Positions 1-64,000 of a stretch of 64,000 nt of DNA are shown here, in pieces. Origin of the DNA: Hordeum vulgare subsp. vulgare (taxonomy: Eukaryota; Streptophyta; Magnoliopsida; Poales; Poaceae); contig NC_058518.1 of the NCBI RefSeq assembly GCF_904849725.1, positions 392,137,581 to 392,201,580 of the forward strand, written 5' to 3'. The notes below the pieces were generated by a model that did not search any database, was not told the DNA's origin, and was given only the letters and a program-made list of their open reading frames with translations. The translations under genes were made by a program, and so were the position numbers. The stretch's first letter is position 1; the number at the start of each line of letters is the position of its first letter.

Positions 1-1350
1 AACAAAAAATTTCCTACGCACACGCAATACTTATCCATGGTGATGATCATCTACGAGAGGGGAGAGTGATTCTACATACCCTTGTAGATCACTAAGCGGA
101 AGCGTATATAATCCGGCTGATGTAGTAGAACATCTTCGCGATCCAAATCGCAGCCCATCTCGTGATCTCATCACGATCCGTCCCTTGATTCCATCACGAT
201 CCATCCCGATCTAGTGTTGAACGGACGGCACCTCCGCGTTCAGCACACGTACAGCTCGATGACGATCACCGCTTTCTTGATCCAGCAAGAGGGGTGGAGA
301 GGTAGATGAGTTCTCCAGCACGGTGGTGTGGTGGTGGTGGTAGTGAATTCATCCAGCAGGGCTTCGCCTAAGAACCGCCGAACTAGGCTAGAGGAGAAAC
401 AGATCTAGAGAGAAGTAGAGGGAGCACGTGGCAATTACGGTTAGCGCTCACCTTTAAAACCTCTATTATATATAGGAGGGAGAGGAGGGGAGGCTGCCTT
501 GGCCCCTCCTCCAAGGACAGGTTCGATCGAGCCAACAAGGGAGGAATCCACCTCCCACAAGGGAGGTGGAATCCTATTAGGACTCCTTCCTAATTTAGAA
601 ACCCTTTCGACCTTTTGGCTTTTTGCCTTATTCCTCCACTCCAGCCGCATGGGAACTTAGGGGAGGCTTTTTCCAGCCCACTAGGGGCTTGTCTACCTCC
701 TCTCACAGACCATGAAGCCTTTGGGTCGTCACACCCCTCCCAGTGGTCCCCTGGTACCTTCCGGGCACTCCCGGTACACTATCGATGAGCCCGAAACCTT
801 TCGAGTGACCAAAACAGGACTTCCTATATATCAATCTTTATCTCCGGACCATTCCAGAGCTCCTCGTGACGTCTAGGATCACATCCGAGACTCCGAACAA
901 CCTTCGGTCACCAACACCTATAACTCAACTATACCAAAACATTACCGAACCTTAAGTGTGCAGACCCTGCGGGTTCGAGAACTATGCACACATGACCTGA
1001 GACGCTCCTCGGTAAATAACCAATAGCGGGGCCTGGATGTCCATAGTGGATCCTACATATTCTACGAAGATCTCTATCGGTTGAACCTCCATGTCAAGGA
1101 TTCAGTTAATCCCGTATGTTGTTCCCTTTGTCCTTCGGTATCTTACTTGCCCGAGATTCGATCGTTCGTATCTCCATACCTAGTTCAATCTTGTTATCGT
1201 CAAGTCTCTTTACTCGTTCAGTAACACAAGATCCCGTGACTAACTCTTTAGTCACATTGCTTCCAACGCTTATTGTGATGTTGTATTGTCATGAATAAGG
1301 AAATATAATAATAACCAATTTATTATTGCCTCTAGGGCATATTTCCAACA
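1..1350 (-). repeat. 3' LTR of Copia element (BARE1/WIS/Angela type), cut by window start
   Basis: This is the downstream LTR of a minus-strand Ty1/copia element. It matches positions 6427-7713 of the other LTR at a constant offset of 6426, with no difference in the stretches I compared. Its first ~22 bases lie outside the window. It ends in CCAACA at 1350. Compared with the other LTR it lacks about 464 bases between 1287 and 1289. The sequence is recognisable as the common Triticeae BARE1/WIS/Angela LTR. Short reading frames inside it are not genes. Confidence 0.93.
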
Positions 1351-1364
1351 GTCTCCCACTTGCA
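1351..1364 (-). other. polypurine tract of the Copia element
   Basis: Read on the minus strand the 14 bases next to the LTR are purine-rich (GCAAGTGGGAGAC followed by TGTTGG of the LTR). This is where plus-strand DNA synthesis is primed in LTR retrotransposons. It fixes the orientation of the element as minus. Confidence 0.75.
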
Positions 1365-4300
1365 CTAGAGTCAATAATCCAGTTCACACCACTTTGTGAT
1401 TGTAATGAATCTAACACCCATACAGTTCTGGGGTTCGATCATGTCTTGCTTGTGTGAGAGGTTTTCAGTCAATGGGTCTGAACCTTTCAGATTCGTGTGT
1501 GCTTTACAAATCTCTATGTCATCCTATAGATGCTGCTACCACGCACCGTTTTGGAACTATTCCAAATGACTGCTCCACTATACGAATCCGGTTTACTACT
1601 CAGAGTTATTCAGATTAGTGACAAAGCTTGCATTGACGTAACTCTTTACGACAAACTCTTTAATCACCTCCATAATCGAGAAATATCCCTTAGTCCACTA
1701 GTTACTAAGGATAACTTTGACCGCTGTTTAGCGAATCAATCTTGGATCACTCTTTGTACCCCTTGACAGGCTCATGGCAAGGCATACATCAGGTGTGGTA
1801 CACAGCATGCCATACATTAGAGCCTACAGCTAAAGCATAGAGGATGACCTTCATCCTTTCTCTTTCTTCTGCCTTGGTTGGGCTTTGAGTCTTACTCAAA
1901 TTCACACCTTACAACACAGCCAAGAACTCCTTCTTTGCCGGTCTATTTTGAGCTCCTTCAAAAACTTGTCAAGGCATGCATTTCGTTGAAAGTTCTATTA
2001 AGTGCTTTGATCTATCTCCTTAGATCTTGATGCTCAATGTTCAAGTAGCTTAATCCAGGTTTTCCTTTGAAAAACTCCTTTCAAACAACCCTTTATGCTT
2101 TCCAGAAATTCTACATTATTTCCGATCAACAATATGTCAACCACATATACTCATCAGAAATTCTATAGTGCTCCCACTCCTTTGGAAATACAAGTTTCTC
2201 ACAAACCTTGTATAAACCCAAAAACTTTAATCATCTCATCAAAGTGTATATTCGAACTCCGAGATTGTTGCTCCAGTCCATAGAAGGATCGCTGGAGCTT
2301 GCATACTTGTTAGCATCCTTAGGATTAACAAAACCTTCTGGTTGTATCACATAAAACCTTTTCCTCAAGGAAACCGTCGAGGAAACAATGTTTTGACATC
2401 CTATGTGCAAGATTTCATAAATAATGCATCAACTGCTAATATAATTCTAACAAACTTTTAGCATCGCTACGAGTGAGAAAGTCTCATCATAGTCAACTCC
2501 TTGAACTTGTGAGAAACATCTTTGTGACAAGTCGAGCTTATTTTATCATCATGTGTCTTCATTTTAAAGATCCATCTGTACTTAACAGTCTTATGACCAT
2601 CAAGTAGTTCTTCCAAAGTCTACACTTTGTTTTCATACATGGATCCTCTCTCGGATTTCATGGCCTCCACCCATTTGTTGGAATCCGGGCCCACCATCGC
2701 ATCTCTATAGCTCGTAGGTTCATTGTTGTCCAACAACATGACCTCCAAGACAGGGTTACCGTACCACTTGTAGTAGTACGTGACCTTGTCGACCTACGAG
2801 GTTTGTAGTAACTTGATTCGAAGTTTCATGATCACTATCATTAGCTCCCACTTAAATTGGTGTAGGCGCCACATGAACAACTTCCTGCGCCCTGCTACAC
2901 ACTGGTTGAAGTGACGGTTCAATAACCTCATCAAGTTTCCACCATCCTCCCACTCAATTCTTTTGAGAGAAACTTTTCCTCAAGAGAGGACACGTTTCTA
3001 GAAACAAACGCTTTGCTTCTGGATCAGAGATAGGAGGTATACCCAACTATTTTGGGTGTCCTATGAAGATGCATTTATCCACTTTGGTTTCGAGCTTATC
3101 AGGCTGAAATGTTTTCACATAAGCATCGCATCCCCAAACTTTTAAGAAACGACAGCTTAGGTTTCTCCAAACCATAGTTCATACGGTGTCATCTCAACGG
3201 AATTACGTGGTGCCCTATTTAAAGTGAATGTGGTTGTTTCTAATACCTAACCCAAAAACGATAGTGATAATTCGATAAGAGACACCATAGTATGCACCAT
3301 ATCCAATAGGGCGCGGCTATGACGTTCGGACACACCATCACACCATGGTGTTCCAGGTGGCATCAGCTGTGAAACAATTTCCATATTATCTTAACTGTGT
3401 ACCAAACTTGCAACTCGGATATTCATCTCTATGATCATATCGTAGACATTTTATCATCTTGTCACGACGATCTTCACTCTGAAATAGCTTGAACTTTTCA
3501 ATATTTTAGGCTTGTGATTCCTCAAGCAAATACTCCTGTATCTACTCAAATCGTCAATGAAGTAAGAACATAACAATATCCACTACATGCCTCAACACTC
3601 ATTGGACTGCACACATCAAAATGTATTACTCCCAACAAGTTACTTTCTTGTTCCATCTCACTGGAAAATTAGGCCTTCAGCCATCTTGCCCATTTGCATG
3701 TCTCAAGTGATTCAAAATCAAGTGAGTCCAAACGATCCATCTACATGGAGTTTCTTCATGCGTTTATACCAATAGACATGGTTCCCATGTCTCAAACTTT
3801 TAAAAAATGAGTGAGTCCAAAGATCCATCAACATGGAGATTCTTCATGTGTTTTATACCAATATGACTCAAGTGGCAGTGCCACAAGTAAGTGGTACTAT
3901 CATTACTACTTTATATCTTTTGGTATCAATATTATGAACATGTGTATTACTACGATAGAGATTCAGTAAACCATTCATTTTAGGTGCAAGACCATTGAAG
4001 GTATTATTCAAATAAAGAGAGTAACCATTATTCTCTTTAAATGAATAATCGTATTGCGATAAACACAATCTAATCATGTCTATGCTCAATGCAAACACCA
4101 AATAACAATTATTTAGGTTTAACACTAATCCCGATGGTAGAGGGAGCGTGCAATTTTTGATCACATCAACCTTGGAAACACTTCCAACACATATCATCAC
4201 CTTGCCTTTAGCTAGTCTCCGTTTATTCCGTAGCTTTTATTTCGAGTTACTAACACTTTGCACCCGAACTGGTATCTGATACCCTGGTGCTGCTAGGAGT

Positions 4301-5800
4301 ACTAGTAAAGTAGACATCAATAACATGTATATCTAATATTCTTTTGTCGACTTTGCCAGCCTTCTCGTATACCAAGTATCTAGGGTAGTTCCGCTTCAGT
4401 GACCGTTCCCCTCATTACAGAAGCACTTAGTCTTGGGTTTGGGTTCAACCTTGGGTTTCTTCACTAGAGCAGGAACTTGTTTGTTGTTTCATGAAGTATC
4501 CCTTCTTGCCCTTGCCCTTCTTTAAACTAGTGCTTTTACTAACCATCAACAATTGATGCTCCTACTTGATTTCTACTTTCGCGGTGTCAAACATCGGGAA
4601 TAGCTCAAGGATCATCATATCTATCCCTGATATCTTATAGTTCATCACGAAGCTCTAGTAGCTTGGTGGCAGTGACTTTGGAGAACCATCACTATCTTAT
4701 CTGGAATATTAACTCCCACTTGATTCAAGCGATTGTAGCACTCAGACAATCTGAGCACATGCTAAACGATTGAGATTTTCTCCCTTACTTTGTAGACAAA
4801 CAATCTTGTCGGAGGTCTCATACCTCTCAACAAGGACACGTGCCTGAAATCCCAATTTCATCCCTTGGAACACCTCGTATGTCCCGCGATTTTCGAAACG
4901 TCTTCAACGCCTCAATTCTAAGCCGTTTAAGCATTATGCACTGAACTATCATGTAGTCATCAAAAACGTGTATGTCAGATGTTCGCAACATCTACAGACG
5001 ACTCTCGGGGTTTAGCACACCGAGCGGTGCATTAAGGACATAAGCCTTCTGTGCAGCAATGAGGACAATCCTCAGTTTACGGACCTAGTCCGCATAATTG
5101 CTACTATCATCTTTCAACTAAATTTTCTCTAGGAACATATTAAGAATAGTAGAGCTACAGCACAAGCTACAACATAATTTGCAAAGACCTTTTGACTATG
5201 TTCATGATAATGAACTCAATTAATCATATTACTTAAGAACTCCCTCTCAAATTGACATCCCTCTAGTCATTCGAGTGTCGCATGATCCAAATTCACTAAC
5301 TCAAGTACGATCATCACGTGAGTTCAATTTAGCTTCAATGGTGAACATCTCCATGTTGATCATATCAACTATATGATTCATGCTCGACATTTCGGTCTCT
5401 TGTGTTCCGAGGCCATGTCTGTACATGCTAGGCTCGTCAAGTTTAACCCGAGTGTTCTGCGTGTGCAACTGTTTTGCACCTGTTGTATGTGTACATTGAG
5501 TCTATCACACCCGATCATCACGTGGTGTCTCGAAACGACGAACTTTCGCAACGGTGCACAGTCGGGGAGAACACAATTTTATCTTGAAATTTTAGTGAGG
5601 GATGACCTTATAATGCTACCGTCGTCCTAAGCAAAACAAGGTGCATAAAAGGATTAACATCACATGCAAATCATAAGTGACATGATATGGCCATGAACTT
5701 GTGCTTCTTGATCTCCATCATCAATGCACCGGCATGATCTCCATCGTCACCGGCGCCACACCATGATCTCCATCATTGTGCTGCCATCGAGGTTGTCGCG
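1365..5800 (-). pseudogene. decayed Copia gag-pol polyprotein
   Basis: Remains of a single gag-pol frame of BARE1/WIS type, read right to left as gag, protease, integrase, reverse transcriptase and RNase H. The clearest block is 4200-3868, where LPSGLVLNLNNCYLV and NTHVHNIDTKR correspond to the stretch between protease and integrase (GAG_pre-integrase region). A zinc-knuckle remnant (CFCNEGNGH followed by a stop) lies near 4420-4390. Integrase-like sequence lies near 3850-3000 and RT-like sequence near 2700-1400. No open stretch exceeds about 110 codons, whereas the family polyprotein is near 1,280 residues, so the copy is dead. The limits given are approximate. Confidence 0.8.
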
Positions 5801-6390
5801 CTAACTATGTTGTTACTACTAAAGCTACTACTAGCGATAAAGCAAAGCATCTCCAAGTGCAAAAACAATTAAAGACAACCCTATGGCTCCTGCTGGTTGC
5901 CGTAGCATCGACATGCAAATTCAAATTAACTGTTACAACATGATCATCTCATACATCCAATATATCATATCATGTCTTTGGCCATATCACATCACATGCA
6001 TACCCTGCAAAAACAAGTTAGACATCCTCTAATTTGTTGTTGCATGTTTTACGTTGCTGCTATGGGTATCTAGTATGATCGCATCTTACTTACGCAAACC
6101 ACAACGGTGATATGCAAGTTGCTATTTAACCTCCTAAAAGGACCGCCTCGGACAAATCCGATTCAACTAAAGTTGAAGAAACAGGCACCCGCCAGTCATC
6201 TTTATGCAACAAGTTGCATGCTAGTCAATGAAACCGGTCTCTCGTAAGCATACGATTAATGTTGGTCCGGGCCGCATCAATCCAACAATATCGTTGAATC
6301 AAGAAAAAACTAAGGAGGGTAGAAAATTGAACATCAACGCCCACAAACTCTTTTGTGTTCTACTCGAGATAGCATCTACGCATGAACCTA

Positions 6391-6404
6391 GGTCATGATT
6401 CCAA
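6391..6404 (-). other. degenerate primer binding site of the Copia element
   Basis: Directly inside the 5' LTR the minus strand reads TTGGAATCATGACC. The family site, complementary to initiator methionine tRNA, is TTGGTATCAGAGCC, so the site is recognisable but mutated. Confidence 0.6.
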
Positions 6405-8239
6405 TGTTGGGGAAACTTGCATGGGAAACAAAAAATTTCCTACGCACACGCAATACTTATCCATGGTGATGATCATCTACGAGAGGGGAGAGTGATTCTA
6501 CATACCCTTGTAGATCACTAAGCGGAAGCGTATATAATCCGGCTGATGTAGTAGAACATCTTCGCGATCCAAATCGCAGCCCATCTCGTGATCTCATCAC
6601 GATCCGTCCCTTGATTCCATCACGATCCATCCCGATCTAGTGTTGAACGGACGGCACCTCCGCGTTCAGCACACGTACAGCTCGATGACGATCACCGCTT
6701 TCTTGATCCAGCAAGAGGGGTGGAGAGGTAGATGAGTTCTCCAGCACGGTGGTGTGGTGGTGGTGGTAGTGAATTCATCCAGCAGGGCTTCGCCTAAGAA
6801 CCGCCGAACTAGGCTAGAGGAGAAACAGATCTAGAGAGAAGTAGAGGGAGCACGTGGCAATTACGGTTAGCGCTCACCTTTAAAACCTCTATTATATATA
6901 GGAGGGAGAGGAGGGGAGGCTGCCTTGGCCCCTCCTCCAAGGACAGGTTCGATCGAGCCAACAAGGGAGGAATCCACCTCCCACAAGGGAGGTGGAATCC
7001 TATTAGGACTCCTTCCTAATTTAGAAACCCTTTCGACCTTTTGGCTTTTTGCCTTATTCCTCCACTCCAGCCGCATGGGAACTTAGGGGAGGCTTTTTCC
7101 AGCCCACTAGGGGCTTGTCTACCTCCTCTCACAGACCATGAAGCCTTTGGGTCGTCACACCCCTCCCAGTGGTCCCCTGGTACCTTCCGGGCACTCCCGG
7201 TACACTATCGATGAGCCCGAAACCTTTCGAGTGACCAAAACAGGACTTCCTATATATCAATCTTTATCTCCGGACCATTCCAGAGCTCCTCGTGACGTCT
7301 AGGATCACATCCGAGACTCCGAACAACCTTCGGTCACCAACACCTATAACTCAACTATACCAAAACATTACCGAACCTTAAGTGTGCAGACCCTGCGGGT
7401 TCGAGAACTATGCACACATGACCTGAGACGCTCCTCGGTAAATAACCAATAGCGGGGCCTGGATGTCCATAGTGGATCCTACATATTCTACGAAGATCTC
7501 TATCGGTTGAACCTCCATGTCAAGGATTCAGTTAATCCCGTATGTTGTTCCCTTTGTCCTTCGGTATCTTACTTGCCCGAGATTCGATCGTTCGTATCTC
7601 CATACCTAGTTCAATCTTGTTATCGTCAAGTCTCTTTACTCGTTCAGTAACACAAGATCCCGTGACTAACTCTTTAGTCACATTGCTTCCAACGCTTATT
7701 GTGATGTTGTATTACCGAGTGGGCCCCGAGATACCTCTCCGTCACACGGAGTGACCAATCCCAGTCTTGATCCATAACAACCCAATATACACCTTCAGAG
7801 ATACCTGTAGAGCACCATTATAATCAACCATTTATGTTGCGACGTTTGATACACACAAGGTATTCCTCTGGTGTGCGGGAGTTGCATGATCTCATGGTCA
7901 TAGGAACAGATACATTGACATGCAGAAAACAATAGCAATAAACTGACACGATCATATGCTACGTTTATAGTTTGGGTCTTGTCCATCACATCATTCTCCT
8001 AATAATGTGATCCCGTTATCAAGTTACAACACTTGTCTATGGCTAGGAAACCTTGACCATCTTTGATAAACGAGCTAGTCAACTAGAGGCTCACTAGAGA
8101 CAGTGTGTTGTCTATCTATCCACACATGTATTTGAGTTTCCAATCAATATAATTATAGCATGGATAATAAACGATTATCATGAATAAGGAAATATAATAA
8201 TAACCAAATTATTATTGCCTCTAGGGCATATTTCCAATA
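6405..8239 (-). repeat. 5' LTR of Copia element
   Basis: Full-length LTR of about 1,835 bases, starting TGTTGGGGAA on the plus strand and ending CCAATA, where CCAACA is expected, so one terminal base is changed. It carries the ~464-base segment (7714-8177) missing from the other copy. In the stretches compared, 6427-7713 equals 1-1287. The last ~60 bases differ from the other copy by at least one substitution. The matching target-site duplication would lie left of the window and cannot be checked. Confidence 0.93.
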
Positions 8240-8244
8240 CCTCT

Positions 8245-11024
8245 AGGGTTGGTGCAATGGAGTTATTTGTAGTGCTTACGATTCTCTAGCATGCTGTAAA
8301 TTTTCATGCCATTCTATGTCGTGTTGCATATAGTTTTACTCCTGCCAATATGCCTTGTGGTTGAAAACTGCACTATTAGAAACTGTATTTTCACTAAGTC
8401 TCAAAGTGTGTGCAACTTGCCATTTTGTGAGCTCAGTTACTATTGATCCATGCTTCCATGCTATTTTTATTTAGTAGATTGTTGTTGTGCCTCTTTATTA
8501 CTACTGCCTCATGCCTTGTGTGAGCATTTTAGAATTATCTAGCTTGTTGTTTTGGGGTGTAGAAAATGTCATGTTGCTGTTTTTGGCACATTGTAGCTAT
8601 TTCTTGTTTTGCTTGTAATTGTTGAACCGATGCTACATTTGGAACGTGTCATATATGAAACTTGCTTAGAATCTTGTGTAGTTTCATAATATGGTGCTGC
8701 CTTCTTGGTTTGGAATGCTTGTGGCTGTCATTTGCATACATATTGCATTCATGTCATGATATTTGGCGGTGATCATATCTTTTGAACCGTAGCTCCGTTT
8801 GCAATGATCTCTATATGTAAATGGACTAGAACAACATATAGAATCATGTGAGCCACTTTATTCTGCTGGTTAACAAATATTAAAACATGATAGTTTAGAA
8901 CTGGACAGATTTGAAATTAACATATGGGGTCATTTTGGAGAAGCTATAAGTTGTCTCTGACCTCATTTAATATGCCTGGACAGGTACTTTAATTATGCTT
9001 CACCTCCTACCACATTTAAAAACATTTAATATTGATGTGTACCTAAATGGGAGTGAACTAAGTAATTCAAATGCGGAGTTTCGTCAATATGCAACTCGTT
9101 GCATATTGAGCTTCACTTAATGTGTAGTGTTTGATTGTGCTGAATTGCATGCCATGCCTTGCATAATTAAACCGTTCATGCATCATATGTGTTGTGCATC
9201 ATTTCGTGCATGTGCTATGGTGTTATCGTGTGTTGATTGTTGTTCCGGTTGCTTCTTCTCGATAGAGTTCCGATCCGCTTCGGAGTGTGAGGATCCGTTC
9301 GACTACGTCGGTTTGTCTCCTTCACGGAGTCGTTCTTCTTCCAAGCGGGATCTCAGGCAAGATGATCATATCCCTAGATACCATTACTATCATTGCCATG
9401 CTAGTTGTCTCGTTTCTTTCGTTGTGTCTCCCTTCCTACCTCCTGTTAAATAAGCCTCCCAACATTGCCATGGAAATCTCTAACCTTTACCACGTCCGAG
9501 CAAACCACTGTTTGGCTATTTTACCGCTTGCTCGGCCTTTTGTTAGCATTGCTAGTTGCAGGTGCAGTTTCTTCCATGTGAAAACATGGGTTCCTTGTTA
9601 TATCACCATATTATTGCTAATTAATTTAATGCACCTATATGGTGAAAGGTGGAAGGCTTGGCCTTCTAGCCTGGTGTTTTGTTCCACCTTTGCCGCCTTA
9701 GTTTCGGCTACCGGTGTTATGTTGCATAAATGAGCGCTCCTAACATGCTTGGGGTTGTTATGGGGACCCCCTTGACTTTCATTATGGGATAAAACTCGTC
9801 TGGCAAGGCCCAACATTGGTACTATATTTGTCCAACATAATAATTTTGTTAATACTGAAAACATAGGGCGTCATGAACCCGAGGAGTAATTCAACATAAT
9901 ATAGGGGGGCCAGTGCTGTTGGTGCTGGTCCAAAACAGAGCCACTTGCGGGGCTACCCGGGGCAACTCGGGGGATGTCTATCAGGCCACCGTACGTATTG
10001 CTCATCCGTCGTGTCGTGAGAACGAGATACGCGGATCCTATCGGGATGTCGACACGCTGGGCGGCCTTACTGGACTTGTTTTACCTTTCTCGAGCGTCTC
10101 GTGCGTGGGATTCCCAGGATACTTTGGGCTATCTTCAGGTTGAGGTTTTCCAATAGGAAGCCGAGGAGATCACGGGTTTTCCCTGATCGAGGTCATTCCG
10201 GCGCAGCGTGTGGTAGTTTGTGATGGACTAGTTGGAGCACCCCTCCAGGGTTAAATATTTCGTTATGTGCCAACTTGGAAACTTTTTTTAACATCCGGTT
10301 ATAGATAACTTGACGTAAACTTAATAAAAACTTACCAACTGAGTGTGTAACCGTGACTGTCTCTTTTGTGAGCTCCTTCTCCGATTGAGGACACGGTGGG
10401 GTTATGTCTGACATAAGTAGTTGTTCAGGATCATTCATTTGATCACCATTAGTTTACGCCCGATTATGCGTAGATCATTCCCCTCTTTTTATTATTGTAC
10501 TCGTAAGTTAGCCACCTCAAATAAATGCATAGTCTCTTGCTGCAGCCTCACCACTTAACTATACCTCACCATTAAGCTTTGCTAGTCTTGATACCTTTGG
10601 AAATGAGATTGCCGAGTGCCCTGTGGCTCACAGATTACTACAACAACAGTTGCAGGTACAGGTAAAGGGTTACTTTGACATGAGCGCGATGATTGTTCTA
10701 TTTGGAGTTTCTTATTCTTCTTCTTCTTCGATCTAGGATGGGTTCCAGGCCGACAACTTGGGATAGCAAGGATGGACGTCGTTCTTTTATCATTTGATTT
10801 CGTCCGTAGTCGGACCCTGCTCTTCTTCATGTTGATTGCTTATGTTCTTGTATTGATGTGAACTTGATGTAGCTTGTGGCGGGTGTAAGCCAATTCCATA
10901 TACTCATCTCTTCAGTACATGTACTTGTAACAATATCCATTCTTGCAAAACGACGAGATGTGCTTCTATCCCTGTCGAGGCCCTCGTGCCAAAATAAGGA
11001 TAGGATCGCATCTTGGAAGTTACA
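8245..11024 (+). repeat. long Gypsy-type LTR, plus orientation
   Basis: About 2.8 kb without credible coding capacity that resembles a widespread Triticeae Gypsy-type LTR. I recognise the stretches around 9260-9760 and 10200-11020. It ends in GTTACA at 11024 and is followed within three bases by a methionine-tRNA-like primer site, which supports an LTR end and plus orientation. The left limit is uncertain because the Copia element abuts it. Frames near 9127-9864 and 9913-10156 show no recognisable domain. Almost all of the internal region is missing. The family name was not resolved; it may be a non-autonomous large-LTR element. Confidence 0.65.
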
Positions 11025-11027
11025 AAG

Positions 11028-11040
11028 TGGTAGCAGGCTC
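11028..11040 (+). other. primer binding site remnant after the Gypsy-type LTR
   Basis: The bases TGGTAGCAGGCTC follow the LTR end closely and resemble the canonical TGGTATCAGAGCC complementary to initiator methionine tRNA. The sequence right of it changes to MULE-derived coding sequence. Confidence 0.5.
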
Positions 11041-11059
11041 CCAACTTCCAATTTCCCAG

Positions 11060-11559
11060 GTGTTTAATCCAAGTCAAGCACCACCTGCTGCAATAGGAAA
11101 TGGTTCAAGTGAAGCACCAGATGCAGATTCAATTAGTGAGTCTGATTCAGACCCTGAATATGAGCCACACAGTGATGACGGTGGGGAAAATTCATAAGTT
11201 GTGGAGCTAAGAAGGCATGCTAGAAAATTTAGGAGAAGATGAGAGACACCAAGAGTTGGATTCAAAGAGATTCCACAACTCCAGTTCCAGTTGAGCTCAT
11301 TGCAAATATGGAGGAACAGTTAGAAGCAGAGGAGAAAGATTGGTGCTATGATTTAATTGATGAGGATTACTCATATGATGAAGATTATGATGGACAAGTG
11401 GTGAGGAGGAAGAGCCAGTTTCCTAGATACAGTAATGACACAGAGATTCCACACTTCAGCTTGACAATGGTGTTCAGAAGCAAGAACCAGTTGGTGAAGG
11501 CACTAAAGAGATATGGCATTGTCACCAAAAGAAGCATTCAATTTCGTAAGTCAAAATGA
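11060..11559 (+). pseudogene. MuDR/MULE transposase N-terminal fragment
   Basis: An acidic leader (SESDSDPEYEPHSDD) is followed by DEDYSYDEDYDGQ and the block PHFSLTMVFRSKNQLVKAL, KRYGIVTKRSIQF. That block is the start of the plant MuDR transposase DNA-binding region (DBD_Tnp_Mut), which in the family precedes a SWIM finger and the DDE core, both absent here. The frame is broken: a TAA at 11195-11197, another stop about 40 bases later, and a one-base shift near 11236 into the frame that runs to 11559. A GTAAGT near the end could be a splice donor. It is a truncated remnant, convergent with the GRF-finger gene. Confidence 0.7.
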
Positions 11560-11642
11560 CAGAATTATTAAGCTTGATTTTCTTTACAGTACATACTAAC
11601 TTCACTTGCCAAACTAACATTCACTTGCCAAACTGACATTCA

Positions 11643-12378
11643 CTACACTAGCATTTTCCCAACAACTACACCTACCACAAAGACAATGAAAACCATCACC
11701 ACATTCATATATTTCCCGTTCATTACTTCAAGTTCTGCATTCCTTTCCTTTAACCGAAGCTGAAGAGCCATAACCATTGATGCTTCATGTCCAGGTATAG
11801 GCACATTTAGACACTCATCTTCAGTACGAGCCACAAATCTTTGACCCTTTGGCCTCCACACCTCGTCTCTCAAATCTCCAATCAGGTCACCATAATACTT
11901 GGGCAAAGGATCATCATGCCATTCCACATTACCACATCCACCATGCTATTCAACAAAAATGAGGCAAGAGCAAGAAATCAATTTCAGACAAGACCAAACA
12001 AATGAGGAGAAGAAAAAGGATATGAGCACTCAAATTGGAACTCACCATTGCATCTACGCAGGAGTAGTACCTCCTGCCGAGATTTTGACGGCTCCACGAG
12101 ATCCATCTCGGTGCCTTCCGCGGCTGTCTGCAGTGACACACCTTCAACGGCTCGTACGTCATTGGGTTCTTCCTGTAAGCGACAGGAGACCTTGAATCCG
12201 TGCCCCTCCTTCCACTCGCGCGATGGAAACCGGGGGCGGAAGAAGCCCCGGAAGGCCACGACATCGCGCCATCGCCGCCGTGCTTTGCGCCCCGTCTCCC
12301 TGCCTCCGCCGTACTCTGTGCCCCGTCGCCCCTTCCGTCGCTAACCTTAGTTTCTCTGCGCCCAAAATCTCCAATCAT
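11643..12378 (-). CDS. GRF-type zinc finger protein with C-terminal membrane segment, two exons
   Basis: Exon 1 is 12378-12046 (111 codons from an ATG). The donor is GTGAG at 12045 and the acceptor AG lies just above 11945. Exon 2 is 11945-11643, ending in a stop. Both exons join in phase and the product is about 211 residues. The finger has VCHC, then RKAPRWISWS, GRRYYSC just before the junction and GGCG just after it, so the intron splits the cysteine set of a GRF zinc finger, a small nucleic-acid-binding domain. EWHDDPLPKYY and LIGDLRDEVW follow, then a charged helical stretch and a hydrophobic end (VVMVFIVFVVGVVVGKMLV) that looks like a membrane segment. This is the layout of plant proteins annotated as At4g04775-like. 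No disabling change is visible. The family is greatly expanded in grasses and often lies near transposons, so function and expression are open. Confidence 0.75.
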
Positions 12379-13728
12379 TCAAACGAACACGAACACACTA
12401 GTTAAGTCAAGGATAAACCACTCGCTGGCCCACAAGTCAGGTCAATCCCGGTTGACTACTCTCATGTCAGCTTTTTTTCACTAAAAGGTTTTGAGAGTTT
12501 GTCTTAGACCAGGATTAGTAAGTTGAGAGTGCCAATTTGAAGGACTACACGTTCAGGTTTATTTTAGACTTTGTGTCTACGAGTTCAGGATTCCTGTATC
12601 ACGTGATCGCGCCAGATCCGCATTATGCTGACCTTGTGCCCTTGTGTGCTCGCTCGTACACAACGCAGGCTTGCTACGAGCAGCGGAGTAATTAGGCTAG
12701 ATGCTAGCGCCATCGATGGAGGCCTAGCCCTAGGCCCTGGCCGCAGCAGCAGGAAAGGAAAGAAAAAGACCCAGCGTATCATATCGCACCGCCCGCAGGT
12801 GCAGGGAAAAGCCATCGATCGCGTCGCCCCCATAAGAAGAAGCAATCAAACCCTGCGCCGCGGATCCATGGATCCAGCCCCCCAGCCAGCCAGCCAGCAG
12901 CCATGGTAGACTGCGGCGTAGGCTGTGGCTGCCTGCTTTTAACGCGGGAGCAGAGCTGCAAACGACGGCAGCGGCAGAGCAGGAGGGAGAAGAAGGAAGG
13001 AGGGAGCCGGGCGGGCGCGTCAGTGAAAGCTGCCAGCCTGCGTGCCCGGTGTGGTGCCCCCACAAGAAGTCTCGATCCCCCAATGGGCGCAGCGAGCGAT
13101 CGAAAGATGAGATCCCGTGGTCGACCGCGCAGAGGAATTTTTCAGCCACAGACCCCACCCGCAGCCACTTCACTTCTTCAGGCTTCACCACAAGCTCAGG
13201 CTGGCCGAGCATGCAGCACTCGGCCGGCCCCTCCCCCCTTCTCTGGTTCTCTCTTATCTTCACGAGGACACGGCATACATACGCGCGCCCTCTCTCCCTC
13301 TGTCCTGTGGAAAGTATTACTAGAGGGATAGCTCCTGTATCCTGTAGGCCGTAGGCGTACACACACGGATAGTCCAAAAGGACGAAGAGAGAGAGAGAGT
13401 AGGAGGCTAAGACCTAGCAAGCTATGCTAACCTAGGGCCTATCTATAGCTCGAGGCTCTAGAGAGAGAAAGCTAGGGTAGCTAGGGTACTAGAGTAGAGT
13501 ATATTGTGTTTTCTTTTCTTTACTCTTGGATGCTCCTTCCTTCGTCGAGAAGAGAGATTCTTCTTTAAAGCGGAGAGGGGAAAGGAGGGGTTTCCGTCCG
13601 TAGGCTCACTCAGCTTCTAGCCGCTACGCTACCTCACTCCTCACTCCTCAGAGCAGCATCTTCGCCTGCTCTTGCGCCTTTTCCGCTCGCTCGCTCGCTC
13701 CCTGCCTTTGGAGGTAAGCTAAGCCTAG
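12379..13728. promoter_or_regulatory. shared upstream region of the divergent GRF-finger and SRS genes
   Basis: No credible gene lies here; the longer GC-rich frames lack any recognisable domain. The part next to the SRS gene (about 13200-13728) is rich in CT/GA tracts, including a GA run at 13387-13399 and repeated CGCTCG near 13684-13700, as expected of a plant 5' leader. Two very short upstream frames occur there: ATG at 13424 (3 codons plus stop) and ATG at 13530 (12 codons plus stop). A weak AT-rich box (AGTATATTG) lies near 13498. A GAG/GTAAGC at 13711-13717 would make a good splice donor. No transcription start can be fixed from sequence alone. Confidence 0.4.
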
Positions 13729-14996
13729 GTGGTAGGCGTAGTGGCGGCTAGCGGGCTACGGAGGGAGGGGGAGCCACTGCCCCAGCGAGCAAGCGTGGCG
13801 TCGTCGGGGAGGCGCTACCCATCGGTCTCCGCGGCCTACGCGGACTGGATCGCGTCGGCCGGCGGCGACGACCTCTCGCTCGGCTTCAATGCCGCTGGCG
13901 CGTCCGCTGCCGGGCTCTGGGGCCACGCGTCGCGCCAGTCCCAAGCGCTCAACTACGGGATAGCGTCTGCCGGTGATGTCGGCATGGTCGTGCTCACACC
14001 CACGGCATCCTTCCACCACCAGAGGGCTGCTTCTGCGGCGGCGGCCGCGGACGGCGCCGACCCCGGGTTCGCGCTCCTCTCCGCGGAGCAGTGCGGGCTC
14101 GCCGGCCCTGGCGCTCCCAAGTCCGGCAGCGCCATCCAGTTCTGGCAGTCGCACTCGCAACCCACCACGCCGCCGCCGGCTGCCCAAGCTGACAAGAAGC
14201 AACTCGCCTCCGCGGTGGACTACGGCGGCGGCGTCTCCTCCGGCTCCGGCGGCTCCACCACGTGCAACGATTGCGGCAACCAGGCGAAGAAAGACTGCCC
14301 CCACCAGCGATGCCGGACGTGCTGCAAGAGCCGCGGCTTCGACTGCACGACGCACGTCAGGAGCACCTGGATCCCGGCCGCCAGGCGCCGCGAGAAGCAG
14401 CCGCTCGGCGGCGACCTGTCCCCTCCCGCCGCTCCTGCCACTGCAACCACCAAGAAACCCCGGCTCCACTCCTCCCAGACCACCACCACCACAACCACCT
14501 CCCGCACCTCCACCTCCAACGGCACCTCCTCGAGCCAACAAGGTGATCGATCTACCAGCGCAAACGCACGCACGCACATCTCAATTCTTATACCACACAT
14601 AATTCAAGAAACCTCTCCTGGACAGTAATCACATCTTCTATCCCATCCTCTGCAGACGCGCCGTTCAAGGACAGCCTGCCACGGCACGTGCGCGCGCCGG
14701 CGGTGTTCCGGTGCGTGCGGGTGACCTCCGTAGACGACGGCGCGGACGAGTTCGCGTACCAGGCGGCGGTGAGCATCAACGGCCACATGTTCAGGGGGTT
14801 TCTGTACGACCAGGGCGCCCACGACGGCCGCGCCAGCAACGACGAGCCCAGCCACGCACACGCAGCCGCGGTGCGCAGCATCTCCGACCTCCACCTCGGC
14901 AACGCGAACGCCTCCGCGGTGCCGCCGGACATGTACAACACCGTCAGCGGGGCGCTCATTCTCGGCGGGTTGGGTTATGGTAACAACATGAACTGA
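13729..14996 (+). CDS. SHI-RELATED SEQUENCE (SRS/LRP1-type) transcription factor
   Basis: Exon 1 runs to 14542 and exon 2 covers 14656-14996; the 113-base intron has donor GTGATC and acceptor CTGCAG, and the exons join in phase. Residues near 180-215 form the SRS RING-like zinc finger with the spacing C-x2-C-x7-C-x-H-x2-C-x2-C-x7-C-x2-H ([32 protein letters not shown]), followed by the basic [11 protein letters not shown]. Exon 2 carries the IGGH region ([33 protein letters not shown]). Family members bind DNA and control auxin-related gynoecium, root and awn development. The frame upstream of the finger ([22 protein letters not shown]) looks conserved. It opens right after a TAG at 13726 with GTG, not ATG; the first in-frame ATG is 13984. 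From 13729 the product is about 384 residues, from 13984 about 299. The 5' end is therefore uncertain. Confidence 0.85.
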
Positions 14997-17265
14997 AAAC
15001 TATTTTACTTCGCAGTGCTAGCTAGTAAGCCTGGTGCAATAATGGTAGCCATCTTGTTACTACATGTCACCTCATTTCTTTCGTCTCATCACCAGTAGTG
15101 AGTGGTACTACCCTGTCTTCCATTTTGCTGCTGCAGCCTGCATGCTGTGTGCCAGTGCCACAGCTAACTTCCAAGTCTTTTGATAGTGGTAGAAGTTGGA
15201 AAGGAAATGAAAGGAAAACCAGTCAGTATTTCCATGGTAAACTTGATGTACACCATGCTACTACTAACTGGCTTTTCTATGTGGGTGATGCTGTTGTGTT
15301 ACCATTTTTTTACTGAACATGTTTGCAAATGTGGGGAACTGCAATCATATACAGTACTAGTTAATCACCAAGTTCTGTAGGTCCTTCTTTGGAGTTTTTT
15401 TTTCTAGACAAAACCTTATTTGTAGTAGTAATCACTGGACGCCATGGAGAGGTTGATGCTAGTACTATTGTTAATTTGACAGCTGAAAAGTTTGACCCTT
15501 CGATGCTCTCCCCAGTCCCCACGCCATCGGCTACTTCGCTTCATCCTCTTGCGTGCTATGGCTTCTGAAGGGCCAATCTTGCTATGGCTACCACGTAGTC
15601 TATTCTCTTTCCCAAATTTACGGGGTTGGTAGGAATAGCAAGACCATGGGTTGGATTCTTACTCGCTTTGTATGTGCTGTTAAGCATCTTATCCCTGCAT
15701 TGGAACTTGTAGCGGGAAAAAGAGAGCCAATGTGCAATGCATGTGGTGATAAGAATTCTCTTGCCATCTTAAAATAATACGCAGCTTATTGTAAATTATA
15801 CTTGAGTCACAATCATGGAAGCCAATAATGGTACAGTGCCCCTGGTTGACAGTAGCTGCTTGTTAACAATTTGATGAAGGGACATCTTCTCCTAAACTTT
15901 TGTTGCGAGCCCCCATATTTATTCCCCCTGATGCCGGATCCCAAATCCAGAATTAGAACATGTACATAGCTGATTCAACTTAGAGGTAAATATCTGTCAG
16001 CAACACTGAAAGAGCTATATGTCCAATCAAGATTTTTCGTCCATTCCATACTTGTACGATTCACAAAATTAGGTCTGATTGTTGTTAGCGGCGACAAATA
16101 ATGAGTTCATATTTTTTATGACTTTGTTAGTTTCAGTCAGACTTATTTTGCCATTCCTAAGCAGGCCAAGTTAACACACAATAAAGACATCTTGTTCTGT
16201 GCATCTGTTGACTGTGAACATACAGAAGTTTTCTCCAACTTCAATTTTAGGAGTGCAAATTGCACATTGTTTCAGAAATACGCTAATTTTCTTTGGATGA
16301 GAATCCTGCGATGTTTACAATATTTGGGTAGTTGCACATTTGTAGATTTAAAGTACTTCTAGAATGTCTATTATGAAATGAAAAATGTATCAGTCCATCT
16401 AAGATTGGCAGGTCATTGGATCAAAGGAAATAAAAAGGTAAAAGAACCACAAGATTAATTGGTGGCTATTTCGGTCGACCGAAACTAGCAATGCAGAAGT
16501 TACACATTGTTTCGACCTTGATGTGTTATGTCAAATGTGAGTTTGGTCGATTTGCTTGAGCCACCGCAGCTTGAGGTCGATGGGGTTGGGTAAGCCATCT
16601 TGTCATCAGCAAAGCCGCTGTTATCTCATGTGTTGTTTCTATGGGGGTCTTTAGGCCCATGCTGCCGTGCCTAACTTTCGGAAGCACGGCTACTGTGCAG
16701 GGCGCTTCTTTTATTCGATGCGGTAGAGCTGGTGTACTATCGTCTCCATGCAGGGCCTGACATTTAGAAATTTATGGCTTGACCTTGACTTACTGCGCTA
16801 TTGCTTTAACTTGTTCGATCTTTGCCGGTGCCTGGTGATTAACTAGTCTGATTCTTTTCTTTGAATTGTGTTTAAGAATGACGTACTAGTATATGGTCGA
16901 TGTCACAGGCTGATTGCGCTCCTGTAATCCTGCGTACTAGTAATTTGGTTCTTGCTACTGTTTTATTTCCACCATTTTGTTTGGCCAACGTTTTATTTCC
17001 ACCTTGACATAAGTTTCTTGGAGACGACTTGACCAAATGGTGAATTTCAACAGGGAAGCACTTTACATCGGTATACTGATAGAAGGATTTTCTCAGACAC
17101 ATGCAGGACCGTTGACCTACCACTCCCATCAAACGGCATGCACTTCCCCTATATATCTCAGCCGCATCTCTCCATCCACGATCATTAAGACCTAATATTC
17201 ACCTGGTGTCTCCACCGGCAACTCTCCACACGCCGATCCAATCTCGTTAAGGAAACTCGGCTAGG
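14997..17265. other. intergenic region downstream of the SRS gene
   Basis: Contains the 3' untranslated region of the SRS gene and then about 2 kb in which I see no gene or recognised transposon. Frames here (for example 15553-15777) are short and have no known motif. A perfect 16-base palindrome, TTTCGGTCGACCGAAA, lies at 16469-16484. A TATA-like CCTATATATC lies near 17147. Confidence 0.5.
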
Positions 17266-17544
17266 ATGATGTTGTCTCATACACATCCTCCGGCGGCATG
17301 GAGAAAGAGCTTTGCAGGTAGCAGCTGGAGCGACGAACCTTGCGTCGGAGGATGTCTAACTTGCAAAGTCTTCATTCCCCTGCTCCGCCACCACTCTCCA
17401 TCTCCTCGACTCGCTGCCCAGCCGACGAGCCCATCTAGTTCCTGCCACCGTGCATGCTCATGCCGTCGTGCTAACCACCTCATTTTTAAACTAGCACCGA
17501 AGCGTCAAATGATAAGCAACGAAGCTTTACTAATTTATGTATGA
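17266..17544 (+). other. weak candidate small ORF (92 codons)
   Basis: An ATG-started frame of 92 codons follows a TATA-like box (CCTATATATC near 17147) and a pyrimidine-rich leader. The predicted peptide is serine, proline and cysteine rich and resembles no family I know. The end of the frame runs into a locally repeated sequence. It may equally be a chance frame. Confidence 0.15.
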
Positions 17545-17620
17545 AGCAACTATATTTGACACATCCATACCAAGGTAGCGGATGCTAAACAATGAAGCTT
17601 TATTAATTTTGTATGAAGCT
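17519..17620 (+). repeat. pair of ~29-base direct repeats
   Basis: Two similar stretches about 72 bases apart share the pattern AAyGAAGCTTTAyTAATTT followed by TGTATGAAGC. The surrounding 500 bases are rich in GAAGC/GCTTCC. This looks like decayed transposon sequence of unresolved type. Confidence 0.4.
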
Positions 17621-18052
17621 CTAATGACGTGGGATGTGTTTCCACCATTGTGAAGAAGGTTCATTAACACTGAAAAATGTCTGTATTACAAAACATAACT
17701 TGTATCCATTGATCCAAGAAAAATATGTTTGCATCAACGAGCACCAATGCTTCCATGGCATGTGACCAATGCCGCGTAAGTCTATGTAGATTGTTTTCCT
17801 CTAATGAGAAAAATGCTTCCATTCCATACTTTGTTGGTGGAATAGAAACAATCAGCAGTATTTTGAATATTTATGGAAGCATCATTTACGGAATTTATTC
17901 CCTAGAATTTAGTTGATTTGTTTTCTAAAAGACACACATTTGGTTCTCACAAATAATGCTTCCATTGCATGGCTGCATGCATCTGGTAAGCCGGCGTGAT
18001 TTAAGGAAGCACCCAAACAAGGAAGCAACGTGAGGGAGGTGGAAACGGATGG
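17545..18052. other. intergenic, AT-rich, no gene seen
   Basis: AT-rich sequence with recurring GCTTCC/GGAAGC words and one 63-codon frame (17725-17916) with no recognisable motif. I see no gene. Confidence 0.4.
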
Positions 18053-18176
18053 AGATGGAGCTGGTAACCCGAGCGAGGGTTGCGGGAGCAGTTACCACGC
18101 ACCTAAACTAGCAGATGGAGCTGGTAACCCGAGCGAGGATTGCGGGAGCAGTTACCACACACCTAAACTAGCAGAT
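18053..18176 (+). repeat. 60-bp tandem duplication, two copies
   Basis: The 60-base unit beginning AGATGGAGCTGGTAACCC is present twice in tandem with two G/A differences between copies (GAGGGT/GAGGAT and CACGC/CACAC). The period is an exact multiple of three, so a frame across it gains a 20-residue repeat, but no gene is otherwise supported here. Confidence 0.85.
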
Positions 18177-18483
18177 CGGGCGTACGTAATGCTTTTGATT
18201 CGACGGTCAAAGACTAGTCTGATAGCATGTAAATTATCTGTAGTCTGATGCCTAGTGGTGCCCATTTCAATATCCTTATCTGCTTCAAAGTTGTTATTCT
18301 TTGTAGTACCATTTTTTGTGTGGATCGATTATCAATGATTACACACATTGTTTATTACAAAATTTTGTTGTACTAAAATCTCCCAAAACTAAAGTTTTTT
18401 ACTTACGGTGTTGATGAATATTCCAGTCCAAGAGCTTAAGAGAAATGAATAATATGTATGGTGTTACTCAGTTATAGTATCTC

Positions 18484-18499
18484 AAAACTGAACATTATT
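18484..18499 (+). repeat. left target-site duplication of the LINE
   Basis: AAAACTGAACATTATT here matches AAAACTAAACATTATT at 24267-24282 in 15 of 16 positions. The pair brackets the whole rearranged LINE; the leading As may in part belong to the poly(A) tail on the right side. Confidence 0.8.
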
Positions 18500-19467
18500 A
18501 CTTCCTCTCCCTTCTCCGCATCCACATTCCTCCCCTCCGTACTCCTCGAGTTCTCCTTGCGCCAGGACAGGCCATCACTGCCGCTCCCCGTCTTCTCCTG
18601 AGATCGGCTACTACCAAAGGGTCGTGAGACTCCTGAACCTCGCCCTCTACCCCTCAAGCTGCCAGACTCTTCCCCGTGCACCTTCCTGCGACCCATGTCT
18701 GCCCGGAGCCAACCTCCGAATTGCACCCGTCTATTCTTGTCCAGTTGCATGTCGCACGCCCTTTCGCTATGTCCCACCATTCCACACACATAACAAAATC
18801 CAGGCAAAAACTCATATTCAAATCGACACCACGCCCCCTCTTCCTCCTCTCTTCCTCCATCGATATTCATCATCTTCTTCTGTTTCTGCCTTCCACCATC
18901 CTCCGCATCATCCAGCATAAAGCCCCTCATGATTGGTTTGTCTATGTTCATTCTGATCTTAACTCTCAGAAATTTCCCCATGGCTACTCCATCAGCTCCA
19001 ACACCCGCTTACAAAAAACTACCAACGAGGTTCCCAATCTCCTTTGCCGTTACTTCATTCATCATCCCCAACGGGAGACTGAATACCCTCATCCAGATGG
19101 GGATCTCATTGAACTCATAGTCCTCCGGCCGCTTCCCCGGATCATAGTCCTCCACCACTACCAGATTCTTCTCAAACATCCACGGGCCATCCTTCAACGC
19201 CCTTCGTTTCCCCGATTCCTGGTGGAACGTGAACACAAACAAGTTCTCCCCCACCTCCTTGCATTCGATACCTTTGATCGGACACCACACACGCCCCAAC
19301 GACAGTCGGATTGCGTCAGGGTGAGCCAGCTTCTCCGACAAGACTTTCCCTACCGCCTGCGCCATCGGGATCTTCCCCCTCGCCTTCCCCGACACCCTGA
19401 TCTTGACTCTACGTCGTTCTTCCTCCGTCAACCGCAGCCCCCGCATCAGCCCATCAACCGCCTCCAT
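18500..19467 (-). pseudogene. LINE ORF1, N-terminal and zinc-knuckle part (inverted)
   Basis: Read on the minus strand from ATG at 19467. The first ~150 residues form a DUF4283-type domain (GKVLSEKLAHPDAIRLSLGR, ALKDGPWMFEKNLVVVEDYD, IPIWMRVFSLPLG). A single in-frame TAA at 19011-19009 interrupts it, and the same frame continues with GKFLRVKIRMNIDKPIMRG and the knuckle CYVCGMVGHSERAC (C-x2-C-x4-H-x4-C), then an arginine/glycine/serine-rich linker. The frame leaves the element at about 18500. In plant LINEs this protein binds the element RNA. The C-terminal part of the same ORF is found on the other strand at about 19610-20015. Confidence 0.85.
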
Positions 19468-19609
19468 CTCCCTTCGCACTCCTGGTCTGACCCGATTTAG
19501 GGTTTAAGGTGGTGTACGACCGTGCGACCCCGGGCACACGGAAGGCTGTGAGGTGGTGATGGGATCTACTCTCGCCGGGACGTGGGTGGCAGGCACTGCG
19601 CCGCAGATC

Positions 19610-20015
19610 AGAGACCCCGCAGAATGCCCCTTCTGCTAGCGAGAGAGGCCAACCTAAGAAACTGCAGCTGGTCGAGCAAGGGGGAGGAGACCCGGGTAAC
19701 AGGCAACAAACAGGGGGGAAGGCCCTCGCATCTGAGCGGTTGATCAGTAACCCTGCCGCTAAGGACATGGAGAATGATGCCATCTCGCCTCTTGGCAGCT
19801 CCGGGGATGAAGGACTGCACCACACAATATTGCAGGAGGAGTGCCCGATCACAGCAGAGGTAGCAGGAGGGAAACCAAGAGAGGCTGGACAGCGGAAATT
19901 CAAAAGGCTTAGGCGGGAGAGTAGGGTGGGTGATGGAGGAGACCTACAACCCAGTAGGCTGATAGGAGCCAAGCGGTCAAAGGAAGGGGCTCTGGAGGAA
20001 GTAGAGGCAAAATGA
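19610..20015 (+). pseudogene. LINE ORF1, C-terminal part (forward orientation)
   Basis: A basic, low-complexity frame ending in a stop at 20013-20015, with QRKFKRLRRESR near the end, typical of the tail of plant LINE ORF1 proteins that lies just before ORF2. It is separated from its N-terminal half by the inversion. Its 5' limit coincides with the inversion junction, placed only approximately. Confidence 0.6.
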
Positions 20016-20125
20016 GGGCGGATGGAGTTGTGTGAGGAGGTAGACGGGGTGAAGGAGGGGGAGACTGAGGCAACACCACAATTGAATTTATCGGCCGGGC
20101 TGTTGGAACAGCCCTGCCGAACGCA

Positions 20126-23100
20126 ATGAAACTCATTGGATGGAACTGCCGGGGGCTCGGGAATGGCCCGACAGTTCAAAGTCTCCTCGAGTTGGGGAGA
20201 ATGGAGGATCTCGACATCCTTTTCCTGTCGGAAACCAAGCTTACCGAGAAGGAATTGGAGAAGTTCAAGTGGCGCTTGGGGCTAGGTAACATGGTTGCAT
20301 GGAGTGCGGTAGGAAGGAGTAGAGGGGTTGCTCTACTTTGGAAGAAGGAGGTACATGTGACACTTCGGTCGTATGGTCGACGGCACATTGATGTGGATGT
20401 CATGGAAGAATTCGGTGCTATATGGAGGCTAACGGGGATATATGGCAAGTCGGAAGCGGAGCGTAAAACAGAAAAATGGCGTACACTGCGATTGCTAGGG
20501 CAACAACACCAACAAGGGAGACCATGGATGTGTTTTGGGGATTTCAATGAGATCCTACTGGATGGAGAGAAGGTGGGAGGGAGCCGTAGACCTCATGCGT
20601 GCATGGATAGGTTTCGTGAGACGCTGGAGAATGCCGGGTTGTGTGATATTGGCTACACCAGAGACAAATTCACGTGGAGGAACCATAGCAAAGAGGCGCG
20701 TTCATATATATGCGAACGGCTCCCGAGCAACAGCAAATACCGAATGGTGTGAGATGTTTCCAGGCTTCACCGTGGTGCATGGGCGGCCGCGCCACTCGGA
20801 TCATTGACCGTTAATCGTTAACACGGAGGGTGTGGTTGGCCGGCAGTGTCAAGGAGGCGATAGGGGGTTTTGATTTGAAGCATGGTGGCTACAGGAGGAG
20901 GGGTGTGCCGCAGCTATCAAGGAGGCATGGGACGAAGGAAGGGCGGAAGGTGGCAACATTGCTCAGAATCTGAGGAAAGTGGCAACCAAGATGCGAGTAT
21001 GGCATAAGGAGGAGGTAGGGGAGATAGAGGAAGACTGAAGAAGGCACAGGCAGAGCTGGAGAGATGTATGTGCGCACCAGTGTCTGAGTCGAAGGTCCGA
21101 GAAGAGAGGAGGCTACGGGGTGTAGTGCATGACTTGGAGGAGAAGAAACACATCAAAGCAAAACAACGGTCCCATGTCGCTTGGCTCAAGGACGGGAATA
21201 GGAACACGAAGTATTTCATGGCGGTGGCTTCAGCTAGGGGGAAGAAGAATAAAATTAAGGGGCTCAGGAGGGAGGATGGATCGGTAGTGCAGGAGGGGGA
21301 AGAGCTAACCACTTATGTGTGCTCCTTTTTTCAGGACTTATTCACTTCAAACTTGGGGGCCATATGGAGGACCTCCTGCGCAAGGTACAACCTGGAGTAA
21401 CACACGCGATGAACACCCTCATGTCGGCTACGTTCACTAGGGAGGAGATCAAAGCTACCCTTGATCATATAGGAGATCTGAAGGCACCTGGCCCGGATGG
21501 TATGCCCTCCGTTGTGTACAAGAGGAACTAGCATCTCATGGGGGATCAAGTAGTGGAGGAAGTATTAACAGTGCTCAATGGAGGCGCGATTCCAGAAGGG
21601 TGGAATGACACTCTCATTGTTCTTATTCCCAAAGTTAAATCACCGAGTAGGATCAAGGATTTGCGCCCCATCAGCTTGTGCAATGTGGTCTATAAGTTGG
21701 TGTCCAAGGTAATCGTGAACAGGATGAAACTGATCCTGCCAGAGATCATCTCAGACAACCAGAGTGCTTTTGTACCTGGCCGACTTATCACCGACAATAT
21801 GCTGATCTCATATGAGATTTCAGACTATCTCCTCCACAAGACCAAGGGGAAAGAAGGGTTTGCGGCGATCAAGGTGGACATGAGCAAGGCGTATGACCGG
21901 GTCGAGTGGAGATTCCTGGAAGCAATGCTATGCAGGTTGGGCTTCGGCTCCGAGGTTGTACAGCTCATCATGCGATGCGTTACCACCGTGAGATATCAAA
22001 TTAAGGTTAATGGTGATCTCAAGAAGCAGTTCTGTCCGACAAGGGGCCTCCGCCAAGGGGACCCTCTGTCGCTGTACTTGTTTGTCATCTGCGCGGAAGG
22101 CCTGTCGGCATTACTCCAAGAGGCGGAGGGCGTAGGGCGGATAAGTGGGTGAAAATATGCAGCACGGCACCCACGGTGTCACATCTATTCTTCCCTGATG
22201 ATTCCGTCCTGCTTATGAAAGCTGAACCGAGGGAGGCGTTAGTGTTAAAGGAAATTCTGGATCTGTATGAGAGTTGCTCCGGCCAATGCATCAATACAGA
22301 GAAATCAGCTGTAATGTTCAGCCCCAATACCGCGGAAGGCACATGCATGGTTGTGAAGAACATTCTGGGGATCCAGAGCGAGACATGGAACGAGAAATAC
22401 TTGGGTTTGCCGGTTCATGTGGGCCGATCTAGGAGGAAATCGTTCACTTACATCAAGGGGGCGGTCGCAGGGAAGGTTTATGGTTGGAAGGAAAAGCTTA
22501 TTGCGAAGCCAGGCAAGGAAACCCTAGTCAAAGTCGTGGCACAAGCAATCCCTACCTATGCTATGTTCTACTTCTATCTTACAAAGTCTTTCTGTGAGGA
22601 GCTTAGTTCGATGCTGGGGAAATACTGGTGGAGCCAGCAAGAGAAGGAAAACACCATTCATTGGATCAGCTGGGAGAAGCTCACAAAACCGAAAGATCAG
22701 GGAGGCTTGGGCTTCAGGGATATGGACTGTTTCAATATAGCTATGTTATCCAGGCAGATTTGGAGGCTAATTCAATGTCCAGAATCACTGTGTGCTAGGG
22801 TACTGAAGGCACGGTACTTCCCCAACACTCATGTTCTTGATGCTACCCCACGTCCTGGCACCTCGTACTCCTGGAGAAGCCTGTTGCATGGACTGGAGCT
22901 CATCAAGGACGGGTACATATGGCGCATTGGAGATGGGATGAACGTTAACATATGGAAAGATCCTTGGATACCGAAACCGTGGTCGCGAAGAGTGATCACT
23001 CCCCGGAGGGGCATCCTGTTTGAGCGCGTCAGTGAGCTCATTGATCCAACTACTGGCTCTTGGGATGAAAGGCTTGTTCGCGAGACCTTTTGGGAGGACG

Positions 23101-24244
23101 ATGCCCGATATATTATGCAGATCCCATTGAGGGAAGGGGTGTCGTACTTTGTGGCCTGGCAGTATGATAGCAAAGGATCTCATTCCGTTAAGAGCGCCTA
23201 TAAGCTACAGGTTCAGCTACATAAACACTTGACACGGGGAGATGTGGGGTCCAGTGTGGCAGCGGCTCCTATCAACCCACGCTCTGCTGATTCATGGCGC
23301 CGGTTGTGGAAGCTCAGAGGGCCGAGGAACATCCAGATGATCGCATGGAGGTTAAAGCACGAATCTGTTAGAGGGGCATCCCAGTGGAGAACACAAAATG
23401 CCTCTTCTATGGTAAATCTGAAGAGGATGGGGGACACCTGTTTATCAAGTGCAAAAACGCCAAGGCGGTTTGGCGAGAGCTTGCGCTGGAGCCAGAACGG
23501 CGTGAACTGCAGGAAATTCCATCGGTGCACCACGCGTTGGATTACATCTGGAGCCTCAGTGAGCACAAACGGATGCTTATCATTACCTTCTGGTGGCTTT
23601 GGTGGTCTAACCGGAATAAGCTTAGGGAAGGGGAGCTACCGGAATCCGCAGAGGTAGTCGCTCGAAGGACACGGGCTAATGTTATCCAATATGAGCAAAT
23701 ATATTGCGTGCCGAAGGCTGGGCTGTCTCCCCAACGGTGGCGGCCGCCCCCTGATGACATGATCAAGATCAATGTGGATGGCTCTTTCAATCCGGGACAG
23801 GAGGGCTCGGGGTGGGGTGTTATCGACCGTGATGCAGAAGGAGCGGTGATTGCGGCAAGGGCAGGCAGGCAGGATCATGTCTATGACGCCTTTGCGGCAG
23901 AGGTTTATGCCCTTGCACATGCGATATCATGTGCTGCTGAGCTTGGCCTGGTGCGAGTCCTTTTCGAGACAGATTGCACACTGCTCCATGAGGCCATGGA
24001 CTTTGCTCGGGTGGATGCTTCAGCATATGCAGCGGTGATCGAGGACCTCAAGTTTCAGCTCAAGATGTGGTTCTCCAAACATAAGATCACGGTGTGCCAT
24101 AGAGAGGCTAACACGACAGCGCATAACCTAGCTAGCATAGGTCGGTCGTATGCTTCTAACCACTTTGAGGAGTGGGAATACCTTGTACCTGCCCCAGTGG
24201 CAGCTTGTGTCGAGGGCGTTTTACCCTCACACCGTTTAAGTTAA
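20126..24244 (+). pseudogene. LINE ORF2: endonuclease, reverse transcriptase, RNase H
   Basis: Starts MKLIGWNCRGLGN, the start of an apurinic-type endonuclease (SETKLTEKELEKF, CFGDFNEIL; RPRHSDH in another frame). The reverse transcriptase follows from about 21068 (SHVAWLKDGNRNTKYF, LKAPGPDGMP, LIPKVKSPSRIKDLRPISL, DMSKAYDRVEW, GLRQGDPLS). The catalytic box reads FPDD near 22190 where FADD is expected. Then come the thumb (KYLGLPVHVGRSRR), a zf-RVT region and an RNase H domain from about 23760 (VDGSFNPG, AEVYAL, FETDC). The frame is broken near 20700-20760 and 21320-21350, by a TAG at 21529-21531, by a stop/shift near 22150 and by a shift near 23370-23390. The layout is the usual plant L1 ORF2 of roughly 1,370 codons, so little is deleted; the copy is dead by point changes. 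Confidence 0.9.
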
Positions 24245-24266
24245 TGAGTATGGTGTTTACCCTAAA

Positions 24267-24282
24267 AAAACTAAACATTATT
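24267..24282 (+). repeat. right target-site duplication of the LINE
   Basis: AAAACTAAACATTATT, partner of 18484-18499 with one mismatch. Sequence from 24283 to 24472 holds no recognisable gene. Confidence 0.8.
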
Positions 24283-24472
24283 GTTTTGTGCTTCTTGTAC
24301 GTGGTTTATGCTGAATAATCCATGTCCTAGTCAATCGTTTTTTGGCAAGAGTCTTGGTTCCAAATAGAAGTACTTCAATATAACATTATGATTTCCCGGG
24401 TTAATTGTCTAAACTGTTATGAATATATATTTGGTGCTACAGTAATGTTATGAATATCATCATGTCATGTGT

Positions 24473-25298
24473 TGTCGGGGTGATTCGACGATTTATGGAA
24501 CCAACAAGGTCCCTTTGCCACGGTTCTGCAGGGACTACAGACGCACAAAGAGCATCACTGACACATGCGTGCACGAGAGTTTTAGACAGGTTCGGGCCGC
24601 TCGGTAGCGTGAAACCCTACGTCATGTGTTTTTGTGGATTATGTCGATGATCACAATACAGACGTGCTCGCCCGACAAGGATGCTCGAGGGAAGCATCTA
24701 CGCGTGTGGAATCAACAGTGCCCAACTTTCTAAAGGTAGCCATGGAGCTTCTTTTATAGTCCAAGGGGTTACCATAGTGTCTAAATTAGTCTTTTTGCCG
24801 GAGCATAGTCCATAAGCTAACTGCCAAAATTACTGACAGGAGCAAAAGTGAGAAATACCTAACTCTAACAATAGAGACGCATAAAATGCGTCGTGAGGTG
24901 GTGCGCAAATGACGTTGCCTGACAAGAATTGCCTATTCTTCTCTGTTGTTCTCCCAACTACCTTCTATTTGCTTGCCACGCCACAGGACGGGTGTCGCTA
25001 AAGTGACTGCATGCCTCTAACTAGACCTACCTAACCGCCTGCCCGCTCGACACCTCAGTGACGCTGACAGTTAGCTTGGTGAGGTGGCCCGGCGAAGATC
25101 TGGAGGGGTCTTGTCGGGCGTGGACGATGTCTGGTTTTCCTCCTCCCGGCAAGGTGGCTTGTTGGGGCCTTCTTTCTGGTCTTCGCTCGTTGTTGTGCGA
25201 AGGTTTGCGTTGGCGGGCAGGGTCTTGTCGGTCCGGGGGCCGCGACTTCCTGTGTACAAGTCTGGGTACTGAAGCCTCCATATTTTAGTACACGGACA
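24473..25298 (-). repeat. 3' LTR of Gypsy A
   Basis: On the plus strand it starts TGTCGGGG and ends CACGGACA, giving 826 bases with TG/CA ends. It includes a stretch typical of Triticeae Gypsy LTRs (TTTTAGACAGGTTCGGGCCG near 24570-24600). It is followed on the right by the polypurine tract. No second copy is in the window. Confidence 0.75.
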
Positions 25299-25311
25299 GT
25301 AGCCCCCGGGC
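25299..25311 (-). other. polypurine tract of Gypsy A
   Basis: The minus strand reads GCCCGGGGGCTAC immediately before the LTR start TGTCCGTG, the usual form in grass Gypsy elements. Confidence 0.75.
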
Positions 25312-25667
25312 GTGAGTCACACATGTGTGCGTGACGTTTGTTGGGCTAGGCCCAAAAATAGTGCACAAGCGCACGCGGCCGTAATTTCCCGTGGTTATGA
25401 TGACTCTTACCGCTTTCCCACGACGCGCATATACTGCGGGTCGTGGGAGGGGTGGAGCGAGGCGGTGCGTGCAAGGCGTTATTGGGAAGACGCGGGCTCG
25501 TCGAACAAGGAGGCGTGGCCTCCGCCAGCAAACCGTCTCGTCTGCCACTATTTCCTTTATGACGTGTGTCATGTGCGAGGCGTGGTATAGGAAAAGTAGG
25601 GCTGTCTCGCAGCGACGCGTGACTCTCTCTTAGGGCGATGAAGAGTCAGCCTCCCTCGTCTTCCCCC

Positions 25668-25673
25668 TATAAG
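25668..25673 (+). promoter_or_regulatory. TATA box of the antisense gene in Gypsy A
   Basis: CCCCTATAAGAAG lies about 100 bases before the ATG at 25772 and is followed by a pyrimidine-rich leader. It faces opposite to the retrotransposon. Confidence 0.5.
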
Positions 25674-25771
25674 AAGAGCTCGAGGGAAGCGCTACTCATT
25701 CATCTCTCTTTCAGTTGCCGCCATTCTTCTTCCCCATCCTTTTCCTTCGGCTCCCAGGAGCAACCGTCACA

Positions 25772-26500
25772 ATGGCGAGGGGCATAGGACACGATCGAGC
25801 CCGAACTTCAGCGATTGGCTCGTGGGCCTCCTCCCAGTCGCGCACTTAGGTGACAACAGTAGGGGATAGTGTCGGTTCCCGAGGTAGGGGCACAGCTATG
25901 GATCATGGGGAACAGAATGCTCTGCCCGCAGTGCCATGGTGGTGTCCCTCCCCCGCCGACCCGAGCGGATCCTCCTGCATAGGATGGGGTGCTCGAGATC
26001 GTGGTCTCGCTGCACCGGCGCCCCCGCAGCTGGTTACTTCTTCCCAACCCCGTCGCCGGGGCTATGGAGGGCAGGAGGCCAGCAAGCTTGTGGCTCCGAG
26101 CGGATGGATGCTGCAACGGGCCTGCATGGGTGGCATCTCCTCGCGGCGCCATCTTCGTGATGCGGGGGTGGAAGTCGTTCGCGCGGTCCCGCGTCTTAGG
26201 TTCGGAGCATCTTGTTCACTTCAGATTTGAAGGGGAGACCATGTTGTGTGCAGATTCTTTGGGAGCTCCGGCTGCCGGTTGGATTGTTGTGCAAAAAGCT
26301 CTAGCGATAGTGGGCTCGACGCCTCCAACGATGATGAGGATGACGATAGCCTCCCCGATGCAAAGTTTGAGGGCGACGACTCCAAGTAGGCGCGACAGCG
26401 CCGTGGCGGGATTCGGAAAGCGCTGCTGCGTCTTGGCTTGGCTGGTCAAACTTGGCACTCCATCCATGAGGCCTCGTTTTCGGACGAGTCACCACATCGT
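25772..26500 (+). pseudogene. antisense B3-domain-like gene inside Gypsy A
   Basis: A TATA-preceded coding region on the strand opposite to pol. It opens MARGIGHDRARTSAIG and stops after 25 codons. Coding similarity continues across at least two frameshifts: EQNALPAVPWW, then RPERILLHRMGC, then EIVVSLHRRPRSWLLLPNP, LWLRADGCCNGPAW, GWKSFARSRVLG and HLVHFRFEGET. The last blocks follow the plant B3 DNA-binding fold (LP near the start, GWk-F-L--gd-lvFr near the end). An acidic aspartate/glutamate-rich tail follows in shifted frames. It lies between pol and 3' LTR, where Tat elements carry extra ORFs. The B3 assignment is mine from motif shape and needs a profile search. Confidence 0.55.
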
Positions 26501-27425
26501 ACTGGTAGATGTCATTCCGTGCCTAAGTAGCACCCTATGTAATCCAACGAGAAAACATGCAAAGAAGATCATAGGGTACTGCCCCGTCAAATGTTTTAAA
26601 CTTCTTGTCGTGTCTTGACGAAAGTGTGATCTTTCTTTCTCTTTCTCCTTTCCTGTCACGAACCCGCACTCGTGCACGTGTATTCGTTGCATTTTCCGGG
26701 AACGCTTGCCGACATGTTGCCGGTAGGATCGCTCTGTCGTCCTTGCCGCAACTGCTTGGGGTATTTAGCCAAGACACCCTAGCGTGCAACAATTTTAACA
26801 AGGTCCCTACGCGTTGCTTGCCGGCGTGCGCATTTACGGTGGGTGGGATCGAGTCCTTGGTATCAAAGCGGCGACACCGTCGCTGGCAAGACCTCTTCGT
26901 TGTCCTTGTCGCGACTTCTTAGTGTTTTGAGTAAGCTCGAAAACACTCAAGAGCGCAACAATTTTGACAAAGGCCCTCCGCGTTTAGGTCTTTTCACACG
27001 AGTGCTAAATGTGTTGCGGAAAACTGTTGAGATTTTTTTTACTTAGCTTAGCTTTCTCTTTCGCCTCTCCCTTACCGCAAGGTGATTGTCGCAGCGTCCG
27101 TAGGTGGCCTTGCCGTCACCTTCCCCCGGTAGGCTTGTATACGGGGGGGGGGGGCTTCTCTTCCTTTTGAGAAAAAAGAAAGAAGAGAACATAGAGGAGG
27201 CTAGGAACCTTGACGGTCTTGTATCCACCTTGGATAGGTGATGAGAAAGCACAACAATTTATGCAAGAATACATAACATAAATATCTACTTTGACATAAA
27301 GTTGGGGGGACACTTAGCTTTAGTTACTACGCACACGGTCATCACCTCGCCTTGTACAAAGGATTACACGCTATGACGGGAAACTTGTACAATAAATGGT
27401 TGCCATGAGGACCAACAACCGTGCC
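26501..27425 (-). other. non-coding 3' region of Gypsy A
   Basis: Between the antisense gene and the end of pol. No gene recognised. It includes a homopolymer run of G at about 27144-27153 and CGCAACAATTTTnACAA repeated near 26785 and 26956. Confidence 0.5.
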
Positions 27426-28890
27426 TCACGGGTAGAACTTGCAAAGATGCTTGATATTCCATGAGTTCAGCATCGGGGTACCATCTTCGGTGTCCAGGCG
27501 GACAACGTCGGGCGTGGTGACTTGTACTACCCGGTAGGGCCTTCCCACTTCAGCGTCAACTTGTTGGATCCCTTCGCGGATTAAATCCGTAGAAGAACAA
27601 GGTCGGCTTCCTCAACGTTCCTGGTGCGCAATTTGCGGCTATGATAGCGATGGAGGGCATACTGATATGGAGCGGCACGCAGAGCGGCCTAGAGACTATC
27701 TTCCTTGAGGAGCGTGTCATCGTCTTGCGGTAGCCACTCTTGCTGGTCCACGTCAAAGGCCTGCACTCGAGGTGACCCTCATGTGAGTTTCGTGGGAACC
27801 ATAGCTTCTGCCTTGTAGACGAGGGAGAAGGGTGTCTCTCCGGTAGCTCTATCTAGTGTCGTTCTGATTGCCCAAAGATTTGTCGGAGGTCGTCAACCCA
27901 GTGCCTTCCATGCTTATGCAACTTGTCGGAAGTTCTCGTCTTGAGGCCCCACAACACTTCAACGTTTGCCCTCTCTGCTTGGTCGTTTCTCCTTGGGTGA
28001 GCAACTGACGCAATACAGAGCTTGGCACCAACGTCTCGGCAATGTTGCATGTTGGTGTTGCTAGTGAATTGCATGCTGTTGTGAGTGATGACCTTGTTGG
28101 GCACACATAAATGCTAGACTATTCCTGTGATAAACTTGACTGCTGCTAGCGTCATTACCTTTCTCACTGGCTCCACCTCAGTCCACTTCTTGAAGTTGTC
28201 GATTGCGATGAACAAGAACTCAAAGCCCCCGGTAGCACATGGGAAGTGCTCTACTATGTTGAGCCCCCAGGCTGAGAATGGTCAGGAGAGCGTATTGTTT
28301 GAAGGGCTTGTGTGGGCTGGTGTGTTTGCTTGGCGTGGTATTGGCATGCTTCACATGTTGTTACCACAGCTGAGGCGTCTTGGATGGCGGTCGACAAATA
28401 GAAAGCTTGTCGGAACGCCTTTACGACAAGGGCCCGTGAACCAATGTGGAAGCCACATACCCCTCCATATGTCTCTCCAACAACTGTTGCCCTTCCTCCC
28501 GGTAGATGCATCTCAATTTCACCCCATTTGGTCTCCTTCTGTACAGAACGTTGTCCATGAACTAGTACATACTCGACTGTCGGGCTACTCCTTCGTCTTG
28601 TTCTTGATCTGTGGGGAGGTCGCCAGTTTGGAGGAATCAGACGATCTGTTGCACCCACGTCGGAGCCATACTAAAGGTGTTTCTTCTACCGTGGGAGCAC
28701 AAACTTCTATGACAAGGGCTGCTCAGCCCGCAGGAGCCAGTTGCTCACTGGCAGGTGTTTCGTTGCCCACAAAAACTTTCTTGGTGGCCACTGGTAGCTC
28801 TGCCGGGAAATAGTCACCGGAGTTGACCTTCCTTTTCTTGGTCTATCGATCTCATGTTGCGAAGGATGACTGAGTAAGTCGGAGTACAAA
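27426..28890 (-). pseudogene. Gypsy A pol remnant: RNase H end and integrase
   Basis: Read on the minus strand. Near 28550-28330 lies the integrase zinc-binding region (YGGVCGFHIGSRALVVKAFR, VVTTCEACQYHAKQTHQP). Near 28100-27860 the core continues (VPNKVITHNSMQFTS, VGAKLCIASVAHPRRNDQAE, RANVEVLWGLKTRT), where DNGTQF-like and NGQAE-like motifs are altered to HNSMQF and NDQAE. The end reads RPYRVVQVTTPDVVRLDTED and ends with a TGA at 27428-27426, the usual close of Tat pol. Multiple stops and shifts break it. Reverse transcriptase and gag are absent. Confidence 0.8.
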
Positions 28891-30095
28891 AGTGCATGGT
28901 TCCACACGCGACTTCTGGGCTGTTCGTTTTGACAGTTCATTGGCAATGTCATTCTATGTACGCGGGCGTGCTTAATGACCCACAAGTATAGGGTATCAAT
29001 CGTAGTCCTTTTGATAAGTAAGAGTGTCAAACCCAATGAGGAGCAGATGGAAATGACAAGCGGTTTTCAGCAAGGTATTATGTGCAAGTGTTGTAGGTAA
29101 CAGTAGTAGATAGTTTTATAGCAAAATAATTCGTAACATGTAACAAGTGGAAATAGTAATAAAGGTGCAGCAAGGTAGCCCAATCCTTTTATAGAAAAGG
29201 ACGGTCCGGAAAGTACTCTTATATTAAGCAAGCACTCCCGAGGACACATGAGAATTTCTGTCTAGTCATGTTCATCATGTTGAGTTGATTTGCGTTCGCT
29301 ACTTTGATAATATGATATGTGGATGGACCGGTGCTAAGATGTTGTTCTTACGTGAACTAACAACCTACTTATGTTTACGCCCTCTCGCAAGCATCCGCAA
29401 CAACGAAAGAAGAATTAAGATAAATCTAACCATAGCATGAAACACGTGCATCCAAATCAACCCCTTATGAAGCAACACATTAAATGGGGTTTAAGCTTCT
29501 GTCACTCTAGCAACCCATCATCTACTTGTTACTCCACTATGACTTCACTTAGTCCCATAACATGGTGAAGTGTCATGTAATCGACGTTCACATGACACCA
29601 CTAGAGGAAGTAACAACATGCATAACATGAAAATATCGAACTAACACAAACTTCACAAGATTACTTATAACAAGACTCCTCCCATGTCCTCAGGAACAAT
29701 AGTAACTACTCACACTTCATCAACATGTTCAAGATCAGAAGTGTAATAATAATGTTAAGGATCTGAACATAATATCTTCCACCAAGTAATCCAATAAGAA
29801 TGAACTACAAGATGTAATCAACACAACTAGTAACCCGCAGGAACCAATTTGAGGTTTTGGAACAAAGATTGAATACAAGAGATGAACTAGGTTGGAGATG
29901 AGATGGTGCTGGTGAAGATTGGTCCTCCCACAAAGTAGGAAACGTTGATGATGACAATGGCTTCGATCTCCCCCTCTCGAAGAGGAATTCCCCTTAGCGG
30001 AATCTGATTGTCGGAGGATAAAAGGGCCTCTGCATAGGTTTCCGCCTTGAGAGGGCAGTGCTTCTTCCCGAAAGATTGCTTATGATTTTTCCTAG

Positions 30096-30556
30096 GGTAA
30101 AACCATAGTTTAAAAAACCGAACCGGAAATTGAACCGGAAAGGTTTTCGGTTCAGATTTTACCGGTCCAACCGCTGGTTCACCCGTTCTATTGTCGATTT
30201 TTTAAGGAAAAAAATGTTGAGTAATATATATTCTAATATAGTGTGAAACAATGGTCAAATAAAATTATTTTCATTTAGTGGACAACAAAGTAGCATAGTA
30301 GAGTTGGTTATAGGGTCGTGGGAAGCCTTGCGTATTGCTCACACGACCTGGCTTCGAATCCCACTTCTCCCAATTTCTATTAAAATATTTTTCTGGTCTT
30401 TCCGAGTTTAATGACCCAGTTTTCACTGGTTTTCCTGTTTTCTCTGGTCCGATTGCAGAACGGTCTTATTAGCTTAAAAACCAATGAGGTTGTCGGTTCC
30501 GGTTTTTTCCGGTCCGACTGTCGGTCTTGTCCGGTTTTTTCAACTAGGGGTAAAAC
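30096..30556 (+). mobile_element. hAT-like MITE with 8-bp TSD, nested in LTR of B
   Basis: The element is 30104-30548 (445 bases), flanked by the 8-base duplication GGTAAAAC at 30096-30103 and 30549-30556. Its ends are inverted repeats: CATAGTTTAAAAAACCG on the left and, reversed, CCTAGTTGAAAAAACCG on the right. The 8-base duplication fits a hAT origin. Removing it restores a continuous LTR. It has no ORF but is rich in CCGG/GGTTC words and contains a tRNA-like segment. Confidence 0.8.
30291..30368 (+). other. tRNA-like segment inside the MITE
   Basis: A box-A-like stretch (TAGCATAGTAGAGTTGGTTA, 30291-30310) is followed ~40 bases later by a good B-box-like GGCTTCGAATCC at 30350-30361 and then CCACTTCTCCC. 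Spacing and order resemble a tRNA or an internal Pol III promoter, but stems are imperfect, so it is at best a tRNA-derived relic. Confidence 0.4.
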
Positions 30557-30979
30557 ACATCATATAGGAGAAGAGAGGGGTCGGGAGACCTGCAGGGACC
30601 CCACAAGCCTTCAGGGTGCGGCCGAGGGAGGGGGGGGCGCCCTGTTGGCTTGTGGCCAGCAGGTAGCCCCCTCTTGTACAATTTTGGTCTATAAATTCTT
30701 ATATATTCCATAAAAATTCTTCGTGGAGTTTCAGGTCATTTGGAGTCTCGTGATTTTTCTGCCTTTTCTTGGTTTTCAGATCCAGAATTCCAGTTTTCAG
30801 ATATTTCCCTCTTCGTGGTGTACCATGCATATTCGGTGAGAAAGAGCATAAGAATCATACGATAGTGGGGAATAATGGACAAGAATAACATCAATATCAA
30901 TAAGAAATCATGATGGGGAATAATGGACAAGAATAACATCAATATCAGTAAGAAAGCATGATGCAAAATGGATGTGTCA

Positions 30980-30993
30980 ACTCCCCCAAGCTT
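30980..30993 (-). other. polypurine tract of element B
   Basis: The minus strand reads AAGCTTGGGGGAGT directly before the LTR start TGACACATCC. A similar AAGCTTGGGGGAGG occurs upstream at about 32466-32480. Confidence 0.8.
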
Positions 30994-32653
30994 AGATCTT
31001 GCTTGTCCTCAAGCGAAGGCCGAGCTCGAGAATAATGACCAAACGATTTGAGAAAGAGGAGTCGATAAAAAAATAAAATATGGACATGCAAGTATCATGT
31101 ATTTTATCATAGAAGCAAGTTTTTCATCATATAGCTTCTCATAAATAAGTAACAATATATTCACAAATGAAGGAGTATGAAGCATAAACTTTATTGAGAA
31201 CCTACAAACAATGTCATTAGTCATTGGGATAATCATACCTATCATAGTCGAGAGAAGAATCTAAGTAAGAGCTTGTATTTCTAGCAAGTTCACACACTCA
31301 ACTATAATGTAGCCTTCTATAATTGTTGACACACACATTGCATATTTTTGGAACTAGTGATTTCGCGCGACACATAGAAAGATGGGGGCTCTATTATTCT
31401 TGCCACCCAACTTATTTACCTCAAGGATAATGTCAATAGTAATGAATCATGATCACTCACATTCAACTGGATATATTTCTCTCGATCTTTCCTTAACACA
31501 TAATGCTTGCCACCAGAAATTTGATAGGTAGGAACAAGGGAACGTATTATTGGCTCTTGCACGAAAATAAAATTTTGTAAGAATGTAAAATATAGGTCGT
31601 TTGCAGAGGGAAGCAGAGGTTGTTATGATCTTTTATTTGTTTGATATGTGCAATATCTTAATGTAAAGGAACATCACTTTATAGTTCCCGTTGTGATAGT
31701 GAACTTTATTATGCACTCCGTCGCTTTTATGTCTTCACTATCACAAGATCGTACAAAGCTTAATTTCCCTTACAATAAAAGATCTTATATGTTTAAGGGA
31801 AATATTTATTGCCTTTTGCACTAATGAAAAATTACTTGAAGGATCTTATTCAATCCATAGGTAGGTATGGTGGACTCTCATGGCAAGAAACCGGGTTTAA
31901 GCATTATGGATGCACAAGTAGTATGTCTACTTAGTGCAAATTTTTGGGCTAGCAAAAGATCCTGAGCAAGCATATATAAATGTAAACAATCATGATCATT
32001 ATGTTGTCTTCCATGTCCAACATTGACACTTGATCATTATATACTATTTGATGGTAGCTCACAATCATAGAAGTTGTTCAAGATAGTATATTTCTATGTA
32101 AACATCCTCTTCTCTATCGTACTTTTGCATAGATTATACCAATCACTAATGCTATGTTTTTTAGCTTCCAACACTTTTTATTACTTATACCTTTTTTCTA
32201 TGTGAAGTCATTACTTCTCATGGGATGAGCATATGATCTTTTCTATTCTTTTTATTACCATGCTAGATGATGAGTGCATGAGATCAAAGCACACAGACTC
32301 GACTAATCTTTACTGTATAACTCTCATACTCGGTTACAAGGATAGATAGATCTCAAAGCAAAACAATAAGGAAAGCAAATATGAAATTCTAATTCTCTAA
32401 TTCATGAAAAACAAAAGATCAAACTAAGATGGACAATGGTGGTAAAAGTGATGGTGATACAATACCGGGGCACCTCCCCCAAGCTTGTGACAAGCCAAGG
32501 GTGGTGCCCATACCCATGTAGTCAAGCGTTGTCCTTAGGTGATGGTGGTGGTGATGTAGTAGGGATGTCCTCCATCCTCCAGGGCGTAGACTCGCCATCA
32601 TAGAAAGAAAATTTTGTCTCGGGAATCCTGAAATTGGGAGCGAGGCTCATCAT
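30994..32653 (-). other. non-coding 3' region of element B
   Basis: About 1.7 kb between the extra ORF and the LTR with no credible frame. Only the second polypurine-like stretch near 32466-32480 stands out. Confidence 0.6.
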
Positions 32654-33034
32654 CTAAAACATAGATTCATACTCACAATTTTGGCCTTGAAGTTCATAGT
32701 TTTGATCTTGGTGGTGATCAATCCGTTCTTGGAGCTTAGAAAGAATCTCTCCCACGTTCCTTGTGTCTAGCTTGTTTTTCCGGATGAAATATGTGATCAT
32801 AGAGTGGATGTCACTCAAACCATGCTCAACCATCCCTTGGCACTTGATGGTCTCCTGCTCCATCGCTACAAGCGTGGCCTTCTCGCTTCCCTCCTTATTG
32901 GGACCTTGAACATCCCGGATTTGGAGCACCCTCTCATGCATCTCCATGGCTTGAGGATGCTTCATCACTTCCGACAGCTAGGGGTTGATGACGTTCTCGA
33001 AGAACTTGTCTTTGGATGGGCTTGGCGAAGTCAT
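32654..33034 (-). pseudogene. extra ORF of element B, coiled-coil protein
   Basis: From ATG at 33034 the frame reads MTSPSPSKDKFFENVINP, then an in-frame TAG, then continues open to 32654 (about 126 codons in all). It is charged and helical (MEMHERVLQIRDVQGPNKEG, EILSKLQERIDHHQDQNYE), with heptad-like spacing that suggests a coiled coil. It sits between integrase and 3' LTR, where Athila-group elements carry an additional ORF, env-like in some members; here no signal or membrane segment is seen. Function unknown. Confidence 0.6.
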
Positions 33035-33528
33035 GACGATCTAAATTTGTCAAAAAACAGCTCAAAAAATGAACATAGGATAAACTCACAATGCGGTGGT
33101 CAAAACACACGGGAGTATATATAATTATTTTTTCTAGGTCAGAATACGTGCTCAGGAAGAATTCGGAGTTCGGGAGGCACACGAGGGCCCCACAAGCCAT
33201 CACGACGCGGCCTAGGGGAGGGGGGTTGTTGGCTTGTGCCTCCCTCATGGGTTCCCTTAACTCCGTTTTATGTTTATATTTTTTCTAAAATACCAAAACC
33301 ACCAGAAATTATTATTTTTTTGGAATTTTTGGAGTCAGTTTACTTACTGTACCACGTACCTACCTCTTTTTCAGGTTTTTGGAGTGTTCCGGAAGACTTT
33401 CTTTACGTGTTCCTCCGATGTTATGACTTGGATGATATTAGTTCCCTCCTTAATGGGTGTACCTCAAATATAATGCTTTCTTTGCCCATTCACCACTCTT
33501 GGGGTTTTACCTTCTAAGTTATTAATTT

Positions 33529-34446
33529 TTATAGCACCGGAGTGATAGACCTCCTCGAGAACATATGGTCCTTCCCATTTGGAGAGAAGTTTTCCTCTAA
33601 AAATTTAAAATGAGAATTGTACAAAAGCACTAGGTCTCCTACATTGAATTCTCGTTTTTGAATTCTCTTGCCACGCCATCTTTTAACCTTTTCTTTAAAT
33701 AACTTAGCATTTTCATAAGGTTGTGTCCTCCATTCATCTTGTAAGCTAATATCACATAACCTATTTTCATCGGCAAGTTTAAAATCATAATTAATTTCTT
33801 TAATTGTCCAATAAGCTTTATGTTGTAACTCAAGAGGAGAATGACAAGCTTTTCCATAGACCATTTTATACGAGGACATACCCATGGGATTCTTATAAGC
33901 AGTTCTATAAGCCCAAAGATCATCATCTAGTTTCTTAGACCAATTCTTCTTGGATCTATTGACAGTCTTCTGCAAGATTAATTTTATTTCATGATTTCTC
34001 AATTCAACTTGACCACTAGATTGAGGATGATAAGGTGATGCAATTCTATGGTTAACATCATATTTAGCTAAAAGTTTACGGAAAGCACCATGAATAAAAT
34101 GTGAACCACCATGAGTCATTAAATATCTAGGGACTCCAAACCTTGGAATGATGGTGTCCTTAAGAATTTTAATAGAATTGTTATGATCAGCAATACTAGT
34201 TGGAATAGCTTCTACCCACTTAGTAACTAATCAATAGAAACTAAAATATGAGTATACCCATTAGAGGAAGCAAAAGGTCTCATAAAGTAAAAAGAAATCA
34301 AATGGTTCAATAGCAAGTGAATAGTTCATAGGCATTTCCCGAAAATTACTAACGTTACCAACTCTTTGGCATTCATCACATGCGAGGAAGTACTTTCCAG
34401 CATCTTTAAAAAGAGTGGGCCAATAGAATCCAGATTGTAATACTTA
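33529..34446 (-). pseudogene. element B integrase, C-terminal part
   Basis: Left part of the integrase, separated from the N-terminal part by the TIR element at 34447-35623. Near 34440-34370 it reads VLQSGFYWPTLFKDAGK and CDECQRVGN. From 34119 it continues GGSHFIHGAFRKLLAKYDV, YHPQSSGQVELRN, WAYRTAYKNPMGMSSYKMVY and GKACHSPLELQHKAYW, the integrase core and the part after it. KREFNVGDLVLLYNS marks the C-terminal domain. The region between 34119 and about 34370 holds stops. It ends near 33529. Confidence 0.88.
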
Positions 34447-35623
34447 GAGCATCTCCAACAACGACGCTAAAAAGCGTGCGCAAGCGGTAAACTGAGTTTT
34501 TAGCGCGTGCGGGACGGAAACGCTCGCTCTAGCGGACGCGTGAAATTAGCGCGCTCGGCAAATGATTGCGCGCGCCCGGGAGAAAGCAGGCGACCACGCG
34601 CTAGATTTGGCGCACCGCTTCGGGCGCGCCTATAAATTGCGGCGCTCGCCACATGGCTACCCATCGCTCTCCTCGCCACTCCCTCTGCCACTCGTGCTCT
34701 GCCGCTTCCTCGCCGCTCCCTCTGTCGCGCCGTCACTGAAGCACCCCCACCAAGCCACCATCCGCCGCGCCGCCATGGATCTTCGGGCTACACATGCGTC
34801 CGTGCGCGCCCCTATGGCGTCTACTACACCGAGATCCGGTCCGACAACGTCCGCCACGGCCTCAACACGTTCGAGACCGCGCACGAGGCCGCCCGCGTGT
34901 AATACGTGGCGGCGCGGCACCTAGGGAGGCCTCGTGCGCAGATGAACTTCCACGACGTCTACACGCGCGAGCAGGTGCAGGCCGTCGCCCCTTCGCCTTG
35001 TCTGATAACAGACCAGGACCGTGAGGACCACCGTCGGAGGCAGCGCCGCCTCCTCATCGCTGAGGAGGACGAGCGATCCATGGCGGAGTGGCGTCGGCAC
35101 CACCCGAAGGACGTCACTGCTGAGAACGCCTTCTGGGAATAGAGGACAACAAGACGCGGTGAGGAGCGGGATGACAGGCGTTGGGGGAAGGCACTGGCCA
35201 TATCGCAATCCGAGGTCGTCAACAACGGTGGGAAGTCATTCTTCGGGAGTGACGGCGAACGTTGGGATGATATTTGGATCGATACCTTAGACACCGAGGA
35301 TGATGATGATGAGGAGGAGGACGACTCCGAGTAGGTTCTAGTAGTTGCACCATACTTTGTATCTAGTAGGTTCTAGTAGTTTTTATCGTTTTATCTATGT
35401 ATTGACAAATATCTATGTATCGTTTTATCTATCTATCTCTGAAATATCTATGTAATTTTTATCCAGCTGTTGCATTTTAGCGCGCCTGCTGGAGCTAAGC
35501 GCGCACGCTGCATTTTACAGCGGCCGCTGGAGCCAACGCTGGCCGTCACGCCAAAACAGGCGAACGACGCGCTACAAACTCATTTTTAGCGCTCCGCGCG
35601 TTGGGCGGTTGTTGGAGATGCTC
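34447..35623 (+). mobile_element. TIR element carrying an AP2/ERF-like pseudogene
   Basis: A 1,177-base element with perfect 16-base terminal inverted repeats, GAGCATCTCCAACAAC at 34447-34462 and its reverse complement at 35608-35623. It interrupts the integrase of element B: deleting it rejoins RTAHK to VLQSGFYW. Flanks read TTA on the left and TTG on the right; a 3-base duplication of PIF/Harbinger type is possible but not proved. Subterminal regions are rich in GCGC. No transposase is present, so it moved in trans. Confidence 0.8.
34775..35335 (+). pseudogene. AP2/ERF-domain-like gene inside the TIR element
   Basis: ATG at 34775 opens MDLR; a one-base loss near 34787 shifts the frame into an AP2-like domain: YTCVRARPYGVYYTEIRSDN, LNTFETAHEAARV, then an in-frame TAA at 34900-34902, then YVAARHLGRPRAQMNF. 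The pattern (YxxVRxRPxGxxxxEIR, TFxTAxEAARxY, AAxxLxGxxAxxNF) is that of AP2/ERF DNA-binding domains. The same frame continues through arginine-rich sequence (REDHRRRQRRLLIAEED), passes a TAG at 35140-35142, and ends with an acidic tail (DTEDDDDEEEDDSE) at 35335. One frameshift and two stops disable it. Wheat-group genomes hold many such annotated AP2-like proteins, which I take to be copies of the same element. Confidence 0.75.
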
Positions 35624-38078
35624 TTGTGTGCAGTTCTATCACCGGCATGGTGTCCTCCGTAGGCCTCGGAATGACACTTCCTTAGAGTTTGTTCTTGTTC
35701 ATGCTCAGGTATACAATGTCTAATAACACCATCTACTCCTTTATAAAGATGCGGGTCATCCCAAAAGTAATGTCGTAAATCATAAATGGTTTTTTTCTTT
35801 TGTGGATAGGTGAAGCTAGGTGAAATATATTTAGCAACAATAAAATTAGTATAATAATCATACCAAGGAGAACTACGTGAAGCATTAATAGCAGCAAGTT
35901 CCTCATCAGGGAAATTATCATCAATAAGTAGTGGGTCATCAAAAACATTTTCCATCCTAGACAAGTTATCTGCTACATGATTGTTAGCTCCCTTTCTATC
36001 AAAGGTGTGCAAATCAAACTCTTGAAGTAAAAGTACCCACCTAATAAGTCTAGGTTTAGCATCTTTCTTTTCTATAAGGTATTTAATAGCAACATGATCC
36101 GCGTGAATAGTTACTTTGGAATCAACAATATAAGGTCTAAACTTATCACTTGCGAAAACAACTGCTAAAAATCATTTTGAGTAGTAGCATAATGTCTTTG
36201 AGCAGTGTCTAGGGTCTTACTAGCATAATGAATAACATTCAATTTCTTGTCTACTCTTTGCCCTAGAACAACACCAACGGCATAATCACTAGCATCACAA
36301 ATAATTTCAAATGGTAGGTTCCAATCAGATGGTTGAACAATAGGTGCAGAAATCAAGGCTTTCTTAAGTACTTCAAAAGCTTCCACACAATCATCATCAC
36401 AAACAAAAGGAGTATCTATTTTGAAGAAGATTAGTTAACAGCCTAGAAATCTTTGAGAAATATTTAATGAAACGCTTATAAAAACCAGCATGCCCAAGGA
36501 AACTTTTTATACCTTTGATATCTCTCGGGCATGGCATTTTCTCTATTGCATCAACTTTATCTTTGTCCACCTCAATGCCTTGCTCAGAAATTTTATGTCC
36601 AAGCACTATACCTTCATTCACCATAAAGTAACACTTCTCCCAATTAAAAACAAGATTAGTTTCTTCACATCTCTGCAAAACTTGATCAAGGGTTCTCAAG
36701 CAATCATCAAAAGAAGTTCAATAAACAGAAAAATCATCCATGAATACCTCAACAATCTTTTCACAAAAGTCAGAGGATATAGCAGTCATACATCGTTGAA
36801 AGGTAGCACGTGCATTTCATAAACCAAAAGGCATCCGCCTATCAGCATAAGTTCCAAAAGGACAAGTAAAGGTAGCTTTCTCTTGATCTTCTTTTGACAT
36901 AGGTATTTCAGAAAACCCTGAATATCCATTGAGGAAATAGAAGTGTGCATGCTTAGATAATATTTCTAACATTTGATCGATAAAAGGCAAATGGTAATGA
37001 TCTTTCCTAGTAGCTTTAGTTTCCTGAAATCTATTACCATCCTATAGCCTATTACGATTCTTTATGGAATAAGCTCATTTTTATCATTAGGGACGACAGT
37101 TATACCAACTTCCTTAGGAACACAATGAACCGGGCTTACCCGTCTACTATCAGCAATAGGATAATTTATACGTGCTTCCAGAAGTTTTAGTATCTCAATT
37201 CTTACCACCTCCTTCATCTTAGGATTAAGGTGGTGTTGGTGATCAACAACAGGTTTTGCATCTGGTTCCATATTAATCTTGTGCTGACATAGAGCGGGAC
37301 TTATGCTCTTAAGATCATCAAGATTAGATCCAATAGTATTCGTGTGCTTCTTTAAAGTTTTAAGTAATCTATTTTCTTCATGCTCTCAAAGGTTAGCACT
37401 AATAATAACAAGATATATCTTCTTTTCATGAGGATAAGCATATTTTAAAGTATCAGGCAATGTCTTTAGCTCAAACACGTGATCTCCCTTGGGTGGAGGG
37501 GGATCCCCTAATATATCAACTCGTAAGTTGTGCTCAAGAATAGGAGTTTGTCTAAGGAATATATGATCAATTTCATTTCTTGCATTCATATGCATATCAT
37601 TTTCATGGTCTAGCAAATATTTTTCTAACAGATCAGTATGAGGTATGAAAATAGAAGCAAGGCCAATTATCTCATATTTACTCGGTAATTCTTTTTCACG
37701 CAGTTGTCTACTAAACTTTGAAAAATTAAACTCATGAGTCATATTACCATAGCTTGTTTTGACCTTCTGAGAACACAATTAATTTCAGCATTAACAGAAT
37801 TCAAGAAAGGTCTACCAAATATAATGGGACAAAAAAATTTCTTGTTCTGAACGAGGTACTGGAAAATTAGTGGGGTACTTGACTTTTCCACACAATACTT
37901 CAACATCTCTAACAATCCCAAGTGGTGAAATAATGACATCAATGTCTTCAATTTCATAGGGTGCTATGTCATGCATAATTTCTTGATATAATGTGAAAGG
38001 AATAACACTAACACTAGATCCCGTATCACACAAGCCATGGTAACAATGATCTCCAATTTTAACTAAGACAATAGGCAT
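35624..38078 (-). pseudogene. element B pol: protease, reverse transcriptase, RNase H, integrase start
   Basis: Read right to left. Protease at 38078-37812 has CYHGLCDTGSSVSVIP. RT begins near 37271 (EARINYPIADSRRVSPVHCV PKEVG in part), includes the catalytic FMDDFSVY near 36750 and GIVLGHKISEQGIEVDKDKV near 36600. RNase H near 36330-36170 has EIICDASDYAVGVVLGQR and VIHYASKTLD. The integrase zinc region starts near 35730 ([32 protein letters not shown]) and is cut by the TIR element. Several stops and frameshifts split it into pieces of 70-150 codons. The order RT-RNase H-integrase and the tRNA-Asp primer fit the Athila lineage. Confidence 0.88.
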
Positions 38079-38119
38079 GCCTACAACAGTTTGTTTTTAT
38101 CGAGCTCATCTCGCTCGTT

Positions 38120-39258
38120 TCTAATAGGTTTTGCTATTCTAGCAACTTTATCACAAAGTAAATAACCTGACCATCAATGTTATTAAATAGAAGATCTTTA
38201 ACCATCGCAACTTCTAGTTCAACATTTATTTGTTCAGAAGTCTTGGGTGTCCTAACATGACTTTTATTAAGCACAGTTGTAGCCTTGGAATGTTCCTTAA
38301 TTATAACAGGGAAAGGAGGTTTTTCAATGTAAGCAGCAGGAACAATTGGATCAACATGGTTCACAACTACTTCTTCCTTATTAACCTTAATAGGCTCATC
38401 TAATGATTTTTTTCATTGGGGGATAATATTTAAACCACTTCTGTTTGGGAAGGTCGACATGAGCAGCAAATAATTCACAAGATTTAGCTACCATCTCAGA
38501 ATCAAGACCACATTTATGACTAAACTCATGGGAAGCAGGTGTTGCCATGAAAGATTTGACACAATCAAATCTAGACTTTATACCTGACACTTTACCTTCA
38601 TCGATTTCCCAGTCTTCAGAGTTATGTTTAATTCTTTCTAGAAGATCCCATTTGAATTCAATAGCCTCTTTCATATAAGAACGAGTAGCACAAGAATCGA
38701 GTAATACTTGGTCATCATGAGAAAGTCGAGCATAATTTTTTTGGATAATAATTTCTCATGAAAGGTCATGGTTGGGGCAAGTGCGCATCATAGATTTAAT
38801 CCTCCCCAAGCTTGAGTGATACTTTCTCCTTCACGAGGCCAACAATTATAAATAAAGTTCTCATCACGATGAACTAGATGCATGGAATAAAACTTCTGAT
38901 GAAATTCCAGCTTTAGTCTATTCCAGTGCCATGATCCAATATTATCTAGTAGCGTATACCACATTAATGATTTTACATCCAAAGATAAAGGGAAAAATTT
39001 ATTCTTAACTTTGTCTCTAGACAAACCTGCAAGCTGAAATAGTCCGCAAACCTCATCGACAAATATCAAATGGTAATCACGTTGAGTCTTACCATCATAT
39101 GGATTAGATAACAGTTTTTCAAGCGTACACAAAGGAATTTCATAATAAATATTTTTCGTAGGTTCAATAGGTTGAGGAACAACTTCCTCTTCTTCAGTTC
39201 GAGGCGAAGATGCCCCTAACAAACCACTCAAAGGGTGACCGTTCATAGTGACAAGCAT
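38120..39258 (-). pseudogene. element B gag
   Basis: From ATG at 39258 (MLVTMNGHPLSGLLGASS). The retrotransposon gag core is visible (DEVCGLFQLAGLSRDKVKNK, WYTLLDNIGSWHWNRLKLEF, WPREGESITQAWGGL). After disruptions near 38790-38680 it continues with WDLLERIKHNSEDWEIDEGK and DLPKQKWFKYYPPMKK. The same block occurs in element C (WELLERIQHSTEDWEIDKGK), so the two gag proteins are homologous. Confidence 0.82.
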
Positions 39259-39323
39259 CAGTAAATTTCAGCACATATAGAAAATGTTTCCTTAGCAATT
39301 CCCACTTACCAGAGGCACTTCAT

Positions 39324-39341
39324 TCCTCGGCAACGGCGCCA
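39324..39341 (-). other. tRNA-Asp primer binding site of element B
   Basis: The minus strand reads TGGCGCCGTTGCCGAGGA, matching the complement of the 3' end of plant tRNA-Asp (TGGCGCCGTTGCCGGGGA) with one difference, 11 bases inside the LTR. Confidence 0.85.
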
Positions 39342-39352
39342 GAAAAGAGTCC

Positions 39353-40066
39353 TGATGACCCACAAGTATACGGTATCAATCGTAGTTCTTTCGATAAGTA
39401 AGAGTGTCGAACCCAACGAGGAGCGGAAGGAAATGACAAGCGGTTTTCAGCAAGGTATTCTCTACAAGTGTTGTAAGTAACAATAGTAGATATTTTTGTA
39501 GCAAGATAATTCATAACAAGTAACAAGTGGCAATAGTAAAAAAGGTGCAGAAAGATAGCCCAATCATTTCAAAGCAAAGAACATATCAGAAAGTACTCTT
39601 ATATTAAGCAAGGGCTCCCGTGGACACATGAGAATTTCTATCTTGTCATGTTCATCATGTTGAGTTAATTCACGTTTGCTAGTTTGATAATTTGACATGT
39701 TGGTGGACCGGTGCTAAGATGTTGTGCTTACTAGAACTAAGAACCTACTTATGATTACCCACTCTCGCAAGCATCCGCAACTATGAAAGAATAATTAAGA
39801 TAAATCTAACCATAGCATGAAACATCTGGATCCAAATCAACCCCTTATGAAGCAACACATAAACTGGGGTTTAAGATTCTGTCACTCTAGCAACACATAA
39901 TCTACTTGTTACTCCACAGTGAATTTCCTTTGGCCCATAGCATGGGGAAGTGTCATGTAGTCGTCGTTCACATGACACCACTAAAGTAAGTAACAACATA
40001 CATATCATCAAAATATTGAACGAAGATCAACTTCACAAGATTACTTATAACAAGACTCCTACCATG
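39353..40066 (-). repeat. 5' LTR of element B, truncated
   Basis: Starts TGATGACCCACAAG and follows the left LTR for about 714 bases up to CTCCTACCATG, where element C begins. The remaining ~0.85 kb of this LTR (MITE not counted) is not found on the far side of C. Confidence 0.85.
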
Positions 40067-40567
40067 TGATGTCTACACACGCTTCCATTCTTGTAGACTA
40101 TGTTGGGCCTCCAAGCGCAGAGGTTTGTAGGACAGCAGCAATTTCCTTCAAGTGGATGACCTAAGGTTTATCAAACTCAGCGAAGTAGAGGTTGAAGATG
40201 GTCTCTCTCAGGCAACCATGCAATTAAGATACAAGAAGTCTCTTGTGTCCCCAACACACCTAATACAATTGTCAGTTGTATAGGTGCACTAGTTCGGCGA
40301 AGAGATGGTAAAATATGGGTGATAGGTGTGGCAAAGCAAGGTAATATAAATCTGAAATAAAAATGGCAGCAAGGTAGAAATTGACAAAAGTGAGCATAAA
40401 CGGTTTAACAATGGTGAGAAACAGGGCCTAGGCTTCATACTTTCACTAGTGGCAACTCCCAACAACATTAACATAGTCTAATCACATGATATTTCCACTA
40501 AAACATGCAATGGAGACGTACTCGGAGGTCATTCCTTTGTGATCAAGAGAGGATGAGAATTATATAG
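40067..40567 (-). repeat. 3' LTR of element C, truncated
   Basis: Matches 43395-43895 at a constant offset of 3328 and is near-identical apart from the first ~30 bases. After TATATAG at 40567 it changes to internal sequence, so about 950 bases of LTR are deleted. Confidence 0.85.
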
Positions 40568-40913
40568 AGCATGCTGTCAAAACAATTCAGATAACAAATT
40601 TGATCTGGTGATTTTTGGCGAATTTGTTCCGTCAAGAAGACAAAATCTGTTTCTGGACAACATGTTACAACTTTTGAACTTTCTTGCAATCGGAGGCTAT
40701 AACTTGGCACAAAGCTTAAAAATAAAGATACAATGATGTTGCTACAGTAGTAAAAAGCATCAAGACCACTAAAACTGAAAGTAAAGATAACAAGGGTTGT
40801 CTCCCTAGACCTCTTTCTTTATAGCCATAAAGATAGGCTTAAGATTTTAATGACGCTCTCGTAGGAATAAGAGTTGTAGAACATAAGACAGCATTAAGAA
40901 GCAAATACCAAAC

Positions 40914-41870
40914 TCATTTAAGTCTAACATGCTTCCTATGCATAGGAATATTGCAATATAATAATTCATTGAAGCACAAAGCAATAAGCATAGGAAGGCA
41001 AAACAAGTGCAGCTTCAAAACCTTCAACATAAAGAGAGGGAACTTGATATTATTGAAATATCTATAAGCATATGTTCCCTTATCATAATAATTTTCAGTG
41101 GGATCATGAATAAATTCAAGAATATAAGTATCACATAAAGCATTGTTACCATGATCAACATGCAAAAAGGTACTCTTACTCTCCACATAAGCATAATCTT
41201 TTTCATTAGTAATAGTGGGAGTAGACTATCATAAACAACCTGAAGGCTATAGATTAATTGTGTATTGGGGAGATGGTGTTTAGCAAGGGAGTAATTCCCT
41301 CCATGATTATGAAAAGTTTCATATGGATAATTTCTCCTTATGTCATAGGTATCTTTACAATCACTATAGATAGGAGTTATAACATCATCATGGTAGAGAA
41401 GAGCATTATTATTGCTAGCAACTATATTTGTAAACATGTTGTCTTTATTCTTGCTAGCAAAAGAATTATCAATTATCACATCACTAATGGGTAAAGGACT
41501 TGCAATCCTATCATTCCCAAGCTTAGAGCTTTCCATATCATCATTTTCAAAGTTGGTACCAAAAATATTATCAAGATCATAAGTAGCATTATCATCATCT
41601 TCCCAATCACAATAACTAACATGCATATCATAATCAAAATCATCTTCAATAGTACCTACGGACTTATCATCAAGATAATAACAATCAAGCTCACCATTTT
41701 CCATAAATTTATGTCTATTAGGATAAAAGTTGATCCGAGAAATATGCTCAGGCCAGGTTGATACCCATTCTTCTTCCTTCTTGTTCCTCTTCCTCCTCTT
41801 CTTTTTCTTGTTCTTCACCTTGGGAGGGAGTGGTTGGAGAGGAAGCTTCTCCAAATATTATGGTTTATCA
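40914..41870 (-). pseudogene. element C ORF of unknown function, shared with element D
   Basis: Frame from about 41870 with a lysine-rich start (KNKKKKRRKRNKKEEEWVST), then acidic sequence (DDFDYDMHVSYCDWEDDD) and repeated aspartate/asparagine stretches. After a frameshift near 41200 it closes with HVDHGNNALCDTYILEFIHD, TENYYDKGTYAYRYFNNIK, FPLFMLKVLKLHLFCLPML and IPMHRK. The same C-terminal pattern is found in the intact ORF of element D. A hydrophobic stretch near the end could be a membrane segment. It lies where pol would be in an autonomous element. No known domain recognised. Confidence 0.7.
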
Positions 41871-42079
41871 TTAGAAACAATAGGGAAAACTTGGGAGAAA
41901 CTCTCCTTTTATTAGTGGAAACACAAGAGACATTTTTATGCTTTGGTAAAATTCCCTCCTTTCTAATCTTACTTATGTAATCATTTTCATGGCAATTAAC
42001 AACACAATAGAGATGGCATTTTTTTCAAAGTGTTGTTTATTTCTAAGGCATTATCATCTAGCCGAGAAGTTTTTTCTCA

Positions 42080-43287
42080 TCACTCTTCACACATAAAAAA
42101 TAACATGAGTTCATCATAAAGATCAGAAGTGATCATGTTATCACACAACTGGTTAACAGTTATGTTTTGAAAGTTCATGCATTGAAAATTAAAGTGACCC
42201 TCTATACCACAAAGTTCACAAGTAAAAGGATAAAGGTCGCACAATTCTCTAGCAATTTCATTTAAATATCTAACCCAAGTGATTGTTCTTTCATGCTTAT
42301 GTTGCTTACAATACTTCCATTCTTCAATCATAGGCCTTTCACAAGGTCTAGCCACTCCACAAAAATTAACATGCTTATATAAAACTTCATTTTAAGGAAT
42401 TGGGTCATGCATGTTGCAATTATCATTAACAATTTCATTTTTTTGCAAATCTCTTTAAAAGGTTCATGATGCTTGATCCAATTCTCCTTAGGCATATTAA
42501 GATGTGAAGCAATAGATTTGAGGAAATCAACAAGGAGGTGAGAATCAAGCCCAAACTTAGCACTAAACTTATTAAAACTTGCAGTTTCAACAAAGGTCTT
42601 AATGCAATCATACTCATAATTTATACCTGACTCTTTACCTTTGTCGATCTCCCAATCTTCAGTACTGTGTTGAATTCTTTCAAGGAGTTCCCATTTAGCA
42701 TCAATCCTTTCGTTTGTGAAAGAACCCATAGAGGAAGCATCGAGCCACTCTTTATCCTGTCGAGAGATGCTCGCATAGAAATTAGTAATAAGCATACCTT
42801 TGGGGAGCCCATGGTTAGGACATTTTAGCATTAAAGTTTTCAGTCTCCCCCAAGCTTGAGCTATGCTCTCTCCGACATGAGGATATAAATTATAAACATA
42901 ATTCCTCTTCTCATGGACTTCATGAAGAGGATAAAACTTGGAGTAAAAGAGAGACATAATCTCTTCCCAATCCCGTAGGTGAGAATCATCTAGTAGCCTA
43001 TACCATTCCAATGCCTTTCCTTTCAGTGACAAGGAAAATAATTTCCTCATGACTCCATCTCTTGTCAAACCTGAAATCTTAAACAACTCACAAAGTTATG
43101 TAAGTTTCAACAAATGATCACTAGGACTAACTGTTCCGTCTCCTGCATAACAATCCTTCCTAATTATTTCAATTATCCCAAGTGGTATTTTAAATGGGAT
43201 ACATTCAGTAGGTGGAGGAGACTTCTCTACCACTGGTGTGGTAAAGCGTCCTTCCCCAAGCAGTGAACTAAGAGTGCAGTTTTCCAT
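42080..43287 (-). pseudogene. element C gag with zinc knuckle
   Basis: ATG at 43287 (MENCTLSSLLGEGRFTTPVV). One in-frame TAA at 43098-43096 interrupts a frame that otherwise continues through the gag core (LFKISGLTRDGVMRKLFSLS, WYRLLDDSHLRDWEEIMSLF, HVGESIAQAWGRLK) and WELLERIQHSTEDWEIDKGK. A frameshift near 42360 leads to CELCGIEGHFNFQC, a C-x2-C-x4-H-x4-C knuckle. Gag packages element RNA; this gag could in principle have worked with polymerase supplied by a relative such as B. Confidence 0.82.
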
Positions 43288-43367
43288 AAGTGTAACTAGT
43301 GAAAATAAAAACAAGAAATGAAAAGATTTAATTACAAGATCTAAAGATATACCTTCAAGCACTCACT

Positions 43368-43385
43368 TCCCCGGCAACGACGCCA
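43368..43385 (-). other. tRNA-Asp primer binding site of element C
   Basis: The minus strand reads TGGCGTCGTTGCCGGGGA, one change from the tRNA-Asp complement, ten bases inside the LTR end AGACATCA. Confidence 0.85.
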
Positions 43386-43394
43386 TAAATAGCT

Positions 43395-44850
43395 TGATGT
43401 CTATGCACTCTTCTATTCTTGTAGACTATGTTGGGCCTCCAAGCGCAGAGGTTTGTAGGACAGCAACAATTTCCCTCAAGTGGATGACCTAAGGTTTATC
43501 GAACTGAGGGAAGTAGAGGTTGAAGATGGTCTCTCTCAAGCAACCCCGCAATTAAGATACAAGAAGTCTCTTGTGTCCCCAACACACCTAATACAATTGT
43601 CAGTTGTATAGGTGCACTAGTTCGGCGAAGAGATGGTAAAATATGGGTGATAGGTGTGGCAAAGCAAGGTAATATAAATCTGAAATAAAAATGGCAGCAA
43701 GGTAGAAATTGACAAAAGTGAGCATAAACGGTTTAACAATGGTGAGAAACAGGGCCTAGGCTTCATACTTTCACTAGTGGCAACTCCCAACAACATTAAC
43801 ATAGTCTAATCACATGATATTTCCACTAAAACATGCAATGGAGACGTACTCGGAGGTCATTCCTTTGTGATCAAGAGAGGATGAGAATTATATAGGGCTA
43901 CAAAAGCACACCTTAGAGTTCGTAGTTCTCATCTATGGATTTCCCAATGTCACCGCGACCATCCAAAGAAAGTACCACAATCACCACAACGTATCTCAAG
44001 AATAGTCAAAGACAAGCACCAAGAGACTCTCAATCTTCAATCAATTCACAAAAGAGGAAATCACTCATGAAAATATTCTTCTAATCCATGTCCAATGGAC
44101 CGTTGTCACCATGGTCTCGAGGATTATACTAGATAAGATCAAGTGAGTACATCAATCCAATACATAGAAGAAGGGGAAACATCATGGGATCACCCTAGAT
44201 TAACATAGCCCATGATCACAATCAAGATCACATCATGAGAGAGAGAATTAACCACATAGCTACTGTAGAAGACCTCAGCCCCGAGGAGGAACTACTCCCG
44301 CTTCATGGAGGGAGGAAGCAACGTCGATGGAGATGAATCCGGGGGCACTTCCCCGTCCCGGCACGGTGCTAGCACCGGAATCATGGTCCCCCGAAACTTG
44401 TTGGCGATGGCAGCGGAGATCAGAATTGCTTTTGGACAAGAGGGTTCAAGAATCTGGATTTCCTGTCCGAGGGGTAAATATAGGCCAAAGGAGGGCATCG
44501 GAGGAGGTGGGGCCAACCCAGGCGGCCTCCTGGCGCGGCCAGGGGGTAGGCGGCGCCAGCAGGTCGCCTGGACGGCCCCTGGCCCCCCTCTGGCCCATCT
44601 TCGGTGATCTGGAAGCTTCCGTTATACTGATTTTTTATATATTTTTCCTGGAACTTTTTGGGCTTCGGAAAATTGGGTAAAAGCCCGTGTAAAATAGACA
44701 TCAGCACACAGAAACTTGCATTGGGTGCACTAAGTTAGTAGGTTAGTCCAAATATGTGTAAAATGATATAAAAGTGTAGCAAAACATATAACATTATCAC
44801 CCAAAAGATCATGGAACAAACAGAAATTATAGATACGTTTGGGACGTATT
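43395..44850 (-). repeat. 5' LTR of element C
   Basis: Starts TGATGTCTATGCAC and ends GGGACGTAT near 44850, where GACGTATCA is expected, so the terminal bases are altered or lost. About 1.46 kb. The sequence is of the type very common in Triticeae Athila-group LTRs. Confidence 0.8.
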
Positions 44851-46323
44851 TGCAAGAAATGGGAGATGGGTTGAGAGTATAAAAATATATTTTTTAATTG
44901 AGAACTCAATCTACTAAACTTCACACTTGGTCTCCTTCGGAATCTTATTTTGACTCATCCCCACACAACTAGTCGGGCACAAGTCAAAATGATCCTCTCC
45001 CTTTCGACTTTGAACACTCATGCAATGGATGAGTGCAAGCAAGATATGTTGGCACTTAGGATGGCAAAGAGAATAATGATGGGGAAAGAAGACAAAAAGG
45101 TGTGAAATGCTCACATCAATGAGGACAACCATAGGCGAGAGAAAGCCAAATGATAGATATGAGTGAGGAGTAGGGATTGCCATGCAACAGATGCACATAT
45201 GAGCTAAAGTAAGCTCTCCAATGGAACTAGTGGGGGTGCATCCAACTTTCTTGCTCATGAAGACCTAGAGCTCTTTTGAGTAGGCTCATCATTGGAATAT
45301 ACAAGCCAAGTTCTATAGTGTAAGGGTTCCAACATGACTATGAAGATTGGGGCACCGACATGGAGGAGTGATTGATGAGGGCAATGTGTGTTTATAATTA
45401 GCACTACTGGCTTTCTATGAACTAGCTGTCGTGGATATAAGCCTTATGTATAGATGTTAAATTGCAAGGAATAAAGACCACATATGGTTATACTTGCATG
45501 CATGCAATATTAACAATTCATGATAACAGTATGATGGAAGTTTTGCATGCAGCAATTACGAAATTGATGCAATCATACCTCACCTTATGAGCCATTTAAT
45601 GAGGACATTACGAGGCATTGAACGGCCATGTCGTTCCGTTACCATTTTTCCTGCATGCGGTTAATTACTCAAGTAAAAGACCCACGTAATGCATGCACTA
45701 ACGAGGCATTGAACAACCACATGTTATAGGTCAAGGCTGATTTGTAGGTTGTCATCACAGCGCGTCTCGACTGAGGAGACCCTTGCCGACGACCAGTGAA
45801 GGAGGAAGGAGTGCTGCGTGCCTGCGCTGCGTCGTCCCTGAGCCTCAACCGTGAAGGTCGCCGCCGAGCAGCCGATAACACGACGCCAAAGTCGACGACG
45901 AGACAAACGGCATTGACGGCCGTGTGTGTGCTCAACAACAACGAAGTTGGAGAAGACTATGAGGCGGACGGTGCCAAAGGCCGCGCGTGGAAATGACAAG
46001 GCGGGCGGTGCCAGAGCCGCGCGTGGCGATGATGAAGCGGGCGGTGCTAGAGCCGCGCGTGGTGACGATGAAGCGGCCGACACTGGAGGCCGCGTGTGGA
46101 GACGATGAAGAGGCCGACGCGGGAGGCCGTGCGTGGCGACGACAAAGCGGGCGGTGCCAAAGTCCCGTGTGGCGACGATGAAGCGGCCGGCACCGAAGGC
46201 CGCGCATGGCGACAATGAAACGGACGCCGCCGGCGGCCAGAAATCAATCTACCGCTGGTGGTTGAAGAAATAACCATATGCATCATGGCTCAATAGACGC
46301 TATGCCCCAAGGTGAGCGCCAAC
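44851..46323. other. mixed element debris with a GC-rich minisatellite
   Basis: Up to about 45340 the sequence resembles the 3' non-coding part of element G near 48430-48740 (for example GAGTAGGGATTGCCAT and TCATTGGAATATACAAGCCA in both), so it is a fragment of a related element. TGTCGTGGATATAAGCC at 45427 resembles the LTR start of element H at 46324. Between them lies AT-rich sequence and then a minisatellite. I see no gene. Confidence 0.5.
45959..46230 (+). repeat. 36/37-bp GC-rich minisatellite, about seven copies
   Basis: Diverged units of 36 or 37 bases with the pattern GCGGnCGGnnCnnnAGnCCG followed by CGyGTGGCGACGATGAA. They create long but unconvincing GC-rich frames on both strands. 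The mix of 36- and 37-base units breaks any coding frame. Confidence 0.75.
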
Positions 46324-46440
46324 TATCGTGGATATAAGCCTAACAGTAGATGTGTAGGGTACGAAAAGTAGAGGGCAGAGTCCTACCTACGGCAAGTTTG
46401 TATGAGTTCAGGCCCATCTACGATGGAGGTAACAGCCCTA
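46324..46440 (-). repeat. 3' LTR of element H, outer part
   Basis: Starts TATCGTGGATATAAGCC (TG expected) and ends in CCCTA, the duplicated target of element G. The sequence continues at 53817 without loss. Confidence 0.7.
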
Positions 46441-48058
46441 TGATGTCAGCTGTGCTTCCCTCGCAACGGCGCCAGGAATAGTCGTGTCGACGGCACCAGG
46501 AATCCTTCTGCTGCGTCTATGCCTTAAGGGACTTCCTAGGCAAATATGCAAAAGATATCCCCCGTGGCCTTGGAGCCTTGCTTTGGTGTTCCCTCAAACC
46601 GGAAAGGGTGATGTAGCACAGCGGTGGTAAGTATTTCCCTCAGTTTGAGAACCAAGGTATCGATCCTGTGGAGGAGTATCACAAGATTCTGCACAAACAC
46701 AAAAAGCTTGATCCCAACGCTATGAAGGGGTTGTCAATCCCTTATAGATTGTTCACCAAGTGAGAACTGAAAGCAACAAAGTAACAAAGCAAAGTAAAAG
46801 CGAAAGTGGAAACGATAGATGTGAATAGACCCGGGGGCCGTAGTGTTTACTAGTGGCTTCTCTCATGAAAGCAAGTAGACGGTGGGTGAACAAATTACTG
46901 TCGAGCAATTGATAGAACCGCACAAAGTCATGACGTCATCTATGGCAATGATTATATCTATAGGCATCACGTCCAAAACAAGTAGACCGATACTGTCTGC
47001 ATCTACTACTATTACTCCACACGTCGACCGCTATCCAGCATGCATCTAGTGTATTAAGTCCAAAAGAACAGAGTAACGCCTTAAGCAAGATGACATGATG
47101 TAGATGGACAATCTCATATCAACGACATAGCCCATCTTATTACCCTTGATGGCAACTACTTAATGTGTGCCTTGCTGCCCCTACTGTCACTGGGAAAGGT
47201 CACCACATGGTAAGAACCCAAAACCAAGCACTTCTCCCATTGCAAGAATCATAGATCTAGTTGGCCAAACAAAACCCAAGACTCGGAGAGACTTACAAGG
47301 ATATCAAATCATGCATATAAGAAATCAGCAAAGACTCAAATATATATCATAGATAATCTGATCACAAATCCACAATTCATCGGATCTTGACAAACACACT
47401 GCCAAAGAAGATTACATCGGATAGATCTCCATGAACATCATGGAGAACTTTGTATTGAAGATCCAAGAGAGAGAAGAAGCCATCTAGCTACTAACTACAG
47501 ACTCGTAGGTCTGAAGTGAACTACTCACGAGTCATTGGAGGGGTGATGATGATGATGAAGAAGCCCTCCAACTCCAAAGTCCCCTCCGGCAGGGCGCCGG
47601 GAAGGGTCACCAGATGAGATCTCGCGGAAACGGAAGCTTGCGGCAGCGGAAAAGTATTTTCGTGGATCCCCTGATTTTTTGTTGTATTTTAGGGAATATA
47701 TAGGCCAAAGATCTAGGTCAGGGGGCGCTCAGGGAGGCCACAAGCCCTGCCACCGCCACCTCCCCCTGGTGGCGGAGTGGGGGCTTGTAGGCTCCTTGGA
47801 GCCCTCCTGGCTTGGCCCATAGGCCCCCTGATCTTCTTCCGTTCGGGAAAAATCATTTCGGGGATTTTATTCCGTTTGGACTCCGTTCCAAAATCAGATC
47901 TGAAAAGAGCCAAAACACAGAAAAAACAGGAACTCGCACTTGGCACTGAATTAATAAGTTAGTCCCCAAAAAGATATAAAAGGTACATAAAACATCCAAA
48001 GATGACAAGATAACAGCATGAAACCATCAAAAATTATAGATACGTTTGAGACGTATCA
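46441..48058 (-). repeat. 3' LTR of element G
   Basis: 1,618 bases, TGATGTCAG at the left and GAGACGTATCA at the right. It contains a primer-site-like TCCCTCGCAACGGCGCCA at 46457-46474, within the LTR itself. The polypurine tract (minus: AAGCTTGGGGATGCT) adjoins at 48059. Confidence 0.9.
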
Positions 48059-50712
48059 AGCATCCCCAAGCTTAACTCCTGCTCGTCCTCGAGTAGGGCG
48101 GTGATAAAGAATGAATTTTTGATGCTTTCATGCTACCTAGCATAGATGTCCTTTGTAACTCCCTTATGTGACGTGAATGTTCAGATCCATTAGATTCAAA
48201 ACAATAGTTTGCTATTGACGTCGAAACAATAATAATTCAAGCAAACTAGCAAGGTAATCATGAACTTTCAAAATAACAAGGCCAAAAGAAAGTTATCCCT
48301 ACAAAAGCATATAGTCTGGCTATGCTCTATCATCATTGCACAACGAATTTAAATCATGCACAACCCCGGTATTCGCCAAGTAATTGTTTCACACCTTTAC
48401 TTTCTTAAACCTTTTCAACTCTCACGCAATAAATGAGCGTGAGCCATGGTTATAGCACTATAGATGGTGTGGAGTGTGGTGGAGGTTGCAAGACAAAAAA
48501 GGAGAAGATAGTCACATTAACTAGGCATATCAATGAGTTGTGGAGATGCGCATCAATAGATATCAATGTGAATGAGTAGGGATTGCCATACAAATGATGC
48601 ACTAGAGCTATGAGTATGTGAAAGCTCTTAAAGAAAACTAGTGGGTGTGCATCCAACTTGCTTGCTCACGAAGACCGACGGCAATTTTGAGGAAGCCTAT
48701 CATTGGAATATACAAGCCAAGTTATATAGTGAAAAATTCCCACTAGCTATATGGTGGTGACAAAACAAGAGACTCTCAATCATGAAGATCATGGTGCTTA
48801 ATATGCACAAGTGTGGAAAAAGTGGTAGCATTTTCCCTTCTCTCTTTTTCTCTATTTTTTTGGTGGGCTCTTTGGCCTCTTTTTTTTGTGGGCTTCTTTG
48901 GCCTCTTTTATTTCCTCACATGGGACAATGCTCCATTAATGATGATCATCACACTTTCAACTCAAAACTTAGAGCAACTACGACTCTATATGGAATGCCT
49001 TCGGTAGTGTACCGTGGCAATGATCTAGCATGGCATAGACATCATGCTAGCTATCTTACGATCATGCAATGGCAATTTAGACGTGGTGGCACATGTCATG
49101 GTGGTAGTTGCATGGCAATATATCTCGGAATGACTTTGAAAAACCCATAGTAGGTAGGTATGGTGGCTGTTTTGAGGGAGGCTAATGGTGGGTTTTGTGC
49201 ACCGGCGAAAGTTGCACGTCACTAAGAAGATAGTGATGGTCGAAGGTGAAAGTGCATCTAAACCATGGACTCAACATTAGTCATGAAGAACTCATATACT
49301 TGTTGCAGAAGTTTTATTAGTAATCGAAACAAAGCATTCAACGCAAACTCCTAGGGGAAGGGTTGGTAGGTATAAACCATCGCGAGATCCCGACCGCCAC
49401 GCAAAGGATGACAATCAATAGACTAATCATGCTCAGATTTCATCACATAGAGGTTAACCATACGTGCATGCTATGGGAATCACTAACTTCAACACAAGTA
49501 TTTCTAGATCCACAACACCTTACTAGCATGACTTCAATATTACCATAACCACAACTCAAAACTAATTGAGATGAATCAAACTTCTCTAACTATTCAATGC
49601 ACATGAAGGTGGAAGTTTTCGTATCCCTTTGGATAACTACCCCTTTTGAGACTAATTTCAAAGCATAGATCAACTACGAAGCCACGCACCGCTGCGCTCT
49701 AAAAGATATAAGTGAAGCACACAGAGCAAAAGTATCTAGCTCAAAATATATAAGTGAAGCACATGTGAGCTGAATTGTCTACCAAAAGATATAAGTGAAG
49801 CTCGACAAAATCACGGTGAGTTCATGTCTCTCTCTCTAGGTGTGAAGCAAGGATGATTGTGACACAACAAAAATAAAATACTCCTACGATACAAGACGCT
49901 CCAAGCAAAAACACATAACATGTGGTGAATAAAAATATAGCCCCAAGTAACGTTACCGTGGATTGAAGACGAGAGAGGGGATGCCTTCCCGGGGCATCCC
50001 CAAGCTTAGGCTTTTACGGCATCCTTGAATCTCTTGGGGTGCCTTGGGAATCCCCAAACTTGAGCTCTTGCCACTCTTTATCTCTTTGTCCATAAGAACT
50101 TCACGCAAAACTTGAAAACTTCACAACACGAAACTTAAACAGAAACTCGTGATAACATTAGTATGAGAAAGCAAACCACCACTTCCTTAGGTACTGTAGA
50201 AAACTTAAATTCTACTTATGCTGATGTTGGGTTACTGTATTTTCAATCTTCCATGGCTAATACCCCCCGATACTATCCATAGTTTCATCAAAATAAGCAA
50301 CCAACACAACAAAAACAGAATCTGTTAACAGCAGACAAGTCTGTAGCAATCTGTATATTTAGTATACCTCTGGTACTTCAAAAATTCTAAGAAATTACGT
50401 AAATCTGAAGCATTTGAAGGGAAATCCGCAGCAAAAAGAATCAACTCAAAATCTCTAACAGAAAAAAAATTAAAATTCTTTTCGTGAGCAGAAAGTTTTT
50501 GTCTTTTCCAGCATGACCAAACGATCATCCCCAAGACTAATCACAACGGATTTGCTTGGCACAAACGCAAAAAGAAACTCAAAAAACACAATCATAACAG
50601 AATTATGAAAGTGTGGAAAACACAAAACAGAAAGAAAAAGGATAGATTCGTTGGGTTGCCTCCCAACAAGCGCTTTTGTTTAACGCCCTTAGCTAGGCAA
50701 AAAGTGATGGAA
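48059..50712 (-). other. long non-coding 3' region of element G
   Basis: About 2.65 kb without credible ORF; frames on either strand are short and unrelated to known domains. A second polypurine-like AAGCTTGGGGATGCC lies near 49993-50008. Three similar units containing AAnATATAAGTGAAGC occur at about 49705-49800. Confidence 0.7.
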
Positions 50713-52686
50713 TCACGTATAGTCATCTTTGGTGCTCAAACCATAAGTAGCCCTCATTATAGATTCATAAGGCAATCTTATTTTCTTTCTAGGAAAGTGC
50801 TCCATGCCCTTCTTCAAAGGAAATTGAAATCTAATATTCCCTTCCTTCATATCGATGATAGCACCAATAGTCCTTAGGAAAGGTCTACCAAGAATAATGG
50901 GACATGAAGGATTGCAATCTATGTCAAGTACAATGAAATCCACGGGTACATAGTTCTTATTTGCAACAATAAGAACATCATCGATACTTCCCATGGGTTT
51001 CTTGACAGTAGAATCTGCAAGATGCAAATTAAGAGAACACTCTTCAATCTCAAGAAAACCAAGAATATCACAAAAGACTTTGGAATCGCGGAAACACTAG
51101 CACCCAAATCACACAAAGCATTGCACTCATAGTTTTTTATCTTGATTTTGATAGTAGAATCTACGATATGCGCGGTAAAGGCTTTACTTTGGCTATAAGC
51201 ATGTGGAGAGTTTGCAATAGATTGCATCAAAGAAATGCATTCGAATAAGGAGCAATTATCATAGTTGAATTCCTTGAAATCCAAAGTGGGAGTTTCATTA
51301 CTACCCAAAATTTTGATTTCTTCTACTCCACTCTCCACACCTTTATCATCAAGATGGGTGGACTCCAAATCATTGGGGCGTTTTTCAACCAAAGTGGAAT
51401 CATATCCAGCCCCTCCATAAATAGGTTTGACACGCGAAAACAAAGATTCAAGAGGAGACACACCAAACACTTTAAGATCTTCGTGATTTGCATCACTAGA
51501 ATGCACCCTTTTAAACCATTCATGCCTAGCGCGAATTTGGGCGGTTCTTTCTTTGCTCTCATTCATGGAGACACGCATAGCTTTCAAAGTTTCATCCAAG
51601 TTCCAAAGCATCAATATCACAAGACATCCTACGAACGCTCTTAGCCAAATCGTCAATTTTGAGTAGTTTTTCCTCTATGGACACATTGAAAATCTTTTGA
51701 GAGTTGATGAACTCTTTGATATTAATCTCTAAATCAGAGGGTAATTTGTTGTGATTTCCATAAGTATTTTTGTAGGAATTTCCATAATTGTTAGAGGAGT
51801 TACTAGGAAAAGGCCTAGGAACATACTTTCCTCTAAAAGCATTGTTGTTGCCAAAATTGTTCCTACCAACAAAATTCGCGTCCAAACTAGCGTTGCTACT
51901 CTCAATCAAAGAAGATAGTGGCATGTCATTAGGATCTACAGTAGCGTTTCTACTAGCAACCAAATTCATCAACTCATCCATCTTAGCACTAAGCAAGTTA
52001 ATTTCTTCTATAGCGTGCACCTTTTTGCTAGCAGGCGACCTTTCAGAGTGCCACTGAGAGTAGTTGGTCATGATATTGTCTAGGAGTATTGTAGCGTCTC
52101 CTAACGTGATTTCCATGAACGTTCCACCTGAGGCGGAGTCCAAGATATTGCGAGAAGCGAAATTCAAGCCAGCATAAAGGATTGGTATAATCATCCACAA
52201 ACTCAAGCCATGAGCGGGACAATTTCTAATCATAAGCTTCATCCTCTCCCAAGATTGTGCAACGTGTTCATGATCAAGTTGCTTGAAATTCATGATATCG
52301 TTACGTAAGGAGATGATCTTAGTCGGCGGAAACTACTTGGATATGTAAGCATCTTTGCACTTATCCCAAGAATCGATACTATTTTTAGGCAAAGAAGAAA
52401 ACCAAGTTTTTGCACGATCTCGCAACGAGAAAGGAAAAAGTTTCAACTTAATCACATCATTGTCCACATCTCTTTTCTTTTGCATATCACAAAGCTCAAT
52501 GAAGGTATTGAGATGGGATGCGGCATCTTCACTAGGAAGGCCAGAGAATTGCTCTTTCATAACAAGATTCACCAAAGCTGCGTTGATTTCATACGATTCC
52601 GCACTAGTGGCGGGAGCAATCGGAGTACTAATAAAATCATTATTATTAGTGCTCGAGAAGTCGCAAAGTTTGGTGTTTTCAACCAT
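50713..52686 (-). pseudogene. element G gag-protease
   Basis: ATG at 52686 (MVENTKLCDFSS). The gag core follows (EQFSGLPSEDAASHLNTFIE, LFPFSLRDRAKTWFSSLPK), an in-frame TAG at 52335-52333, and the same frame goes on (DHEHVAQSWERMKLMIRNCP, SKKVHAIEEINLLSAKMDEL). A frameshift near 51600 leads to a linker and the aspartic protease near 51140-51090 with NALCDLGASVSAIPKS (DLGAS in place of DTGAS, as in Athila proteases). A second shift near 51080 leads to the protease end (SCPIILGRPFL, IIDMKEGNIRF) and the stop at 50713. No reverse transcriptase follows. Confidence 0.88.
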
Positions 52687-52874
52687 GATGACTTTAAAAA
52701 ACAAACAAGCACACAAGCAAGCAAGAAAAACGGCAAAGGGAAACGGCGAATGAGAAAGGCAAATGAAAACGGCAAATGTGAAGTGGGGGAGAGGAAAACG
52801 AGAGGCAACTGGCAAGAAAAGTAAATGCAAGAGATGAGTTTGTGAGACCTACTTGGATAGATCTTGATCTCTCC

Positions 52875-52892
52875 TCCCCGGCAATGGCGCCA
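52875..52892 (-). other. tRNA-Asp primer binding site of element G
   Basis: The minus strand reads TGGCGCCATTGCCGGGGA, one change from the tRNA-Asp complement, ten bases inside the LTR end CTGACATCA. Confidence 0.85.
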
Positions 52893-52902
52893 GAAATACT
52901 TC

Positions 52903-53811
52903 TGATGTCAGTTGTGCTTCCCTGGCAATGGCGCCAGGAATAGTAGTGTCGACGGCACCAGGAATCCTTCTACCGCGGCTACGTTCTAAGGGACTTCCTA
53001 GGCAAATATGCAAAGGATTCCCCCGTGGCCTTGGAGCCTTGCGTTGGTGGTCCCTCGAAGCGGAAAGGGTGATGTAGCACAACGGTGTAAGTATTTCCCT
53101 CAGTTTGAGAACCAAGGTATCGATCCAGTGGAGGTGTATCACAAGATCTTGCACAAACACAAAAAGCTTGCTCCCAACGCTATGAAGGGGTTGTCAATCC
53201 CTTATAGATTGTTTGCCAAGAGAGAAGAAGCCATCTAGCTACTAACTACAGACTCGTAGGTCTGAAGTGAACTACTCATGAGTCATTGAAGGGGTGATGA
53301 TGATGATGAAGAAGCCCTCCAACTCCAAAGTCCCCTCCGGCAGGGCGCCGGGAAGGGTCTCCAGATGAGATCTCGCGGAAACGGAAGCTTGCGGCGGCGG
53401 TAAAGTATTTTCGTGGATCCCCTGATTTTTTGCTGTATTTTAGGGAATATATAGGCCAAAGATCTAGGTCAGGGGGCTGTCAGGGAGGCCACAAGTCCTG
53501 CCACCGCCGCCTCCCCCTGGTGGCGGAGTGGGGGCTTCTGGGATCCCTGGAGCCCTACTGGCTTGGCCCACAGGCCCCCTGATCTTCTTCCGTTCGGGAA
53601 AAAATCATTTCGGGGATTTTATTCCGTTTGGACTCCGTTCCAAAATCAGATCTGAAAAGAGCCAAAAACACAGAAAAAACAGGAACTAGCACTTGGCACT
53701 GAATTAATAAGTTAGTCCCAAAAAAGATATAAAAGGTACATAAAACATCCAAAGATGACAAGATAACAGCATGAAACCATCAAAAATTATAGATACGTTT
53801 GAGACGTATCA
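52903..53811 (-). repeat. 5' LTR of element G, with internal deletion
   Basis: 909 bases, against 1,618 in the other copy. About 709 bases are missing after TTTGCCAAG near 53220; the deletion ends at a second CCAAG in the long copy. It contains a primer-site-like TCCCTGGCAATGGCGCCA at 52919-52936. Confidence 0.88.
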
Positions 53812-54266
53812 CCCTACATCTCAGTGCTCTTGGAGCTTTAGTGTCGAGTGGAATATGAATGTTACAGAATGCGAACCCTTGTGCCAGAGGGGAAGGGTGG
53901 CTTATATAGAGTGCGCTGCCCCTCATAAGTGTCCAGCCTTCAAGGTTGTAATAAGTGGGATTGAATGCATACGTTACAGGTAACGTATGTCATACAGGAC
54001 ATTAACTACAGTAGTCTAACATCTGACCGTTAGCCTCACTGGAGTGGCTTCTGGTCTTCTATGTCGACTGGCTTATGGTATTTACCGAGTGGAATCCAGT
54101 CGTCGAGTATTAGGTATCTTTCTGAGTGGTTCTTTACCGAGTGGATCAGAGGTTGTCTTAATCCAGTCGGTAAGTATCTTGTGATCCTTAAGCTAATAAT
54201 GAGGTGCCCTTGGATAAGACTTATAGGTCAGGCATGTGACCCTACCCTAGGGCTATGACCCCATCA
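53812..54266 (-). repeat. 3' LTR of element H, inner part
   Basis: Continues the LTR after element G and ends GACCCCATCA at 54266, next to the polypurine tract (minus: GCGGGGGCTAA). Total LTR length without G is about 567 bases. Confidence 0.72.
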
Positions 54267-54277
54267 TTAGCCCCCGC
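54267..54277 (-). other. polypurine tract of element H
   Basis: The minus strand reads GCGGGGGCTAA directly before the LTR start TGATGGGGTC. Confidence 0.7.
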
Positions 54278-54648
54278 ATGGATCGAGGTTAGAGTGGTGA
54301 AGGTGCAACTGCAAATCTTGGAATAGCACACTTACTTTGGATGTTCTTCAAAGTTCCGCCGAATTGGATGTTGATTGCAATCTTCATCATTTGCCTTGAT
54401 CAATTCTTCTTGGCATAAACGAAACGGCGCGTCTAACAGGATCTTTTGATGTGATCAATCGCCCTATCTGTTCCGGATTTTCTGGGATTTGAAAATTTCG
54501 GTTGCCGCTCGTTACGCGGTGGTGACGCCATCGCTATCAAGTGGATCATGTCTCCTCAATTCTTGCGCCTCAATCTCCGCCATGTATCTTGTGGTGGCTC
54601 GTGAAGGGATAGGTCAAGGGTCCACCTGCCAGAGACTTAGTCAAAGGG

Positions 54649-54656
54649 TTATAAAA
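54649..54656 (+). promoter_or_regulatory. TATA box of the antisense gene in element H
   Basis: GGGTTATAAAAGC lies about 110 bases before the ATG at 54765 and is followed by a pyrimidine-rich leader, opposite to the direction of the retrotransposon. Confidence 0.55.
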
Positions 54657-54764
54657 GCTATCGGCACTAGGGTTTGGTACGACACCATCTCCTTTCTCTC
54701 CTCTGCTCTTCCTCCTCTTTAGCCACCAGCGCACACAGAAGTGAACAATCTCGCCGTTGTCACC

Positions 54765-56174
54765 ATGACTAAAGGGAAGACGGGAAAGCTTGAGAAAGCA
54801 AAGAAGAAGGGCGTCGCCAAATCGAAGAAACAAGCTCTGTCGTCGAGCTGGATCCAGGGGGATTTCCTCCCTTCCACTATGCGAAAGGGGGACCTCCTCG
54901 AGCTCGTCGAGCACGGCATGCTGATGGACAAATCTGGGCGTCTTCCTGGTGATGAGGCTGAGCCACAGCCGCGAGAGGGGGAGCGGGTCCTCCTCCTGAC
55001 TCATGTAGAAAGAGGTTTCTCTGTGCCACCCCATCCTTTTATTCGGGATTTTCTGAACTTTTTTGGGGCACAGTTGCATCATTTTCCGCCGAATGCTATT
55101 GCACACCTCTCTTGTTTTATCACCTTGTGTGAATGCTTCCTGGGGTGTCCTCCTCACTTGGGGCTCTTCAAATCCATCTTCACCGTGCGACCTCAGTCGG
55201 TGAAGAAAGTTAACCCGACTGATGACAAGACCAATGTCATCCAGTTGTGTGGTGGCTTAGGGCTCTAGAAAAAAGCCAAGAGTAGTTACCCTGTCATGAC
55301 CTTTCCCGAATCGGTTCGCAATTGGCAGTCTACTTGGTTCTATTGCAGCGATGTAGCTTGCCCGAACATGTCGAGTGCACTCCCTCCCTTTACTCTAGAG
55401 TGACCGAGTGCTCCGAGGACGTTGGCGATGACGAAGGAGGATACGAATCTGGTTGATCCCTTGTTCAAAGCACTAATTGTCTTGGTCCGCAAGGGAGTGA
55501 CAGGAATGGATCTATTAGAGACCTTTCTGGGCAGACGCATCCAGCCTCTCCAGGCTCGAGATCACACCATGTGGCATTACACCGGTCCCGAAGACTCCAC
55601 TCGGTCTCATCCCGAGGAAGTGAGTGAGGACACAGTTGGCAAGTGGATCCGCGGAATAATGTGTCCTTGTGACAATCCGATGGGGGAAAAAAGGGTCCTG
55701 CCCTTCTCAGCTAACAATCCACCGACGGAAAAGGTTAGTTCCACTCTGTTGAACATTGTTGCATTTGAACCGAGTGCTTGTCATTTCCTTGTCGACTGAG
55801 TTTGTGGATTGTATCTTGCAGGAGTGGACGAACCTTCATTCCCCGGTCCCGAATGGCAACACACTCGATCTTGACGAGGGGAGCATGGAGGATAGTGCAG
55901 AGAGTGAGGACTACATCGACGACAGCGAAGAGACAGAGGAGGAGAGTGAGGAGGAAGATTCGTTTCCTTCTCGCCCTGAGCCCCGGACCAAGCAGCGTCA
56001 CGACCCCGCAGACACTCCAAGAAAATCTTTGGCGCCGAGTGGAAAAATTGCTAAGCATGTTAGGGGATTGTCTGGAGAACCAGTAGAACAGCCCGCCAAA
56101 GTGTCCAAGCCCAGCGGACCCAAGCCTCGGAAGGCCTTGCCTAGGATGAGGATTACCATTACAGTCGCCTTTGC
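54765..56174 (+). pseudogene. antisense Transposase_28-type gene inside element H
   Basis: Exon 1 from ATG at 54765 (MTKGKTGKLEKAKKKG) to a donor at 55734 (AAG/GTTAGT), exactly 323 codons. It contains the domain known in Pfam as Transposase_28, putative gypsy-type transposon (LELVEHGMLMDKSGRLPGDE, VERGFSVPPHPFIRDFLNFF, AIAHLSCFITLCECFLGCPP). Two in-frame stops disable it: TAG at 55266-55268 and TGA at 55401-55403. Exon 2 is 55822-56174 (EWTNLHSPVPNGNTLDLDEG and an acidic stretch), with donor GC/GTAAGT. Further exon-like pieces lie at 56251-56337 and about 56420-56793 (LYTMLRVPEDQIAAAKDAMI). The domain name reflects its position in Gypsy elements; no transposase activity is established. Tat elements of grasses, such as maize Grande, are known to carry antisense ORFs at this site. 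Confidence 0.75.
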
Positions 56175-56983
56175 GTAAGTGCTTGACCTTATGCTCTTAT
56201 CCGAGTGAATCATTTTGGTTGTTGACGAATGACTGAGTCTGTCTTGACAGAGTTGCTACCTCTGTCACATCGCTTCCATGAGGAGACGAGGATCTCATGG
56301 AAGTCGACACCGAGAATGCTGCCACCTCACAACTAGGTATGAAGTTAACTCCTCGTTCTGTGTCACCCTTTCACATGTATATTTTCTTGAATGTAACTTC
56401 TGATGTTTTTTCTATCAGCCGTGCCTGCTGCGAGAGAAGTCATCCAGCTGGATAACCACCAACAAGGGCCACAAGCTGTTGCGGCGGAACCTGTTGTGTC
56501 TGAGGTGTCCGTGGCGACAATTGTTGTGGTGAGTGCTCCACATGCTAGTTCAGTCGTTGTCACTACGACTCCGACTGGATTGCAGTCGAGCGTTCCAGTT
56601 GCTTCTACTGTGGCTTCAGGATTGATGTCTCCCGCGACCTTGTACACCATGCTTCGTGTCCCTGAGGATCAGATTGCTGCTGCCAAGGATGCTATGATCC
56701 AGGCAGGACTGATGAAGCAACAGGCAAAAGGAGCCTATGACGCCATCGTCTTTGTGTACAACAAAAGCATGGTGCTCGAAGAAAACGTTCGAGTAAGTTC
56801 TACCGTAAGTTTGAATTCTGACTCGCACCCACTCGGGGTTGCTTTTTTGTAGAATTGCCTTTGTTTCATTCATGTTCCAGTGGGGTCACTCTGAGTGAAC
56901 CTACTGGGTGTAGTCCCTGAGACCGCTGTCGAGTGCTTGCAGTGGCATTGGTCTTAATTGTCTGAAGTACTTGAGTGTATACT
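56175..56983 (+). other. 3' part of the antisense gene in element H, introns and exon pieces
   Basis: Contains candidate exons with AG/GT borders at 56251-56337 and 56420-56793. In the phase set by exon 2 the first of these meets a TGA, so the copy is decayed here as well. Element D interrupts the region at 56984. Confidence 0.5.
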
Positions 56984-58644
56984 TGATACGTCTCCAAGGT
57001 ATCTATAATTTTTGATGGTTCCATGCTATTATCTTGTCAACTTTGCATGTTTTATATGCATGAATATGCTATTTTATATCTTTTTTGGGACTAACCTATT
57101 AACTCAGTGCCTAGTGCCAGTTTCTGTTTTTTCCGAGTTTTTGACCTTTTTCAGAACGGTGTCCAAATGGAATAAAACTTTTGCGATGATTTTTTTTGGA
57201 CTAAAAGAGACTCTCGAAGCTTTGGAAGAAGGCCAGAAGAGCCACGAGGGAGTCACAATCCCAGGAGGCCCGGCCCCCCTAGGTCGGGCCTAGCAGGCTT
57301 GTGGCCTCCTCATGGGCCCAACCGACGTAATTCCACCGCCATAAATTCCTATAAATACAGAAACCCCCAAAAAGAAACCTAGATCAGGAGTTCTGCTGCC
57401 GCAAGCCTCTATAGCCACCAAAAACCAATCGGGAGCCCGTTCTGGCACCCTCCGGAGGAGGAATCCATCTTCGGTGGCCATCTTCATCATCCCGGCGATC
57501 TCCTTGACGAGAAGGGAGTAGTTCTCCCTCTGGGCTGAGGGTATGTACCAATAGCTATGTGTTTAATCTCTCTCTCTCTCGTGTTCTTGAGATGTCATGA
57601 TCTCGATGTACCGCGGGCTTTTCTACTATAGTTGGATCTTATGATGTTCTTCCCCCTCTCCCTTCTTGTAATGAATTGAGTTTCCCCTTTGAAGTTATCT
57701 TATCGGATTGAGTCTTTAAGAACACTTGATGTATGTATTGCACGTGTCTATCTGTGGTGACAATGGGATATTCATGTGAGTACTTGATGTATGTTTTGGT
57801 GATCAACTTGCGGGTTTCGTTGACATCGGGAACCTATGCATATGGGTTGGCACATGTTTTGACTCTTCGGTAGGAACTTTGGGGCACTCTTTGAAGTTCT
57901 ATGTGTTGGTTGAATAGATGATTCTGAGATTGTGTGATGCATATCGTATAATCATGCCCACGGATACTTAAGGTGACAATGGAGTATCTAGGTGACATTA
58001 GGGTCTTGGTTGATACGTGTCTTAAGGTGTTATTCTAGTATGAAATCTATGATGGATCGAAGGGAAAGAATAGCTTCGTGTTATTTTACTACGCACTCTT
58101 GAATAGATCGATCAGAAAGAATAACTTTGTGGTGGTTTCGTACCCGACAACAATCTCTTCGTTTGTTCTCCGCTATTATTGACTTTGGAGTGACTCTTTG
58201 TTGCACGTTGAGGGCTAGTTATATGATCCAATTATGTTATCATTGTTGAGAGAACTTCACTAGTGAAAGCATGAACCCTAGGCCTTGTTTCCACGCATTG
58301 CAATACTGTTCGTGCTCACTTTTACTACTAGTTACCTTGCTGTTTTTGTAATTTCAGATTACAAAAACCTATATCTACCATCCATATTGCACTTGTATCA
58401 CCATCTCTTCGCCGAATTAGTGCATCTATACAATTTACCATTGTATTGGGTGTGTTGGGGACACAAGAGACTCTTTGTTATTTGGTTGCAGGGTTGCTTG
58501 AGAGAGACCATCTTCATCCTACGCCCCCCACGGATTGATAAACCTTAGGTCACCCACTTGAGGGAAAATTGCTACTGTCCTACAAACCTCTGCACTTGGA
58601 GGCCCAACAACGTCTACAAGGAGAAGGTTCCGTAGTATACATCA
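56984..58644 (+). repeat. 5' LTR of element D
   Basis: 1,661 bases from TGATACGTCTCC to GTATACATCA, of the type very common in Triticeae Athila-group elements and related to the LTR of element C in opposite orientation. It contains a CT repeat near 57571-57583. Confidence 0.85.
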
Positions 58645-58655
58645 AGCTCTTTTTA

Positions 58656-58673
58656 TGGGGCCGTTGCCGGGGA
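58656..58673 (+). other. tRNA-Asp primer binding site of element D
   Basis: TGGGGCCGTTGCCGGGGA, one change from the tRNA-Asp complement, 11 bases inside the LTR. Confidence 0.85.
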
Positions 58674-58781
58674 GGTTAGCGCTTGAAGGTATATCTTTAA
58701 ATCTTGCAATCAAATCTTTTAGTTTCTTGTTTTAGCACTAGTTTAGTCTATAAAACAAAACTACAAAAAAAGGAATTGAGG

Positions 58782-59570
58782 ATGCCTCATATGCTTCATC
58801 TTTTCAATGTCTTTCATGAAAATGATGGAAATGAAAATTGTGCTCAAGTGCTAAAAGAAGAATTGCATAGAATGCTTGGCATAAAATATGTGAATGATGA
58901 GCATGATTGCAATGTTGCTAGCATGAATTCTTTGAATACCCATGATGCTAATGATATGCAAAGCCACAAGCTTGGGGATGCTATGTTTGATGAAGATGAT
59001 CTTTTTAGTTCCCCCACTTTGAATGATCAAAATTATTATGATGAAAGCATGCCCCCTATCTATGATGATTATTGTGATGATACTTATGCTATAAACAAGA
59101 GGGGTGATAAAACTTGTCATACTCTTGAGTACCCTCTTACTGAACATTACTCTTTTAATGTGGAAACAATTCGTAGTGTTCAAGTCTTTTACGATACTCC
59201 CACTACTATTGATGAGAATAAATTTCCTAATGTGGAGAGTAGTAAAATTTCTATGCTTGTAGATCATGAAAATAATGCTTTAGGTTCTGGTTATATTGTT
59301 GAATTCATTCATGATGCTACTGAAAATTATTATGAGAGAGGATCATATGCTTCTACATATTGCAATAATATCAAGTTTCCTCTCTATGTGTTGAAACTTT
59401 TGAAGTCATGCTTGTTTTATCTTCCTATGCTAGTTGATTCTTGCTCCAATAAATTGTTTGATCACAAAATCCCTATGCATAGGAAGTGGGGTAGATTTAA
59501 ATGTGCTAGTCATATGCTCCATGATGCTTGCATTATGTTTCAACCTTATCTTTTATGTGAGCATCATTGA
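58782..59570 (+). CDS. element D ORF of unknown function, open reading frame
   Basis: An uninterrupted frame of 262 codons from ATG at 58782 (MPHMLHLFNVFHENDGNENC). The middle is acidic and asparagine-rich (DDLFSSPTLNDQNYYDESMP). The C-terminal third has VDHENNALGSGYIVEFIHD, TENYYERGSYASTYCNNIKF, PLYVLKLLKSCLFYLPML and IPMHRKWGRFK, closely matching the end of the element C ORF. A hydrophobic stretch near residues 215-235 may be a membrane or hydrophobic core segment. It shows no similarity I recognise to gag, protease, polymerase or envelope proteins. It is a transposon gene rather than a host gene. Its being open while neighbours are decayed suggests a younger copy. Confidence 0.65.
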   Translation: MPHMLHLFNVFHENDGNENCAQVLKEELHRMLGIKYVNDEHDCNVASMNSLNTHDANDMQSHKLGDAMFDEDDLFSSPTLNDQNYYDESMPPIYDDYCDDTYAINKRGDKTCHTLEYPLTEHYSFNVETIRSVQVFYDTPTTIDENKFPNVESSKISMLVDHENNALGSGYIVEFIHDATENYYERGSYASTYCNNIKFPLYVLKLLKSCLFYLPMLVDSCSNKLFDHKIPMHRKWGRFKCASHMLHDACIMFQPYLLCEHH

Positions 59571-59732
59571 AATCATCATGCCTAGCTTGAAAGGCATTAA
59601 AGAAAAGTGCTTGTTGGGAGACAACCCAATATGTATACTTACTGTTTTTGTGAATTCACATGATTAAGCTACTTTATTAATCATTTCTAGTTTCAATAAA
59701 GTGCCAAGTAAAGCCTTTATGATTAGTTTGGG
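59571..59732 (+). other. element D sequence after the ORF
   Basis: Non-coding remainder of D including GTTGGGAGACAACCCAAT, a short inverted repeat, up to the insertion of element F. Confidence 0.5.
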
Positions 59733-62700
59733 TGTAGCGACCCGACTCAAAACGAGTCAAGCCTCTGTGTATCTGTGCCATCCCTGGATCAGTATGCTGG
59801 CACACACAGTACATCAATGTATATATCAAAGTGCAATCACATGGAAATAGCGTAAAACCTGATATATACCTTAAATATCTCAGCGGAAGCAGCCAAGGGA
59901 GTGGAGTCCCAATAAACACCAACGACAAGTTGAGTGTAGACCGTAACCCTGAATCGTACTCTTACTCGTCGAAGAAAAATATCTACAACATAAGACGTTG
60001 CAGCCGTGTAGGTCAGCATATTGAATATGCCGGCAAGTCACATATGAGAGGGGGTAAAATATCATCTATACTATATGCATATATGGCAGGTGGTGTTGTA
60101 AGTTTTAGCGTAACGCAAATTTTCTCCTACAACAAGAGGGGCTAAAAGCAAAGTATTACTACGCTATTGGTTGTTAATGAGATGGTTCCGCCAACCAGTT
60201 TTCATACCCATGTTATCAATATTACCCACATCAAATATATATAAATGGTGTTGAGAATTCCAGATAACTTCACTTCCTTTGGCTCAAGTTGTCCATGACC
60301 GTGGACACGGCTAATCGATTAGGTTTGAGTACTCTGCAGAGTTTTGCACACGTTCCCCACAAGATTTGATCACCTCCGTGTATGTCCTCGCACTTCAGGG
60401 TGTTTGAAGACCGGATGATCAAAACATGGTCTTTCAAGGGGTCCCTCTGAATCCCTGTCGGTGCCCATCCAATCCTACCATTCTTCTACATCTGCTGGCA
60501 CCGCCTGTCCAGAGTTGCCGCGTTGTCCAACCAACCCAGAGCCCATAATGACTTGTGGCTGTGCAGGTAAGCCTTGGGTCTTGAAAATATCCGTCCGTCT
60601 CTTTGAGCCTCGCTGAAGCTTTCCGCAAGATGTCATGGCACGTCTCTAGCATCCCGGGTCATCCACTGGTTTCTCCAGGGAGCCGATAAACCGTCCTTCA
60701 CCCAGAGTTGCATTGCATCACGAGGTCTTGAAAAGTCTTGACTTAACCGGTCTTGGTTATTAAATTATTTTCGCATCACTCGTGATAAACTCTCAACCAG
60801 AATCCCGTCTACTCAAGCATAGCAATATGAAATTTGTCGTCCCGGGCCAAGTAACGGGATTGTTGGGTGCCTACCACATGATACTACAATATGTAACCAT
60901 AATTTCCAAGTACCTACTCAGCATGCAATGGGGCATAGGATGGTAGAACTACGATGCATAAAACATAGGTGATACATGATCAAATGACTTGCCTGGTGAT
61001 GTTGACGAAGAAGAATTTTCGTTCTCGAGGAATAACTTGATAGACTACTCATCACTCTCCGATGAAATATATATAACAACCATATCATTCACGTAAGCGC
61101 TCATACTAGCAATCATTCTAGCAATCAAAACAAAGGAGAGAGCGAATAAGAATCCGAAAGAAACTTCAACTAAAACTAGGAGTCTTCTACTACATCAAAC
61201 ACTAAATAGTTTTTTTTGTTCTAACTAGAAATAAAACATTAAATAACAGAGAACTAAGATATAAATTTAACCAAGATAAAATAAAGTATTTTACATAAAA
61301 CTATTTTGAAAGTATTTTCAAATGGGAGTTGAAACAGTAGAGAAATCAATTGCAAGTTATTAGAGAACTAGAATTGATTTCATCATAACAAATAAAATAA
61401 AAATAAAAACTTGTTGAGAACCTACTGTTTAACTAACAGAAACTAAACATAAACTTTCTGAAATATAAAAGAAAATAATTTAAAAACAATTATAGAAAAA
61501 GAAATAGCCATAATCCTAAAAGAACTAAAACAGAATCTGTTTTGGTAAAAAACCCAAGGTAAAAATATTGAAAAAAAATTGAAACTTAAACTACTGAAAT
61601 ATATGATCACTAGGAAACAGCAGCAAAAAGAATTAAATTAAAACCTATTTTTAAAATCCCAGAATAAGCAAAACAAGATTTAAACCAAATCTGATCTAAT
61701 TCAAATTTTATAATTACAAACATAGACAAATTATATATTTTCGGAAACTACAAGAAATTTGTGATCTAACGCAAAACGAATCACCTAATTTGGAGTTACA
61801 CACTAATAGATATAAATTATAAGTTTGCTCTTTTTCTGGAAAAAAACTATGACGGGATTTCTTTGAAGCTCACCATGGATGGAAGGTTGGCCGTGGGTGG
61901 GAGGTTGGCCGGCGAGGTGGGGCTTGCTCCGGCGAGGGGAGGTCGCCGGCGGGGAGGGGGAACGGTGGAGGGGTTCCGGCGGGGTAGGGAGGCGCTAGGA
62001 GCGACGAGTGGAGTGGCAGGGCTCCTGGTCGTTCGTTCCTAGCCAAACTCCATCGATGGGGCGTGGTGGTGTCAGGCGAGGAAACAGAGTGCTCTTTAGG
62101 GGAACAGAACGAGGAGACCGAAGGGGGTCTTATAGGGGCGGTGGGAGGTGCAGGGAGGGAAAGGATCTCGCGAATCCCGGGGAGGAACCTTCCTGTGAGG
62201 TGCCTGCCATGGCCAGAGAAAGGAAAGCGCTCGAGGTAGAAGAAAGGAAATAATGGGCCAGATTCGGATTTCTTAATGGGCCCAGATAACTTTCCAAATC
62301 AAGTGATTTGTTTCCTTTTATACAAAAACCAGAAAGGAAACTAAATAAAAGAAAATCTATAATAATTTTATATAGACATATTACATATCAAAATTTGCAG
62401 AAAAAGATATCCTACGAGATGAACATATTTTCGAGACCAAATAAAATTCTCACAAAATCAGAAAATTCAAACATTGTTGCTGGTTTAAGAAAAATGCAAA
62501 GAAAACATTTTGAAAATACAAAAATGGATTCAAATTAATTCCTCTCCATTTTTATATTGAAGGGAATCATTTTACCCTATTTTCCATGTATTTTATTTTT
62601 GGAGAAAAATAAATTTGAAAACCACTTAAAATATTGTTTTTGAAACATAATATAAAACATTTTCAAAATAGTCTTGTGAGTTTCATAAGTTCAAATATAA

Positions 62701-63058
62701 TTTCAAATGGCCCGTGGTTTGGAGTGTCATATTGCTCCTCTCAAGATTTGAATTTGGGCAAGGGGATTTGAATTCATTTAAACTTTAAAATAGGACCAAA
62801 ATAAGAAATAGATTGCAAAAGGAATTATTTTCACAAACCACTTTTTTTCATGTCCTTTATTTTGAAGAAGTCATGTTATCTTCTCTCAGTGATTTGTATC
62901 GAATGAAATTGGAATTCAAAAGAAAATGGGAAAGTCATTTTATTCCCTCTCATTCAAAAGTTTTAAAAAGTTTCAAATTTCACTAAACTTCAATCACTCA
63001 AACAAACAAACGATCATTCTACTAATTATATTAACATTCCGAAATTTGGGATGTTACA
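59733..63058 (-). repeat. 3.3-kb LTR of element F
   Basis: Starts TGTAGCGACCCGACTC and ends GGGATGTTACA, the ends of a widespread long-LTR Triticeae family. On the right it is followed by internal sequence whose minus-strand reading ends in a purine-rich tract, so it is the 3' LTR of a minus-strand element. A GC-rich block at about 61880-62260 lies in otherwise AT-rich sequence. No credible ORF. The family name was not resolved. Confidence 0.75.
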
Positions 63059-64000
63059 AACCTACCACACTTAAAATGAATCTCGTCCTCGAGATTCGAA
63101 GAGGCTAGAATGAAAGGTTAGGGTCTTGGAGGTCTTCAAAAAAATCCAATCTCATGTAAAGTGGGATGCTACCACACTTAAAATGAGAGTTACTGGTCCC
63201 TCAAAATTTTAGAAATCCTCTCGGGTTTTGGCATCTCACTCCTCACATTCTTCATACTAACTGCTTTGGTGATGCTCTTCCGTTATATTCATAACATTTT
63301 CCATCCAAATCGATTCCTTTTTTGTTGATATAAGCTTCTTCCATCACTGAGTCTTCTTTACTAACAGTCCCGTGGTCAATTCTAAATAACCTATCGACGA
63401 TTCTCATGGTGGTCTAACATTTGTAGTTATCCTGCAGAGAGAGGGGTCTTGTCTTCATCCTCACCGTAAAATTTCCTACGCGTGACAACAAATGCCATGT
63501 ACATGGGGCTTTCATCATACCATTCTAAGGCTTAAACAAAAATTTCAAAGAACATCATCTCTCTCTGTGGGTAAGTCTCTCATATTTACCTTTCCGAATA
63601 GCAAGAGAATGATAAGAGTAAGTCGTCATGGTGGCCAAACCATGTCGCACTGAAATCATTACCTTGTATAAGGTTTAGTGAATCTCGTATTCTAACACTT
63701 GGGCATCCTCACAAGCGTTGCAGAGTTTCTCTTGTCCACGAACGAAGTTCGGATAAACCATTGGTTCTGCAAGCTGAACAAAACATCTATCGTTTCTTCA
63801 CCACTCTCGGGTTTTCGTATGCTCCTAAGAAATCGTTTGCTGATCCATCATAGCTTCTTCCAAGTTTCCTTCTCCAAATAGGTAGTACTTGATCCTTATT
63901 AGTCTCGAGGTCTGTGGGTTGCAGGCTTACTTGGAATCACTACGCCTTAAATCCTATAGTGTTTCCTCCATCATACTCTTGGGGTAACCATCATATAATA
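63059..64000 (-). mobile_element. element F internal 3' region, runs out of the window
   Basis: Non-coding sequence next to the LTR, minus orientation. The 18-base word CTACCACACTTAAAATGA occurs at 63062-63079 and again at 63169-63186. No pol sequence is reached before the window ends. Confidence 0.6.

Follow-up and report, generated by a model that had tools for sequence, protein, structure and literature searches.

A barley LINE in two opposed parts, best explained by twin priming during its insertion

The closest described systems are the 5'-inverted inserts of human L1, for which Ostertag and Kazazian reportedly described twin priming in 2001 (cited in PMC12016303 and PMC4245944), and uninverted copies of this element's own barley family. 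L1-like LINEs of plants have two open reading frames (ORFs) and an APE-type endonuclease. Yamaguchi and co-workers state that 5' inversions depend on the host and the LINE species, and within their set these are given only for human L1 in human cells and for a single insert of Nimb-2_DR in chicken cells (PMC4245944). Plant reports of twin priming were not found by title among the literature matches listed; subscription journals lie mostly outside this coverage, and given its incompleteness the missing reports are no proof of absence. In the excerpts available, PMC3747384 has the word 'inversion' only within a cited title, the account of Arabidopsis Sadhu elements (PMC2848041) gives truncations and short flanking repeats but no element inversion, and for maize (PMC2773423) LINE inversion is absent from the 12 of 19 places shown. 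The mechanism itself is already known, and the barley LINE described here constitutes a well-resolved plant case: it is highly likely (probability about 0.92) that it arose from a single retrotransposition, in which the target-primed reverse transcription of an L1-like barley LINE involved twin priming.

The element lies in a 64-kb window, the whole stretch of barley chromosome that was analysed, and is a LINE in two opposed parts whose front fifth is flipped. LINE coordinates are given on the ruler of an uninverted relative of 5,878 nt, L012, and the features are as follows.

18484-18499, plus strand: left target-site duplication (TSD), AAAACTGAACATTATT, of which 18488-18499 is the certain portion
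18498-18499, plus strand: 2-nt microhomology of the target 3' end with LINE ORF1, TT (AA in LINE sense), the putative internal priming site
18500-19618, minus strand: inverted LINE 5' part (5' UTR and N-terminal ORF1), L012 nt 91-1210
18500-19467, minus strand: N-terminal coding portion of ORF1 (DUF4283, zinc knuckle), frame broken
19619-19620, no strand assigned: 2-nt microhomology GC at the inversion junction
19619-24266, plus strand: non-inverted LINE part, L012 nt 1226-5878
19619-20125, plus strand: C-terminal tail region of ORF1, frame broken
20126-24244, plus strand: ORF2 (endonuclease, RT, RNase H), frame broken at several places
24264-24270, plus strand: A run, remnant of the poly(A) tail, its final 4 A common to the TSD
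24267-24282, plus strand: right TSD, AAAACTAAACATTATT

The two parts abut at 19618/19619, and 13 nt of the L012 ruler (LINE nt 1213-1225) are absent between them, counted with both shared pairs, AA and GC, assigned to the LINE. On the minus strand, Pfam matches place DUF4283 in the piece 19479-19009 (PF14111, E 3.1e-19) and a CCHC zinc knuckle in the piece 18981-18502 (PF14392, E 6.5e-12). On the plus strand, pieces of 20126-24244 match endonuclease (PF03372, E 2.3e-11), RT (PF00078, E 1.5e-23) and RNase H (PF13456, E 7.7e-16), and zf-RVT (E 0.0022, 19 bits) stays below its cut-off of 27.5. With these ORF1 and ORF2 domains, a poly(A) tail and TSDs, the element has the make-up of an L1-like plant LINE, and both of its ORFs are interrupted by stops or shifts. 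An earlier, sequence-only reading of this DNA had put the N-terminal half of ORF1 with its zinc knuckle on the minus strand and ORF2 on the plus strand, as the Pfam matches bear out, and the C-terminal tail of ORF1 on the plus strand, where 19619-20125 is collinear with L012. It had also called the copy nearly full-length, and L012 nt 91-5878 is indeed covered except for the small gap. The inverted part does run from mid-ORF1 at the left target to the 5' UTR at the junction, as that reading had it, but stops ~88 nt short of the 5' start motif shared by the relatives that reach the 5' end, so that the copy is almost but not entirely complete.

The insert resembles human 5'-inverted L1 in the length of its TSD, in the position of the inverted 5' part at the left TSD, in its TTTT/G cut site, in its short microhomologies and in the small gap between the two cDNAs. 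It differs in being a plant LINE in a plant host, and its parts sum to nearly the full element, whereas inverted human germline inserts have a median total of 1,363 bp (PMC12016303).

A 16-base TSD with one mismatch had been claimed for the locus. The direct repeat formed by 18484-18499 and 24267-24282 is identical at 15 of 16 positions and brackets both LINE parts, but its first four A are indistinguishable from the poly(A) tail, and hence only 12 nt, one of them mismatched, are certainly duplicated. The objection that such a match might be no better than chance does not hold at that place, where no other 16-mer pair among 1,405,104 left-by-right flank pairs reaches 15/16; in a looser random sampling, with 17 offsets per draw and a 60-bp tandem repeat within the flanks, 67 of 200,000 draws were as good. 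The first nick, on the bottom strand, reads TTTT/G, which is among the endonuclease cut sites counted for human L1 (PMC12016303). When the genome (4.21 Gb, 180 contigs) was searched with the left flank, neither a second copy of the site nor an empty one inside a repeated host element appeared among the scored matches; those besides the window, starting from 18084, end at or before ~18274 (most at ~18263), short of the insertion point.

Several repeats were observed around the element and elsewhere in the window. The 60-bp unit stands in tandem at 18053-18172, within a dispersed repeat whose matches stop at ~18263. Near the TSD, the left flank at 18450-18465 resembles the LINE 3' tail at 24242-24257 (14/16); an older nested copy was considered on this ground and rejected, and the likeness is taken as chance, since equally high scores came from 58 of 2000 resamplings of the flank by a first-order Markov model and from 13 of 1159 real windows of 100 nt. 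Further away, 1-1287 and 6427-7713 are direct repeats of 1,287 bp that are 100% identical and enclose no ORF of at least 250 aa; they are probably the LTR pair of a very young retrotransposon clipped by the window start. Two direct repeat pairs of ~97% identity (40067-40570/43395-43898 and 47468-48058/53219-53811) are possibly LTR pairs, and a GC-rich minisatellite with a unit of ~37 bp occupies 45955-46238 in 7.8 copies.

Mapping the junctions by alignment with uninverted relatives, as the sequence-only reading had proposed, yielded a 2-nt microhomology at each and the 13-nt gap. At the left edge, the nearest relatives read GGAAGT-AA-CAAGCC and the minus strand of the window reads GGAAGT-AA-TAATGTTCAG, the last block being the TSD and AA being common to LINE and target. 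At the inner junction, ...GACCCC-GC-AGAATG..., the GC is common to the end of the 5' UTR and the restart of ORF1, and in comparison with the relatives neither junction holds extra bases. In 6 of 11 relatives, L010 and L009 included, the RNA could pair with four of the last five target bases, and in the remaining five relatives with two or three of them; given that L010 (5,835 nt) contains AA 384 times and a 4-of-5 match 53 times, microhomology with the target alone proves little. The 2-nt microhomologies fit twin priming and are weak evidence by themselves. In human inverted L1, ~70% have 2-5 bp of microhomology at the 5' junction, 28 of 605 have none there and 3.9% carry extra bases (PMC2912911), the two cDNA ends lie 20 bp or less apart in 132 of 287 inverted inserts (PMC12016303), and the TSD of an inverted L1 in cultured human cells usually measures 10-20 bp (PMC4245944). 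The barley copy fits all of these yardsticks, namely microhomology, extra bases, gap and TSD length.

An identical order of parts would arise if a 5'-truncated LINE had inserted normally and its first 1.1 kb had been inverted later through two breaks and end joining, with which the short microhomologies and the 13-nt loss are also compatible. For this reason 'proved', the word chosen in the sequence-only reading, was too strong for twin priming, which layout, TSD and origin do support. Such a later inversion requires that one of its breaks, within ~5.8 kb, coincide exactly with the boundary of TSD and element, and that edge is itself telling. Exact TSDs of 10-19 nt were found in 5 of the 8 copies examined with right ends, and all five of these uninverted copies have unrelated extra bases before the LINE start, between 14 and 45 of them: L009 (18-nt TSD, 24 extra bases), L012 (19 nt, 45), L016 (16 nt, 29), L020 (15 nt, 22) and L011 (10 nt, 14). 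The inverted window copy, in contrast, has zero, and an inversion after insertion is improbable. The lack of extra bases in the inverted copy is in line with the contrast between inverted and truncated human inserts (PMC2912911). The TSD assignments of L013 (14 nt with one mismatch) and L017 (10 nt) are weaker, and that of L022 was discarded as a tail artefact. Simple templating of the extra 5' bases in six copies was likewise rejected, the longest matches being mostly no better than shuffles (the lowest counts were 15/300 for L009 and 34/300 for one L011 flank match).

Opposite strands alone would also permit two separate, opposed LINE insertions, or pieces of two copies joined together, and the relatives bear on this directly. 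Fifteen were taken from the same genome as 10-kb stretches; the ORF1 part is present in 13 of them, and in all 13 it lies ahead of ORF2 on the same strand. Uninverted family copies (L009-L012, L014-L017, L020, L022 and others) are ~83-96% identical to the window copy and have the domain order of the window LINE, but with all parts on one strand. The 3' tail and A run of the window copy recur in 10 of the 14 family copies listed, those lacking them (L010, L015, L019 and L023) having 3' ends that are interrupted, cut or diverged. For the inverted and sense parts respectively, identities are 94.5% and 94.4% to L012 (94.3% and 93.5% in the alignment to its ruler), 95.9% and 95.3% to L010, 94.9% and 94.2% to L009, and 93.8% and 93.9% to L011; the rank of relatives is nearly alike for both parts and the nearest relative is the same. 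Separate trees (12 rows for the inverted part and 11 for the sense part; L018, L019, L021 and L023 were excluded because of truncation, interruption or too great a distance, and in L014 about half of the second part is missing from its stretch) place the window at the same fork, beside L010, L009, L013, L015, L016 and L020, with near-equal end branches of 0.022 and 0.024. In the tree of the inverted part that group has a support of 94/90, below the mark of the tree tool, and in the tree of the sense part one of 100/99, above it.

Given these matching identities, tree places and end branches, the two parts appear to be of the same age and lineage, and the suspicion that the inverted part came from a different LINE copy is not upheld. 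Both parts appear to derive from one source RNA, a match in lineage and age alone being compatible with two sister RNAs. Moreover, the parts complement each other save for 13 nt, a single TSD is common to both, and the inverted part has neither a 3' end nor a poly(A) of its own, so that two insertions or joined pieces, for which the opposed strands were the only support found, have next to no probability. An assembly artefact at the locus is just as hard to credit, for although the case rests on assembled sequence, a mis-join would not be expected to leave a bracketing TSD, halves that fit within 13 nt and zero duplicated sequence. At a substitution rate of 1.3e-8 per site and year, the end branches of 0.022-0.024 would correspond to ~1.7-1.85 million years, a figure given no weight as evidence.

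In the twin-priming model, the endonuclease would nick the bottom strand at TTTT/G, and the freed T end would prime on the poly(A) tail, the first cDNA extending to LINE nt 1226. A second nick, 12-16 nt off, would release the top-strand 3' end (...CATTATT), which would pair with the same RNA inside ORF1 at ~nt 1211 and copy to ~nt 89, and the two cDNA ends would join via GC with the loss of 13 nt. Twin priming is favoured because the parts are in collinear order in the relatives with one TSD outside both, because the inverted part begins within ORF1 right beside the TSD and has its 5'-ward end at the junction, because both junctions combine 2-nt microhomology with zero extra bases and a 13-nt gap, and because both parts share tree placement with near-equal end branches, together with the TTTT/G cut site. 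Order, breakpoints, TSD, microhomologies and common origin are observed, and from them, in a single event, we infer the priming step itself.

The 13 missing nt might further be the footprint of the target overhang, since a 16-nt overhang with its 3' end at nt 1211 would cover nt 1211-1226 and the first cDNA stops at 1226; the first cDNA would then have been stopped by the target strand lying on its template. This reading is doubtful, as the overhang is unpaired beyond its last five bases (in the nearest relatives, 4 of its 16 bases match) and a TSD of 12 nt only would undo the fit. If it were general, gap length and TSD length would co-vary in plant twin-priming inserts.

As for frequency, the family was scanned with three probes (ORF1, endonuclease and 3' end), the best 40 candidates being scored for each. 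The matches amount to at least 58 loci, of which 38 were matched by two or more probes (34 of these including ORF1), and among these 38 the window alone has mixed strands. The other 20 loci, matched by one probe only, are uninformative on strand; seven 5'-truncated ones (L040-L046) were read and 13 left out, and the ~1.7-6.4 kb read upstream of the LINE end contained no opposed LINE piece. The inversion rate is therefore 1 in 45 judged loci (95% limits 0.06-11.8%), in a scan that misses small inversions and breakpoints lying outside the three probes. By comparison, 18.4% of human germline L1 (PMC12016303) and ~10% of human L1 copies (PMC2912911) are inverted, and the chance of 1 or fewer in 45 is 0.001 at the former rate and 0.05 at the latter. 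Given that the samples are unlike in age and length, that the window was the starting point and that small inversions are missed, a rate in the barley LINE family below that of human L1 is only a hint.

For plant LINE work, the low rate seen here provides a figure that can be tested. The finding of such an insert in a cereal suggests that the pathway is independent of animal host factors. Further, a single inverted element of this kind may pass for two opposed fragments in annotation pipelines.
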